A stretch of DNA of 64,000 nucleotides from an uncultured Pelagibacteraceae bacterium. GTDB lineage: Bacteria; Pseudomonadota; Alphaproteobacteria; Pelagibacterales; Pelagibacteraceae. The stretch covers positions 37,140 through 101,139 of the forward strand of contig CACMOQ010000005.1 of the NCBI GenBank assembly GCA_902615445.1, read 5' to 3'. The position numbers and the translations under genes are program-made. The notes under the pieces are model-generated. The model was not told the origin of the DNA and ran no database searches. It saw nothing but the letters and a program-made list of their open reading frames with translations. Positions 1 to 64,000 of this stretch are shown here, one piece after another (position 1 is the stretch's first letter; each line of letters opens with the position of its first letter).

Positions 1-1008
1 GATAGAAAGAACACATGATAATCCCTCCTTAATATCATCACCAGTAATTGCTAATTTATTTTTTTTTAAAAGATTGTGCTCATTAGCATATTTATTTATA
101 ACTCTGGTAAGGGCACTTCTAAAACCTAAAACATGTGTACCACCATCTTTTTGATTAATATTGTTTGTATATGCGAATAAATCTTCTATATAACCCGCAT
201 TCCATTTTAAAGAACACTCTATTTCAATACTCTCTTTTTTTCCTTCTACATAAACAGCTTTTTTAAAAAGGTCATTGCCATTTTTATTTTTTAGTTTTTC
301 TTTCTTTTCGTTTAAAAATTCTACGTATTCTAGAATTCCTCCATCATATTTAAATACAAGCTCTTTTTCTTTTTTATTATTCAAGTCATTAAATGTAATT
401 TTAATTCCTTTGTTTAAAAAAGCTAATTCTCTTATTCTTTTAATAATTGTATTTGCATTAAATTTTATTGATGAAAAAATTTCTTTTGAGGGTAAAAAAG
501 TAATTTCGGTTCCTGTTTCTTTAGATTTTCCTATTGTTTTGAGAGCTGCTTTTGCAGTTCCATTAATAAACTCAATAAAATACTTTTTTCCATCTCTATT
601 AATTTCAAGTTTAAGTTTTTCGGAGAGTGCATTTACAACAGAAACTCCAACACCATGAAGACCTCCGGAGACCTTGTAGGAATCGTGGTCAAATTTACCA
701 CCTGCATGAAGTTGAGTCATAATTACCTCAGCAGCTGATTTTTTTTCACCTTTATGCATATCAACAGGTATTCCCCTACCATCATCTCTAATGGTAACAG
801 TTTCATCAGAATTAAGTCTTACATCTATATTTTTACAATAACCTGCTAAAGCTTCATCTATTGAATTGTCGATTACCTCATAAATCATATGATGTAATCC
901 AGTTCCATCGTCAGTATCGCCAATATACATACCTGGCCTTTTTCTTACTGCCTCAAGTCCTTTTAAAACTTTAATAGAGTCTGCTTGGTATAATGCTTTT
1001 TTTTTCAT
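1..1008 (-). CDS. gyrB: DNA gyrase subunit B, N-terminal part (runs off left edge)
   Basis: Reverse-strand translation from ATG at 1008 gives MKKKALYQADSIKVLKGLEAVRKRPGMYIGDTDDGTGLHHMIYEVIDNSIDEALAGYC..., the GyrB GHKL ATPase signature; open to position 1. Not in the ORF track because it is truncated. Confidence 0.96.
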   Translation of the reverse strand, partial: MKKKALYQADSIKVLKGLEAVRKRPGMYIGDTDDGTGLHHMIYEVIDNSIDEALAGYCKNIDVRLNSDETVTIRDDGRGIPVDMHKGEKKSAAEVIMTQLHAGGKFDHDSYKVSGGLHGVGVSVVNALSEKLKLEINRDGKKYFIEFINGTAKAALKTIGKSKETGTEITFLPSKEIFSSIKFNANTIIKRIRELAFLNKGIKITFNDLNNKKEKELVFKYDGGILEYVEFLNEKKEKLKNKNGNDLFKKAVYVEGKKESIEIECSLKWNAGYIEDLFAYTNNINQKDGGTHVLGFRSALTRVINKYANEHNLLKKNKLAITGDDIKEGLSCVLSI

Positions 1009-1123
1009 TTTTTAAAATTATGGAAAAAAAAATTATATCACTTTTTAACAAAATTTGTTTAATTAAAATATTTAAATCCTAAAATCTTAGTCGAATAAGG
1101 CTTAAAAATTAAGCATTATTTGT

Positions 1124-1213
1124 TGGCGGAGATGGTAGGATTCGAACCTACGGTACTCGCTAAAGTACACACACTTTCCAAGCGTGCTGTTTAAACCACT
1201 CACACACATCTCC
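1124..1213 (-). tRNA. tRNA-Ser (anticodon GGA)
   Basis: Reverse complement GGAGATGTGTGTGAGTGGTTTAAACAGCACGCTTGGAAAGTGTGTGTACTTTAGCGAGTACCGTAGGTTCGAATCCTACCATCTCCGCCA: class II tRNA with long variable arm, GGTTCGAATCC T-arm, GGA anticodon, encoded CCA. Confidence 0.95.
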
Positions 1214-1252
1214 TTTTAAATTAATTTCAAATTACATAATATTTTAGTATTA

Positions 1253-2233
1253 TCAGACTTTGTTTTTTTCATAACATTTCTTATACATATAATTATGTTT
1301 CAAACTCCTTAAATAGAATCTTGATAAATTTTTTATTATTAATTTAACTAATCCAAACCATGTTTGATTTCTGTTAAGCATTCCATAGCTTTTCTTATTG
1401 ATGTGAGTATGTTCATACGTAATATGTTTAAAATTAAGTATCCTAATTAATGTAATTTGATATTTATTTAATTGGCCATCTAAACCAAACCTTAGAGTTA
1501 ATATAGGTTTCTGCTTAGTGTTTTTTAATAAACAAGTTGATTGTCCTATTAATTCGAATTCAGAAAACATTGATCCATTGTATTCTTTATGTTTATTAAA
1601 AATACTTGACAAAATTATTTCTGATATTTTTAAAGGCATAGTCTCTTTACCATAGTTTAGATCGCTAAATAATTTTTTTTCTAAAAAAGATAGTTCGTTT
1701 GGAGTAATGCTGGCGAACTGTACTAAAAAGGATAAATGATATTTTGGCAAAGATTTCAGAATGTTTTTATTTGTCATATAATATTGTTTATGAAATTCAT
1801 TAAAGGTTCCATATTGGATTGAATGATTATCTTTAAAAAAGTCAATTTTTTTTATCATAATTGTATCAGCATCCCATATAACAATACTTTGCTTTTTTTT
1901 TTTAATAAAATCTATTGCAAATGAAATTTTTAAAACTTGTTGATAATACCAATTTAATCTTTTTCTAAATTCAAAACTATAATTAATATTTTTTGAGTAT
2001 TCTAAAAAAATTTCTGTAAATTTGTCTTTTGATAACAGTTCATTTTCATCTATAATTTCTATTTCTTTATGAAAAAGAGCCTCTTTAAAAAAATGTAGTT
2101 CCTTAGAGGGACAAATAACATAGATTTTTAGATGATGGTAAAATTTTTTCAAATTATGATAATTTTTTAAAATTAAATGAATATTACCTTTTAAAGAAAT
2201 CTGACAAAAATTAGTGATATTTGAATTTTTCAA
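1253..2233 (-). CDS. Putative glycosyltransferase (DUF6492-like)
   Basis: 326-aa ORF; 'LNWYYQQVLKISFAI...SIVIWDADTIMIKKIDFF' resembles the nucleotide-sugar-binding DxD region of DUF6492-type glycosyltransferases; lies in a glycan gene cluster. Confidence 0.6.
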   Translation of the reverse strand: MKNSNITNFCQISLKGNIHLILKNYHNLKKFYHHLKIYVICPSKELHFFKEALFHKEIEIIDENELLSKDKFTEIFLEYSKNINYSFEFRKRLNWYYQQVLKISFAIDFIKKKKQSIVIWDADTIMIKKIDFFKDNHSIQYGTFNEFHKQYYMTNKNILKSLPKYHLSFLVQFASITPNELSFLEKKLFSDLNYGKETMPLKISEIILSSIFNKHKEYNGSMFSEFELIGQSTCLLKNTKQKPILTLRFGLDGQLNKYQITLIRILNFKHITYEHTHINKKSYGMLNRNQTWFGLVKLIIKNLSRFYLRSLKHNYMYKKCYEKNKV

Positions 2234-2235
2234 AA

Positions 2236-2946
2236 TTACTTTTTTATAATTTGATTCAGTTTTCTTATATTTAGAGAAGAGTCAAAAGGCATTCCAGTGT
2301 TGTTAATTTTTTTTAAGAAGATCTTTTTTATATTTTTCTTATCTTTTTTTACAAAATCAAAAACAAATTTGGGCTTACCACCCAAATTTATAATTCCTTT
2401 TTTATTTATAAGTTTAAATAAAATTTTAACTGCATCTTCATGATACATAAAACTTGTTTTCACATTTCCGAAAGCTTTTTCATGCACAAAAGGTTTTTCA
2501 GTCATACACGCTCTTATAATTAAAGAATTTTTATACAATTGAACTGATGCTTCACCACCCAATTTTGACCAAGCATAATTATTAACTGGTAACAAAGGAT
2601 CACTTTCTCGGTAATTTCCTTTTAAACCAGGGTAAACATAATTAGTTGAAAAATAAATTAACTTAATTTTTTTTTCTGAACATGCATTGGTCACATTAGC
2701 GGTTCCAATTATATTTAAATTTATACTTTTTTTTATATCAATTACGTGGATTTTCATCGGTCTAGATAATCCAGCGAGGTGTATTAAAATATCTGGTTTT
2801 TTTCTAGCTAAATAACTTTTAATACTTTTAATACTCAAAATGTTTAATTGTTTTTTATTAGGAAAAAAAATTTTATGTTTCGTATTATGCCTTTTTAATA
2901 AATTACCGAATCTACCTGTTCCACCAGTTACAACTATCTTTTTCAT
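2236..2946 (-). CDS. NAD(P)-dependent sugar-nucleotide epimerase/reductase (RmlD-like SDR)
   Basis: Rossmann start MKKIVVTGGTGRFGNLL, LIHLAGLSRP, FSTNYVYPGLKGNYRESDPLLPVNNYAWSKLGGE (YxxxK motif); adjacent to rfbC. Confidence 0.8.
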   Translation of the reverse strand: MKKIVVTGGTGRFGNLLKRHNTKHKIFFPNKKQLNILSIKSIKSYLARKKPDILIHLAGLSRPMKIHVIDIKKSINLNIIGTANVTNACSEKKIKLIYFSTNYVYPGLKGNYRESDPLLPVNNYAWSKLGGEASVQLYKNSLIIRACMTEKPFVHEKAFGNVKTSFMYHEDAVKILFKLINKKGIINLGGKPKFVFDFVKKDKKNIKKIFLKKINNTGMPFDSSLNIRKLNQIIKK

Positions 2947-3461
2947 GTTTTAAAAAAATTTAAATCTTCGCCATTTTTATCTTTATTTGATAAAATCGGA
3001 CTTTTAACAGGCCATCTTATGTTCAAAGTTTTATCATTCCACTTTAAAGTTTTTTCACTTTTACTATTCCGATAAGTCGAACATTTATAATTAACTGTGC
3101 ATTTATTTGACAAACATAGAAAACCGTGTGCAAAACCCTTAGGTATATAAAGGGAAAAATCCGAGTCTTCCGAAATAATCAAAGAGTAATATTTACCAAA
3201 AGTACGAGATTTTTTTCTTAAATCTACTGCAACATCAAAGATTTTACCATGAGTGACCGTTATTAATTTTGCCTGTGAATGTTTTGTCTGAACATGAAGA
3301 CCTCTTAAAACGCCTTTTTTTGATTTTGACATAACATCAAAGACAAAGTTTTTTTTTAAAATCCTTCTTTGGTACACTTCTTTTAAAGAGCCTCTACTAT
3401 CTTTAAAAATTTTTGTTTTTAAAATTATTAAGCCTTCTATTTTTGTTTTTTTTATAAACAT
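2943..3461 (-). CDS. rfbC: dTDP-4-dehydrorhamnose 3,5-epimerase family protein
   Basis: 172 aa; 'DSRGSLKEVY', 'SKKGVLRGLHVQTKHSQAKLITVTHGKIFDVAVDLRKKSRTFGKYYSLIIS', 'LYIPKGFAHGFLCLS' are RmlC signatures. Confidence 0.92.
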   Translation of the reverse strand: MFIKKTKIEGLIILKTKIFKDSRGSLKEVYQRRILKKNFVFDVMSKSKKGVLRGLHVQTKHSQAKLITVTHGKIFDVAVDLRKKSRTFGKYYSLIISEDSDFSLYIPKGFAHGFLCLSNKCTVNYKCSTYRNSKSEKTLKWNDKTLNIRWPVKSPILSNKDKNGEDLNFFKT

Positions 3462-3485
3462 CTTCTAAATCATAAATTAAAAATC

Positions 3486-4301
3486 TCAAAAATTTTCATT
3501 TTCATAAAAAACCCATCTCCAATTCAAACTTTTCGTATACTTTTTAAACCAAAAAGATAAATATCTTTCTGCTAAGTATGCATACAGCCTTTTGGTATCA
3601 TATCCTTTTAAAACTTCAAAACCAAAAATCTTTTCACATTCAAATAACCAAGCGAACAGATCTTCAAACCATTTGTTCATTATATGGCTTTTAGAAATAA
3701 ACATAATATGTGGATTAAAAGAGTAATTATCATTTATGAATTCTTTAAAATCACTTCTGTCTTGAACATTTAAAACGTCAATTGCTTTATCAATATTTCC
3801 ATACCCATGATGCATATCAAAATGAAATTTTATTGATTGTTTTTTTTCAAAAAAAAACGGTAAAGGGTTTTTAATTAATGACCTAAAGCCTCTTTTAATC
3901 ATTTTAATCTTTTTGATTTTATTTACACTAATTGGATCACATATAATTGCTTCGATATTTTCCCACTCCTTTTTAGGAGCTTCTAAAATTCTGTCATTAA
4001 TTTTTTCACTATGATCTGATGTTTGTTGATTTGTTTTTGACCAGAATCTTCTTTTTTGGCAAAAACCTATCCAATTGGGGTTATTGAGATCTAATTTATT
4101 TTTCCAATACCAATATTGAAAAGTAAGTTCTGAGTAATATTTTTCTTTTGAAAAAATATTTATTTTATTATCACACTTTAAGTAACCATCAGGTGCTTTT
4201 TCCTGACCTACCCAACAAAGTTTATAGGACGAATTTTCTAAGAATTTTATTCGTTTGTTTGTAATACAAAATAGTTCTAATTGAATATTATCTTTTTTCA
4301 T
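3486..4301 (-). CDS. Hypothetical protein, DUF4422-like capsular/glycan-modification protein
   Basis: 'YYSELTFQYWYWKNKLDLNNPNWIGFCQKRRFW' resembles the conserved motif of DUF4422 proteins in polysaccharide clusters. Confidence 0.5.
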   Translation of the reverse strand: MKKDNIQLELFCITNKRIKFLENSSYKLCWVGQEKAPDGYLKCDNKINIFSKEKYYSELTFQYWYWKNKLDLNNPNWIGFCQKRRFWSKTNQQTSDHSEKINDRILEAPKKEWENIEAIICDPISVNKIKKIKMIKRGFRSLIKNPLPFFFEKKQSIKFHFDMHHGYGNIDKAIDVLNVQDRSDFKEFINDNYSFNPHIMFISKSHIMNKWFEDLFAWLFECEKIFGFEVLKGYDTKRLYAYLAERYLSFWFKKYTKSLNWRWVFYENENF

Positions 4302-4307
4302 CTATTT

Positions 4308-5123
4308 TTAATTAACAATCCATTTTTTGAACTTTTCTTTATTATCTAAAATATAGTTCGGAAATTTGTAGTTTAAATTTACAGGTTTATAGTTTTCTTT
4401 TCTTCCGATTATGTCTTTACCATTATTAACTCTGTCTTTTATCTCTTCTAGATTAAGAAATTTTTCATCAATTTTTTCTTTAAATACGTATGGATCATTG
4501 GTTTCACATAAATTTTTGTACTTATATAGAAGTTTTTCAGGGCTCTTTAGATTACAAAAATGCCATCCTCCATCTTCAATAATGTTGTTTAATCTTAGTT
4601 TGTCTATTCTCCAAAAGGGTCTTTTTTTAAACTTTAAATCTCTTAACCACTGAGGAGATTTTAAATGTTTTTTTACACATATTCTGCTTCCAAACCAAAA
4701 TGGATTTAGTTGACTTTGTAAATTTATTTTATAATAAAAATGCATTTGTTTAAAAACAGCAAATTTCATACTCTTTTTGAATTCTTTTATTTTATTTGGA
4801 TTTGGAATTTCATCTAAATCTGAAATAATAATTAAATCATCTTTATCAGCTTTTTCTATACCTTTTAAGATACAGTTCCTTTGGTAATTTTCTCTTAAAT
4901 AAGGATTATCCCCTTCAGGCATATCTGATATTTTTACGTAGATAATCTTTTCTTTAAACTTTTGAAATTTTAAAATATCAAAATTAAAATTTTTATGATT
5001 ATTTTGCCAAGTTTTATTACTTTCAACAATTACAAAGTAATCAACAAATTCATTTAAGATATTAAGTCTTATATCAAGTAAGAAATCTTCATCTAAATAG
5101 GAAAAACAATCGTAAGTTTTCAT
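4308..5123 (-). CDS. Glycosyltransferase family 17-like protein
   Basis: 'KTYDCFSYLDEDFLLDIRLNILNEFVDYFVIVESNKTWQNNHK', 'IISDLDEIPNP' and 'GGWHFCNL' are GT17 (beta-1,4-mannosyl-glycoprotein GlcNAc-transferase-like) motifs. Confidence 0.8.
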   Translation of the reverse strand: MKTYDCFSYLDEDFLLDIRLNILNEFVDYFVIVESNKTWQNNHKNFNFDILKFQKFKEKIIYVKISDMPEGDNPYLRENYQRNCILKGIEKADKDDLIIISDLDEIPNPNKIKEFKKSMKFAVFKQMHFYYKINLQSQLNPFWFGSRICVKKHLKSPQWLRDLKFKKRPFWRIDKLRLNNIIEDGGWHFCNLKSPEKLLYKYKNLCETNDPYVFKEKIDEKFLNLEEIKDRVNNGKDIIGRKENYKPVNLNYKFPNYILDNKEKFKKWIVN

Positions 5124-5124
5124 G

Positions 5125-6933
5125 CTATTTTTCTTTATTAATCTTTAGTACACCAATAAAAGCTTCTTGTGGTATTTCAACCCTTCCAAATTGTTTTGAT
5201 CTAGCCTTGCCTTTTTTTTGCTTCTCCAACAATTTCCTTTTTCGATCAGTAGCTCCTCCACCATGAATTTTGGTCAAAACATCCTTTTTAAAGCCTTTAA
5301 TTGTTTCACGAGCAATTATTTTACCACCAATAGCAGCTTGAACAGGTATCATAAAATTATGTCTTGGTATCAAATCTTTTAGTTTTTCACAAACTTCCCT
5401 TCCCGTTCTTTGAGCAAAATCCTTATGTATCATCATCGCGAGTGCATCAACAGGTTCGCCATTGACTAATATACTAAGTTTAACTAAATCTCCCTCTCTA
5501 TGCTCAATTATTTCATAATCAAAGCTAGCATATCCACTTGTCATTGATTTTAGTCTATCGTTAAAATCAAATACAACTTCGTTTAAGGGGAGTTCGTAAC
5601 TTAAAACTGCTCTATTACCCGAATAACCAAGATTAATTTGTATACCTCTTTTATCCTGACATAATTTAATAATTGATCCCAAATATTCATCTGGAGTAAT
5701 GATCGTAGCTTTGATCCACGGTTCCTCAATATACTTTATAAAAGTTGGATCTGGTAGACTTGAAGGATTTTGTAAATTAATTATATCACCATTATTTAAA
5801 TTTATTTTGTAAACTACCCCAGGAGTTGTAGTGAGCAAGTTAACGTCGAATTCTCTTTCCAATCTCTCAGTGATTATTTCGAGATGAAGTAAGCCTAAAA
5901 ATCCACATCTAAAACCTAGTCCAAGAGCCGATGATGACTCGGCTTCAAATGAAAAACTTGCATCATTTAATTGTAATTTTCCAAGTCCATCTTTTAATTT
6001 TTGATATTCTGAGCTATCAACTGGAAATAATCCACAAAAAACCACTGGTTTACTTGGTTTAAATCCTGGTAAAGCCTCAACATTCGGTTTTGATGCATCA
6101 CAAATTGTATCACCGACTTTTGTTTCTGATAACACTTTTATGCCAGTGATAATGAAGCCGATTTCTCCAGTTTTTAGTTCATCTATATCTTTGGGTTTCG
6201 GGGTAAATACACCAACTTTTTCAACAATATAATCCCGGTTGGTAGATAGCATTTTAATTTTCATGTTTTTTGAAATTCTACCATTTATTACTCTCACTAG
6301 GATTACTACTCCCAAATAAGTATCGTACCAACTATCAACTAATAAACATTTTAAATTTTCATTTTCATTCCCTTTTGGTCCTGGTAATTGATTGATTATT
6401 TGTTCTAAAATATCCTCAATACCCTCACCTGTTTTTCCTGAACATGGAACTGCATTTTCTGTATCAATTCCGATTACATCCTCAATTTGTTTTTTTGTTT
6501 TCTCTAAATCTGATGCAGGTAAATCTATTTTATTTAGCACAGGTATTATTTCGTGATTAATCTCTAGTGCTTGGTAAACATTGGCTAAGGTCTGAGCTTC
6601 GACACCTTGTGTGCTATCGACTATCAATATTGATCCCTCACATGCGTATAATGATCTGCTTACTTCATAACTAAAATCTACATGTCCAGGAGTATCAATT
6701 ATATTCAAAACATAATTTTTTCCATCTTTAGCTTTATAGTTCAATTTTACAGTTTGAGCTTTAATAGTAATACCTCTTTCTCTTTCTATATCCATTGAGT
6801 CGAGAACTTGTGCTTTCATTTCTCGTTCTGTTAAACCACCACAATTATGGATGATTCTGTCAGCTATTGTTGATTTGCCATGATCAATATGAGCAATAAT
6901 TGCAAAATTTCTTATATTATCAATGGAGCTCAT
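5125..6933 (-). CDS. lepA: Elongation factor 4 (translation GTPase LepA)
   Basis: 602 aa; [39 protein letters not shown]-terminal [29 protein letters not shown]. Confidence 0.98.
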
Positions 6934-6942
6934 TTAAATTTT

Positions 6943-9351
6943 TTAAGATCGAATTTTAGCACCAGTTTTATTTTCAACTGTTTTAATGATTAAATTATTA
7001 ATTTTTTCTAAATCATTATCATTCAAAGTTTTTTCTTTGGACTGGATCGTAATGTTAATTGCTATAGATTTTTGATTTTCTGGAATATTTTCACCCTCAT
7101 AAACATCAAATACTCTTATATTACTAATAAGTTTTTGATCTATATTTGAAATGACATTAATAAGATCTTGAGCTTTTAAATCTTTGCTTACTACAAATGC
7201 AAAATCTCTTTCTGATTTCTGAAAATCGGAAACTTCAAATTTTCTTTTTTGGTTATTTAAAGTTTTATCAGTAAGTTTTAAATTATCCATAAAAATTTCA
7301 AAACCTACTAAAGACTCTGTTTTTAAGTCTATTTTTTTTAAAATGTTAGGATGAATTTCGCCAAAATAAGCTATTGGATGATCTTTATCTTGATTTAAAA
7401 ATAATCTACCTGATTTTCCTGGATGATAATAATTAGGTGTCTTGTCATCTATAAAAAACTTGTCTGAGCTATATCCTGCCTCAACTAATGTTTGAACTAC
7501 ATCTCGTTTAACATCGAATACATCTATATCTCTCTCCTCATCAATCCAAGAAAGTCTAGATTTTTTACCTGCTGATAGACCACAAATCACGGTATTTTGT
7601 TCACCTGGATTAGGGCCAGAAAAAATAGGACCGATTTCAAATATTGACAAATCTTTAAAGCCTCTATCTAAATTTTTTCTCATATACATAATTAAATTTG
7701 AATATATTGAGTTTCTTAATACATTTAATTCCGAGCTTATTGGATTTATAATTCTGATATCTTCACATTTGCTTTTAAAATGATCATTATAATTTGAGTC
7801 CGAAAATGACCATGTGATTGCCTCTAAGTATCCCTTTGAAGCAATAGATCTTTGCAAAAAATGAAACAGCTTTTGAGATTTCGTTAAAGTAGACCTTGTC
7901 CTTTCCTTTATTGGGTCTACAATTTTTATTTTATCAAAACCACTTATTCTTACTAACTCTTCTACAATATCAATCTCTTGCATAATATCTGGTCTCCACG
8001 ATGGGATAGTTAATGAAAAAAATTTTCCTTCTTTTTTGGTTTTAAAACCAAGACTCTCTAAAATCTTTACCATCTCTCTGTTGGAAATTTTAAATCCTGA
8101 TATTTTCTCGAATAAGTTTGGATTGAATAAAATTTTGTTTATTTTATAATTTTCAGTTTTCTGAATATCTATTTTGCTAATTTCGCCACCACATATTTCC
8201 TTTATTAAAGATGCTGCTTTATTTAATCCTTCTTTGATAGATAGTGGGTCAATACCTCTTTCAAATCTAAACTTCGCATCCGTATCAATATTTAATTTTT
8301 TTGCAGTATTTCTTATTGATCGAGGTTTGAAATATGCAGATTCTAATAGTATATTTTTTGTGTCAAGTTCTGTTCCTGATCTTGTTCCACCAATAATACC
8401 TCCCAATCCTAAAACGCCATTCGCATCACTGATTACACACATGTCTTTTTCTAATTTATAACTTTTGTTATCAAGGGCTGTAAATTCCTCTCCACTTTTT
8501 GAATTTCTTATAATCAAACCTTTTTCAATTTTATCTGCATCATATGCATGTAATGGCCGATTAATATCGAGCATTATGTAATTTGTAATATCAACTATGG
8601 CTGAAATTGGTTTTTGACCAACTGAAATAAGCTTATTTTTTAACCACTGCGGACTTTCAGCATTTTTTACATTCTTTATTAAACAACTTCCGAAAGCAGA
8701 GCATGTTTGATTTTTTTCTTTATTAATTTTTACCTTTAAAGAATGTTTTATATTTGATTTAATTTTTTTTTGTTTTAAGTTTATTAACTTTCCAAAACCT
8801 GAAGCTGCTAGATCTCTCGCTATTCCTCTTACACCAAGACAGTCTGGTCTATTTGGTGTGATCGATAAATCAATTGTATTAGTTTTTGACTCTAAAAAAT
8901 AACGGCGGCCGATTTTTTTTTGATATTTAGAAGTTGATAATTCAACAATTCCCTCACTTTCATTTGACAAATTCAACTCCGACTCAGAACATAGCATCCC
9001 GTGAGAAATCACATCTCTGATTTTAGCAACAACTAGTTTTGTTTGAGTTTTGGGAATTATTGCTCCTGGAGGTGCATATATAGTGATTAATCCCTCTCTA
9101 GCATTGGAAGCACCACATACAATTTTTTTAAGCTCCCCTTTTCCAATATCAACATCACAGATTTTAAGTCTATCAGCATTTGGGTGTTTCTCTGTTTTAA
9201 TTACTTTAGCAATTTTGAATAATTCTATCCCTGGTGATAAATCTTCAACAGTTTCTACCTCTAACCCGATATTGGTAAGTTGTTTTAAAAGATCTTTTTC
9301 TTTTAAATTAATCTTTAAATGTTTTTTCAACCAATCAAAGGTGATTTTCAT
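6943..9351 (-). CDS. pheT: Phenylalanine--tRNA ligase beta subunit
   Basis: 802 aa; [12 protein letters not shown] start, tRNA-binding domain, B3/B4 and B5 domains, FDX-ACB C-terminus. Confidence 0.98.
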
Positions 9352-10415
9352 CTGCTCAATCCTCTATAATTTGTTGGAACATCTAAAGGGTCAAAGCCAA
9401 AATGATTTAGCCATCTATAATCACAATCAAAAAAAGCTCTTAAATCGTTGATACCATATTTCAACATTGCCAACCTATCTATACCAATACCAAAAGCATA
9501 GCCCTGGTACTTTGATGAGTCTACTTTGACATTTTTTAATACATTGGGATGTACCATTCCACATCCCAAAATTTCTAACCATTTATCACCCTCACCTATA
9601 ACTATTTTTCCATCTTTTATTTCATAACCAATATCAACTTCTGCAGATGGTTCTGTAAAAGGGAAATGACTCGGTCTAAATCTCATCTTAATTTTTTTTA
9701 TCTCAAAAAATTCTTTTATAAAATAATTCAGACAACCTTTTAAGTGACCCATAGTAATATCTTTATCTATGTGAAGACCCTCAACTTGGTGAAACATCGG
9801 TGAATGGGTTTGATCGCTATCTGATCTATAAGTTCTTCCAGGTGCAATTATCTTAAAAGGAGGTTTATCTTTAAGCATAGTTCTAATCTGGACAGGAGAA
9901 GTGTGTGTTCTTAACAACTTTTCTTTTTTTTCATCTAAATAGAATGTGTCATGCATATCCCTTGCGGGATGATTGTCTGGGGTATTTAGTGCAGTAAAAT
10001 TATTATACTCATTTTCAACATCTGGACCCTCTTCAACGCTAAAACCTATTTCAGAAAAAATAGATGAAATTTCATCAATCGTTTGTGAGACTGGATGTAT
10101 TTTTCCTTGAACAAAAGTTCTCTCTGGTAAAGTGATATCAACTTTTTCTTTTTCTAGTTTTTTATTTATTTCCACACTTTGTATTTCATTTATTTTGAAA
10201 TTAATCTGATTTTGTAATTCATCTTTTATTAAATTTAATTCTGATGCAAATTTTTTTTTCTCACTCTCAGAAATAGTTCCTATTTTTTTAAATTGTGATG
10301 AAATTAAACCATTTTTTCCAAATAGATTGGTTTTGATTTCATTTATCTCTGATAAACTCAATTTTTTTTCTAGTTTTAAAAGAAAATCATCTTTAATTTT
10401 TTTAAGATCAGACAT
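9348..10415 (-). CDS. pheS: Phenylalanine--tRNA ligase alpha subunit
   Basis: 355 aa; [50 protein letters not shown]. Confidence 0.98.
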
Positions 10416-10458
10416 CTTTACAGATTATTTCTTAACTAAAATAAAACAATAGTGAAGA

Positions 10459-10815
10459 TTAATTTAATGCAGATTGGGCTTTTTGGACAATAGTTTTAAA
10501 GGCTTCTGGGCTATCATAGGCTATCTCAGCTAGAATCTTCCTATCAATTTTTATACCAGATTTGTTTAGTCCGTTAATAAACTTTGAATATGTCAATCCC
10601 TCAGCTCTCACACCAGCGTTAATTCTTTGTATCCATAATGATTTGAAATCTCTTTTTTTATTTCTTCGATCTCTATAGGCATATTGCATTGCCTTTTCCA
10701 TTGCCTGTCTAGCAGCCCTAATAGTATTTTTTCTCCTACCCCACTGACCTTTGACCGCTTTCAAGACTTTCTTGTGTTTTGCTTTACTAGTAACCCCTCT
10801 TTTTACTCTAGCCAT
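10459..10815 (-). CDS. rplT: 50S ribosomal protein L20
   Basis: 118 aa; [67 protein letters not shown]. Confidence 0.98.
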
Positions 10816-10816
10816 T

Positions 10817-11023
10817 TTATCCTCTTAAACTGTAAGGCATGTAAGATTTAACTATTTTGCTATCTTGTTTTGACATTACAGTTGTGCCTCTTAATTTTCT
10901 AATTTGAGAATTTGTTCTCTTAATCATGCCATGCCTCTTACCGGCTTGAGCCGTTATAACTTTACCTTTAGCAGATATTTTAAATCTTTTTTTTGCTGAG
11001 CTTTTTGTTTTAAGTTTTGGCAT
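10817..11023 (-). CDS. rpmI: 50S ribosomal protein L35
   Basis: 68 aa; [22 protein letters not shown]; rpmI-rplT order. Confidence 0.97.
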
Positions 11024-11076
11024 AATTGAGCGAGGTTATACAAAGAATGAATAAAATTTACAACCTATATTAAGGC

Positions 11077-11622
11077 TTATAATGGCTGAATAACCATAAT
11101 CATTTGCTTTCCATCAAATTTTGGATGTAATTCCACTTTACCAATATCTTTCATATCTTCTTTAATTTTAGTCATTAATTCGTTACCTAGGTGAGAGTGC
11201 TGAAGTTCCCGACCTTTAAATCTGATAGTAAATTTTACTTTATCTCCTTTTGCTATAAATTTTTTAGCATTTTTAACTTTAAACTCATAATCATGGGTCT
11301 CTGTTACTGGTCGCATTTTTATTTCTTTCAAGGAAATAATCTTTTGTTTTTTTTTTGCCAAGTTTGCTTTTTTTTGGGCATCATATTTAAATTTTCCCAT
11401 ATCCATTATTTTGCATACTGGTGGATTTGCATTTGGTGCTATTTCAATTAGATCTAGTCCTTGATTTTTTGCCATTGATATAGCCTCATTGGTATTTAAT
11501 ATGCCTAAGTTTTCTCCATCTCTTGTGATTACCTGTACATCAGGTGATGAGATTCTATTGTTAAAACGAGGGCCCCTCTCTTTTGTTCTTCTTTGGAAAT
11601 AATTTTGTTTGGAGTCTGCCAC
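11077..11622 (-). CDS. infC: Translation initiation factor IF-3 (GTG start directly after thrS stop)
   Basis: 181 aa; 'RDGENLGILNTNEAISMAKNQGLDLIEIAPNANPPVCKIMDMGKFKYDAQKK'. Confidence 0.97.
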   Translation of the reverse strand: MADSKQNYFQRRTKERGPRFNNRISSPDVQVITRDGENLGILNTNEAISMAKNQGLDLIEIAPNANPPVCKIMDMGKFKYDAQKKANLAKKKQKIISLKEIKMRPVTETHDYEFKVKNAKKFIAKGDKVKFTIRFKGRELQHSHLGNELMTKIKEDMKDIGKVELHPKFDGKQMIMVIQPL

Positions 11623-13542
11623 TTAGTTTGATGAAGCTTTGTTTAAAGCAGAGTATTTTTTTAAGAATGTTTTTAATTCCATATTTTCTTGTTTTGTTGA
11701 ATCCAATCTTCTAATGGTTACAGAATTAGAGTCAACTTCTTTTTTACCACAAATTAATAAAAGAGGTACTTTAGCTAACGAATGATCTCTAATTTTATAA
11801 TTTAAATTATGTTTTTTTAAATCAACTTCTGAAGTTATGCCTGTCTTTTTAATTTCTTTTGAAACTTTTAATGCATATTCCTCAAAATCTTCAGAAATAG
11901 GTATAACAACTGTTTGAAGTGGAGAAATCCAAAATGGAAATTTACCAGCGTAGTGTTCAATCAAAATACCTATAAATCTTTCAAGAGAGCCAAATAATGC
12001 TCTATGCAACATCACTGGTACCTTTTTAGTCCCGTCTTTATCAACATAGGATGCATTCAACCTTCCTGGTAAATTTAAATCAACCTGTATTGTTCCACAC
12101 TGCCAATCTCTACCAATTGCATCTCTTAAAACAAACTCTACTTTCGGACCATAAAATGCTCCCTCACCTTTGTTAATAGTGTATTTTAATTTTGTAGCTT
12201 TAACCGCCTCTAACAATGATGCTTCAGCTTCATCCCATACTTTATCGTCTCCTACCCTAATTTCAGGTCTGTCAGCATACTTAAGGATAACATTCTCAAA
12301 ACCTAAATCTTTATAAATATCTAAAATTAAATTTGTAACATTTAAACACTCACTTGTGATTTGATCCTCAGAGCAAAAAATATGCGCATCATCTTGAGTA
12401 AATGCTCGAACTCTAAGAAGCCCATGTAGAGCGCCTGAAGGTTCATAACGATGCACTTTTCCAAACTCTGTTATTCTCAAGGGTAAATCTCTATAACTTT
12501 TTAATCCTTGATTAAAAACTTGAATATGACCAGGGCAATTCATTGGCTTGATTGCAAAAACTTTTTCGTCAGGTGTTTGAGAAGTATACATATTTTCACC
12601 ATATTTTTCCCAATGGCCAGATTTTTCCCAAAGCAGCCTGTCTAATACTTCTGGAGTATTCACTTCTCTATACCCTGCAGCATCTTGTTTGGCTCTCATG
12701 TAATTTATTAATTTTTGAAATAATGACCAACCTTTTTCATGCCAAAATACAGAGCCTGGGCTTTCTTCTCTAAAATGGAACAAATCCATCTCCTTACCCA
12801 ACTTTCTATGATCTCTTTTTTCAGCCTCTTCAATTCTTTTTAAATATTCTTCAAGATCTTTTTGAGAGGCCCAACCAGTTCCATAAATTCTTTGAAGCAT
12901 TTCATTTTTAGAGTCTCCACGCCAATATGCTCCAGAAACTTTTGTGAGCTTGAAAGCTTTACCAATCTTTCCTGAAGATACTAGATGTGGCCCTCTACAC
13001 AAATCATGCCAAGTATCACCGTGATAATACACCGACAGTTCCTCATTTTCTGGAATACTTTCAATTATCTCAGCCTTATACTTTTCACCTATTTTATTAA
13101 AATGGCTTATCGCTTTTTCCCTATCCCAAACTTCTCTTTTTGTTTTAATATCTTTATCAATAATTTCTGACATTCTTTTTTCAATCTTTATAAGATCATC
13201 GCTTGTAAAAGGTTCTTTTCTTGAAAAATCATAATAGAATCCATTCTCTATTACTGGTCCTATTGTTACTTGTGTTCCTGGGTAAAGCTCCTGTACAGCC
13301 ATTGCCATAATATGAGCTGCATCGTGTCTTATCACCTCAAGTCCTTCAGGGTCTTTTGACGTAAAAATTTTTACTGTACAGTCATTCTTAATTGTAAAGT
13401 ATAAATCTTTCAATTCTCCATCAACACTCATCACTAAAGCACGCTTAAGAAGAGATCTACTAATTTTTTCAGCGATTTCTATCCCATTAACTTCTTTCGA
13501 AAAATTGAGATTTTTTCCATCTGGCAAAGTAATTGTAGGCAT
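11623..13542 (-). CDS. thrS: Threonine--tRNA ligase
   Basis: 639 aa; TGS domain MPTITLPDGK, HDAAHIMAMAVQELYP, MNCPGHIQVF, RALFGSLERFIGILIEHYAGKFPFWISP. Confidence 0.98.
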   Translation of the reverse strand: MPTITLPDGKNLNFSKEVNGIEIAEKISRSLLKRALVMSVDGELKDLYFTIKNDCTVKIFTSKDPEGLEVIRHDAAHIMAMAVQELYPGTQVTIGPVIENGFYYDFSRKEPFTSDDLIKIEKRMSEIIDKDIKTKREVWDREKAISHFNKIGEKYKAEIIESIPENEELSVYYHGDTWHDLCRGPHLVSSGKIGKAFKLTKVSGAYWRGDSKNEMLQRIYGTGWASQKDLEEYLKRIEEAEKRDHRKLGKEMDLFHFREESPGSVFWHEKGWSLFQKLINYMRAKQDAAGYREVNTPEVLDRLLWEKSGHWEKYGENMYTSQTPDEKVFAIKPMNCPGHIQVFNQGLKSYRDLPLRITEFGKVHRYEPSGALHGLLRVRAFTQDDAHIFCSEDQITSECLNVTNLILDIYKDLGFENVILKYADRPEIRVGDDKVWDEAEASLLEAVKATKLKYTINKGEGAFYGPKVEFVLRDAIGRDWQCGTIQVDLNLPGRLNASYVDKDGTKKVPVMLHRALFGSLERFIGILIEHYAGKFPFWISPLQTVVIPISEDFEEYALKVSKEIKKTGITSEVDLKKHNLNYKIRDHSLAKVPLLLICGKKEVDSNSVTIRRLDSTKQENMELKTFLKKYSALNKASSN

Positions 13543-14697
13543 TTAATTTAATAGTCTTTTATACTCTGAATAAGTAGAAAAACACATTTTTTCAACATTA
13601 AATTTTTTTGCTATATTTTTTCTGCCCTCTTTACCCATTCTTTTATAAGAACTTTCATCTAATGTTACTGCTTGAATTATTCTTTTACATAAAGAGTTCG
13701 GATCCCCCGCTTCAAATAATAGACCAGTTTTCCCATCAATAATTGTTTCATTTGATCCTCCAATATTACTGGCAATAATTAATTTTTCCATTGACTGAGC
13801 TTCTACAGCAACTCTTCCAAATGCCTCTGGTTCAATCGAGGGAGAAATGACAATATCAGAAATCTTATAGGCTAAAGCCATGTCTTTGCAATGATCTATA
13901 AACTTTATTTGGTTAGTTAAATGATATTGTTCTGTCAATTTCATAAGTTTTTTTTTATACAAATCTCTACCTTGTTCATTCCCCAGTATAACAACATGAA
14001 AAGCCTCATAACCAAGCTCTATTTTGACTAAGTTTAAAGACTGAATAAACATTTCATGACCCTTCCAGGCAGTTAATCTTCCTGGAACTAAGATAATTTT
14101 TTTTTCTTTATTTATTCCCCATTCTTGAAGTATTTTTTTTTCATCATCCTCTAATTTTGTAGATTGATCAAAATAATCTACATTTATTCCTCTAAATATT
14201 ACAAGAAATTTCTTGTCTGCCTTTAAAAACTCTGAGTAATTTTCTTTTATGTGTGAAAAAATAAAATTTGAACCAGCAATAATTAAATCTGATCTCACCA
14301 TTACGGAATTGTAAAATTTTTTAAATTTTCCATTAAAATTATAAGTTCCATGAAAAGTTGTTACAAATTTTCTTTTTGTTAATTTTGTTGCCAACAAACA
14401 TGACCAAGCTGGCGCACGACTTCTTGCATGAACGATTGAAATATTAAAAAACAAAATTATTCCAATTAAAAAAATTGAGTTTAAAAACATCAATAAAGGG
14501 TTTTTACTATGTACTGGTAACCTAATCAGTTTTACTTTTTCTTTATTTATAAATTTGATTAGTTCGCCTCCACTAGTCACAATAAAAGATTTACAATTAT
14601 TTTCTGGTAAATAATGAGCAATATCGTAACAGCCAGTTTCGGCTCCACCATATCCCAATTTTGGTATTACCTGTAAAACTTTTATATTAGACGACAT
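13543..14697 (-). CDS. Glycosyltransferase family 4 protein
   Basis: 384 aa; 'VIPKLGYGGAETGCYDIA', 'ILVPGRLTAWKGHEMFIQSL', 'ISPSIEPEAFGRVAVEAQSM' are GT4/GT-B motifs. Confidence 0.9.
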   Translation of the reverse strand: MSSNIKVLQVIPKLGYGGAETGCYDIAHYLPENNCKSFIVTSGGELIKFINKEKVKLIRLPVHSKNPLLMFLNSIFLIGIILFFNISIVHARSRAPAWSCLLATKLTKRKFVTTFHGTYNFNGKFKKFYNSVMVRSDLIIAGSNFIFSHIKENYSEFLKADKKFLVIFRGINVDYFDQSTKLEDDEKKILQEWGINKEKKIILVPGRLTAWKGHEMFIQSLNLVKIELGYEAFHVVILGNEQGRDLYKKKLMKLTEQYHLTNQIKFIDHCKDMALAYKISDIVISPSIEPEAFGRVAVEAQSMEKLIIASNIGGSNETIIDGKTGLLFEAGDPNSLCKRIIQAVTLDESSYKRMGKEGRKNIAKKFNVEKMCFSTYSEYKRLLN

Positions 14698-14739
14698 TAC
14701 GTGAGGTTATATAATAATAGATAAAACTAATAAACTTTA

Positions 14740-15486
14740 ATGATGAAATTCTATTATTTAAGATTAAGTAAATCCAAAAAAATCAGATATTTAAAACATA
14801 TCCAAAAAAATAGTGATTATATTGTTTTTTTACATGGATTTATGTCAGACTTAGAGGGAAGAAAACCAAAGATTTTTTTAAATTTTGCAAAAAAAAATAA
14901 ACTTGGGTTTATCGCGCTCGAATATTCAGGTCATGGGAAATCAACCGGAAAATTTACTAAAGGAAATATTTCTAAATGGACTAGAGAAACATATTTATTG
15001 CTAAAAAAAACTGTAAAAAAAAATAAGATTTTTTTTATTGGGTCAAGTATGGGTGCATGGATTTCTTTAAACCAATTTAAATTTTTTAAAAATCAAATAA
15101 AAGGTTTTTTGGGGATAGGTTCTGCACCTGAATTTTTAGAGAATTTAATGTGGAAAAAATTTACTAAAAAAATGAAAGCAGAAACAATTAAAAAAGGAAT
15201 ATATTACTTGAAACATGGAAATTATACTTATCCAATTACTCTTCAATTATTAAGTGATGGTAGAAAGAATAGAGTTTTTAACAAAAAAATAAGATCAAAA
15301 ATTAAAGTCACGATGGTTCATGGACAAAAAGATGAGGTTGTTCCTGTATCTTATTCAAAAAAAATATTAAAGATATTTACAAATGCAAAGAAAAAATTAG
15401 TTATAATTAAAAATGGAGATCATAGTTTATCGTCCAACAAAGGGTTAAAAATACTTAAAAAAGAAATTAAATTAATTACTAGCTAA
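14740..15486 (+). CDS. Alpha/beta hydrolase
   Basis: 'YIVFLHGFMSDLEG', 'GSSMGAWIS' nucleophile elbow, 'VHGQKDEVVP', 'NGDHSLS' catalytic Asp/His regions. Confidence 0.88.
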   Translation: MMKFYYLRLSKSKKIRYLKHIQKNSDYIVFLHGFMSDLEGRKPKIFLNFAKKNKLGFIALEYSGHGKSTGKFTKGNISKWTRETYLLLKKTVKKNKIFFIGSSMGAWISLNQFKFFKNQIKGFLGIGSAPEFLENLMWKKFTKKMKAETIKKGIYYLKHGNYTYPITLQLLSDGRKNRVFNKKIRSKIKVTMVHGQKDEVVPVSYSKKILKIFTNAKKKLVIIKNGDHSLSSNKGLKILKKEIKLITS

Positions 15487-18400
15487 CTTCCTTCTCTTTT
15501 GATTTAAAAGTGATAGGATTTTCAATTTTGTCTATCATTTCTTTTGGACAAACTTGAACAAATTTTTTTATTTCCTCATCAAAATTATCAATTATATATT
15601 TTGAAACTTTAGAATTAGTCTCCTCTAAGTGCTCTAGAACTAAGTTTTTGAGAAAATTTACCCAATATTCAGTCTCGACACTCTGCCATATCACTGACTC
15701 CGGGTTAACTTTGTTCTCAAAATCTCCCGATTTATCATAAACAAATGCCATGCCACCTGTCATACCTGCTGCAAAATTATCGCCTACATTACCTAAAATT
15801 ACTACAGATCCACCAGTCATATATTCACAACCATTAGAGTCACACCCCTCAATCACTGAAAAAGCTCCAGAATTTCTTACTGCAAATCTATCCCCAGCCT
15901 GTCCAGCAGCAAATAATTTACCTGATGTAGATCCATATAACACTGTGTTCCCTATGATTGTGTTTTCATTAGAAACTAAGTTACTTTCATCAGGTAGTTT
16001 AATAGAAATTGTTGCTCCTGATAATCCCTTTCCAACATAATCATTGGCATCACCTTTAAGATTAAGTTTTAATCCTTTAGAAGCAAAAGCTCCAAATGAT
16101 TGACCTGCTGAGCCTTTAAAATTTAAAGAGAGGAAGTTCTCCTCAAGTTTTTCATACCCATATTTTTTATATAAGTTATGAGATATTCTTGTGCCGACTG
16201 CTCTGTTAGTATTTTTAATAATAAACTCTTTATCAATTTTCTTTGAATTATCTAAACTTTTCTCAATTTCTGGCCAAATTTCTTGGTCCAAAGTATCGGG
16301 CACCTTATTGATTTCTACATTGTCACAATATCTTTTATTATTTCCTGGGTCAGCTTGAACAAACAGTGGATTTAAATCCAAATCATCTAGATTTGGTGAT
16401 GCTTTACTTACTTGCATAAGTAAGTCTGTTCTACCAATTACATCATTTAGAGATTTAAAGCCCAACTCGGCTAAAATTTCTCTTACTTCAGATGCAATAA
16501 ACGTAAATAAATTTACAATTTTATCAGGAGTACCAGTAAATTTTTCTCTTAGCTTTTCATCTTGAGTACAAACTCCAACTGGACAAGTGTTAGAGTGACA
16601 TTGTCTTACCATTATACAACCCATAGCAACTAATGCTGTAGTAGCGACTCCATACTCCTCAGCACCCATCATTGCTGCAATTACAACATCTCTTCCAGTT
16701 TTTATACCTCCATCAGTTCTTAGAGTAACCTTATGTCTCAAATTGTTTAAAGTAAGGACTTGGTTAGCTTCAGTTAGACCCATTTCCCATGGGATACCTA
16801 CATACTTAACACTAGTCTGTGGAGTTGCACCAGTACCACCATTATGACCTGAAATTAATATTATATCTGCTTTAGCTTTTGCTACTCCAGCTGCAATAGT
16901 TCCAATACCTGATGACGCAACTAATTTAACACCAACTCTAGCTTTGGGATTTATTTGTTTTAAATCATAAATTAATTGAGCTAAATCTTCAATCGAATAT
17001 ATATCGTGATGTGGTGGAGGAGAAATTAATGTTACACCTGGCGTGGAATGTCTTAGTTTTGCAATTTCATCGGTAACTTTAAATCCAGGTAATTGACCAC
17101 CTTCTCCTGGTTTAGCGCCTTGTGCCATTTTAATTTCTATCTCATTGCAATTATTCAAATAGTTTATAGTCACACCAAATCGTGCAGATGCAATCTGTTT
17201 AACTCTCGAATTTGCACTATCTCCGCTATCCATAACTTTAAATCTTTTCGCGTCTTCTCCTCCTTCACCACTACAAGAAGCTCCTTTAATTCTGTTCATA
17301 CCTATAGCTAATGTTTCGTGTGCCTCTTTTGATAAAGCTCCATGTGACATACTTCCACTACCAAATCTTTTTAATATTTTTTCTATGGGTTCTACTTCAG
17401 ACAATTGAATTGACGGACCTAATTTTTTTTTTCTAAAATTTATTAGATCTCTTAAATTAATAGGAGGTAGATCATAAATTCCGTCTGCATATTTTTTATA
17501 AACTGAATAGGAATTAGAACCGACAGCACTTTGAAGTAAGTGAATTAACCTACCTTGATATTGATGAGTTTCTCCATTCTTTCTGTACCTATATATTCCC
17601 CCAATTGGAAGAACTGTATCCGTAGTTTCAAATGCTTCTTTATGAATTTGTCGTATTTTTTTCTCAATACCAGTCAAACCAATTCCAGAAATTTTAGATA
17701 CAACTCCAGGAAAATAATCGTTAACTATAGTTCTACTTAATCCAACTGTTTCAAAATTACATCCACCTCTATAAGAACTTAAAACTGAAATACCCATTTT
17801 TGACATTATCTTTAATAAGCCAGCGTTAACAGATTTGATATATCTCTCTACACAGTCATCAAAACTGTATTGCCCAAACAACTTTTTTTCATGTCTTTGA
17901 TATAAGCTATCAAAAGCTAAATATGGATTAACGGTTGTAGCACCAACCCCTATTAAAGTTGCAAAAGAATGTGTGTCTAAAGCTTCACCTGATTGCACGT
18001 TTATTGAAACATAACCCCTTAATTTTTTTTCAATTAAGTAAGTATTTATTGCACCAACACATAAAAGCATAGGCATTGGCAATCTTTCAAACGAAAGATT
18101 TTTGTCAGTTAAAATCAATTGTGTTATACCTTGTCTTACAGCTATTTCGGACTCTCTTTGTATTCTTTGAATAGCATTAGTTAAATTTTCATCTTTTGAA
18201 AAAGTACAATCAATATTAAAAGAATTTCTACCAAAAAAATTTACAAATTTACTAAATTGTGAATTTGATAAAATTGGGCTATTCAAAACATAAATATTAT
18301 CTTTTGTTAAAGTATCAAAATCTAAAATATTCCCTAGATTTCCAAATCTAGTTTTTAAACTCATAACTTTATTTTCTCTAAGAGAGTCAATCGGAGGGTT

Positions 18401-19984
18401 AGTAACCTGGCTAAAATTTTGTCTAAAAAAATGATAAAGCGGTCTGTACTTGTCAGATAATACTGCTAATGGAGTGTCATCTCCCATAGAGCCAGTCGCT
18501 TCTTTAGCGTCCTCGGCCATCGGATGTAATATTAACTCTAAGTCCTCTAAACTTATTCCAAAAGTATGTTGTCTCCTTCTTAAATCTTCTCCTTTAAAAA
18601 TAAACTTCTCTCTATTAATTTGTAATTTTTCATCTAAATCAATTATTTGTGAATTAAAATGTTTATACTCCTTAGCTAAATAATCTTTAATTTGATCGTT
18701 TGAAAAAACTTTCCCTTTTTCTATTCTTATACCTAAAATTTCTCCTGGCCCTAATCTTCCTTTTGATAAAATTTTCTTCTCATTTAATTCTATCATTCCT
18801 GTTTCAGATCCTGCAAATAGAAGTTTATCTTTCGTTATCGCATATCTTAAAGGTCTTAATCCGTTACGATCGTTAGCAGCAATTACCCACTCATTATCTG
18901 TTGCAGCTATGGCTGCAGGGCCATCCCATGGCTCCATTGTACTATTTAAAAAATTAAATAATTGTTGATGATTTTTTGGAAGAGTCTTATTTTTTTTCGA
19001 CCACGCGTCAGGTACCAACATTAATTTTGCTAAAGGAGCGGGTTGTCCAGATTTATTTAATAATTCAAAAACATTATCTAATGCAGCGGAATCTGAAACT
19101 CCTTTTCTAATAACAGGCTTCAAATTATCTAGGTTTTCAAAAAGGGGACTATTCATCTCTTCTTCATGAACTCTCATCCAATTTTTATTCCCTTTATAAG
19201 TATTTATTTCACCATTATGTGCTATTGCTCTAAATGGTTGAGCTAAACTCCAGCTGGGAGCCGTATTAGTTGAAAATCTTTGATGAAAAATTGCGTATCG
19301 TGATATAAATCTTTGATCCTTTAAATCTTGATAAAAATCAGATATTGCCTCAGCTAGGAACATACCTTTATAAATTATAGATTTCGAACTAATCGAGCAT
19401 ATGTAAAAATCGTTAAGAGACATTTCAAAAGCTTTATTTTCTATTCTTTTTCTAATTTCATAAATTTTTCTCTCTAATTTTTTATCAAGCAAATTCTGAT
19501 CGTTTGATTTAAATAATACCTGAATTATTTCAGGCATAGTTTGTAGAGCTTTTTCACCTAAAACTTTTGGATTAACAGGCACTTGCCTCCATCCATAAAT
19601 ACTAAAATTATTTTTAGTCAGCTCGCTCTCAACAATTGTTTTACAACTCTCTTGAGATGAGTAATCGTTTCTGGGTAAGAAAATCATACCTACACAAATT
19701 TCTGAATTATCATAATCATGACCAGTAACTTGAATTTTTTCTATAAAAAAATCTTTTGGAATTTCCAAATGAATTCCGGCACCATCGCCAGTTTTTCCGT
19801 CAGCATCTACTGCTCCTCGGTGCCAAACAGCTTTGAGAGCCTCAATTCCATATTCAACTACTGCCCTAGATTTTTTTCCTTCCGTTGAACAAATAAATCC
19901 TACTCCACAAGAGTCATGTTCCATTTCTGAGGAATAAACATGGTTTTTAGTTAGTAATTCAAAATTTTTTTTATAATTTTCCAT
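15479..19984 (-). CDS. gltB: Glutamate synthase large subunit
   Basis: 1501 aa; class II amidotransferase N-terminus (HDSCGVGFI), FMN/Fe-S region, C-terminal GXGXG domain. Confidence 0.98.
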   Translation of the reverse strand: MENYKKNFELLTKNHVYSSEMEHDSCGVGFICSTEGKKSRAVVEYGIEALKAVWHRGAVDADGKTGDGAGIHLEIPKDFFIEKIQVTGHDYDNSEICVGMIFLPRNDYSSQESCKTIVESELTKNNFSIYGWRQVPVNPKVLGEKALQTMPEIIQVLFKSNDQNLLDKKLERKIYEIRKRIENKAFEMSLNDFYICSISSKSIIYKGMFLAEAISDFYQDLKDQRFISRYAIFHQRFSTNTAPSWSLAQPFRAIAHNGEINTYKGNKNWMRVHEEEMNSPLFENLDNLKPVIRKGVSDSAALDNVFELLNKSGQPAPLAKLMLVPDAWSKKNKTLPKNHQQLFNFLNSTMEPWDGPAAIAATDNEWVIAANDRNGLRPLRYAITKDKLLFAGSETGMIELNEKKILSKGRLGPGEILGIRIEKGKVFSNDQIKDYLAKEYKHFNSQIIDLDEKLQINREKFIFKGEDLRRRQHTFGISLEDLELILHPMAEDAKEATGSMGDDTPLAVLSDKYRPLYHFFRQNFSQVTNPPIDSLRENKVMSLKTRFGNLGNILDFDTLTKDNIYVLNSPILSNSQFSKFVNFFGRNSFNIDCTFSKDENLTNAIQRIQRESEIAVRQGITQLILTDKNLSFERLPMPMLLCVGAINTYLIEKKLRGYVSINVQSGEALDTHSFATLIGVGATTVNPYLAFDSLYQRHEKKLFGQYSFDDCVERYIKSVNAGLLKIMSKMGISVLSSYRGGCNFETVGLSRTIVNDYFPGVVSKISGIGLTGIEKKIRQIHKEAFETTDTVLPIGGIYRYRKNGETHQYQGRLIHLLQSAVGSNSYSVYKKYADGIYDLPPINLRDLINFRKKKLGPSIQLSEVEPIEKILKRFGSGSMSHGALSKEAHETLAIGMNRIKGASCSGEGGEDAKRFKVMDSGDSANSRVKQIASARFGVTINYLNNCNEIEIKMAQGAKPGEGGQLPGFKVTDEIAKLRHSTPGVTLISPPPHHDIYSIEDLAQLIYDLKQINPKARVGVKLVASSGIGTIAAGVAKAKADIILISGHNGGTGATPQTSVKYVGIPWEMGLTEANQVLTLNNLRHKVTLRTDGGIKTGRDVVIAAMMGAEEYGVATTALVAMGCIMVRQCHSNTCPVGVCTQDEKLREKFTGTPDKIVNLFTFIASEVREILAELGFKSLNDVIGRTDLLMQVSKASPNLDDLDLNPLFVQADPGNNKRYCDNVEINKVPDTLDQEIWPEIEKSLDNSKKIDKEFIIKNTNRAVGTRISHNLYKKYGYEKLEENFLSLNFKGSAGQSFGAFASKGLKLNLKGDANDYVGKGLSGATISIKLPDESNLVSNENTIIGNTVLYGSTSGKLFAAGQAGDRFAVRNSGAFSVIEGCDSNGCEYMTGGSVVILGNVGDNFAAGMTGGMAFVYDKSGDFENKVNPESVIWQSVETEYWVNFLKNLVLEHLEETNSKVSKYIIDNFDEEIKKFVQVCPKEMIDKIENPITFKSKEKEVS

Positions 19985-21423
19985 TAAGCAACTTTTATTT
20001 TTCCCAATTTATTATTTTCTAAATAAGTCTTAATTGAAGATGCAGCATCTCTTCCATCTTTAATAGCCCAAACAACTAAAGAAGCTCCTCTCACAATATC
20101 CCCTGCAGCAAAAACACCTTTTAAATTAGTTTCCATAGTATCAAAATCTGCTTTAATAGTTCCCCATCTAGTAACTTGTAATTCCTGAGCGTCAAAAAGA
20201 AGGGGTAAATTTTCTGGATCAAAACCTAGAGCTTTTATAACCATATCAGCTTTTATTTCAAACGCCGAACCTTCTATAATTTCTGGTTTCCTTCTTCCAG
20301 ATTCGTCTGGTTCACCTAATTTAATTTGATCGACTAATAAATTTTCAATTTTATTTTTTCCTTTAAATTCTTTTGGACTAGATAACCACACAAACTCAAC
20401 ACCTTCCTCCTCAGCATTTGCTACTTCTCTTGCTGATCCGGGCATATTTTCTTTATCTCTTCTATAAATACATTTTACTGATTTTGCATTTTGTCTAACT
20501 GATGTTCTTACACAATCCATAGCAGTATCACCACCACCTATTACAACAACATCTTTTCCTTCAGCATTTAATATACCTTTGTCGAATAATTCTACTTTAT
20601 CTCCTAAGCCTTTTTTATTTGATGCTGTCAAAAACTCCATTGCTGGAAAAATATTTTCTAAATCATTTCCAGGTAATTCAATTTCTCTCGGTTTATAAAC
20701 ACCGGTAGCAATTAAAATTGCATCATGTTCTTTTCTTAATTGCTCTAAAGTCGCATCTTTTCCTACTTCAAAGTTTTGAATAAATTTAATTCCACCATCC
20801 TTTAAGAGTTTTGTACGTCTTTCAACTACATATTTTTCTAATTTAAAATTTGGGATACCATAAATTAACAATCCTCCTGCACGATCATATCGATCATACA
20901 CGGTAATTTTATAACCATTTTGTCTGAGTTGCTCAGCTGCTGCTAATCCTGCAGGACCTGCTCCAATTATGCCGACACTTTGATCTTTTTCATATTTCAC
21001 ATCAATTGGTTTAACCCAACCCTTTTCCCATGCGTTATCAGTTATATATTTTTCAACTGAACCTATCGTTACAGTTCCATGGCCTGATTGTTCTATTACA
21101 CAATTTCCTTCACACAATCTGTCTTGTGGACAAATTCTTCCACAAACTTCTGGCATGTTGTTAGTACTTTGGGATAACTCGTAAGCTTCTTTAAGTCTTC
21201 CTTCTGCTGTTAATTTTAACCAATCTGGAATATTATTACTTAGTGGACAATGCACTTGGCAAAAAGGGACTCCACATTGCGAACATCTACTTGATTGATC
21301 TTGTGCTTTCTGATTAATAAAATCTCCATAAATCTCATTAAAATCTGATTTCCTTGTGTCTACATCCCTTTTAGGTGGGTTTTGTTGACCTATTTTTACA
21401 AATTTTAGCATTTTATCTGACAT
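19984..21423 (-). CDS. gltD: Glutamate synthase small subunit
   Basis: 479 aa; 'CSQCGVPFCQVHCPLSNNIPDWL', 'GIIGAGPAGLAAAEQLRQNGYKITVYDRYDRAGGLL'. Confidence 0.97.
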   Translation of the reverse strand: MSDKMLKFVKIGQQNPPKRDVDTRKSDFNEIYGDFINQKAQDQSSRCSQCGVPFCQVHCPLSNNIPDWLKLTAEGRLKEAYELSQSTNNMPEVCGRICPQDRLCEGNCVIEQSGHGTVTIGSVEKYITDNAWEKGWVKPIDVKYEKDQSVGIIGAGPAGLAAAEQLRQNGYKITVYDRYDRAGGLLIYGIPNFKLEKYVVERRTKLLKDGGIKFIQNFEVGKDATLEQLRKEHDAILIATGVYKPREIELPGNDLENIFPAMEFLTASNKKGLGDKVELFDKGILNAEGKDVVVIGGGDTAMDCVRTSVRQNAKSVKCIYRRDKENMPGSAREVANAEEEGVEFVWLSSPKEFKGKNKIENLLVDQIKLGEPDESGRRKPEIIEGSAFEIKADMVIKALGFDPENLPLLFDAQELQVTRWGTIKADFDTMETNLKGVFAAGDIVRGASLVVWAIKDGRDAASSIKTYLENNKLGKIKVA

Positions 21424-21478
21424 AACAATTATAAATCTAAAGCAAAATATACTTTGTTTTTCAATGTAAAAGAAATAT

Positions 21479-21501
21479 TTAGGTCAGTATATATTACCTA
21501 A
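21479..21501. promoter_or_regulatory. Inverted repeat TTAGGT-N11-ACCTAA in the gltD/uppP divergent promoter region
   Basis: Perfect 6-bp arms read directly; about 56 bp upstream of the gltD start and about 106 bp upstream of uppP. Confidence 0.4.
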
Positions 21502-21606
21502 TTTGATGAATATTGCCTTTGAATTCTGGGTTTTTGGATAAATGCATATCTAATATGAATAAATCGAATTGTTTGAAATCAATATTTTTTAAGTTACCAC
21601 ACTTAA

Positions 21607-22374
21607 ATGTTAAACGAATTTTTAGAAATATTGATTCTCTCAGCAGTTCAAGGGATATCAGAATTCTTACCAATTAGCTCCTCAGCACATTTAATTTTAA
21701 TTTCTAGTTTTTTTGAATTAAAAACAAATTCTTTATTAATAGACATTAGTTTGCATTTAGGTTCGCTAATCGCAATAATATTTTATTTCAGAAAAGATTT
21801 ATTTGACTTAAATAGTAATCAAAAATATCTAAATCTAATTCTATTTGGATCGATACCGCTTTTAATATTTGGATATATATTGCATACATCAGAACTAATT
21901 TATCTTTTAAGGAATATAAAAATAATTGCTTTTACAACTTTGTTTTTTGGAATAATTTTATTTTTTTCAGACCAGGTTAAAACAGAAAAAAACATATCTA
22001 CAAATTTAAATTTTAAATCAATAATATTTATTGGTCTATTTCAAATTTTGGCATTAATACCTGGAGTTAGTCGAGCGGGTATAACTTTGACTGCGGCAAG
22101 ATTTTTAAAATTTAATAGGGTCGATGCTAGTAAAATCTCCTTTTTGTTGTCTATTCCTGCTTTAGCTGGTGCTAGTTTTCTTGGACTCAAAGACCTTATA
22201 GGTCAACCAATAGAAATAAATTATTTAATTATTTTTGCTATAATCTTATCCTTTTTATTTTCTTTTATAACAGTTAAATTTTTTTTAAGTTTTATTAACA
22301 AATTTTCGTTAAATATTTTTGTAATTTATAGAATTTTATTATCACTTATCTTATTTGGAATTATTTATCTTTAA
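21607..22374 (+). CDS. uppP: Undecaprenyl-diphosphatase
   Basis: 255 aa; 'ILSAVQGISEFLPISSSAHL', 'PGVSRAGITLTAARFL'. Confidence 0.96.
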   Translation: MLNEFLEILILSAVQGISEFLPISSSAHLILISSFFELKTNSLLIDISLHLGSLIAIIFYFRKDLFDLNSNQKYLNLILFGSIPLLIFGYILHTSELIYLLRNIKIIAFTTLFFGIILFFSDQVKTEKNISTNLNFKSIIFIGLFQILALIPGVSRAGITLTAARFLKFNRVDASKISFLLSIPALAGASFLGLKDLIGQPIEINYLIIFAIILSFLFSFITVKFFLSFINKFSLNIFVIYRILLSLILFGIIYL

Positions 22375-23261
22375 GAAGTCCTTTTTATTAACGGAACCAA
22401 TTGAGAAAACAAAACACCTGATAATATAAATAAACATCCTAACAAATTATTTATATCTAATATTTGATTCAGCAAAAACCATGCTGCTACTGTAGCAAAA
22501 ACACCTTCAAGAGAAAATATTATAGCAGCTGGAGCAGGGGTAATATTTTTTTGAGCGTATATCTGTAATACAAAAGCAAGTCCACCTGATAATATTCCAG
22601 CATATAAAATTGAATCTATCTCGTTTAAGATATTTTCAATAATAAACTCCTCATAAACTGAGCCAATTAAAAAAGAAAATATAGCTACAATTAAAGTTTG
22701 AACAGCACCGATGCTTAAAGGTAAATTGTATTTTGCAATGATCATTCCTGTAAAAATAATATGCGTACTCCAGAATAATGCTCCAAGAATAACCAATGTA
22801 TCTCCAAGCCTAACTGTAGCATCATAAAAACTTGTTAATAGATATCCACCAATTAAGCATAAAATTACTGAAGGCCATACACTCCAATGTAATGAGTTCC
22901 TCTTAAATATAAAAAGAATAATTGGTACTATAGGGACATAAAAAATTGTAAAAAAGGCGGCGTTAGCTACATCTGTATAAATTAGAGCTATTTGCTGTAA
23001 TGCCGAGCCTAAAAAAAGTGACAATCCAATTAAACAGGATAAAATAACAAAATATTTATAACCAATTTTAAACTCTATTTTAAATTTTTTGGTCTCAAAT
23101 AATAATGCTAAAGGTAGTATTGCTAAAAAACCTACAAAAAATCTAACTGCGTTAAATGTAAATGGACCTATATCATCCATACCAGTGTCTTGAGCTATGA
23201 ATGTAGTTCCCCAAATGAATGTGCATAACAAAGCACTTAACAATGAAACACTCTTGGACAT
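22371..23261 (-). CDS. EamA/DMT-family transporter
   Basis: 296 aa; 'FIWGTTFIAQDTGMDDIGPFTFNAVRFFVGFLAILPL' and repeated EamA transmembrane pattern. Confidence 0.9.
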   Translation of the reverse strand: MSKSVSLLSALLCTFIWGTTFIAQDTGMDDIGPFTFNAVRFFVGFLAILPLALLFETKKFKIEFKIGYKYFVILSCLIGLSLFLGSALQQIALIYTDVANAAFFTIFYVPIVPIILFIFKRNSLHWSVWPSVILCLIGGYLLTSFYDATVRLGDTLVILGALFWSTHIIFTGMIIAKYNLPLSIGAVQTLIVAIFSFLIGSVYEEFIIENILNEIDSILYAGILSGGLAFVLQIYAQKNITPAPAAIIFSLEGVFATVAAWFLLNQILDINNLLGCLFILSGVLFSQLVPLIKRTS

Positions 23262-23268
23262 TATTTAA

Positions 23269-24534
23269 TTAAACAGCTAGTTTATAGGCAAAATTTTTGC
23301 CCAGATTTTCTTTTAAATTATTATTAAATCGAGCTGCCTCCGCACCGTCGATAATTCTATGATCATACGATAAAGAAAGTGGTAACATAGTACGTGTAAC
23401 AAATTTTCCATCCATAAATATCTGTTTTTTTTCTGCTCTGCCTACTCCCAAAATAGCAACCTCTGGATAGTTTATAATTGGGGTGAAGAAAGATCCACCA
23501 ATTCCTCCAAGGCTAGTTATGGTCATCGAACCTCCAAACAATTCTTTTTTTTCAATTTTAAGATCTCTGCATTGCTGACTTATTTTTTTTAATTCTGTGC
23601 TTATTAAAGAAATATTCTTATTATCAGCATTCCTTAATTTTGGAACCATCAAACCATGAGGAGTATCTACTGCTATACCAACATGATAATATTTTTTAAC
23701 AGTCATTTTACCATTTTCGATTTCATCGATTGAAGTATTAAAATTTGGAAATTTTTTCAATGATGCGGTTAATGCCTTTACGATGAAAGCTAATGGTGTA
23801 ATTTTTTTTTTTTCACCAGTATATATATCCGTTAGAGAAGTTCTGAATTCCTCTAATTCAGTTATATCGGCTTCATCATGATTAGTTACGTGAGGAATTT
23901 TTGTCCAAGAATTCATCAAATATTTAGATGATAACTTTTTTACTCTAGGGATGTCTTTAATGTCTACTTCTCCAAAATCTGAATGTGAATATTCTAGCTC
24001 AATTTTTTTTTCAGTTCTGTCTTGATCTTTGAAATTTTTATTAGATTTGGTTGCAACAAATAACTTCACATCACTTTCAGTAACCCTCCCTTGTCTTTCA
24101 CTACCAGGAACTTTATTAATATTTACTCCTAGTTCTCTTGCAAATTTTCTTACTTTTGGTGATGCAGAAGCTTTTGCAGGAAAATCTTTGATTATTATAT
24201 TTTTAGTTTCATTACTTTTTTTTAATTCGTTTTTTTTTATTTCTTTTGAGAATTGGTTTTTTGGTAATTCCTGGACACTTGTTTTTTTAATTTCTTTCTC
24301 GCTTTCAATTTCAATAATTTTATCACCCTCTGATACTTTGTCTCCAATTTTAACTTTTAAAAAAGTTACAGTACCATCATCAGATGATGGTATTTCCACA
24401 CTAGATTTATCGCTCTCAATAGTTATTAGTGGATCATTCTTTTTAATTTTTTGACCTTTTTTAATTAAAACTTCAATGACTTCTACATCTTTAAAGTCAC
24501 CAATATTTGGAACTTTTATATCTTTCTTTGGCAT
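23269..24534 (-). CDS. aceF: Pyruvate dehydrogenase E2, dihydrolipoyllysine-residue acetyltransferase
   Basis: One lipoyl domain (TIESDKSSVEIPSS), PSBD (ASPKVRKFARELGVNINKVPGSERQGRVTESDV), catalytic domain ending LSLSYDHRIIDGAEAARFNNNL. Confidence 0.95.
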   Translation of the reverse strand: MPKKDIKVPNIGDFKDVEVIEVLIKKGQKIKKNDPLITIESDKSSVEIPSSDDGTVTFLKVKIGDKVSEGDKIIEIESEKEIKKTSVQELPKNQFSKEIKKNELKKSNETKNIIIKDFPAKASASPKVRKFARELGVNINKVPGSERQGRVTESDVKLFVATKSNKNFKDQDRTEKKIELEYSHSDFGEVDIKDIPRVKKLSSKYLMNSWTKIPHVTNHDEADITELEEFRTSLTDIYTGEKKKITPLAFIVKALTASLKKFPNFNTSIDEIENGKMTVKKYYHVGIAVDTPHGLMVPKLRNADNKNISLISTELKKISQQCRDLKIEKKELFGGSMTITSLGGIGGSFFTPIINYPEVAILGVGRAEKKQIFMDGKFVTRTMLPLSLSYDHRIIDGAEAARFNNNLKENLGKNFAYKLAV

Positions 24535-27500
24535 TAGAGTTTTGTGGGCATTGGTTTTTTTTTATCAATTTTATATTTCTTTATTGCTTCTTGAGCATAT
24601 TTAGATGCAATTAATTGTTCTTTAGCTAAAATACTTAGCCCAAAAGTAACAACATGCTCTTTATCAACTTCAAAAAACTTTCTTAAATTCTTTCTTGTAT
24701 CACTTCTACCAAATCCGTCTGTTCCTAGTGAATAAAAGCTTTTATTTATATAAGGTCGAATTTGGTCAGAGTTCATTCTCATATAATCTGATGCAGCTAG
24801 AATAGGACCTTCAGTTTTACCTAAACAACTTTCAACATAAGATTTTTTTGGTTCTTTTTCAGGATTCAATAAATTATACCTCTCAACCTCTAAACCATCT
24901 CTTCTTAATTCATTAAAACTAGTCACACTCCAAACCTCGCTATCAATTTGATATTCAGTTTGTAAAATTTCTGCACCAGCTATCATTTCTCTTAAGATTG
25001 TACCAGATCCTAAAAATTGAATTTTAGTTTTTTTATATTTGTTAAATTCTTTTATTTTATACATTCCTTTTAATATACCTTCTTCACATGATTTATGTGT
25101 TGGCATAGCAGGGTGAGGATAATTTTCATTCATTGTTGTAATGTAATAAAAAATATTTTCTTTATTCTCGTGCATTCTTTTCAACCCTTCTCTAAATATA
25201 GTTGCTAGCTCATAATGAAATGTTGGATCATAGGACTTACAATTAGGAATTGTTGATGCCATTAAATGACTATGTCCATCTTGGTGTTGTAAGCCTTCTC
25301 CTGCTAAAGTAGTTCTTCCAGCAGTAGCACCAATTAAAAATCCTCTTGATTGACTATCTGCTCCCGCCCAAGCAAAGTCTCCTATTCTCTGAAAACCAAA
25401 CATTGAATAAAATAAATAAATTGGGATCATTTCAATATCATGATTTGTGTAAGAAGTGCCTGCAGCAATCCATGAGGACATTGCACCTGCCTCATTGATT
25501 CCTTCCTCCAAAACTTGTCCACTTTTTTCTTCTCTATATGAACTTAATTGTGCCGCGTCCTCAGGTTCATATTTTTGCCCTTCATAAGCATAAATACCAA
25601 TTTTTTGAAAAAAACCCTCCATTCCAAATGTTCTCGCCTCATCAGGAATAATCGGCACCAATCTTGGAGCAACATTTTTATCTCTTAAAAGATTTGTTAA
25701 CATTCTGACTAATGCCATGGTTGTTGACATCTCTTTATCTCCTGTTGATTCTTTCATATTGTCAAAGATGTTTTTTGGAGGAGCTTTAATGGGTTTTGCA
25801 TAAGTAGTTCTCTCTGGGATAAATCCCCCCAATTGAAGTCTTTTTTCTTTTATGTACTTTATTTCTGGTGAGTTTTGGTCTGGCTTATAATATTCAATAT
25901 TTTGTACTTGTTTGTCAGTTAGAGGAACATCAAACCTGTCTCTGTAATACATCAAATCGTTTATATCTAATTTTTTAGTTTGATGTGTTGTATTTACACT
26001 TTCACCACTTTTACCCATACCATAACCCTTTATAGTCTTGGCAATCACAACTGTTGGGCTTCCAATATTTTTAGAGGCTTTATCATAAGCTGCAAAAACT
26101 TTGTGAGGATCATGTCCACCTCTATTTAGTCTCCATATATCTTTGTCTGAAAGGCTTGAAACTAACTCTTTAGTTTCAGGATATTTACCAAAAAACTTTT
26201 CTCTGACATAAGCTCCGTCTCTTGCTTTCATCGCTTGATATTCACCATCAACAGTTTCATTCATAACTTTGATTAAATGACCAGTTTTATCATTAGCTAA
26301 TAGTGGGTCCCAATAAGAACCCCAGATTACTTTGATAACATTCCATCCAGCTCCTCTAAAAATACCCTCTAATTCTTGTATAATTTTTCCATTCCCCCTC
26401 ACTGGCCCGTCCAATCTTTGAAGATTGCAATTGATTACAAATATTAAATTATCTAATTTTTCTCTAGCTGCTAAACCAATTGCACCTAAAGACTCTGGTT
26501 CATCCATTTCCCCATCTCCTAAAAAAGCCCACACTTTTCGTCCTTCATCTTTAATTAGACCTCTATTAATTAAATATTTCATATATCTTGCTTGATATAT
26601 TGCTAACATTGGTCCTAAACCCATTGAGACTGTAGGAAATTGCCAAAAATTTGGCATCAACCAAGGGTGTGGATAAGATGATAGACCTCCTGGATCGACT
26701 TCTTGTCTAAAACTATCTAATTGCTTTTCGTTAAGTCTTCCTTCAAGAAACGCTCTTGCATACATACCTGGTGCGCTATGCCCTTGAAAGTAAATCAAAT
26801 CCCCACCAAATTTATTATTTTTTGCTCTCCAAAAATGATTCATACCTACATCATAAAGTGTAGCAGCTGATGCAAATGTTCCAATATGTCCTCCTAGCTC
26901 TGGAAACTTTTTGTTCGCACGTACAACCATTGCTGCGGAATTCCATCTTATTAATGACCTAATTCTTCTCTCAATATTTTGATCACCATTTGATTTTTTC
27001 TCTTCATTTACTGGAATTGTATTTATATAGGGTGTGTTTTGTGTGTAGGGAATATTTGCACCCTCCATATAAGCTTTATTTATTAATTCCTTTATTAAAT
27101 AATGAGCTCTCTGATTACCATCTTTTTCAATTACTGCAGAAAGTGACTCTAGCCACTCATTGGTTTCTAATGGATCAATATCACCGTCATTAACTACTTG
27201 GATTATCTCTGATTTTTTTCTCTCACTATTATTTGTATGGATAGTTTGCTCTTGTTTTTTTTCTAATGATTTCTCTGCCTCTTTAATCAAGTTTTCAGTG
27301 TCTTTTGGAATAGTTTCCAGTGAAGAATTTTTTTCGCTTGAACCTGATACACTCAGAATTAAATCACCTTTCGAAACTTTATCACCTACTTTAACTTTAA
27401 TTGACTCGATTGTGCCTGATAATGTCGAAGGTATTTCAACACTTGATTTATCACTTTCAATAGTTACTACTGGATCGTTCTTGGCAATTTCTTCACCTTC

Positions 27501-27572
27501 TTTGACAAGTAATTCAATAATCTCTACATTTTCAAAATCGCCTATATCAGGAACTAATAGTTTTTCACTCAT
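24534..27572 (-). CDS. aceE: Pyruvate dehydrogenase E1 (homodimeric AceE type) with N-terminal lipoyl domain
   Basis: 1012 aa; residues ~1-78 are a lipoyl domain (VVTIESDKSSVEIPSTLSGTIESIKVKVGDKVSKGD); the remainder is canonical AceE (IERRIRSLIRWNSAAMVVRANK, FLGDGEMDEPESLGAI). Confidence 0.96.
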   Translation of the reverse strand: MSEKLLVPDIGDFENVEIIELLVKEGEEIAKNDPVVTIESDKSSVEIPSTLSGTIESIKVKVGDKVSKGDLILSVSGSSEKNSSLETIPKDTENLIKEAEKSLEKKQEQTIHTNNSERKKSEIIQVVNDGDIDPLETNEWLESLSAVIEKDGNQRAHYLIKELINKAYMEGANIPYTQNTPYINTIPVNEEKKSNGDQNIERRIRSLIRWNSAAMVVRANKKFPELGGHIGTFASAATLYDVGMNHFWRAKNNKFGGDLIYFQGHSAPGMYARAFLEGRLNEKQLDSFRQEVDPGGLSSYPHPWLMPNFWQFPTVSMGLGPMLAIYQARYMKYLINRGLIKDEGRKVWAFLGDGEMDEPESLGAIGLAAREKLDNLIFVINCNLQRLDGPVRGNGKIIQELEGIFRGAGWNVIKVIWGSYWDPLLANDKTGHLIKVMNETVDGEYQAMKARDGAYVREKFFGKYPETKELVSSLSDKDIWRLNRGGHDPHKVFAAYDKASKNIGSPTVVIAKTIKGYGMGKSGESVNTTHQTKKLDINDLMYYRDRFDVPLTDKQVQNIEYYKPDQNSPEIKYIKEKRLQLGGFIPERTTYAKPIKAPPKNIFDNMKESTGDKEMSTTMALVRMLTNLLRDKNVAPRLVPIIPDEARTFGMEGFFQKIGIYAYEGQKYEPEDAAQLSSYREEKSGQVLEEGINEAGAMSSWIAAGTSYTNHDIEMIPIYLFYSMFGFQRIGDFAWAGADSQSRGFLIGATAGRTTLAGEGLQHQDGHSHLMASTIPNCKSYDPTFHYELATIFREGLKRMHENKENIFYYITTMNENYPHPAMPTHKSCEEGILKGMYKIKEFNKYKKTKIQFLGSGTILREMIAGAEILQTEYQIDSEVWSVTSFNELRRDGLEVERYNLLNPEKEPKKSYVESCLGKTEGPILAASDYMRMNSDQIRPYINKSFYSLGTDGFGRSDTRKNLRKFFEVDKEHVVTFGLSILAKEQLIASKYAQEAIKKYKIDKKKPMPTKL

Positions 27573-27673
27573 TTGATATTAAGATCTTATACACTATAAA
27601 ATTTTACTTAATTGCTATTTTTAACACATTCTGCTCAATTTTTTGACACTCTTCTTATTTATCCTTTAGAAAA

Positions 27674-27790
27674 ATGATTAAAAAGTTATTAAATAGGCTC
27701 TTGCAACCAAAAGAAAGCAATTACATTGATGCTAAAATTTGGATGCAAAAAATTTTGCTCGAAGAGAAATTTAGAAGAATTAATTCTTAA
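27674..27790 (+). CDS. Possible 38-aa small protein
   Basis: ATG at 27674, translation MIKKLLNRLLQPKESNYIDAKIWMQKILLEEKFRRINS*, convergent with and overlapping the thiolase stop. Below the ORF-track length cutoff; no homology evidence. Confidence 0.35.
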   Translation: MIKKLLNRLLQPKESNYIDAKIWMQKILLEEKFRRINS

Positions 27791-28962
27791 ATTCTCTCAA
27801 CACATAAAGCTATGCCCATTCCACCACCTATGCATAGTGTAGCACAACCTTTGTTCTTTTTTTGTTTTATCATCTCATGAATAAGAGTAACTAATATTCT
27901 GGCACCTGATGCTCCTATAGGATGACCCAATGCTATAGCTCCTCCGTTAACATTAACTTTATGCTCATCGATATTTAATTCACGTATCACTGCAATGCTT
28001 TGAGCAGCAAAAGCCTCATTAATTTCAAAAAGATCTATGTCATTTAAATCCCATTTTGCTTTTTTTAGTGCTTTACGCACAGCCTCAATTGGTCCAAGGC
28101 CCATTAGAGTTGGATCAACTCCGACTGAAGCCCATGATGTTATCTTAACTAACGGTTGAATTGATTTTTTTTTAGCCTCTTCTAAGGTCGTTAATAATAA
28201 AGCAGCTGCGCCATCATTAATTCCTGATGAATTTCCAGGTGTCACAGTTCCATTTTTTAAGAACACTGCTTTTAATTTCTCTAAGTCCAATTTATTTAGA
28301 TCTTTTCTTGGGTGCTCATCTTTTTCAAGATTGATACCAAGTTGATTTATTTTGACTAGTTCTTCCTTAAATTTATTTGTGTTAATCGCAATTTCTGTTT
28401 TTTTTTGAGAATTTAGAGCAAAATCATCCTGGTCTGCCCTTGAAATATTAAATTTCTTTGCAACATTTTCAGCAGTCACACCCATATGATAATTATTAAA
28501 TGCGTCTATCAATCCATCATTTATCATTGTATTTATCAACTGTTTCTCTGAAATTTTTTTATTATCACGATAAAAAATTGAATGTGGAGCTAATGACATG
28601 TTTTCTTGGCCACCCGAAATTACATTTTTTGCCTCTCCTAATTTAATTGATTGATATCCTGAGATTACAGCTCTAAGTCCAGATCCACAAACTTGATTAA
28701 CTATATGAGCTGGTTTAGAGATATTTATACCTGCATTAATTGCTGCTTGTCTTGCAGGATTTTGACCTCCACCGGCTGTAAGCACTTGGCCCATAATTAC
28801 CTCATCAATATCATCTTTGTCTAATTTACTTTTTCTTAGAATTTCCTTTATAACAATTGATCCCAACCTATCTGCACTCAATTCTTTTAAAGATCCTTTA
28901 TAAGCTCCAATCGGTGTTCTAACAGCTTCTATAATTACAACATCATTCAATGAATTATTCAT
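27787..28962 (-). CDS. Acetyl-CoA C-acetyltransferase (thiolase)
   Basis: 391 aa; 'VNQVCGSGLRAVISGYQSI', 'NVNGGAIALGHPIGASGARILVTL', 'CATLCIGGGMGIA'. Confidence 0.96.
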   Translation of the reverse strand: MNNSLNDVVIIEAVRTPIGAYKGSLKELSADRLGSIVIKEILRKSKLDKDDIDEVIMGQVLTAGGGQNPARQAAINAGINISKPAHIVNQVCGSGLRAVISGYQSIKLGEAKNVISGGQENMSLAPHSIFYRDNKKISEKQLINTMINDGLIDAFNNYHMGVTAENVAKKFNISRADQDDFALNSQKKTEIAINTNKFKEELVKINQLGINLEKDEHPRKDLNKLDLEKLKAVFLKNGTVTPGNSSGINDGAAALLLTTLEEAKKKSIQPLVKITSWASVGVDPTLMGLGPIEAVRKALKKAKWDLNDIDLFEINEAFAAQSIAVIRELNIDEHKVNVNGGAIALGHPIGASGARILVTLIHEMIKQKKNKGCATLCIGGGMGIALCVERI

Positions 28963-29034
28963 AATAATTTAAATTTGTCTTAGCATTAAAATATACTAAA
29001 AAATGATATAGAATAATAAATAAAATTTAAAAAT

Positions 29035-29111
29035 GCGCCTGTAGCTCAATTGGATAGAGCGCTTGGCTACGGACCAGGAGGTTCTGGGTTCGACTCCTAG
29101 CAGGCGCACCA
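29035..29111 (+). tRNA. tRNA-Arg (anticodon ACG)
   Basis: GCGCCTGTAGCTCAATTGGATAGAGCGCTTGGCTACGGACCAGGAGGTTCTGGGTTCGACTCCTAGCAGGCGCACCA: complete cloverleaf, ACG anticodon, encoded CCA. Confidence 0.97.
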
Positions 29112-29235
29112 TAATGATAATGAATATGTTAAATTGGTTGTTGAAAACATCTCTTCAAAAATCTGTGATATATTTCTTTATCACTATCTTAATTATTCTA
29201 TTAATTTTAACTTTTGTACTATAAAAAGTAAGATT

Positions 29236-29637
29236 ATGTCTAAAGATTTTCAGCAAATTAGCATCCAGCAAGGATTTATGAAGCATAATGGTGGAGTTTT
29301 GTTTAGAAATATTTCCGAAACTGAATATGAATTTAAATCAACAATTAACAAAAATCATTTAAATGCAGCAGGTATTACCCACGGTGGGTATTTGTCAGCT
29401 TTAGTAGATGCAGGAGCAGGAACTGCAGCGCATAGATCGTCAGAAAATGCACCTTGCGTCACAATATCTTTAGATTTGAAATTTATTGGGCCATCAAAAA
29501 CTGGAGATGAAATAATAGGTAATGTCAAAATTCTTAAGAAGACGAAAACATTGGTTTTTTTATTTTGTGAACTAAAATGTAACGATAAAATTATTACCTC
29601 TGCTACTGGGGTTTGGAAAATTCTTAAGAAATCTTAA
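29236..29637 (+). CDS. PaaI-family hotdog thioesterase (ORF track starts at 29134; internal ATG at 29236 more likely)
   Basis: 'HLNAAGITHGGYLSALVDAGAGTAAHRSS' hotdog motif; conserved part follows MSKDFQQISIQQGFMKHNGG. Confidence 0.85.
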   Translation: MSKDFQQISIQQGFMKHNGGVLFRNISETEYEFKSTINKNHLNAAGITHGGYLSALVDAGAGTAAHRSSENAPCVTISLDLKFIGPSKTGDEIIGNVKILKKTKTLVFLFCELKCNDKIITSATGVWKILKKS

Positions 29638-29697
29638 AAAACTTTTTAATTATCGATAAGAATTAATTATGCTAGAATAAATAAGTTATTAGTTAAA

Positions 29698-29772
29698 ATG
29701 AGAACTCTTTATAGTCCGATTCGGTCATGTTTTAGTCTATCTTTGTTCTTTAACACCAACTACATCTGGTAG
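29698..29772 (+). other. Possible 24-aa leader peptide or structured leader upstream of the helicase
   Basis: ATG at 29698 encodes MRTLYSPIRSCFSLSLFFNTNYIW*; region contains CCGATTCGG and CTAC-ATCTG-GTAG inverted repeats and is less A/T-homopolymeric than other intergenic DNA here. Confidence 0.2.
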
Positions 29773-29801
29773 ATAAAAATTTTGACATACTAAAAATAGG
29801 A

Positions 29802-32279
29802 ATGAGCAAAAATAAAATTACAGCTGTGCTTGGCCCAACAAATACAGGCAAAACTCATTTAGCCATTGAAACTATGCTTTCCTTTGAAAATGGAATGATT
29901 GGGTTCCCTCTTAGATTATTAGCAAGAGAAGTATACGATAAAGTAATTAAGAAAACTTCCTTGGATAAGGTTGCTCTAATTACGGGTGAGGAGAAAATTA
30001 TTCCTAATAATGCAAAATATTTTTTATGCACAGTTGAGTCAATGCCGATTGATAAACAATTAGATTTTGTTGGAGTTGATGAAATTCAAATGTGCGCAGA
30101 TCATGAGAGAGGGCATATATTTACTGACAGATTATTGAATTTAAGAGGTAATAAGCTTACCATGTTTATGGGATCTAATACTATAAAAAATATCATTTCA
30201 AAATTGGATGATGATATTGAGTTTATTAATAGAAAAAGATTATCTAAACTTACATATGCTGGATATAAAAAGATTTCAAGAATAGATAGAAAAACTGCAA
30301 TTATAGCTTTCTCGGCTGAAGAAGTTTATGCTATTGCTGAACTCATAAGAAGACAAAAAGGTGGGGCAGCAATTGTTATGGGCTCTTTAAGCCCAAAAAC
30401 TAGAAATGCTCAGGTTGAGCTTTACCAATCAAATGATGTTGATTTTTTAGTTGCAACAGATGCTATTGGTATGGGAATAAATATGGATCTTGATCATATC
30501 TACTTTTCTAATTTAAAGAAATTTGATGGAAGAAAATTACGAAGATTAAGTTTATCAGAAATTGGTCAAATTGCTGGAAGAGCAGGCAGATATTTAAATG
30601 ATGGTAATTTTGGTATAACTGGTGATTGTAAAGAAATTGGTGCTGAAGAAGTTGAATTACTTGAAAATCACAAATTTGAAGAAATTCAGTTTCTTTTTTG
30701 GCGTAATTCACATCTGAATTTTAATAACTCTTCGGTACTTTTAAAATCTCTTGAAGAAAAACCTAATAAAGCATGGTTAAGAAAGATACGTGAATGTGAA
30801 GATGAAAAAGCTCTTAAATTTTTCTTGAGAGATAAAAATCTAGAGAATTTTGAATTTAATGAGAGAAAATTGAAACTTTTATGGGAGTGCTGTCAAATAC
30901 CAGACTTTGTCAAAAAAACTTACGGTAATCACTATGAGGTAATTTCAAATGTTTTTAAATATTTAAATAGTGAAAAAGGAAAAATTACCAATGAATATAT
31001 GCGACTTCAGCTAATAAAACTTGATAAATTAGATGGAAACGTAGATTCTATATCAAATAGAATTGCAAATGTAAGAACTTGGTCTTATGTTTCGAATAAA
31101 AATAATTGGGTAGAGAATCAAAATTTTTGGATAGAAAAAACAAAATTATTAGAGGATAAACTTTCAGACAGATTACATGAAGAACTTACAAAAACTTTTA
31201 TTGATAAACGCGCAAGTGTTCTAGCGAGAGGTCTAAAACAAGATATGGAATTTGAGACCAAAATTTTGAAAAATAATGATGTTATGATTGATAATCAGTT
31301 CATTGGAAAAATTAACGGCCTTAAATTAGAACTTGATTTAAAAAAGGGTGCACTAGAAACAGACATTAAATCTCTCAAAAAGGCTGCTCGTCAGACAGTA
31401 GGTCCTGAGCTAGAGAAAAGAATCCAATCCATAGTCGAGACTGGGTTAATTGAACTGAATAATGATTTTAGGATATATTGGCAAAAATTTATAATTGGAA
31501 GGTTAATTCCAGGTAAAGACTATCTAAACCCAAAAATTGAATTAATAGTAGATGACATTTTAGAACAAGATCAAAGGCAAAAACTATCAAACTATTTAAC
31601 AAAGTGGCTTGGAGATAAGATAAACACAACACTAAAAAGTCTTATTGATTTAAAATTTTTAAAGGAAAAAAATTCCTTTATAAAGGCACTTGCTTATCAA
31701 CTTTATGAAAATAATGGTGTCCTAAAAAGAGATCAAGTTACTGACTACTTAAAAAACCTAGAACAAAATGAAAGAAAAATTTTAAGAGATCTTGGGGTCA
31801 GGTTTGGAAGATATCATATTTTTTTACATAAATTAATTAAGCCAGAACCAGTTTCGCTAAGAACCTTGTTGTGGAAAAATTATCATCAAAAATATTTTAA
31901 TCTTAACCCGCCGACGATTGGGCTAAATTTTATAAATGATGACAAAATAAAAAACAAAAACTTCATGCTGCTTTGTGGGTTTGAAAAATTTAATAATATT
32001 TATGTTAGAATCGACATTCTAGAAAGATTGTTTATGCAAATAATCAATTCAAAATCAGAAAAGGATAAAGAAATCAAAATGGTACCAGAAATGTTAAACT
32101 TATTAGGGTGTAACAAAGAAAGTTTTAAAAAGCTTCTTGTATGTATGAATTATAAGATAATTGAAAGAGAAAATGATATATTTTTTAGATACACACCTAA
32201 AAAGAATTTTAAAAAACAAAGTCAGAAAATTTTAAAAGAGACACCTTTTGGAGTTTTAAAAGACTTGAATTTTAATTAG
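29802..32279 (+). CDS. Suv3-like superfamily II RNA helicase
   Basis: 'AVLGPTNTGKTHLAIETML' Walker A, 'GVDEIQMCADHERGHIFTDRLL' DEIQ box, 'DAIGMGINMDLDHIYFSNLKKFDGRKLRRLSLSEIGQIAGRAGRY'. Confidence 0.92.
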   Translation: MSKNKITAVLGPTNTGKTHLAIETMLSFENGMIGFPLRLLAREVYDKVIKKTSLDKVALITGEEKIIPNNAKYFLCTVESMPIDKQLDFVGVDEIQMCADHERGHIFTDRLLNLRGNKLTMFMGSNTIKNIISKLDDDIEFINRKRLSKLTYAGYKKISRIDRKTAIIAFSAEEVYAIAELIRRQKGGAAIVMGSLSPKTRNAQVELYQSNDVDFLVATDAIGMGINMDLDHIYFSNLKKFDGRKLRRLSLSEIGQIAGRAGRYLNDGNFGITGDCKEIGAEEVELLENHKFEEIQFLFWRNSHLNFNNSSVLLKSLEEKPNKAWLRKIRECEDEKALKFFLRDKNLENFEFNERKLKLLWECCQIPDFVKKTYGNHYEVISNVFKYLNSEKGKITNEYMRLQLIKLDKLDGNVDSISNRIANVRTWSYVSNKNNWVENQNFWIEKTKLLEDKLSDRLHEELTKTFIDKRASVLARGLKQDMEFETKILKNNDVMIDNQFIGKINGLKLELDLKKGALETDIKSLKKAARQTVGPELEKRIQSIVETGLIELNNDFRIYWQKFIIGRLIPGKDYLNPKIELIVDDILEQDQRQKLSNYLTKWLGDKINTTLKSLIDLKFLKEKNSFIKALAYQLYENNGVLKRDQVTDYLKNLEQNERKILRDLGVRFGRYHIFLHKLIKPEPVSLRTLLWKNYHQKYFNLNPPTIGLNFINDDKIKNKNFMLLCGFEKFNNIYVRIDILERLFMQIINSKSEKDKEIKMVPEMLNLLGCNKESFKKLLVCMNYKIIERENDIFFRYTPKKNFKKQSQKILKETPFGVLKDLNFN

Positions 32280-32286
32280 ATAAATT

Positions 32287-32691
32287 ATGTTTTTCAAAAA
32301 TAACAAAAATCAAAACAATAATTTGATAAAAATAGCAGCACTACTAATTCATGCTGCAAAAATTGATGAAAATTTTACAATTGAAGAAGAAAAAATTATA
32401 GAAGAAACCCTCTTAAACTTAGGAGCAAATAAAAAAAACGTAAAACAAATTATTATTGAAAGCAAAAAAATTGAGGACAAAGCTAATCAAATTTTAGAAT
32501 TTACTAAAGAGGTAAAAAATATGGAAGAAAATGACAAAATTAAAATTATAGAAACATTATGGCGAATTATCTACTCTAATAAAGATGCTGATATTTATGA
32601 AACAAACCTAATGAGACGACTTGCTGGATTATTATATATTGACAATAAAACAATGGGAGATATCAAAGAAAAAATAAAAAATAACTCATAA
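32287..32691 (+). CDS. TerB-like family protein
   Basis: 134 aa helical protein; '[33 protein letters not shown]...[29 protein letters not shown]' matches the TerB-domain pattern. Confidence 0.75.
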
Positions 32692-33017
32692 TGACATATA
32701 TAGTAAACGAAAATTGTATTAAATGTAAACTGATGGATTGTGTTGATGTTTGCCCTGTTGATTGTTTTTACGAAGGAAAAAATATGCTTGTAATTAAACC
32801 GGATGAGTGTATAGATTGTGGCGTTTGTGAACCAGAGTGCCCCGTTGATGCGATTAAAGCAGATACTGAGCCTGAAAGTAAAAAATGGATAGAAATAAAC
32901 AGAAAATACTCAGAGATCTGGCCCAACATTAACGAAAAAAAAGATCCCCCTTTGGATCATGAAAAATTTAAAGATGAGCAAAATAAGTTTGAAAAATATT
33001 TTAAAGAAAACATTTAA
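32691..33017 (+). CDS. fdxA: Ferredoxin, 7Fe-8S/FdxA type
   Basis: '[55 protein letters not shown]'. Confidence 0.95.
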
Positions 33018-33831
33018 ATCAAAGTCTAAATCAAAAATTAAAAAAACAAAAAAACTCAAAAAAATTAAGAAAGATAAAACTAAATCCAAGCCATATAAAA
33101 AAAAAAATAAAACTAAAAAAATTACCAAAACAGTTACAAAAAGAAATAATGAAAAACCCGAGACTAAAACTGATAACTTAAGGATTCCCAAAAGCAATGA
33201 AATAAAACCAGAAATTAAAAAAGTAAAAAAACAAGAAACCGCAAAACGAGATTATAAAATCAAAGACTACGTGGTTTATCCTAAACATGGTGTAGGTCAA
33301 ATATCTGAATTCAAAAAAATCAGTATTGGCGGAATAGACGTAGAAACATACATTATAAAATTTGAAAAAGATAAAGCCAATGGAATGGTTCCTGTGAATA
33401 AACAATCTCATTTAAGACCCCTTGCCACAATCAACCAAGTAAATAAATGTATTTCTATTCTAAAAAGTAAACCTAAAATTAAAAGGTCGATGTGGAGTAG
33501 ACGTGCTCAAGAATATGAAGCAAAAATTTCCTCAGGAAAAATTTATGAATTAGCTGAGGTGGTAAGAGATTTAAATAAAGGGGATGATTTAATGGTTGAT
33601 CAATCTTATTCAGAAAGACAACTATTTGAAAAAGCCTACGAGAGGATATTATCAGAATTTCAAATTATACTTAATATATCTCTTGAAGATACTCAAAAAA
33701 AATTAGATAAGGCGCTTAAAAGAAACTTAAGTCCCCAAAATAAAACAGAAATTAAAGAGGAAAAAAATGAGGATGCTAAAATTTCAGATGAAGGACCTAT
33801 ATCTGATGAAGTTGAGCAATTAGATGATTAA
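32959..33831 (+). CDS. carD: CarD/CdnL-family transcriptional regulator with Lys-rich N-terminal extension
   Basis: From ~33253: '[58 protein letters not shown]...' is a CarD domain; preceded by ~90-98 aa Lys-rich tail; alternative start ATG 32974. Confidence 0.9.
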
Positions 33832-33833
33832 AA

Positions 33834-33875
33834 AAAACGCCCCTCACACGTAAATCGTTATGAGAAGCGTTTTTA
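33834..33875. terminator. Bidirectional terminator-like hairpin between carD and the basic microprotein ORF
   Basis: AAAAACGC..CTCA...TGAG..GCGTTTTT inverted repeat flanked by A and T runs, between convergent ORFs. Confidence 0.6.
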
Positions 33876-33893
33876 ATAAAGAATACTAAGCTA

Positions 33894-33971
33894 TTATCTT
33901 CTTCTTCTTTTTTTAGCTTTTTTCTTAGCTTTTTTCTTAGCCTTCTTTGCTTTTTTTCTTCTCTTAGGCAT
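33894..33971 (-). CDS. 25-aa highly basic K/R/A microprotein
   Basis: ATG at 33971; ATG CCT AAG AGA AGA AAA AAA GCA AAG AAG GCT AAG AAA AAA GCT AAG AAA AAA GCT AAA AAA AGA AGA AGA AGA TAA TAG = MPKRRKKAKKAKKKAKKKAKKRRRR**; purine-rich AGGGAGC upstream as a possible SD. Confidence 0.55.
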   Translation of the reverse strand: MPKRRKKAKKAKKKAKKKAKKRRRR

Positions 33972-34168
33972 CTTTAGCTCCCTTTTTAGTTAAACGAATC
34001 AAAATGATTCGCTAATACCTTATTTTTATTTTTTTATGAACGTTATGTCAATTATTTAATTAAAATTAAAAGTAAAATAAAAAAAATTAAAATTAAAAAA
34101 GTTTTTAAATAATTTTAATGTAAAAAAAGTTAATGTTTATGCGCTTTATAAGCTAATATTTTGCAGTT

Positions 34169-35866
34169 TTAATAAAGTTTTTCTAAATCTTGTTTATATT
34201 TTTCTAAAATTTTTTTTCTTTTTAATTTTAAAGTTGGTGTTAACATTCCATTTTCAATTGTAAATTCTTCATTAATTAATTTTATTTTTTTTACTCTCTC
34301 GACGATAGAAAGACTTTCATTAAGATTATTTATATATAATTCAATTTCTTTTTTACTTTTTTCGCTATCACTTACAATTAAAGCAACTAAATAAGTTTTT
34401 TTATCTCCATAAACAAAACTTTGTTTAATTTTCTCATCAAGGCATAACAAGTTTTCGATTTTAGATGGCGAAATGTTGTCACCACCAGAATTTACAATAA
34501 TTTCCTTTTTTCTATCAGTAATTTTCAAATTTCCTTCTTTTGTAATTTCACCTATGTCTCCTGTGTATAACCAACTATTTTTGAGTACTTCGTCCGTTTC
34601 CTTTTTCTTATTCCAATAACCAAGCATTACATTTTCGCCTTTAACCAGAATTTCACCATCCTCTGCAATCTTCACTTTATTTGTTTTAAAAGGGGGTCCT
34701 ACAGTCTCAATTTTTATTTTTCCAGGAATATTGCAACTTACTACTGGGGATGCTTCAGTAAGGCCATAACCTTGTAAAGTTTGTAATCCAATTGAGTTCA
34801 AAAACTCACCAATTTTTTGATCTAGTGCACCTCCCCCAGAAACAAAAGCCTTTAGATTTCCACCAAACTGATTTTTGACTTTTCTTCTTACTAATTTTTC
34901 ACATAAGAAATTTATAATTTTTTCTTTAAAGCTCATATTTTCATTATTTAGATCCTTTATTCCAAGCAAAATTGTAGAAGATATTAATTTTTTTTTGAGC
35001 CCTGTTTGATTTGAAAAATTCATCGAAATCTTGTTATATAAATTTTGATAAAATCTTGGTACAGCAGTCATTATGGTTGGTTTAGCAACTGACATATTAG
35101 ATAATAATTTTTCTAAACTTTCAGCGTAATAAATTTTAGCTCCTAATGTGATTTGAACGAATTGAACAGCATGCTCGTATGAATGAGACAAAGGTAGCCA
35201 AGTCAAAAAAATAGGTTCACTATCTTTAACTAGTGAATTCAAAATATCCTCCGCTCCTTCACAATTGGATAAAATACCTCCATGACTAAGCATAACACCT
35301 TTAGGATCACCAGTTGTTCCAGATGTATAAATTATACAAGCGAGATCTTTTCTTTCAATATTTTGGTTGAAGCTCAAATGATCTAAAGTTTTTTTTTCAG
35401 AAAATCTTTCAAGAATACTTTCTATACTATCAATTTGATTATTTATATTTTCTATTGATAAAACTTTTATTTCTTCTGAAATGAATTTATCAATTTTTTT
35501 TAATTGAATATTATTTGAGACGATGCAAATTTTTGGTTTACAATCATTAATGATATATTCATAATCTTTTTCAGAGTAAGTTGTAAATAAAGGAACTGTT
35601 ACCCCGCCAGCATTCATGATGGCAATGTCTGAAATAAGCCACTCAGGTCGATTTTCAGACAATAAAATACATCTATCTCCTTTAGATAGATTTTTTTTTA
35701 AATATTCTGATAATATTTGGATATTTATTTCAACTTGTTTCCAAGTTATAAAATCACTTCTATAATCTTTTAACCATTTTAAAAAAGGCTTATCAGAAAC
35801 AGAGTTTATCTCCTCACACTTTGAAAAAAAAAGTTCAACTAGACTGTTAATTTTACTTAATTCCAT
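34169..35866 (-). CDS. Long-chain acyl-CoA synthetase (AMP-binding)
   Basis: 565 aa; 'DLACIIYTSGTTGDPKGVMLSHGGI', 'LQGYGLTEASPVVSCN', 'WLYTGDIGEITKEGNLKITDRKKEIIV'. Confidence 0.93.
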   Translation of the reverse strand: MELSKINSLVELFFSKCEEINSVSDKPFLKWLKDYRSDFITWKQVEINIQILSEYLKKNLSKGDRCILLSENRPEWLISDIAIMNAGGVTVPLFTTYSEKDYEYIINDCKPKICIVSNNIQLKKIDKFISEEIKVLSIENINNQIDSIESILERFSEKKTLDHLSFNQNIERKDLACIIYTSGTTGDPKGVMLSHGGILSNCEGAEDILNSLVKDSEPIFLTWLPLSHSYEHAVQFVQITLGAKIYYAESLEKLLSNMSVAKPTIMTAVPRFYQNLYNKISMNFSNQTGLKKKLISSTILLGIKDLNNENMSFKEKIINFLCEKLVRRKVKNQFGGNLKAFVSGGGALDQKIGEFLNSIGLQTLQGYGLTEASPVVSCNIPGKIKIETVGPPFKTNKVKIAEDGEILVKGENVMLGYWNKKKETDEVLKNSWLYTGDIGEITKEGNLKITDRKKEIIVNSGGDNISPSKIENLLCLDEKIKQSFVYGDKKTYLVALIVSDSEKSKKEIELYINNLNESLSIVERVKKIKLINEEFTIENGMLTPTLKLKRKKILEKYKQDLEKLY

Positions 35867-35870
35867 AATT

Positions 35871-35955
35871 TGGTGGGCGAAGAGAGAATCGAACTCTCAC
35901 TTCTTGTGAAACACGATTTTGAGTCGTGCGCGTCTACCAGTTCCGCCATTCGCCC
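35871..35955 (-). tRNA. tRNA-Leu (anticodon CAA)
   Basis: Reverse complement GGGCGAATGGCGGAACTGGTAGACGCGCACGACTCAAAATCGTG...GAGAGTTCGATTCTCTCTTCGCCCACCA; class II tRNA with CAA anticodon. Confidence 0.95.
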
Positions 35956-36013
35956 CAATTATTTAATAATTTATTAAATAGTATAAGAACTAAAATTATA
36001 TTAAAACCAAAAA

Positions 36014-36619
36014 ATGTTTAAAAGTCTTTACAAAAAATGTTTAGATTTAGCAGCTCACAAAAGTTCTAAATATTACTTAGCGGTTGTCTCTTTTATTGAA
36101 AGTTCGTTTTTTCCTATTCCTCCAGATGTAATGATTATTCCAATGGTGATATCAAAAAAAAATGATTTTATTAAAATCTTTCTTATAACTACAATTTTTT
36201 CAGTTATCGGTGGTATGCTTGGCTATTTAATTGGGGCGTTTTTTTTTGAATTTGGGACACAAATTATGAATTTTTATGGTTATGAGGATAAATTATCTTA
36301 CATCAAAAAAAATTTGATAAATAGTGATGGTTTTTATGCTTGGTTAGGAGTGCTTTTTTTAGCTGGCTTTACCCCTCTTCCGTACAAAGTTTTTACTATT
36401 GCAAGTGGTCTGATAGGTTTTAATTTTTTAATATTTGTTTTAATAAGTTTAATTTCCCGAGGATTAAGATTTTTCATAGTGTCATATCTTTCTTATAAGT
36501 TTGGAGATTTATTTAATAAATTTATGAATAAGCATGGGTCAAAATGGTTTACAATAATTGGAATTTTGATTGTTATAATTGGATTAATAATTTATCTAAT
36601 TTTTAAATCTCATGTTTAA
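36014..36619 (+). CDS. YqaA/DedA-like (VTT domain) membrane protein
   Basis: 'YYLAVVSFIESSFFPIPPDVMIIPMVI', 'FTPLPYKVFTIASGLIGFN'. Confidence 0.85.
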   Translation: MFKSLYKKCLDLAAHKSSKYYLAVVSFIESSFFPIPPDVMIIPMVISKKNDFIKIFLITTIFSVIGGMLGYLIGAFFFEFGTQIMNFYGYEDKLSYIKKNLINSDGFYAWLGVLFLAGFTPLPYKVFTIASGLIGFNFLIFVLISLISRGLRFFIVSYLSYKFGDLFNKFMNKHGSKWFTIIGILIVIIGLIIYLIFKSHV

Positions 36620-37097
36620 TCTAAAATCTGAAATTTACTTAAAAATAATTTTTTTGCTAAGTTTTACTGCACTAATTGGCGCATATTTTATTGAGTATGT
36701 TCTTGGCCATCAACCGTGTAACCTATGTTTAATTGAGAGAATTCCATACGGTTTAAGCATTATTTTAATATCTATAATATTAATATTAAAAAAGAACGAA
36801 AAATTTTTTATCATATTGTTAATACTTACTTTTGTTTTTTCTTTTACAATTTCATTATATCATTTAGGGATTGAACAAGGCATTTTTGAAGAGTCCACTG
36901 TTTGTACTGCTAAAGACTTTTCTGAGAATATAACAAAGGAGGATTTACTAAACCAATTAAGTAAAAGAATAATCAACTGTAAAGATGTGACATTTAGAAT
37001 TTTTGGATTATCACTAACTACTATTAATATTGTAATTGGTTTATTATTTATTATAACACTTACAAAAGTTTACACTAAATATGAAAAAAAAAAATAG
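36612..37097 (+). CDS. dsbB: Disulfide bond formation protein B family
   Basis: 'HQPCNLCLIERIPYGLSII' CxxC after TM1 and a second periplasmic Cys pair; four predicted TM segments. Confidence 0.88.
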   Translation: MFNLKSEIYLKIIFLLSFTALIGAYFIEYVLGHQPCNLCLIERIPYGLSIILISIILILKKNEKFFIILLILTFVFSFTISLYHLGIEQGIFEESTVCTAKDFSENITKEDLLNQLSKRIINCKDVTFRIFGLSLTTINIVIGLLFIITLTKVYTKYEKKK

Positions 37098-37611
37098 TAA
37101 AGTTGAAGAGTTTATTAGAGTTGATCATGCTGGAGAGAGGGGTGCAGTGAAAATTTATGAAGGTCAGCTATTAGCCTTGAGTACAATTATAAAAGATGAA
37201 AATCTAAAAAAAACAATTGAAGATATGAAGGTACATGAGGTTGAGCATTGTCAATTTTTTGAAAATGAGATTAAAAAAAGGAATATTGAGCCAACAAAAT
37301 TTTTACCATTATGGGATCTTCTTGGGTTAGGCTTAGGTTTTGGCTCTACAATTCTTGGAAAAAAAGCAGCTATGCTATGTACTGCTTCTGTTGAAGAAGT
37401 TATAGACGAACATTATCAAGATCAGATAAACCAACTTGGTCCAGAGGAAAAAAGCTTAAAGAAAAAAATTATTAAATTTAGAGAGGATGAACTACATCAC
37501 AAAGATATAGCATATGAAAAAGGTGCTACAAAAAAAGGATTTTATTCGGTTATGGATAAAATAATAAAAACTGGATCAAAGATTGCAATCCGTATTTCAG
37601 AAAAAGTTTAA
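37081..37611 (+). CDS. coq7: Demethoxyubiquinone hydroxylase
   Basis: 'IRVDHAGERGAVKIYEGQL', 'HEVEHCQFFE', 'ASVEEVIDEHYQDQI', 'REDELHHKDIA' di-iron ligands. Confidence 0.96.
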   Translation: MKKKNSKVEEFIRVDHAGERGAVKIYEGQLLALSTIIKDENLKKTIEDMKVHEVEHCQFFENEIKKRNIEPTKFLPLWDLLGLGLGFGSTILGKKAAMLCTASVEEVIDEHYQDQINQLGPEEKSLKKKIIKFREDELHHKDIAYEKGATKKGFYSVMDKIIKTGSKIAIRISEKV

Positions 37612-37614
37612 ATT

Positions 37615-38187
37615 TTAAGCCTCCAACTCAACATCCCAGTATAAATAATCCATCCAGCTTTTATGTAAGTAATTTGGAGGGAAATTTTTTCCATTACGAT
37701 GTAAATCTTCTGTCGTAGGTCGATAAGGATAGCTAGATAATTTCATTCCAGATTTTTTTAGTAATTTTCCTCCTTTTTTTACATTACACGCTGAACATGC
37801 TGTAACAACATTATCCCAATTTGTTTCTCCTCCTTTGGATCTAGGTAATAAATGATCAAAGGTAAGTTCTTCCCCACTCCCACAATATTGACATGAAAAC
37901 TTATCTCTAAGGAAAACATTAAATCTTGTAAAACTTGGTTGTGATTGTGGCACTATATAATCTTTCAAGGCGATAACGCTTGGCAATTGCATATTAAATG
38001 ATGGACTTCTAACTACTCTATCATAGGTGCTTACTATAATTACTCTATCTAAAAATACAGATTTAACAGTGTCCTGCCAAGACCATAAAGATAAAGGATA
38101 ATAACTTAAAGGCCTATAATCGGCATTTAATACTAATGCTGGGCATTTTTCCAAAGAAACATCTCTTTCAATTAATTTGTTCATCAA
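37615..38187 (-). CDS. HNH endonuclease family protein
   Basis: 'NVFLRDKFSCQYCGSGEELTFDHLLPRSKGGETNWDNVVTACSACNVKKGGKLL'. Confidence 0.93.
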   Translation of the reverse strand: MMNKLIERDVSLEKCPALVLNADYRPLSYYPLSLWSWQDTVKSVFLDRVIIVSTYDRVVRSPSFNMQLPSVIALKDYIVPQSQPSFTRFNVFLRDKFSCQYCGSGEELTFDHLLPRSKGGETNWDNVVTACSACNVKKGGKLLKKSGMKLSSYPYRPTTEDLHRNGKNFPPNYLHKSWMDYLYWDVELEA

Positions 38188-38221
38188 GAAAACATAACTT
38201 ATTAAAAAAATATTTCAATCT

Positions 38222-38881
38222 TTAGGCTAGATTAAATTTTTTAAGAATATAATTTAACGCTATACTTGACGCTTGAATAGGAATATGATGGTCGCAGCCT
38301 TTAATTAAATGAGTTTCAATTTGAATGTTATTCCTTATAAAAAAATCTTTTGCTTCAAGCAAATAATTGGCTGGAACTACTTGATCTAAATCACCATGGA
38401 TCAATAATGTATTTGTAGAGGCCTTTTTTCTGTTTTTTAAATTTTCTTGATCTATAATTTTTCCTGAAAAACCAATTATGCTATTATATTCTTTATCAGA
38501 AGTTAGGCCTAGATTAATAGCCATCATACAGCCTTGGCTAAATCCGGATAAACAAATTTTATTATTTTCTAAATCAAATTCCTGTTTTATTTCAATTATA
38601 AATTTATTTAATATTTTTTCAGCTTTTATGGACTCATCTAAAATATAATTTGAATCATTTTTTGTTAAATCAAACCACTGGAAGCCTGATGGGTTAATTG
38701 GACATGCCTCATGACCGTCTGGACAAATAAATATAGTATTTGGTAAATGTCTTTTCCAATTTAATGAGAGCATACTTATATCTTTTCCATCTCCGCCATA
38801 GCCATGTAGTAAAATTATAGCATTTTTAATTTCCAAATTATTTTCTGGTTTAATAATTGTTGAATTTAGGCAAAATGTCAT
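38222..38881 (-). CDS. Phospholipase/carboxylesterase family hydrolase
   Basis: 'AIILLHGYGGDGKDISMLS', 'LSGFSQGCMMAINLGL', 'LLIHGDLDQVVPANY'. Confidence 0.9.
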   Translation of the reverse strand: MTFCLNSTIIKPENNLEIKNAIILLHGYGGDGKDISMLSLNWKRHLPNTIFICPDGHEACPINPSGFQWFDLTKNDSNYILDESIKAEKILNKFIIEIKQEFDLENNKICLSGFSQGCMMAINLGLTSDKEYNSIIGFSGKIIDQENLKNRKKASTNTLLIHGDLDQVVPANYLLEAKDFFIRNNIQIETHLIKGCDHHIPIQASSIALNYILKKFNLA

Positions 38882-38934
38882 ATCATATAATTTGTGTTTT
38901 TTTATTTTAAAAACAGATTACAATCATTTAATAT

Positions 38935-39138
38935 ATGATTTCTGGAGTATTAGTTAAATTAATATCATTAACTTTATTAATGGCAGTTGGGATAGTTCTT
39001 ATCCTTGGAATTGGGACTTTGTTCAAAGGAGGCAAATCAAGCAAAAAATATTCCAACAAATTAATGCAATTAAGGGTATTATTGCAATTTATTGCTGTTA
39101 TAGCATTGGTGACTTTTGCGTACTTTTTTAAAAATTAA
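38935..39138 (+). CDS. HIG1-domain small membrane protein
   Basis: 67 aa, two TM helices, 'LFKGGKSSKKYSNKLMQLRVLLQFIAVIAL' typical of alphaproteobacterial HIG1/twin-TM proteins. Confidence 0.85.
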   Translation: MISGVLVKLISLTLLMAVGIVLILGIGTLFKGGKSSKKYSNKLMQLRVLLQFIAVIALVTFAYFFKN

Positions 39139-39644
39139 TTAAAATTACTTAACCATCTTATAAATTCTTCATTTTCAAAATTTATTGATCCAACAATTCT
39201 TGCAAACTCAAGTCCATCTTTATTTAATAAAATTGTTGTAGGTATGCCTCTTAAACCAAATTTTTTGGCTAGAGTTATTGGTGAATCAAAATATGTAACT
39301 AAATTTTTAATTTTAAGTTCATTAAAAAAATTTATCGCCTTTTCCTCACTTTCTTGACCTACATTTATAGGAAAAATCTTTAAATTATTTAAATTGGCTT
39401 TTTTATTTAATAAATCTAGAGAAGGCATTTCTTCTTTACAAGGGGCACACCAAGTTGCCCAAAAATTCAGCAAGATTAGTTTTCCTTTAAAATCCTTTAA
39501 GTTTATCTGCTCTTTTTTAGAGTCTAAGAATGTTAAATCATCATATTTCTTTAATTCTTTGTTGATAACAAGATTTTTTATATTAGTTATCTCGTTTGCA
39601 ACTGAATTAGAAATTAAAAAAATAAATATTATTAAAATTCTCAT
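39135..39644 (-). CDS. TlpA-like thioredoxin-family protein
   Basis: Signal peptide, 'LILLNFWATWCAPCKEEMPSLDLL', 'GLRGIPTTILLNKDG'. Confidence 0.92.
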   Translation of the reverse strand: MRILIIFIFLISNSVANEITNIKNLVINKELKKYDDLTFLDSKKEQINLKDFKGKLILLNFWATWCAPCKEEMPSLDLLNKKANLNNLKIFPINVGQESEEKAINFFNELKIKNLVTYFDSPITLAKKFGLRGIPTTILLNKDGLEFARIVGSINFENEEFIRWLSNFN

Positions 39645-39668
39645 GTTAAAAAGGTATAATTAATTATC

Positions 39669-41060
39669 ATGACAAAAAATAAAAACAACCAGGCAATATG
39701 GGGCGCTAGAATCAAGTCAAATACCTCTTCAATTTTTCAAAAAGCTGGTAGTTCTATAAATATAGATAAAAGACTTTACAGAGAGGATATAACTGCATCT
39801 ATAGCACACGTAGAAATGTTATTCAGGCAAAAGATAATTTCTTTTAAAATTAAGAATAAAATTGTTTACGGCCTTAATAAGATTGAAAAGGAAATTACTA
39901 AAAAAAAATTTGATTTTAGTGAGAGATATGAAGATATTCATTTAAATATTGAAAAAAGACTTTTTCAATTAATAGGGGATGAGGCAGGTTATCTACATAC
40001 AGCTAGATCACGAAACGACCAAGTGATCACAGATTTTAAAATTTGGATTAGATCTGCCACAAAAAACTTAATCATCAAAATAGATAAAATAACTAAAAGC
40101 TCATTAAAGCTAGCCGAAAAAAATGTAGATACAATTATGCCTGGCTTTACCCATCTCAAAAATGCTCAAGCAATTTCATTCGCACATTATTTAATGGCGT
40201 ATGTTGAAATATTTAATAGAGATAAAAAAAGATTTACAAATAATTTTCAAAGTTTAGATGAAAATCCTTTAGGTGCTGCTGCACTTACAGGAACATCTTT
40301 TAATATTGACAGAAATTATACCTCAAAGAAATTGGGCTTTAAAAGTCCAACAAAAAACTCTATTGATACAGTCTCTGATAGAGACTTCGTTTTAGATTTT
40401 TTGTTTAGTGTTTCTGTATGCTCTATGCATATTTCTAGGATTGCTGAAGAACTTATCATATGGAGTTCAGATGGATTTAAGTTAATAAATTTATCTGATA
40501 AAATTGTAACTGGCTCATCAATAATGCCTCAAAAGAAAAATCCTGATCTACTAGAATTTATAAGAGGAAAATCTGGTATTTCTTACGGAAATTTATTTGC
40601 AATGCTTACTATCCTGAAAGGTTTGCCCTTATCTTATTTTAAAGATCTTCAAGATGATAAAGAAATAATTTTTAAGTCTTTTGACAACCTCTCGGATTGC
40701 TTGAAAATATTTGATGAAATACTAAAAAACATAAGTCCAAATAAAAAGAGAATGTTAGAACTTGCTAACTCTGGCTATATTACTGCAACAGATTTGGCTG
40801 ACTATCTTGTTATTAATTACTCAATCCCGTTTAGAGAAGCTTATGAAAAAACTGCTAAAATAGTCAATCTTGCTGAAAAAAAAAAGAAAAGACTTGATCA
40901 ATTAACTCTTGAAGAACTCAGAATAATTGAACCAAAATTAACAAAAGATGTATTAAAGGTGTTTGATTTAAAAAATTCTATAAAATCAAAAAATTCATAC
41001 GGTGGAACATCTTTTGTAAATATAAAAAAAATGATAATGAACTATAAAAAACAAAAATGA
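39669..41060 (+). CDS. argH: Argininosuccinate lyase
   Basis: 463 aa; 'HTARSRNDQV', 'MPGFTHLKNAQ', 'TGSSIMPQKKNPDLLEFIRGKSG'. Confidence 0.97.
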   Translation: MTKNKNNQAIWGARIKSNTSSIFQKAGSSINIDKRLYREDITASIAHVEMLFRQKIISFKIKNKIVYGLNKIEKEITKKKFDFSERYEDIHLNIEKRLFQLIGDEAGYLHTARSRNDQVITDFKIWIRSATKNLIIKIDKITKSSLKLAEKNVDTIMPGFTHLKNAQAISFAHYLMAYVEIFNRDKKRFTNNFQSLDENPLGAAALTGTSFNIDRNYTSKKLGFKSPTKNSIDTVSDRDFVLDFLFSVSVCSMHISRIAEELIIWSSDGFKLINLSDKIVTGSSIMPQKKNPDLLEFIRGKSGISYGNLFAMLTILKGLPLSYFKDLQDDKEIIFKSFDNLSDCLKIFDEILKNISPNKKRMLELANSGYITATDLADYLVINYSIPFREAYEKTAKIVNLAEKKKKRLDQLTLEELRIIEPKLTKDVLKVFDLKNSIKSKNSYGGTSFVNIKKMIMNYKKQK

Positions 41061-41188
41061 AAATAAAAATATTTTTAGCTATAATAATAGTAAACTTAGT
41101 GATTTCTTGTGGAAAAAAAAGCGATCCAGAATATAAAAAATCTATTAATAAAATAATAATTCAAAGCACAGTCATAAAAATATCTTGA
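41057..41188 (+). CDS. Small lipoprotein (LptM/YifL-like)
   Basis: ATG overlaps argH stop; MKIKIFLAIIIVNLVISCGKKSDPEYKKSINKIIIQSTVIKIS*; lipobox VISC followed by GKKSDP; lies immediately before lysA. Confidence 0.7.
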   Translation: MKIKIFLAIIIVNLVISCGKKSDPEYKKSINKIIIQSTVIKIS

Positions 41189-42402
41189 TGAAATATCTAA
41201 AAAAAAAGCTCACTATTGAGAATGTGAAAGTCAATTTAATAGCTAAGAAATATGGAACACCAGCATATTGTTATTCTTATTCAAAATTAAAAAGAAACAT
41301 TGAAAATTTTAAAAAAAGTTTTCAATCATTTTCTCCACTAATATGTTTTGCAGTTAAATCAAATACTAATAGGGATCTAATTAAAGAAATCAAAAAATTT
41401 GGACTCGGTGCCGATGTAGTATCTATGGGCGAATTGATGATGGCGGTGAAAGCTGGTATTAATCCAAAAAAAATTGTTTTTTCTGGAGTAGGAAAAACTT
41501 TTGAAGAAATAAATTATGCTATAAGTAAGAACATACTCTTAATTAACGCCGAGTCAGAAAGTGAAATTAAGCTAATAGAAAAAATTGCAAAATTAAAAAA
41601 AAAGAAAATAGAAATAGGTGTTAGACTAAATCCTAATATTGATGCGAAGACTTTACGTCAGATCTCTACAGGAAAAAAAGATAATAAATTTGGAGTTAAT
41701 AGCAGTACTTTTATTAAACTCGTAAACAATTATAAAAACTCTAAATATATTAAATTAAAATGTTTGAGTGTCCACATAGGGAGTCAAATCCTTGATCACA
41801 AACCTTATGAAAAAATGCTCAAATCAATCATCAAAATATTAAAAAAAATTAATTACAAATTTGAGTTTATTGATCTTGGTGGTGGTATGGGTATTTCTTA
41901 TAATGATCAAGAAAAAAAACTAGATTATAAAAAATATTGCATAGCAATAAATAAATTTTTGAATGAATATAATTCTAAAATTATATTTGAGCCAGGTAGA
42001 TCTATAATTGGAAATACTGGAACTTTAATAAGTAAAATAATTTACATAAAAAAGAGTGAGAAAAAAAATTTTATTATTTTAGATGCTGCAATGAATGATT
42101 TGATGAGACCAGCTTTATACGGTGCGGTACACAAGATAATGCCTGCATTAAAAAAAACTAAAATTTTGAAAAAGAATCATGAATTTGTTGGGCCAATTTG
42201 TGAAAGTACAGATAGTTTTTTAAATTTAAAAAAATTTCAAGATTTAAAAGAAAACGAAATAATTGTGATTTGTGATGTAGGCGCGTACGGGATGTCTTTA
42301 GGATCAAATTATAACTTAAGACCAAAGCCTATTGAATTAATGATTAAAGGTTCAAAAATTAAGATTATCAAAAAAAGGCAAAAGTATTTAGATTTTATCT
42401 AG
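41188..42402 (+). CDS. lysA: Diaminopimelate decarboxylase (ORF track starts at TTG 41185)
   Basis: 'GTPAYCYSYSKLKRNIENF', 'CFAVKSNTN', 'CLSVHIGSQI', 'DLGGGMGISY', 'EPGRSIIGNTG'. Confidence 0.96.
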   Translation: MKYLKKKLTIENVKVNLIAKKYGTPAYCYSYSKLKRNIENFKKSFQSFSPLICFAVKSNTNRDLIKEIKKFGLGADVVSMGELMMAVKAGINPKKIVFSGVGKTFEEINYAISKNILLINAESESEIKLIEKIAKLKKKKIEIGVRLNPNIDAKTLRQISTGKKDNKFGVNSSTFIKLVNNYKNSKYIKLKCLSVHIGSQILDHKPYEKMLKSIIKILKKINYKFEFIDLGGGMGISYNDQEKKLDYKKYCIAINKFLNEYNSKIIFEPGRSIIGNTGTLISKIIYIKKSEKKNFIILDAAMNDLMRPALYGAVHKIMPALKKTKILKKNHEFVGPICESTDSFLNLKKFQDLKENEIIVICDVGAYGMSLGSNYNLRPKPIELMIKGSKIKIIKKRQKYLDFI

Positions 42403-42413
42403 CTTTTGAAAAA

Positions 42414-43115
42414 ATGATTAGAAACTTTTTATTTTCTGTTTCCTTTTTTAGTGGAATAATAATTATCTTGATAATATTTTTGCCATCCTTTTTATTTCCT
42501 CAAAAGGTTGTTTTATTCGGTGGAAAATTAATGGGTTATTGGACAGGTTTTTGTTTAAAGTTTTTTTTAAATACAAAAATTGAAATAAAAGGAAGAGAAA
42601 ATATTATTAAAAATGAAAAGTTTTTTATAGCTGCTTCACATCAATCTATGTTTGAAACTTTTTACTTGCAGATCATTTTTAACTCTCCAATATTTATTCT
42701 AAAAAAAGAACTAACTTTGATCCCTATTTTTGGGTGGTATTTAAAAAAAATTGGATCTATCTCAATTAAGAGGAATAAGATTGCCAAAGATAATTTAGAT
42801 TTTTTTGGAAATATTTCTGAAAAATTGATGAATACGAAAAGACCATTAATAATCTTTCCACAAGGAACAAGGGTTTTACCTCATGAACGTCCTCCTTTTA
42901 AAAGAGGTGTGTCTAGAATTTATGAACAATTGGATATCATTTGCCAACCAGTTGCAATTAATTCAGGGCATGTCTGGCCAAAAAGAGGAAGTAAAAAAGA
43001 TAAAAGAACAATAACAGTTTCAATTTTAAAACCAATTCGCCCTGGAGTATCTAAAGATGAATTTTTAAGAAATCTAGAAAACTGCATTTATGCTGAACTT
43101 GATTTGTTAAACTAA
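42414..43115 (+). CDS. plsC: 1-acyl-sn-glycerol-3-phosphate acyltransferase
   Basis: 'FIAASHQSMFETFYL' (Hx4D/E-type box), 'IIFPQGTRVLPHERPPFKRG'. Confidence 0.92.
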   Translation: MIRNFLFSVSFFSGIIIILIIFLPSFLFPQKVVLFGGKLMGYWTGFCLKFFLNTKIEIKGRENIIKNEKFFIAASHQSMFETFYLQIIFNSPIFILKKELTLIPIFGWYLKKIGSISIKRNKIAKDNLDFFGNISEKLMNTKRPLIIFPQGTRVLPHERPPFKRGVSRIYEQLDIICQPVAINSGHVWPKRGSKKDKRTITVSILKPIRPGVSKDEFLRNLENCIYAELDLLN

Positions 43116-44224
43116 CCCTTCATAGGCATAACAACAAATATACTATTAAAATCACTAGGATCTTTGATTAATGCGGGAGACCCACTGTCATTAAAATATA
43201 TTTCAACTTTTTCACCATCTAATTGAGATGCAATATCAATCAAGTATCTTGAATTAAAACTTATTTCTAAATCATGCTCAAATTTTACTGACAATGTTTC
43301 TTTACCATCTCCACTATTTGTATTATTTACTGATAAATTTAAAGTATCTTTTTCTAAACTGAACTTTACACCGTCTTTTTTATCTAGAGAAACTGAAGCT
43401 ACTCTATCGACCGAACTTAAAAAAAGTTTTAAATCTATTTCAAGTTTTTTTTGATTATTTTTCGGTATGACCTGTACGTAATTAGGAAATTTTCCGTCAA
43501 TCAGCTTTGATATTAAAACACTATTATTTAATTCAAATTTAATCTTTGATTTAGCATTAGAAATCTTTACATCACCGTCATAATTATCTAACAAAGAGCA
43601 TAATTGAAAAATAGTTTTTTTAGGTAATATTATGGGTTCGAAGACTATATCATTATCCAATTTAATTTTAGATATTGACATTCTATGACTATCAGTTGCA
43701 GCTGCTGTTAAAAAATTTTTATCTTCAAATTCTGTTTTATGGATATAAATGCCACTTAAGTAATGTCTTGTCTCGTCATTTGAAATTGAAAATTTACATT
43801 TATTTAAAAGTTTAAGAAGTTGTTTAGATTTGATAACAAACTCATCTTGATTGAAGTCTTCTTCGGTTACTGGAAATTCTGAGGAACTTATACAATTAAG
43901 ATTGAAATTTGATTTTTCTGACTCCAAGTGTAATTTACTCTTATCATTAAGTGTAAGATTAATTTTTTTTCCCGAAGACAGTTTTCTCACAATATCATAT
44001 AAAGTTGATGAGGTTGTGGTAGTTTTCCCCTCCTCCAAAACTTCAACATTTTTAATCTGATGGACAAATATTAAATCTAAATCAGTAGCGGTTAGTGTAA
44101 GTTTTGAATTTTGAGCGTCTAAAAGTATGTTTGATAAGATTGGTAGTGTACTTCTTTTTTCAATTACCCCCTGACAATAATTTAAAGCTTGCTGAAAATC
44201 TTGTTGGTTTACATTAAATTTCAT
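43112..44224 (-). CDS. dnaN: DNA polymerase III beta subunit (sliding clamp)
   Basis: 370 aa; 'MKFNVNQQDFQQALNYCQGVIEKRSTLPILSNILLDA', C-terminus 'VVMPMKG'. Confidence 0.96.
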   Translation of the reverse strand: MKFNVNQQDFQQALNYCQGVIEKRSTLPILSNILLDAQNSKLTLTATDLDLIFVHQIKNVEVLEEGKTTTTSSTLYDIVRKLSSGKKINLTLNDKSKLHLESEKSNFNLNCISSSEFPVTEEDFNQDEFVIKSKQLLKLLNKCKFSISNDETRHYLSGIYIHKTEFEDKNFLTAAATDSHRMSISKIKLDNDIVFEPIILPKKTIFQLCSLLDNYDGDVKISNAKSKIKFELNNSVLISKLIDGKFPNYVQVIPKNNQKKLEIDLKLFLSSVDRVASVSLDKKDGVKFSLEKDTLNLSVNNTNSGDGKETLSVKFEHDLEISFNSRYLIDIASQLDGEKVEIYFNDSGSPALIKDPSDFNSIFVVMPMKG

Positions 44225-45632
44225 CTTCTTTATTGTTATATAATATTTGATTTTTCAATTTATTTATATTTTCAACCATCATGGGGTCTTTTTCCTTCAA
44301 TTTTTCAATGGTCTTAACTGAGTGAATTATAGTTGTATGATCTCTGTTAGAAAATTCTCTCCCAATCTCTGGAAGAGATTTTGAAGTTAAAATTTTTGTT
44401 AAGTAAATTCCTATTTGTCTAGGCCTAACTAAATACCTAGATCTTCTGGATGATAACATTTCATTTTTACTAATTTTAAAAAATTTACAAACTAACGTCT
44501 GAATAAGATCTATTGTGACTTTATTCTCATTAAGATTTAATAAATCTTTTAGAACAACCTTTGCTTCTGATAAATTTGGGGTTTTACTATATATTCTTGT
44601 AAAAGAAACAATCCTATTAATTGCTCCAACTATTTCTCTAATACTAGCTGTAATTTCTCTGCTGATGAAATCCTCAATCTCTTTCGTAATTTTAACTTCA
44701 TCGGGATATAAATTATTAAAATCTTCAATTTTTTTTAAAACAATTTTTTTTCTAAGCTGATAGTCTGGTTTCTGAATGTCAACAACCAAACCTCCAGAAA
44801 ATCTAGATTTAATTCTTTCTTGAATTCTTGATAACCTGTTAGGTGGCCTATCTGCAGAAACAATAATTTTAGAACCTTTTTCTTTCAAAGCATTAAACGT
44901 GTGAAAAAACTCTTCTTGCATTGCCTCTTTACCATTCATAAACTGAATGTCATCAATGAGAAGAACGTTGGTGTTTCTAAAATATTCTTTAAATTTTACC
45001 ATATCGTTAGATTTTATGGACTTAACAAATTGATACATAAATCTTTCTGCAGAAATAAACATTACATTGCTATTTTTTTTTAATTCAAAACCAATAGAAT
45101 TTAATAGATGCGTTTTACCCATACCAACACCCCCATAAATATAAAGTGGGTTATAATTTGAAATATTTTCTGAAACTTTTAGTGAAGCTTCAAAAGCAAG
45201 TTTGTTACTTGATCCTGTAATAAAATTTTCAAATGTTTTATTTGGGTCGATTCTATTATATTGAAGGTAAGATTCTTTTATAAAAGAAATATTTTCGCTT
45301 TTTTTTAATTGACTAAAGTTTTCCTCTTTTTTTTGATTTTTTAAATTTTGTGAGTCTATTTTAAACTCTATTCTTATGATTTCTTTCTTATGATTTTTTA
45401 ATGACTGTAAAATTTGATCTAAATATCTAGAAGTAATCCAATCTCTTATAAATCTTGTAGGAACAGATAATAAAACGTAATTATGAAATTCCTCTACAAA
45501 AACAATTTTTTTAAGCCAACTTTCATAAATATCCATACCTAATTTATTTTTCATATCTGTTCGAACCATTTCCCAATCCAATTTTTCAGATTTTAAATTA
45601 GATAACTTATTTTCTGTAAACGTATTATTCAT
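44214..45632 (-). CDS. dnaA: Chromosomal replication initiator DnaA
   Basis: 472 aa; 'NPLYIYGGVGMGKTHLLNSIG', 'LLIDDIQFMNGKEAMQEEFFHTFNAL', 'IGREFSNRDHTTIIHSV'. Confidence 0.97.
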   Translation of the reverse strand: MNNTFTENKLSNLKSEKLDWEMVRTDMKNKLGMDIYESWLKKIVFVEEFHNYVLLSVPTRFIRDWITSRYLDQILQSLKNHKKEIIRIEFKIDSQNLKNQKKEENFSQLKKSENISFIKESYLQYNRIDPNKTFENFITGSSNKLAFEASLKVSENISNYNPLYIYGGVGMGKTHLLNSIGFELKKNSNVMFISAERFMYQFVKSIKSNDMVKFKEYFRNTNVLLIDDIQFMNGKEAMQEEFFHTFNALKEKGSKIIVSADRPPNRLSRIQERIKSRFSGGLVVDIQKPDYQLRKKIVLKKIEDFNNLYPDEVKITKEIEDFISREITASIREIVGAINRIVSFTRIYSKTPNLSEAKVVLKDLLNLNENKVTIDLIQTLVCKFFKISKNEMLSSRRSRYLVRPRQIGIYLTKILTSKSLPEIGREFSNRDHTTIIHSVKTIEKLKEKDPMMVENINKLKNQILYNNKEDEI

Positions 45633-45904
45633 TTTTTGAGGAAATATTAGTTACAACTATTCATAAGTTTATTGCAACAAATAATTAAAAAAAAAAAACA
45701 AAAAAATAAAATCTAGGATTGTGTTTTTTTTTATCTTTCCGAAAATATTCTTTGACAAAAAAATTTTTTATGTATCAAAATTTACAAAATTAATTCCTAA
45801 AAAAAATATATTAGAAATTTACTAAATCAAAATATTGTGAATTAATAAAATTAAAACATATATAGGGTGTATGCCTTAAGTTGAATCAACCAGCAATATA
45901 CAAA

Positions 45905-46165
45905 TTAAATTGAATTAATTTTTTTTGAAATTCTTGAGACGTTTCTTGAAGCGTTTTGTTTTTTTATAATGCCAGTTTTAGCAATTTTCATTAATTCTGA
46001 ATTCAACTTGGGTAAGAATTTGAGTGCTTCTGTTTTTTTTTTACTATCAATTAAAAGATTCATCTTTTTTAAAGCATTTTTATATCTGCTTTTTCTAGCT
46101 CTGTTAACTGCGGTTTGTCTTGATATTCTTCTAATTCTTTTGATCGCTGATTTTGTGTTAGCCAT
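45905..46165 (-). CDS. rpsT: 30S ribosomal protein S20
   Basis: 86 aa; MANTKSAIKRIRRISRQTAVNRARKSRYKNALKKM. Confidence 0.96.
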   Translation of the reverse strand: MANTKSAIKRIRRISRQTAVNRARKSRYKNALKKMNLLIDSKKKTEALKFLPKLNSELMKIAKTGIIKKQNASRNVSRISKKINSI

Positions 46166-46211
46166 AAGCGCAGGGGTATAGCTTGAGAATTAATTTTGGT
46201 CAATGAAATAA

Positions 46212-47078
46212 TCATAATTTTTGACAGATATTACAAAAAAAAGAGGACCTATTAGAAATTTTTTTTTTCTGAATTACCCCTTTACAATAAGATCGCTTAC
46301 ACTTTAAACCATTTCTTTCATAAACTTTAAAATTTTTTTGAAAATTTCCTGATTTACCATCTGTGTTTTTAAAATCCCTAATACTTGATCCTCCTTGCTC
46401 AATCGCATTAATCAAAACTTTTTTAGAGTTAAATATTAGTTTTTCACAATCCTTTTTATTTAATGAAGATACTTTTTTTTCTGGATTTATATTACTTAAA
46501 AATAAAATTTCACTTGCATAAATATTGCCTATACCAGACACAAAAAATTGATCCAATAAAAAATTCTTAATATTCTTTTTTTTCCTCTTAAAAAAAGAAA
46601 AAACATACTTTACGTTGAATTCATTTTGCAAAGGTTCAGGCCCAAGTTTAGAAAATCTCTCTTTTAAAATTTTTATATCTTTAGCAATCTCAAAAAAACC
46701 AAATCTTCTAGGATCATTGTAGACAATTTTAAGACTATCAAAAAAAATCTCTACATGATTATGTTTTTTTGGTAACAGAGGAGAGTTATAAAAACTAGTA
46801 TTTGTGACTAAACTATTTTTATAATTTTCAACTAGATGAACTGTTCCTGACATACCTAGATGTAAAATACAGTAACTATGATTTGATAGACAAATAATAA
46901 TATATTTGGAGAATCTTTTAACCTCTATTATTTTTTTTCCAGTCAGATATTTAGCAAAATTTATTGGAATCTTTGATCTCAGATTTCTATTTCTAATTAT
47001 TACTTTTTTGACCACTTTTTGTTTTATTTTTCTATTAAGTGATTGTCGTACTATTTCTACTTCTGGTAATTCTGGCAT
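46212..47078 (-). CDS. mutM: Formamidopyrimidine-DNA glycosylase
   Basis: MPELPEVEIVRQSL N-terminus, 'YNDPRRFGFF', zinc finger C-terminus. Confidence 0.97.
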   Translation of the reverse strand: MPELPEVEIVRQSLNRKIKQKVVKKVIIRNRNLRSKIPINFAKYLTGKKIIEVKRFSKYIIICLSNHSYCILHLGMSGTVHLVENYKNSLVTNTSFYNSPLLPKKHNHVEIFFDSLKIVYNDPRRFGFFEIAKDIKILKERFSKLGPEPLQNEFNVKYVFSFFKRKKKNIKNFLLDQFFVSGIGNIYASEILFLSNINPEKKVSSLNKKDCEKLIFNSKKVLINAIEQGGSSIRDFKNTDGKSGNFQKNFKVYERNGLKCKRSYCKGVIQKKKISNRSSFFCNICQKL

Positions 47079-47110
47079 TTATTATTATATTGAATATATA
47101 TTTTTGAATT

Positions 47111-47815
47111 ATGCAACAATATCTACAAAATAAAAAAGGGCTTGTCCAAAATGTTTTTGATCAAGTTTATGATCGGTATGATCTGATGAATGATTTTATG
47201 TCATTAGGTGTTCATAGATTGTGGAAAAAAAATCTAATTAATATGATGAATCCATCATCAAATCAAAATTTGATTGATGTTGCATGTGGTACGGGAGATA
47301 TTGCAGGACTCTTTCTTAAATATGTTAATGAATCCTCTCAAGTGACATGTATTGATCCAAACAGAGGAATGATCAGTAAAGGAAAAGAAAAATTATCAAA
47401 ATTCAAAAATATAAATTGGATTATTTCACGAGCAGAAAATATCCCGTTATCCGACAATTTATTCGACTTTTATACAATAAGCTTTGGTTTAAGGAACACT
47501 GCTAAAATAAGCAATGCACTATCTGAGGCTTATAGAGTTTTAAAACCTGGGGGACGTTTTTTATGTTTAGAATTTTCGAAAATTCAAAACACTAACTTTG
47601 AAAAAATTTACAAAAATTACTCTAGACTTATACCCACTCTGGGAAAATTGATTGTTGGTGAAAAACAGCCTTATGAATATTTAATAAAAAGTATTGAAAA
47701 TTTTTTAAATCAAGAGGAATTAATAGAATTAATGATTAAGAATAATTTTAAAAAATGCACATATAGAAATTTATCTGGAGGGATGGTTTCTATTCATAGT
47801 GGGTGGAAAATCTAG
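47111..47815 (+). CDS. ubiE: Ubiquinone/menaquinone biosynthesis methyltransferase
   Basis: 'VFDQVYDRYDLMNDFMSLGVHRLWK', 'IDVACGTGDIAGLFL', 'FGLRNTAKISNALSEAYRVLKPGGRFLCLEFS'. Confidence 0.97.
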   Translation: MQQYLQNKKGLVQNVFDQVYDRYDLMNDFMSLGVHRLWKKNLINMMNPSSNQNLIDVACGTGDIAGLFLKYVNESSQVTCIDPNRGMISKGKEKLSKFKNINWIISRAENIPLSDNLFDFYTISFGLRNTAKISNALSEAYRVLKPGGRFLCLEFSKIQNTNFEKIYKNYSRLIPTLGKLIVGEKQPYEYLIKSIENFLNQEELIELMIKNNFKKCTYRNLSGGMVSIHSGWKI

Positions 47816-49383
47816 TGATAAGAAAATTATTTATTCTTTTTAAACTTGGAAGGAAAATAGCCAATTCTGATATTTTAAATATCGTATCAAAATTTAAAGA
47901 ACCACCTTTAGCCATTAAAATTTTGTTTAAAATATTATCTTTTTCTTTTTCACCAAAGAAGCAAATAGATTTAAATAAAGATGAGGGAGAAAGGTTGTCT
48001 GACTCATTGGAGTCAATGGGAACAACTTTTATCAAACTAGGCCAGTTTTTAGCTACAAGACCAGATATTATTGGTGAAGAACTTTCAAAAAGACTAGAAA
48101 ATCTTCAAGATAAGCTACCTCCTTTTTCATTATTACAAGCAAAAGAAATTATTAAAAATGATCTAGGTAATGAATGTTACGACTCTATTATCAATCTTAG
48201 TGAACCAGTTGCAGCAGCATCTATTGCTCAAGTACATAAAGCGCAAATAAATGACAATGGGGTTCTAAAAGATGTTGCTATTAAGATTCTAAGACCAAAT
48301 ATTAAAAAAATATTTAATGAAGAAATAGATGCAATGATGCTTTTTGCTTTTCTGGTTGAGTCATTTATAAAAAAAACAAAAAGATTAAAATTGGTCGAGG
48401 TAGTTTTTTTATTAAAGGAAATTACAAATTTAGAAATGGATTTAAGATTTGAGGCAGCTGCAGCAAATGAATATGCCGAAAATACAAAAAATGATGTTGG
48501 ATTTAGAGTTCCCAAAATTTACTGGAATTACACCAGTGAAAACGTTATGACCTTAGATTGGGTTGATGGAATATCTATTAGGGAGACACAAGAACTTATA
48601 AATAAAGAGTTTAATACAGAAAAAATAGCAGAGGACATTATTCAAAACTTTTTAAGACATGCTGTAAGGGATGGTTTTTTTCATGCTGACATGCACCAAG
48701 GTAACATCTTCATAGACAACGATGGCCAGATTGTTCCAATTGATTTCGGAATAATGGGACGACTAGACAAAATGAGTAAAAGATTTTTAGCTGAAATATT
48801 ATTTGGTTTTATTCAAAGAGATTATCGTAAAGTTGCAGAAGTACATTTAATTGCTGGTCTCGTTCCAAAGGAAGTGCCAATAGACGATCTTGCACAAGCA
48901 CTAAGATCTATTGGAGAACCAATTTTTGGTCAAGCAGTAAAGGATATCTCTGGAGGTAAATTGTTAAAACAACTCTTTGATGTCACTGAAAAATTTAATA
49001 TGCAAACTCAGCCACAGCTTTTAATGCTTCAAAAAACCATGGTCGTAGTGGAAGGTGTTGCGAGAAAATTAAACCCCAACACAAATATTTGGACCACTTC
49101 AAAACCTGTTCTTGAAAGCTGGCTAAGAGAAACAAAAGATCCAATGACAAAATTAAATGAAACTTTACAAAATACATCAGAAGTAATTAAAAGATTACCA
49201 GAATTTCCTGAAATTATGGATAAAGCTAACCAGGCTCTTACTTATTTAGCAAGCGGACAAATTCCACAAAACTCGAACTCATATACTGCATTAAATACTC
49301 AAAAATCAGAAATGATTGCTTTTAGAAACCAATCTATTATTAGTATATTAGTTCTTGTAATTTTGGGCCTTTTAATATTTTAA
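47803..49383 (+). CDS. ubiB: UbiB-family ubiquinone biosynthesis kinase-like protein (likely start GTG at 47815)
   Basis: 'SMGTTFIKLGQFLATRPDIIG', 'PVAAASIAQVHKA', 'FHADMHQGNIFI...PIDFGIMGRL'. Confidence 0.96.
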   Translation: MENLVIRKLFILFKLGRKIANSDILNIVSKFKEPPLAIKILFKILSFSFSPKKQIDLNKDEGERLSDSLESMGTTFIKLGQFLATRPDIIGEELSKRLENLQDKLPPFSLLQAKEIIKNDLGNECYDSIINLSEPVAAASIAQVHKAQINDNGVLKDVAIKILRPNIKKIFNEEIDAMMLFAFLVESFIKKTKRLKLVEVVFLLKEITNLEMDLRFEAAAANEYAENTKNDVGFRVPKIYWNYTSENVMTLDWVDGISIRETQELINKEFNTEKIAEDIIQNFLRHAVRDGFFHADMHQGNIFIDNDGQIVPIDFGIMGRLDKMSKRFLAEILFGFIQRDYRKVAEVHLIAGLVPKEVPIDDLAQALRSIGEPIFGQAVKDISGGKLLKQLFDVTEKFNMQTQPQLLMLQKTMVVVEGVARKLNPNTNIWTTSKPVLESWLRETKDPMTKLNETLQNTSEVIKRLPEFPEIMDKANQALTYLASGQIPQNSNSYTALNTQKSEMIAFRNQSIISILVLVILGLLIF

Positions 49384-49388
49384 TTTAA

Positions 49389-50597
49389 ATGATGAAAGAT
49401 TTATTAAATAAAAAAATTCTTTTTATAATATGTGGCGGTATTTCAGCCTACAAAAGTCTTGAAACAATAAGGATGTTTAAAAAGCATAACGCTCAAATTA
49501 AAACAATTCTTACTAAAAATGCTAAAGAGTTTGTAACGCCATTATCTGTAACTTCCTTATCTAAAGGAAAAGTCTATGATGATTTGTTCAGTTTAGAAAA
49601 TGAGGCAGAAATGGATCATATTTCTCTTTCTAGGTGGGCTGATGTGATAATCATCGCTCCAGCAACCGCTAACACTATCTCTAGACTTAGCCAAGGTAGT
49701 TCAGATGATTTAGCCTCTACAGTTACATTAGCTTCTAATAGACAAGTTTTTTTAGCTCCAGCAATGAATGTACGAATGTGGGAACATAAATCTACACAAA
49801 TTAATTTAAAAAAATTAAAAAGCTATGGCTATAAAATTATAGGCCCTGAAATAGGCGATATGGCCTGTGGCGAATATGGTGAAGGCAAAATGTCTGAACC
49901 TTTAGTTATATACAAAGAAATTCAAAATTTTCTGTTTGACAAAATTAAAAATAATAATTTCAAGGCATTAGTGACCGCAGGTCCAACGAATGAGTATATA
50001 GATCCTGTAAGATTTATTACAAATAAATCAAGCGGTCGACAAGGTTATGAAATTGCTAAATCTCTTCATAAAAGAGGCTTTGATACAACGCTAATATCTG
50101 GACCAACAAATTTAAAAGTTGATGAAAATATAAAATTAATCAAGGTTGAGACAGCAGAAGAAATGTTTAAAGCAACTCAAAAAAGTCTGCCAACTGATAT
50201 AGCTATATTTGCTGCTGCTGTTGCCGATTTTAAACTAAGAGTTAAACAAAAAGAGAAAATTAAAAAAATTGAAAATTTAACATTAAATTTAGAAAAAAAT
50301 ATCGACATATTGAATTATGTATCCAATCACAATTCTATGAGGCCAAAAATTGTTGTGGGTTTTGCTGCTGAGACATCAAACTTAGAAAAAAATGCAGCTG
50401 AAAAATTAAAAAATAAAAATTGTGACTGGATAATTGCTAATGATGTTTCAAAAGATGAAAGTGGTTTTAACGCTGAGCATAATGAAATTAAGATTTTCTA
50501 CAAAAATAAAAAAATGAAAACAGAAAATATTTCATTAAGAAAAAAATCAGAAATATCTGAAGAAATTGTAGATAGAATAGTTGCTCAGATAAATTAA
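49389..50597 (+). CDS. coaBC: Bifunctional phosphopantothenoylcysteine decarboxylase/phosphopantothenate--cysteine ligase
   Basis: 'GGISAYKSLETIRM', 'APATANTISRLSQG', 'APAMNVRMWEH', 'VTAGPTNEYIDPVRFITNKSSGRQGYEIA'. Confidence 0.97.
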   Translation: MMKDLLNKKILFIICGGISAYKSLETIRMFKKHNAQIKTILTKNAKEFVTPLSVTSLSKGKVYDDLFSLENEAEMDHISLSRWADVIIIAPATANTISRLSQGSSDDLASTVTLASNRQVFLAPAMNVRMWEHKSTQINLKKLKSYGYKIIGPEIGDMACGEYGEGKMSEPLVIYKEIQNFLFDKIKNNNFKALVTAGPTNEYIDPVRFITNKSSGRQGYEIAKSLHKRGFDTTLISGPTNLKVDENIKLIKVETAEEMFKATQKSLPTDIAIFAAAVADFKLRVKQKEKIKKIENLTLNLEKNIDILNYVSNHNSMRPKIVVGFAAETSNLEKNAAEKLKNKNCDWIIANDVSKDESGFNAEHNEIKIFYKNKKMKTENISLRKKSEISEEIVDRIVAQIN

Positions 50598-51034
50598 TGG
50601 TTAAAGTTTTAATAAAAAAACTTGATCCAACCGTAAAATTACCTGAATACAAAACCAACGGAGCATCAGGTGTAGACTTAAAAGCATTTATAAAAGAAAC
50701 CATTAACCTAAAACCTAAAAAATCTGTTTTAGTTCCCACAGGATTATCTGTGGCATTCTCTGAAGATTTCGAAATTCAAATAAGACCAAGATCAGGCTTA
50801 GCAGCCAAAAACAATATAAGTGTTTTGAATACACCAGGGACAATTGATAGCGACTACAGAGGAGAAATAAAAGTCATAATTTATAATCATGGTGATGAAA
50901 ATTTCTTAATAAGTAATGGTGATAGAATTGCTCAAATGATATTAACGCCTGTATTGAAGATGGAATTAGAAGAAGTAAATAATTTGCCTGAATCTATAAG
51001 AGGAAAAGGTGGTTTTGGCTCAACAGGTAAATGA
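50597..51034 (+). CDS. dut: dUTP diphosphatase
   Basis: 'GASGVDLKA', 'RPRSGLAAKNNISVLNTPGTIDSDYRGEIKV', 'RIAQMILTPV', 'RGKGGFGSTGK'. Confidence 0.97.
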   Translation: MVKVLIKKLDPTVKLPEYKTNGASGVDLKAFIKETINLKPKKSVLVPTGLSVAFSEDFEIQIRPRSGLAAKNNISVLNTPGTIDSDYRGEIKVIIYNHGDENFLISNGDRIAQMILTPVLKMELEEVNNLPESIRGKGGFGSTGK

Positions 51035-51777
51035 GTATCAAATTAAATAAATATCAAATAGAAAAATTTTCAAGACAGATTGTCTTAAAAAACATTGGAG
51101 TCCTAGGCCAAAAAAAAATAATTAAAGCTAAAGTGTTAATTGTTGGTATGGGTGGTTTAGGGTGCCCTGCAGCTGAATATTTAACAAGAGCAGGGATAGG
51201 GTCATTAGGTATTATTGATTCTGATAATGTTGATTTATCAAATATTCATCGACAAAGTCTTTTCAATTCTGAAGATTTAAAAAAATCAAAAGTTTTAGCA
51301 GCAAAGCAAAAACTAAAAAAAATTAACCCAAAAACAGACATTGATTGTTATAAAATTAAGTTAAATAAGAAAAATTGTTTAAATATCATTAAAAAATATG
51401 ATTTTGTCATAGATGGCTCTGATAATTTTGAAACTAAATTTTTAATTAACGATTTTTGTAAAAAATTTAAGAAATTTTTAGTTACAGGTGCAATTAGTAA
51501 GTTTGATGGACATATTTTTACATTTAATTTCAAAAAAAAGGGAACACCATGTATAAGAAATTTTTTTCAAGAGGAAAAGGTTTTTGATAATACATTAAAC
51601 TGTGAATATGAGGGGGTTTTAGGGACTGTTGCTGGTATCGTTGGTATTTTCCAAGCAAACGAAATTTTAAAAAAAATTTTAAATATTGGAAAAGATCTAA
51701 ACGGTTATATTTTAATTTTAGACTTATTGAATTTAAATTTTAGAAAAGTCAAATTAAACAAGTTTAAAAATGTTTAA
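51031..51777 (+). CDS. HesA/MoeB/ThiF-family adenylyltransferase
   Basis: 'YQIEKFSRQIVLKNIGVLGQKKI', 'VLIVGMGGLGCPAAEYLTRAGIGSLGIIDSDNVDLSNIHRQSLF', 'VIDGSDNFETKFLIND'. Confidence 0.92.
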   Translation: MSIKLNKYQIEKFSRQIVLKNIGVLGQKKIIKAKVLIVGMGGLGCPAAEYLTRAGIGSLGIIDSDNVDLSNIHRQSLFNSEDLKKSKVLAAKQKLKKINPKTDIDCYKIKLNKKNCLNIIKKYDFVIDGSDNFETKFLINDFCKKFKKFLVTGAISKFDGHIFTFNFKKKGTPCIRNFFQEEKVFDNTLNCEYEGVLGTVAGIVGIFQANEILKKILNIGKDLNGYILILDLLNLNFRKVKLNKFKNV

Positions 51778-52213
51778 AAAGATATTTATAATAATTACCT
51801 CATTTATTTTTTTTTCAACTGCGTTATCAGAAGAAGTATTTCTATCATTAAAGAAAAATAAGGTAAATGTAAGATATGGTCCAAGCTTTGAATCTTCTGT
51901 AAAATTTATTTACAAGAAAATAGATTTACCTATAAAGCAAATTGATAAAAAAGATAATTGGAGAAGAATTATAGACTTAAAAAATAATAGTGGATGGATA
52001 CATTCCTCACAATTAAAGCCTATTAGTGCCACTATTTCCTTAAACGACAAAATCTTATTTGATAAACCTACAATCTTTTCAAAACCTGTTGCGAAAATTA
52101 AAAAAGGTAGAGTTTTGATAGTTCAAAATTGTCAAACCTATTGGTGCAAGGTTAAAACTGATAATTACAAAGGTTGGATAGAAAATAATAATTTGTGGGG
52201 AGAAGTAAAGTAA
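51770..52213 (+). CDS. Secreted SH3-domain protein
   Basis: Signal peptide then 'KNKVNVRYGPSFESSVKFIYKKIDLPIKQIDKKDNWRRIIDLKNNSGWIHSSQL', bacterial SH3 pattern. Confidence 0.85.
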   Translation: MFKKIFIIITSFIFFSTALSEEVFLSLKKNKVNVRYGPSFESSVKFIYKKIDLPIKQIDKKDNWRRIIDLKNNSGWIHSSQLKPISATISLNDKILFDKPTIFSKPVAKIKKGRVLIVQNCQTYWCKVKTDNYKGWIENNNLWGEVK

Positions 52214-52234
52214 CCTCTACCTAAATAAATTTTA

Positions 52235-52414
52235 TTACTTTTGTTGAACGCAGATATCTTTAATTACTGGTGTATTCGCACAATCTCCACATTTAGTTTT
52301 TTGGACTATACATCCATCATCAAGAATTTCTACATCAACAACTTTATCACATTTAGAACAAGTTGATGAAATAGTTAATCCACATTTTTTACAGTTATAG
52401 TTTTCGATATGCAT
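52235..52414 (-). CDS. 59-aa Cys-rich (zinc-ribbon-like) protein
   Basis: ATG at 52414 gives MHIENYNCKKCGLTISSTCSKCDKVVDVEILDDGCIVQKTKCGDCANTPVIKDICVQQK*; three CxxC motifs; just below the ORF-track cutoff. Confidence 0.75.
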   Translation of the reverse strand: MHIENYNCKKCGLTISSTCSKCDKVVDVEILDDGCIVQKTKCGDCANTPVIKDICVQQK

Positions 52415-52459
52415 GTAATTAAAATAACTACAGAAAAAATGAATTCAATAAAAAAATTT

Positions 52460-52478
52460 GAGAATAATTATCATTAGC
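52460..52478. promoter_or_regulatory. Fur-box-like site 1
   Basis: GAGAATAATTATCATTAGC matches 15/19 of GATAATGATAATCATTATC; ~46 bp upstream of the 52414 start. Confidence 0.45.
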
Positions 52479-52489
52479 AGATTTTTTTT

Positions 52490-52508
52490 GAGAATGATAA
52501 CTAGTATC
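52490..52508. promoter_or_regulatory. Fur-box-like site 2
   Basis: GAGAATGATAACTAGTATC matches 15/19 of GATAATGATAATCATTATC; same orientation as site 1, 30 bp offset. Confidence 0.45.
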
Positions 52509-52539
52509 AAAGTTTATTCAATTAAGTAAAAATTTTTAT

Positions 52540-52779
52540 TTATTTTTTTGATTTACTTGCCCACCATTTATCTAAAATAAAATACCAAACAGAATTTGCA
52601 ATCGGCTCTACTATTGCGTCTGTAAGTGCAATCATAAACGAAACTTCAGCTACTAACATTAGAACAGTAATAGCGATCGCAAAATGTCCAATTGTATAAA
52701 TTATGGTTCTTAAAATTGAACCCTTATTATTAGAGTAAATTTGTCCAGCAGTTTTGAATATGCCAGTAGTTATTTCCAT
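52540..52779 (-). CDS. DUF2061-family small membrane protein
   Basis: 79 aa; 'SILRTIIYTIGHFAIAITVLMLVAEVSFMIALTDAIVEPIANSVWYFILDKWW' resembles DUF2061. Confidence 0.75.
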   Translation of the reverse strand: MEITTGIFKTAGQIYSNNKGSILRTIIYTIGHFAIAITVLMLVAEVSFMIALTDAIVEPIANSVWYFILDKWWASKSKK

Positions 52780-53375
52780 TATTTTTTAAACGGACTTTCA
52801 AGCACACAAGCAACCAAATGCACTCTCGCCTGTTCTCCACCATTAAAAAAATTATGATACTTGGTGTTGTTTGTTATCCATACCTTTCCATCAGCTGGAA
52901 GGTGTTTTGCAACATTTTCAATAACCATTGAACAACCTTTATTAGTTATTATAGGCACATGTAGTCTACATTCAGGATCTTTATGCCAGCTCAATGTTGA
53001 TCTAGGTTCTTTTAACAAAAGTCTAACTCTACCTAGTTTAAACTTCTTTCTTAATATCTCGTAAACTTCCTTAAAATATGTATTTTCGAATTCAGGAACT
53101 AATTGAGTATATTTGGACTCATCTATATCGACGTCTCTAGAGACCTCTTTTCCAGTTTCGTCTGCAATTGTCCAATATTTTCCTCTTATATTATTTCCTT
53201 CTATAGAACTTTTATCATTGGGAATTTGGTTTAAAGAAATAGCACCAAAATGTGTAACGCCAGGAGAATTAAACCTTTTAGCCTTTAAAATTTTATCTAA
53301 ATCATTTCTCAGTCTTGAAATATCAAAATTAAGATTAGGAACCTCATAAAAGTCCTCAAAATTTGTTGTTACCAT
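52779..53375 (-). CDS. Aspartyl/asparaginyl beta-hydroxylase-like 2OG-Fe(II) oxygenase
   Basis: 'RSTLSWHKDPECRLHVPIITNKGCSMVIE...KVWITNNTKYHNFFNGGEQARVHLVACVL' matches the Fe/2OG-binding pattern of the Asp_Arg_Hydrox family. Confidence 0.8.
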   Translation of the reverse strand: MVTTNFEDFYEVPNLNFDISRLRNDLDKILKAKRFNSPGVTHFGAISLNQIPNDKSSIEGNNIRGKYWTIADETGKEVSRDVDIDESKYTQLVPEFENTYFKEVYEILRKKFKLGRVRLLLKEPRSTLSWHKDPECRLHVPIITNKGCSMVIENVAKHLPADGKVWITNNTKYHNFFNGGEQARVHLVACVLESPFKK

Positions 53376-53397
53376 TTTATTATCTCACATTTAAAAA

Positions 53398-55635
53398 TTA
53401 ATTCAATTTCAAATCAAATCGATCGGAATTCATTACTTTTACCCACGCAGCAACAAAATCTTTTACAAACTTATCACCTGAATCTTCAGATGCGTAAACT
53501 TCTGCTAAAGCTCTTAATTGCGAATTTGAACCAAAAATTAAATCAACTCTTGTTGCTTTCCATTTTGTTTTTTGTGTTTTTCTATCTTTTCCAACAAATG
53601 TTTGTTCCGATTTATCCTCTTCTTTCCATGTAGTATTCATATCTAAAAGATTTACGAAATAATCATTTGTAAGAGAACCAGGTCTATTTGTGAAAACACC
53701 ATGTTTCGAGCCATCATAGTTAGTGTTTAATACTCTCATTCCACCAACAAGTACGGTCATTTCTGGTGCAGTTAAGCCCATCAATTGGGCTTTATCTACC
53801 AATTTTTCTTCTGCAGAAACATTCGAAGCTCCTCCATTTAAATAGTTTCTAAAACCATCTGCATTCGGTTCAAGTAGACTAAATGAGTGGATATCGGTCT
53901 GATCTTGTCTTGCATCTCCTCTTCCTTCCAAAAATGGAACTTGAACTTTATAACCACCTTTTTTTGCAGCCATTTCGATACCAACACCTCCGGCTAGTAC
54001 AATTAAGTCTGCCATTGAAACGCTTCTCTTTTTATTATCAAATTTGCTTTTTATTTTACCTAAAGCATTGGTTACTGTTGATAATTTTTTTGGATTATTT
54101 ACTTTCCAGTTTTTTTGTGGTTCCAACAATACTCTTGCGCCATTAGCACCACCTCTTTTGTCTGATCCTCTAAAAGTAGAGGCTGATGCCCATGCAGTAG
54201 AAACTAAATCTGAAATTGATATTTTGGACTTAGAAATCATATTTTTTAAATCTTTAATATCTTTTGATTTAAGTTTGTATTTAGGCTTATCAATTGGATC
54301 TTGCCAAATTAATTGTTCTTTTGGTACCTCACTTCCAAGATAGCAAACTCTAGGGCCCATATCTCTGTGAGTTAATTTAAACCAAGCCCTAGCAAATGCA
54401 TCATGAAACTCTTTAGGATTTTGATGAAAATGTTTTGTTATAGGTCCGTAACTTGGATCAACTTTCATTGAGATATCGGTCGTTTGCATCATTGGTGGAT
54501 GAAGCACACCTTTCTGATGAGCATCAGGAACCATTTTAATCTCCTGACCATTTTTCTTAGGCGTCCATTGATGAGCACCAGCTGGGCTTTTTGTTAACTC
54601 CCACTCATGTCCATATAAACAATCTAAATAACCCATATCCCATTTAATTGGATTTTGAGTCCAAGCACCTTCAATACCACTGCTTATTGTATCAACACCT
54701 TTTCCAGATTTGTATCCACTATTCCATCCAGTTGATTGATCTTGAAGTTTTGATGCCTCAGGATCAGGACCTTTAAATGACTCTGAAGCTGCCCCGTGTG
54801 ATTTACCAAACGTATGTCCTCCGGCTACCAATGCCGCTGTTTCATAATCATTCATAGCCATTCTTCCAAATGTCTCTCTGATATCATGTGCTGCAAGTTT
54901 TGGATCTGGATTAGCGTCAGGGCCTTGCGGATTAACATATATTAAACCCATATGTGAAGCTCCTAACGGCTGTTCTAAATCTCTTTTTCCACTATATCTT
55001 TCCACACCTAACATTTCTTTTTCTGAGCCCCAATAAATATCATCCTCTGGTTCCCAGATATCAGTTCTACCGGCTCCAAAACCAAAAGTTTTAAAACCCA
55101 TTGAGTCTAAAGCTACATTTCCAACAAGTATAAATAAATCTGCCCATGAAATTTTTCTTCCATACTTTTTTTTGATAGGCCATAAAAGTAATCTAGCTTT
55201 ATCTAAGTTGACATTATCTGGCCAAGAATTAAGTGGTGCAAATCTTTGATTTCCTGTTCCAGCTCCGCCTCTGCCATCTCCAGTTCTATAAGTACCTGCA
55301 GCATGCCAAGCCAATCTAATGAATAATGGACCGTAGTGTCCATAATCAGCAGGCCACCATTCCTGAGAGTCTGTCATCAACTTTTTTAAATCTTTCTTTA
55401 ATGCTTTATAATTAAGCTTTTTGAATTCTTTAGCATAGCTAAATTTTTTATCCATAGGGTTGGATAAGTTTGAGTGCTGACTAAGGATCTTAAGATTTAA
55501 ACTGTTTGGCCAAAAATCTCTTACTGTTTGACCTCTTCCTGCAGAAAACTTTGCGGGTGTTCCAGCTCCAGTAAATGGACATTTGCTCATTTGATTGGCT
55601 TTAAAAGATTTATCTTTAAAATTTTCAGTACTCAT
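53398..55635 (-). CDS. katG: Catalase-peroxidase
   Basis: 745 aa; '[39 protein letters not shown]', '[16 protein letters not shown]', 'RFDL' C-terminus. Confidence 0.98.
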
Positions 55636-55666
55636 TTATTCCCCCATGTTTATTAGATTTTTCTAG

Positions 55667-55683
55667 TTTATAATGATTCTAAA
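55667..55683. promoter_or_regulatory. Irr-box (ICE)-like palindrome upstream of katG
   Basis: TTTATAATGATTCTAAA: near-perfect 17-bp inverted repeat, one mismatch to TTTAGAATNATTCTAAA, 32 bp upstream of the katG ATG. Confidence 0.5.
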
Positions 55684-55730
55684 AAGGTGTCAATTGGTTT
55701 AAAATGACGCTTGAATTATAACAACAAAAA

Positions 55731-56129
55731 TTAGTCTTCTAACTTTACTAGAACCTCAACGGATTTAATTTTTTTTCCATTGATTTTTTTTAAAATGTTA
55801 ATTGGACCTACATCAGCATTTTCTAAGTCTATCAATTTTTCCTCTTTTAAATCATAAAAATGATGATGGTCAGAAATATTTGTATCAAAATAAGTTTGAT
55901 TTGAGTTTATAGGTATTTGTTTTAAATACCCTTTTTTTTCAAAAGCGTGTACAGTGTTATAAATTGTTGCTAGAGAAATTTTATCACTTACTTGTTTCTT
56001 TATTTTCTGATCCAGCTCGTTGATGGTAAAATGAAATGTTTTTTCTGAGTTAAATAGTACCTCACATATCTGAAGTCTTTGTTTGGTAGGACGTAATCCA
56101 GAATTTCTTAATTTTTCAATATATTTCAC
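55731..56129 (-). CDS. irr: Fur-family iron response regulator Irr (GTG start)
   Basis: 132 aa; 'LRNSGLRPTKQRLQICEVLF', 'ISLATIYNTVHAFEKKGYLKQIPI', 'TYFDTNISDHHHFYD' are Irr-like signatures; next to fabA-fabB-fabI. Confidence 0.85.
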   Translation of the reverse strand: MKYIEKLRNSGLRPTKQRLQICEVLFNSEKTFHFTINELDQKIKKQVSDKISLATIYNTVHAFEKKGYLKQIPINSNQTYFDTNISDHHHFYDLKEEKLIDLENADVGPINILKKINGKKIKSVEVLVKLED

Positions 56130-56147
56130 AATTAATTTGTATTATTA

Positions 56148-56164
56148 ATTAAAATTATTCTAAA
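56148..56164. promoter_or_regulatory. Irr-box (ICE)-like site in the irr/fabA intergenic region
   Basis: ATTAAAATTATTCTAAA: two mismatches to TTTAGAATNATTCTAAA; 19 bp from irr start, ~60 bp from fabA start. Confidence 0.35.
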
Positions 56165-56223
56165 CTATTGCTAAATTTATATTATATAGTGGTAAAATCA
56201 AGTAAATAAGAGTACTCAATTTT

Positions 56224-56724
56224 ATGAAAAAAAATTCCTACTCATACAATGAACTTATAAATTGTGGAGAAGGTAAATTGTTTGGACCAGGAAATGCTAA
56301 ATTACCGCTTCCACCAATGCTCATGTTTGATAGAATAACAGAAATTAATGATAATGAGGGTGCTTTTAAAAAAGGATTACTAAAAGCAGAACTTGAAATA
56401 AAAAAGAATCTTTGGTTTTTCGATTGTCATTTTAAAGAGGATCCTGTAATGCCTGGATGTCTTGGTTTAGACGCTATGTGGCAATTAGTGGGTTTTTATT
56501 TAGGCTGGATTGGAAATCCTGGAAAAGGAAGGGCTTTGGGTGTTGGAACAGTAAAATTTACAGGGGAAGTTTTACAAGATGTAAAATTAGTGAAATATGA
56601 AATTGACATGAAAAAAATTATGTCACCTGGAGGTACAACAGTTGGGCTTGCGAATGGAGTGGTTTTAGCGGATGAAAAAAAAATATATTCAGCAGATAAT
56701 TTAAAAGTGGGATTATTTAAATAA
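56224..56724 (+). CDS. fabA: 3-hydroxydecanoyl-ACP dehydratase/isomerase
   Basis: 166 aa; '[15 protein letters not shown]', '[32 protein letters not shown]'. Confidence 0.98.
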
Positions 56725-57935
56725 TGAGAAGAGTCGTAATTACAGGATTAGGAGTAGTGTCTTGTTTAGGGAACAATCAAGAAGAGGTTCATCAATCATT
56801 ATTAAATTCAAAATCTGGAATTTCATTTGCTGAGGAATACAAAGAACATAATTTAAAAAGTCATGTGCATGGCAAGCCTAATATAAAACTTGAAGATCAT
56901 ATAGATAGAAAAACAATCCGATTTATGGGTTCAGGTTCTGCGTATAATTACATAGCAATGAAAGAGGCAATTAAAGACTCTGGCCTAGAGGAAAAAGAAG
57001 TAAGTAATTTTAAAACTGGAATAGTTATGGGTTCAGGAGGGCCTTCAATTGAAAATGTAATTTTAGCAGCAGACAAAACACGAGCAAAAACTCCAAAATT
57101 AATGGGTCCTTTTATAGTCCCAAGAACCATGGCAAGCACGGCATCAGCGACTTTAGCAGTTCCATTTAAAATTAAAGGAACAAACTACACAATGAGTTCT
57201 GCATGCGCCACCAGTGGTCACTGTATAGGCAATTCAATGGAATTAATTCAAATGGGAAAACAAGATATTGTTTTTGCTGGAGGGAGTGAAGAAATACACT
57301 GGGCCATGACAGCTATGTTTGATGCTATGACTGCATTGTCATCTAAGTACAATGAAACTCCTGAAACAGCTTCTAGAGCTTATGATAAAACAAGAGATGG
57401 ATTTGTAATTGCGGGAGGAGCTGGAGTTCTGGTCCTTGAAGAATACGAACACGCTAAAGCTAGAGGAGCTAAAATATACGCTGAATTAACTGGTTATGGA
57501 GCAACTTCAGATGGATACGATATGGTAGCTCCATCAGGTGAGGGAGCTGTAAGATGTATGAAAATGGCTATGGAAACAGCTAAAAATAAAATTGAATATA
57601 TTAATACTCATGGGACTTCTACTCCTGTTGGGGACATCACAGAGCTAAATGCAGTGAAAGATACTTTTGGAGAAAATATTCCAAAAATAAGTTCAACAAA
57701 ATCTTTATCGGGTCATCCATTGGGGGCTGCTTCAGTACATGAGGCTATTTATTGTTTAATTATGATGAAAAATAATTTTATTGCTGGATCAGCGAATATA
57801 AATGAAATGGATGAAGAAGCTAAAAAATTTCCAATAGTTGCAAAAACAGAAACTGAAATAACATTAAACACAGTTATGTCTAATAGTTTTGGTTTTGGTG
57901 GAACTAATGCTGCTTTAATTTTTGAAAAGGTTTAA
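56724..57935 (+). CDS. fabB: Beta-ketoacyl-ACP synthase I
   Basis: 403 aa; '[18 protein letters not shown]', '[18 protein letters not shown]', '[11 protein letters not shown]', '[13 protein letters not shown]'. Confidence 0.98.
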
Positions 57936-57938
57936 TTA

Positions 57939-58724
57939 ATGAGTTTAATGAAAGGTAAAAAAGGATTGATCATGGGTGTTGCCAATGAACGATCTATTGC
58001 GTGGGGTATTTCACAAAAATTAGCTGAGGCTGGTGCTGAACTCGCTTTCACATATTTAGGAGATGCTTTAAAAAAAAGAGTTATTCCTTTAGCAGAAAAA
58101 TTAAATTCAAAAGTTACATTCTGTTGTGATGTCGAAAAAAAAGAAGAGGTGGTAAAATTATTTGAAAATATTAAATCTCAATGGGGTGAAATTGATTTTG
58201 TAGTCCATGCAGTCGCATTTTCAGATAAATCAGAATTATCAGGTGAATATCTAGATACAACTAGAGAAAACTTTTTAAGAAGTATGTTAATTTCATGTTT
58301 TTCATTTACAGAGGTAGCAAAGGAAGCTTCAAAAGTAATGAAGCAAGATGGTAGTCTTCTAACTTTAACTTACGAGTCAACTAAGGCTATTCCAAATTAT
58401 AATGTGATGGGTGTTTGCAAATCGGCTTTAGAGGCTAGTGTAAAATACTTAGCTAGAGATTTAGGTGCTAAAGGCATAAGAGTGAATGCCATAAGCGCTG
58501 GACCTATTAAAACCTTAGCAGCTTCAGCTATTGGTGATGCAAAATTCTTATATAAGTGGAATGAGGACCATTCATTTCTTAAAAGAAACGTGGATATTCA
58601 TGATGTTGGTAACTCAGCATTGTATCTATTAAGTAATCTTGCAAATGGTGTTACAGGTGAAATTCACTATGTAGATGCTGGGTATAATAAGGTTGGGATG
58701 CCAGATCCTAAGAACATAACTTAA
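57939..58724 (+). CDS. fabI: Enoyl-ACP reductase (NADH)
   Basis: 261 aa; 'GLIMGVANERSIAWGISQKLAEAGAELAFTYLGD', 'NVMGVCKSALEASVKYLARDLGAKGIRVNAISAGPIKTLAASAI'. Confidence 0.98.
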   Translation: MSLMKGKKGLIMGVANERSIAWGISQKLAEAGAELAFTYLGDALKKRVIPLAEKLNSKVTFCCDVEKKEEVVKLFENIKSQWGEIDFVVHAVAFSDKSELSGEYLDTTRENFLRSMLISCFSFTEVAKEASKVMKQDGSLLTLTYESTKAIPNYNVMGVCKSALEASVKYLARDLGAKGIRVNAISAGPIKTLAASAIGDAKFLYKWNEDHSFLKRNVDIHDVGNSALYLLSNLANGVTGEIHYVDAGYNKVGMPDPKNIT

Positions 58725-58736
58725 TATAATAAAGAA

Positions 58737-58764
58737 TTTTATTGAATAGTCTTATTCAATTAAA
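58737..58764. terminator. Terminator-like hairpin after fabI
   Basis: TTTTATTGAATA-GTCT-TATTCAATTAAAA: perfect 8-bp stem ATTGAATA/TATTCAAT with A/T flanks, 12 bp after the fabI stop. AT-only stem, so modest strength. Confidence 0.5.
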
Positions 58765-58904
58765 ATAAATATCGATATTTTTAAAAACCTACAGGGTGAA
58801 TTATTTACTCTTCTAATTATTCTTTTTAAATAGTTTTTAATCCAAGGTTAATTTCTTTCTTATACGAAGTAAATAATATATAAAAATATAAACTTTTTTG
58901 GGTT

Positions 58905-59549
58905 ATGCCTATAACAAGAATTTTAAAAAAAAACATTTTCAAAAATTTTAACAAAGATGAATTAATAAATTATGTAGAAACAGGTGTTCATCAGGGTTAT
59001 AGCATTTATCAATCTTTGGAGATAGGTTTCAAAAATATTATTGGAGTTGAAAAATATATAAACTATGTAGAAAATACTAGAAATAAATTTAAAAATAATA
59101 ATTCTGTACACATAATTCATGCTGATAGTAGAAATGGTTTAGAAGAAGTTTTTAAGAATAAAATAAATAATATTTTTATCTTTTTAGATGCTCATGGACA
59201 TTTAGAGATAGACGATAGTCCATTAGAGGAAGAATTAAATTTTTTAAAAAAAAAAAACAATTTGATTAAATTATTAATTGTTGATGATTTTTATCAAATT
59301 AAAAAAAATAGTGGTGATTGGCAAAAAAATACTAACTTAAAAAATATACTAAAATTATCTGAAAGTTTTTTTGATGGTGAAAAAACTTCAGTTAATGAAA
59401 TATTTTACTATTATGGAGGGTTATTCAAAAGAAAAAAGAATTCTTATTTAATAATTTCAAGAAATGTCAAATTCATTAACTATAACTTTTTTTACAGATT
59501 ATTAAATGATATATATATTTATATTCTTCATAAAATTAAATTTAATTAA
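58905..59549 (+). CDS. Putative class I SAM-dependent methyltransferase-like protein
   Basis: 214 aa; 'YVETGVHQGYSIYQSLEIGFKNIIGVEKYINYVENTRNKF...IHADSRNGL...IFLDAHGH' resembles a Rossmann methyltransferase core. Confidence 0.55.
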   Translation: MPITRILKKNIFKNFNKDELINYVETGVHQGYSIYQSLEIGFKNIIGVEKYINYVENTRNKFKNNNSVHIIHADSRNGLEEVFKNKINNIFIFLDAHGHLEIDDSPLEEELNFLKKKNNLIKLLIVDDFYQIKKNSGDWQKNTNLKNILKLSESFFDGEKTSVNEIFYYYGGLFKRKKNSYLIISRNVKFINYNFFYRLLNDIYIYILHKIKFN

Positions 59550-59560
59550 AAAAAATTTAT

Positions 59561-61633
59561 TTACTTAGTAGCTTGTTTCATGGAAAGTTTTACTTTTCCT
59601 CTATCGAATCCAATTACTTTAACTTTAACCTCGTCACCTTCTTTCACAACATCAGTAACTTTAGCTACCCTTTTATCTGCAAGTTCCGAAATATGAACAA
59701 GTCCATCTTGTTTTCCTAAAAAATTGACAAATGCACCAAACTCCATAATCTTCATAACTTTACCTGAATATATTTTATTTAATTCAGCTTTTGCTGTGAT
59801 GTCTTTAATCATCTGCATTGCGGTGTTTCTTGACGCTTCATCTGGAGCAGCAACTGTTACTACACCCTCATCATTTACATCTACTTTTGCACCTGATTTT
59901 TCAACTATTTCTCTTATTGTTGCACCACCTTTTCCAATTACAGCTGCAATATCTTTTTTATCGACATTTATCTTTTCCATTTTTGGTGTATGTTTTCCAA
60001 CTTCAGATCTTGAAACTGATAATGCTTTATTCATTTCTCCTAAAATATGAACTCTTCCATCTTTGGCTTGACTTAATGCCTGTTCCATTATTTCAAATGT
60101 TATACCTGTAATTTTGATATCCATTTGTAGAGAGGTAATTCCATCTTTGGTTCCAGCGACCTTGAAGTCCATATCACCTAAATGATCTTCATCACCTAAA
60201 ATGTCTGATAGGACACTAAAATCATCACCCTCTTTAATTAAACCCATTGCAATACCTGCAACTGGTTCTTTAATTGGTACTCCTGCATCCATTAATGCAA
60301 GTGAAGTTCCACAAACAGTGGCCATTGAGGATGAACCGTTAGACTCTGTAATTTCAGAAACCACTCTAAATGTGTAGGGAAATGACTCTTTTGATGGCAA
60401 TGACGAGTGAATAGCTCTCCACGCTAATTTACCATGTCCTATTTCTCTTCTACCAGTTCCAATTCTTCCTGTTTCTCCAACTGAAAATGGGGGGAAATTA
60501 TAATGAAGCATAAACCTTTCTCTTTGTAATCCATCTAAGCTTTCAATTCTTTGTTCATCATCAGATGTACCTAAAGTAGCTGTAACTATTGCCTGTGTTT
60601 CTCCTCTGGTAAATAAAGCAGATCCATGCGTTCTAGGTAAAATACCAACTTCACAAGAAATAGGTCTTACATCAGATAGTCCTCTACCATCTATTCTATT
60701 TTTATTTTTTAAAATATCTGTTCTGACAATTGTCTTTTCAAGATTTTTTAGTTCAGAGTTCACATCAAGATCAGTATAGTTTTCATCTTCCTCATAAAGT
60801 TTTTTAGCTTTATCGGTAATTTCTGAAATTTGATTTGATCTGTCTTGTTTGTCTCTAGTAGCAAATGCTTTTTTAAGATCTTCTGTAAAAGTTTCTTCAA
60901 GTTTCTTTTTAACTTCAGATAAGTCTTTCTTTTCAACAGTCCATTCAGGTTTTCTGCATTCTTTAGCCAATTCCTCTATCATTTGAATTACCGGAACAAA
61001 ACCTTCATGACCAAATTTAACTGCATTTAACATTTCTTCTTCAGTTAATCCGCTCGCCTCAGACTCTACCATAAGCACAGCATCTTTTGTGCCAGCAACC
61101 ACTAAATCTAATTTTGATTTTTCAAGTTCAGCTTTTGAGGGATTTAAAACATATTTACCATCAATATATCCAACTCTAGAAGCTCCCACAGGACCCATAA
61201 ATGGCATTCCTGATATAGCTAAAGCTGCAGACGATGCGATAATCGACAGAATGTCTGCTTCGTTTTCTTTATCGTAAGAAATTACAGTTGGCAATAACTG
61301 AACTTCATTTTTAAATTCATCAGGAAACAATGGTCTGATCGGTCTATCAATTAGCCTTGAGATTAATGTTTCACTCTCAGTTGGTCTTGCTTCTCTTTTA
61401 AAATATCCACCCGGAATTTTTCCTGCTGCATAATACTTTTCTTGATAATTCACAGATAGTGGAAAGTAATCCATGTCTGGATTTACTTTTTTTGCTCCTA
61501 CGACTGTTGCTAAAACAACTGTCTCACCACATGTTGCGATGATTGCTCCGTCTGCCTGTCTTGCTACTTTTCCTGTTTCTAAACTTATCTTCTTCCCTGC
61601 TACTTCAACTTCCTTCTTGTATACTTTAAACAT
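59561..61633 (-). CDS. pnp: Polyribonucleotide nucleotidyltransferase
   Basis: 690 aa; two RNase PH domains, KH domain ([26 protein letters not shown]), S1 domain. Confidence 0.98.
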
Positions 61634-61668
61634 TTCATTTCCATTTCTTTTCGTTCATTTCGTTTCAT
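61600..61668 (-). other. Possible 22-aa upstream ORF overlapping the pnp start
   Basis: ATG at 61668: [22 protein letters not shown], out of frame with pnp and ending 34 nt inside it; purine-rich leader. Confidence 0.2.
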
Positions 61669-61690
61669 TCCGTTCTATCTATCTTGACTT

Positions 61691-61939
61691 TTATTTTCTT
61701 AAATTCAATTTCGACAGGACATTCTTGTAAGAATTTATCTTGTTTTTTTTAAGATAATCTAACAATTTTTTTCTTCTATTGACTGCTCTAAGTAATCCAA
61801 CAGATGAATGTTTATCTTTTTTGAATTGCTTAATATGCTTAGAGAGAGTTTCAATTTTTTCTGTTAACAACGCGATTTGGATCTCTGAAGATCCAGTATC
61901 TTTTTCATGCATTGCTAGTTCCTTGACTTTTTTATTCAT
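61691..61939 (-). CDS. rpsO: 30S ribosomal protein S15
   Basis: 82 aa; 'HEKDTGSSEIQIALLTEKIETLSKHIKQFKKDKHSSVGLLRAVNRRKKLLDYLK'. Confidence 0.97.
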   Translation of the reverse strand: MNKKVKELAMHEKDTGSSEIQIALLTEKIETLSKHIKQFKKDKHSSVGLLRAVNRRKKLLDYLKKNKINSYKNVLSKLNLRK

Positions 61940-61949
61940 ATATATTTTC

Positions 61950-62318
61950 CTATTTATTACTTTGCTTTATTAAATTTTCTATCTTTTCTGCATATTCGAA
62001 TGATTCATCTTTTCTAAAAAGTAATTTTGGTAAAAATTTCATTACAACTTTTTGGGATAAAATCTTCCTTATCAAAAATGAGTACTCCTTTAAAATATTA
62101 ATACTTTCTTCAGCATTTTTTCCTCCAAGCGGAAGTACATAAGCCTTGGCTATTTTTAAATCTTGACTCATTCTTACCTCCGTCACTGTAATTGTGTTAG
62201 TCTCTAAATTTGGTACCTTAGCCTCGTTTCTAATGAAAATCATGCTTAAAGCTTGTTTAACCATTTCGCCAACTCTTAGTTGTCTTTGTGTTATTGGTTT
62301 ACCTAATTTATCTGCCAT
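61950..62318 (-). CDS. rbfA: Ribosome-binding factor A
   Basis: 122 aa; 'RQLRVGEMVKQALSMIFIRNEAK...ITVTEVRMSQDLKIAKAYVLPLG'; infB-rbfA-rpsO-pnp order. Confidence 0.94.
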   Translation of the reverse strand: MADKLGKPITQRQLRVGEMVKQALSMIFIRNEAKVPNLETNTITVTEVRMSQDLKIAKAYVLPLGGKNAEESINILKEYSFLIRKILSQKVVMKFLPKLLFRKDESFEYAEKIENLIKQSNK

Positions 62319-64000
62319 TATATTGACCTTTCCTTTGAAGTAACGCTAAACGCTTCTAATGTGTCATTTTTTTTAAAATCAACATAATCTTTGATGGTAA
62401 TTCCGCACTCTTGACCGTTACTGACTTGCTTTACTTGGTTTTTTTCTCTAAATAATGATCCTACTTTTCCTGTAAAAATTATATTCCCATCTCTAATTAT
62501 TCTTAACTCCGAATTACTACTGATTTCACCTTCTGTGACTTTAGAGCCTGCTACTTTACCTGCTCCTGAAACCTTGAATATCTCCAGTATTTGAGCAGTT
62601 CCAGTTATATTTTCTTGTATATCAGGAGCTAATAAGCCTGACATTTTTGATTTTATATAATCTAATACCTCATAAATAATATTATACGACGAAATTTTAA
62701 TCTTCTCAGCTTCTGCTAATTTTTTTGCTTCTTTGCTTGGTTTAACGTTGAATGCTATCAAAACTGCATTTGAGGCTTTAGCTAAAGTGACATCTGTTTC
62801 TGTGACCATTCCAATATCTGATAAAATTATTTTTGGTTTTACCTCATCATGTTTAATCTGACTTATAGCATTTTTTATTGCCTCAGAAGATCCATGTACA
62901 TCAGATTTGATAATTAGATTCAATTCCTCTGTAGAGTTGTCTGAAAATGCTGAATCTTGAGTTGCAAAAGTTAAAGGATTTTTTCCATCCTTATTTTCCT
63001 GAGATCTATTTTGACTTAAATTTTTAGCTTCTTTTTCATTGTTAAGGACAATAAAATCGTCTCCTGCTTTTGCTGCACCATTAATTCCTAAAATTTCAAC
63101 TGGAGTTGATGGTGAAGCATCCTCAATACTTATACCTTTGTCATTAATAATAGCTCTAACTTTTCCCCATCTCAAACCACTTACGAAAAAATCTCCTTTT
63201 TTCAAGGTACCAGCAGTTACGATTATTGTTGCCACAGGACCTCTGCCTACATCAATTTTTGATTCTAAAACAATACCGGTGGCTTTTGAATGGAAATCTG
63301 TTTTCAAATCTAAAATTTCAGCTTGAAGAATGATTGCCTCAAGTAGTTTATCTAAATTTAATCTAGTTTTAGCAGATATCTCAACCATCAAAGTATCTCC
63401 TGAGAGGTCTTCAGCAATTAATTCGTGCTCTAATAATTGATTTTTAATTTTTTGTGGATCGGCCTCAGGAAGATCACATTTGTTAATTGCAACAACTATT
63501 GGAACATTAGCAGCTTTAGCATGTCTAATAGACTCCACAGTTTGAGGTTTAACTCCATCATCCGCCGCCACGACCAATACAACTATATCCGTAAGTTTTG
63601 AGCCTCTTGATCTCATCTCTGTAAATGCAGCATGTCCGGGTGTATCTATAAAAGTCAGTTTATTTGACTGATTTTCAATTTGATAGGCGCCGATATGTTG
63701 GGTAATTCCTCCAAACTCTCCTGAAACGACATTTGTACTTCGTAAAACATCTAGCACTGAAGTTTTACCATGGTCCACATGGCCCATAACAGTGACGATC
63801 GGCGGTCTATTATAAAGATTTTCTGTTCTTGCAGCTTTAATCTTATTTATAATTTCTTCAGCTTTTTCCTCTCTTATCGGGTTATGTCCAAATTCTTTTA
63901 CCAAATACTCAGCTGTGTCCGCTGCCAAGGTCTGATTAATTGTAACTGTAACTCCCATACCAAACAAAAATTTTATAACATTACTAGATTGCTCGGCCAT
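62318..64000 (-). CDS. infB: Translation initiation factor IF-2 (N-terminus probably beyond right edge)
   Basis: '[44 protein letters not shown]', '[38 protein letters not shown]'; reading frame open at 64000. Confidence 0.97.

Follow-up and report, generated by a model that had tools for sequence, protein, structure and literature searches.

Does the short interval between carD and the neighbouring gene for an AMP-binding protein harbour a protein-coding gene that annotation has missed, and what could a product made almost entirely of lysine, arginine, and alanine do in the cell? In the surface ocean no bacterial group is more abundant than SAR11, which also serves as a model of genome minimalism in free-living cells and has little non-coding DNA. 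The interval was analysed within a stretch of 64,000 nucleotides, referred to as the window, and compared with the corresponding loci of relatives. The compared sequences identify the polybasic open reading frame (ORF) of this interval as a real, strongly conserved, stand-alone gene missing from the annotation.

Organization of the microprotein locus

The locus is composed of the following features, given in window coordinates:

32959–33831, plus strand: carD, the convergent neighbour, encoding a protein with a lysine-rich N-terminal tail (Pfam PF02559 and PF21095)
33836–33871: terminator-like hairpin common to the microprotein gene and carD (read from the sequence; conserved in the alignment)
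33894–33971, minus strand: ORF of the polybasic microprotein, product MPKRRKKAKKAKKKAKKKAKKRRRR (ATG, 25 amino acids, TAA followed by an in-frame TAG)
33978–33982, minus strand: Shine-Dalgarno core GGGAG within the nearly invariant AGGGAGCTAAAG that precedes the ATG (alignment of relatives)
33995–34011, minus strand: 5'-UTR hairpin CGAATCA-TTT-TGATTCG (pairing kept, loop length variable, also found in the second family of the order)
34023–34028, minus strand: -10-like hexamer TAAAAA of the -7A type (93 of 99 distinct upstream regions at a spacing of 17 bp)
34046–34051, minus strand: -35 hexamer TTGACA (no mismatch in any of the 121 distinct upstream regions with the standard start-site pattern)
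34169–35866, minus strand: gene for an AMP-binding, acyl-CoA synthetase-like protein, upstream of the microprotein gene (Pfam PF00501)

The initial annotation had described a microprotein built only of M, P, K, R, and A. The coordinates, strand, ATG, length of 25 amino acids, and TAA-TAG that it gave are all exact in the sequence, and the composition is borne out by the residue counts (13 K, 6 R, 4 A, 1 M, and 1 P). The pI of the peptide is ~12. Lysine and arginine constitute 76% of MPKRRKKAKKAKKKAKKKAKKRRRR and 45% of the next-best ATG ORF of 20–120 amino acids in the window, so that the microprotein ORF is the sole one of this length range with a K+R fraction above 0.45. Simulating the window with Markov models (60 replicates × three model orders) produced zero such ORFs with a K+R fraction of at least 0.6.

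The surroundings of the gene, which on the plus strand comprise a helicase (by sequence inspection), a TerB-domain gene, a ferredoxin, and carD, are typical of SAR11. Both the convergence with carD and the terminator-like hairpin between the two genes, as previously claimed, were found in the sequence. The shared hairpin pairs better on the strand of the microprotein gene than on that of carD because, in this genome, the minus strand is fully paired with two G-U pairs, whereas the plus strand has two C-A mismatches. Runs of T come after the hairpin. A simple consensus scanner did not call the terminator-like element between carD and the microprotein gene.

Beyond what had been described initially, the ORF is preceded by the Shine-Dalgarno sequence GGGAG, the TTGACA element, and the 17-nt 5'-UTR hairpin, all of which are kept in relatives. 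The gene would be transcribed from its own sigma-70 promoter into an mRNA of ~185 nt with the 5' end folded as a hairpin. The consensus ribosome-binding site would then direct the synthesis of a disordered peptide in which 19 of the 25 residues are positively charged. By the consensus scanner alone, the TTGACA-17-TAAAAA promoter is below significance. The main text of an mdRNA-Seq study of transcript starts that includes SAR11 promoters says nothing on the microprotein locus.

The 5'-UTR hairpin, of the form CGAATCA-N-TGATTCG, is positioned close behind the expected transcript start, and its inverted repeat occurs once in the genome. The loop spans 4–7 nt among relatives, counted from CGAATC to GATTCG. 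The mean folding energy of the hairpin is -8.1 kcal/mol, compared with -2.2 kcal/mol for shuffled sequences (104 distinct windows). Taken over its full length, the transcript shows no unusual degree of structure (z -1.1), and only the 5' hairpin and the terminator are conserved in it. In several genera (L166, L168, L169, and L194) the hairpin arms are re-registered to other bases, and the 5' side ACGAATCA is unchanged. The fixed ACGAATCA (window 33995–34013) suggests a sequence-specific role in addition to folding. An operator reading of the palindrome is disfavoured by the variable loop and by the re-registered arms elsewhere; it may still be the site of a protein. A leader peptide was ruled out, as no same-strand gene is located downstream before the terminator and the convergent carD.

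The carD/AMP-binding intergenic region is absent from the list of a SAR11 RNA-motif survey (PMC2704228). In genome G146 the same stretch is 355 bp long with a GC content of 23.7%, which is under the 26% GC cut of that survey. Directly behind the AMP-binding gene, AGTTAATGTTTATGCG (minus strand CGCATAAACATTAACT; window 34129–34144) is nearly invariant across the genus, and the AT-rich stretch that separates it from the promoter is variable.

Conservation and coding constraint in SAR11

CarD was used as the anchor for finding loci, because the sequence of the microprotein is too simple for direct searching. The 110 loci from the genus were collected from whole genomes (30) and GTDB contigs (80), two sets that can overlap. 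An intact Lys/Arg/Ala ORF of 22–35 amino acids is present in 109 of them, in the same position and in the orientation convergent to carD; in the remaining locus, the end of the contig falls inside the ORF. Among loci with the standard start site, the length of the microprotein is 20–35 amino acids. The start-site pattern GGGAGYTAAAGATGSCNAARMRNMR has exactly one match in 94 of the 113 genus genomes with a completeness of at least 90%, and zero matches in control searches. Some of the genomes that the pattern does not match have an altered start of the ORF, for example MATKRKAK... in G193 and MATKKKAK... in G146. Viral contigs contained zero matches to the pattern, which rules out a phage-borne gene.

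Other genera of the family encode diverged K/R/A versions, which range from MAKRRKKAKKKKKAKKRRRKRR to MAKKRKKAAKKKAPAKKRKAAKKTTKKKAKKRKR. In the second family of the order, of which 26 loci were collected, two stopping short of the site, a protein of 40–99 amino acids with a variable number of Lys/Ala/Pro repeats of the KKAAPKKK type is encoded at the same site. It begins with a conserved segment of nine residues, ME(E/D)LK(V/I)IFA or a close variant. The second-family gene is taken to be the same gene on account of its matching position, orientation, TTGAC -35 element, and CGAATCA hairpin, the last two being present at the locus in both families. This assignment does not depend on alignment of the proteins, which would carry little meaning for such sequences. 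Outside the order, no such gene was found in a sample of 48 carD loci from 45 genomes with flanks of 1.5–2 kb.

The initial annotation had proposed synteny with carD as a check, and the microprotein adjoins carD in all inspected SAR11 loci that cover the site, with one exception. In L191, from the ~62% complete genome G116, the AMP-binding gene joins the middle of carD directly and the microprotein is missing; a chimeric join or a deletion is the apparent cause. As judged from the compared loci, the microprotein gene is single-copy and general across the SAR11 order.

The variation among close relatives carries the signature of a coding sequence. Eighteen distinct DNAs encode just two 25-mers and differ at nine sites, eight of which are synonymous third codon positions, while the ninth produces a change between Pro2 and Ala2. 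Over 70 distinct ORFs, pN/pS is 0.23, with Lys/Arg exchanges scored as nonsynonymous; this is an uncorrected simple pairwise count without a tree and not a formal test. The direction of the count is clear and points to purifying selection at the protein level. A substitution pattern lacking protein-level constraint, named at the outset as evidence against a coding microprotein, was looked for and the opposite was found. Frame-disrupting insertions or deletions were sought as well. Differences in length are in frame in all loci except L184, from a draft genome of a sister genus (G126), where an A run close to the end of the ORF appears to contain one base too many (minus strand, near 2750–2810). 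The ORF of L184 reads MAKRRKGGKKKKKAKKKKKK and then leaves the usual frame, owing to a sequencing error or a real change. With this single apparent one-base frameshift in ~170 loci, the claim of an unlisted coding microprotein stands. A chance ORF is ruled out by the synonymous third-position variation together with the Markov simulations.

The same data bear on the alternative that the functional product is an RNA, either a small RNA or an antisense to the 3' end of carD, and that the ORF is incidental. The unit is short and isolated, has a conserved 5' hairpin and terminator, and converges on carD, with which it has the terminator in common; in mycobacteria, carD is under the control of an antisense RNA (PMC8820732). 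An RNA product does not account for third-position synonymous variation and in-frame insertions and deletions, or for the consensus Shine-Dalgarno sequence and start codon. The locus matched nothing in Rfam at gathering thresholds. The synonymous-site coding pattern and the unremarkable structure of the transcript led to the rejection of a pure RNA gene, and we rate an RNA function with an incidental ORF as the least probable of the explanations considered.

Two further observations concern the second family. In this family, as in L173 (positions 3973–5262), the H1-like gene is followed by a gene for a tRNA-binding-domain (CsaA-like) protein and a gene for an RpoH-like sigma factor, both identified by sequence inspection, and not by the AMP-binding gene. 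The second-family 5' UTR, for example that of L173 upstream of position 3604, contains a conserved AACCTCTAACTAAACCC before GGGGGGAG. Base pairing between AACCTCTAACTAAACCC and the ribosome-binding site is conceivable, which hints at control of translation.

Proposed polyanion binding and its alternatives

Polyanion binding is proposed as the activity of the microprotein because a peptide of lysine, arginine, and alanine offers no visible means of catalysis or specific recognition. The strict conservation of the gene suggests a real role in DNA or RNA binding. We consider it somewhat more probable than its negation that the microprotein corresponds to an H1-like tail by itself, a disordered polycation neutralising the charge of DNA and/or RNA. 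The peptide would bind polyanions without sequence specificity through charge neutralisation, mainly DNA and possibly RNA, and would help to compact or organise the nucleoid, or serve as a gene-encoded polyamine, beside two HU/IHF-type proteins. Neutralisation of the nucleoid or of nucleic acids is ranked first because the closest analogy is to the tails of H1 and of bacterial H1-like proteins. Such a simple sequence could nevertheless serve any polyanion, including rRNA, mRNA, or polyphosphate. The genome contains two genes of the HU/IHF family, the products of which share the presumed nucleoid role but are folded DNA-bending dimers without sequence relation to the microprotein.

The likeness to histone H1 tails, noted in the initial annotation, is strengthened by the KKAAPKKK repeat protein of the second family, in which the same locus would yield a longer form that starts with MEELKVIFA and continues with Lys/Ala/Pro repeats in varying number, a feature shared with bacterial H1-like proteins. 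Bordetella BpH1 is another bacterial histone-H1-like, lysine-rich protein. The microprotein shares with Chlamydia Hc2 and Pseudomonas AlgP a low-complexity Lys/Ala(/Pro) sequence with a very high pI, and a length that changes by the number of in-frame repeats (20–35 amino acids, and 40–99 in the second family). The size of Hc2 varies by lysine-rich pentamers (PMC2848022), and the disordered KPAA tail of AlgP has been likened to H1 (PMC9239181). Unlike these proteins, the microprotein is far shorter and consists of the tail only, with no folded domain. The 124-amino-acid helical domain at the N terminus of AlgP has no counterpart in the microprotein, and in the second-family protein only a nine-residue N-terminal segment precedes the tail.

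Searches with profiles and known structures were negative, as expected for so simple a sequence. The microprotein was unmatched by Pfam and NCBIfam profiles except for one chance match at an E-value of 8.5. The 85-amino-acid form of the second family gave only a weak match to a putative L29 (E 0.52) among chains of known structure.

The main rival to the H1-like reading places the microprotein in the ribosome, as an order-specific component that would neutralise rRNA within a pocket or an intersubunit bridge; we regard this as unlikely. With ~25 residues and a pI of ~12, the microprotein belongs to the same class of size and charge as eL41, mycobacterial bS22, and bL37, and like them it was missed by annotation. 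As far as is known, these ribosomal proteins have a fixed length and non-repetitive sequences. The microprotein has variable K/A repeats at its centre and no ribosomal context: a snug rRNA pocket should forbid a length of 20–35 amino acids in one family and 40–99 in the other, aromatic or other fixed contact residues are missing, and the gene is located outside any ribosomal-protein operon. A phmmer search against PDB chains gave no match, with low power for a low-complexity query of 25 amino acids. In favour of a ribosomal function, the gene is single-copy and near-universal in the genus and has a consensus promoter and Shine-Dalgarno sequence. Furthermore, bL37 (24 amino acids) and an unannotated eL41-like bridge protein of Mycobacterium smegmatis came to light only through cryo-EM (PMC5876184).

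Association with polyphosphate or storage granules, as in the case of AlgP or PhaF tails, appears very unlikely. The composition, above all that of the second-family form, resembles the KPAA tail of AlgP, which is found on polyphosphate granules in Pseudomonas aeruginosa (PMC9239181). However, the inspected neighbourhood contains no linked polyphosphate or PHA genes, and the microprotein is without an N-terminal granule-binding domain.

Relationship to CarD and place in the SAR11 gene set

SAR11 CarD has a lysine-rich tail of ~100 residues ahead of its domain. Tails of alphaproteobacterial CarD (CdnL) are of the same chemical kind as the microprotein, rich in K and A, and are encoded by the adjacent gene. 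The tails are fused to CarD, whereas the microprotein is encoded separately and on the other strand, and is restricted to the SAR11 order among the inspected loci. A functional module of the two proteins, suggested by their neighbourhood, is possible. In such a module the polybasic microprotein would aid the lysine-tailed CarD or RNA polymerase at promoters, or CarD would control its expression by feedback; this is an improbable explanation, which we place below the ribosomal one and above the granule one. Throughout the order the microprotein gene accompanies carD, and A occupies the last -10 position of its promoter, which places it in a class (-7A) for which dependence on CarD has been proposed in Alphaproteobacteria (PMC8407463). 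In Caulobacter, CdnL shows nonspecific DNA binding (PMC5324124). However, neighbourhood by itself is weak evidence, and the microprotein gene is on the opposite strand with its own promoter. Many Alphaproteobacteria that lack the microprotein likewise have lysine-rich CarD tails, in some cases as almost pure Lys/Ala/Pro of up to 200 residues. The -7A promoter is no evidence of control by CarD because such -10 hexamers are common throughout the class (PMC8407463).

A more far-reaching version of the H1-like reading is that the microprotein is an order-defining, near-universal, and highly expressed free H1-tail peptide, the smallest known nucleoid compactor, which together with the lysine-tailed CarD determines how compact the chromosome is and how active promoters are genome-wide in streamlined, regulator-poor cells. 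We think this improbable, slightly more so than a ribosomal role and slightly less so than the module with CarD. If the H1-like peptide does compact DNA, it would be a minimal natural analogue of a histone tail and would bear on chromosome organisation in very small, regulator-poor cells.

We found no paper on a lysine-rich or H1-like microprotein of SAR11 in the literature, and an earlier listing in supplementary tables is possible. The lack of reports may be explained by trypsin fragments too small to detect and by an ORF near or below the limits of gene callers. Since a near-universal, constrained gene has been missed by annotation, part of the SAR11 core gene set is still unlisted.

In several alphaproteobacterial families (L202, L203, L210, L213, L221, and L222), the N-terminal tails of CarD are H1-like, rich in Lys/Ala/Pro, and ~100–200 residues long.
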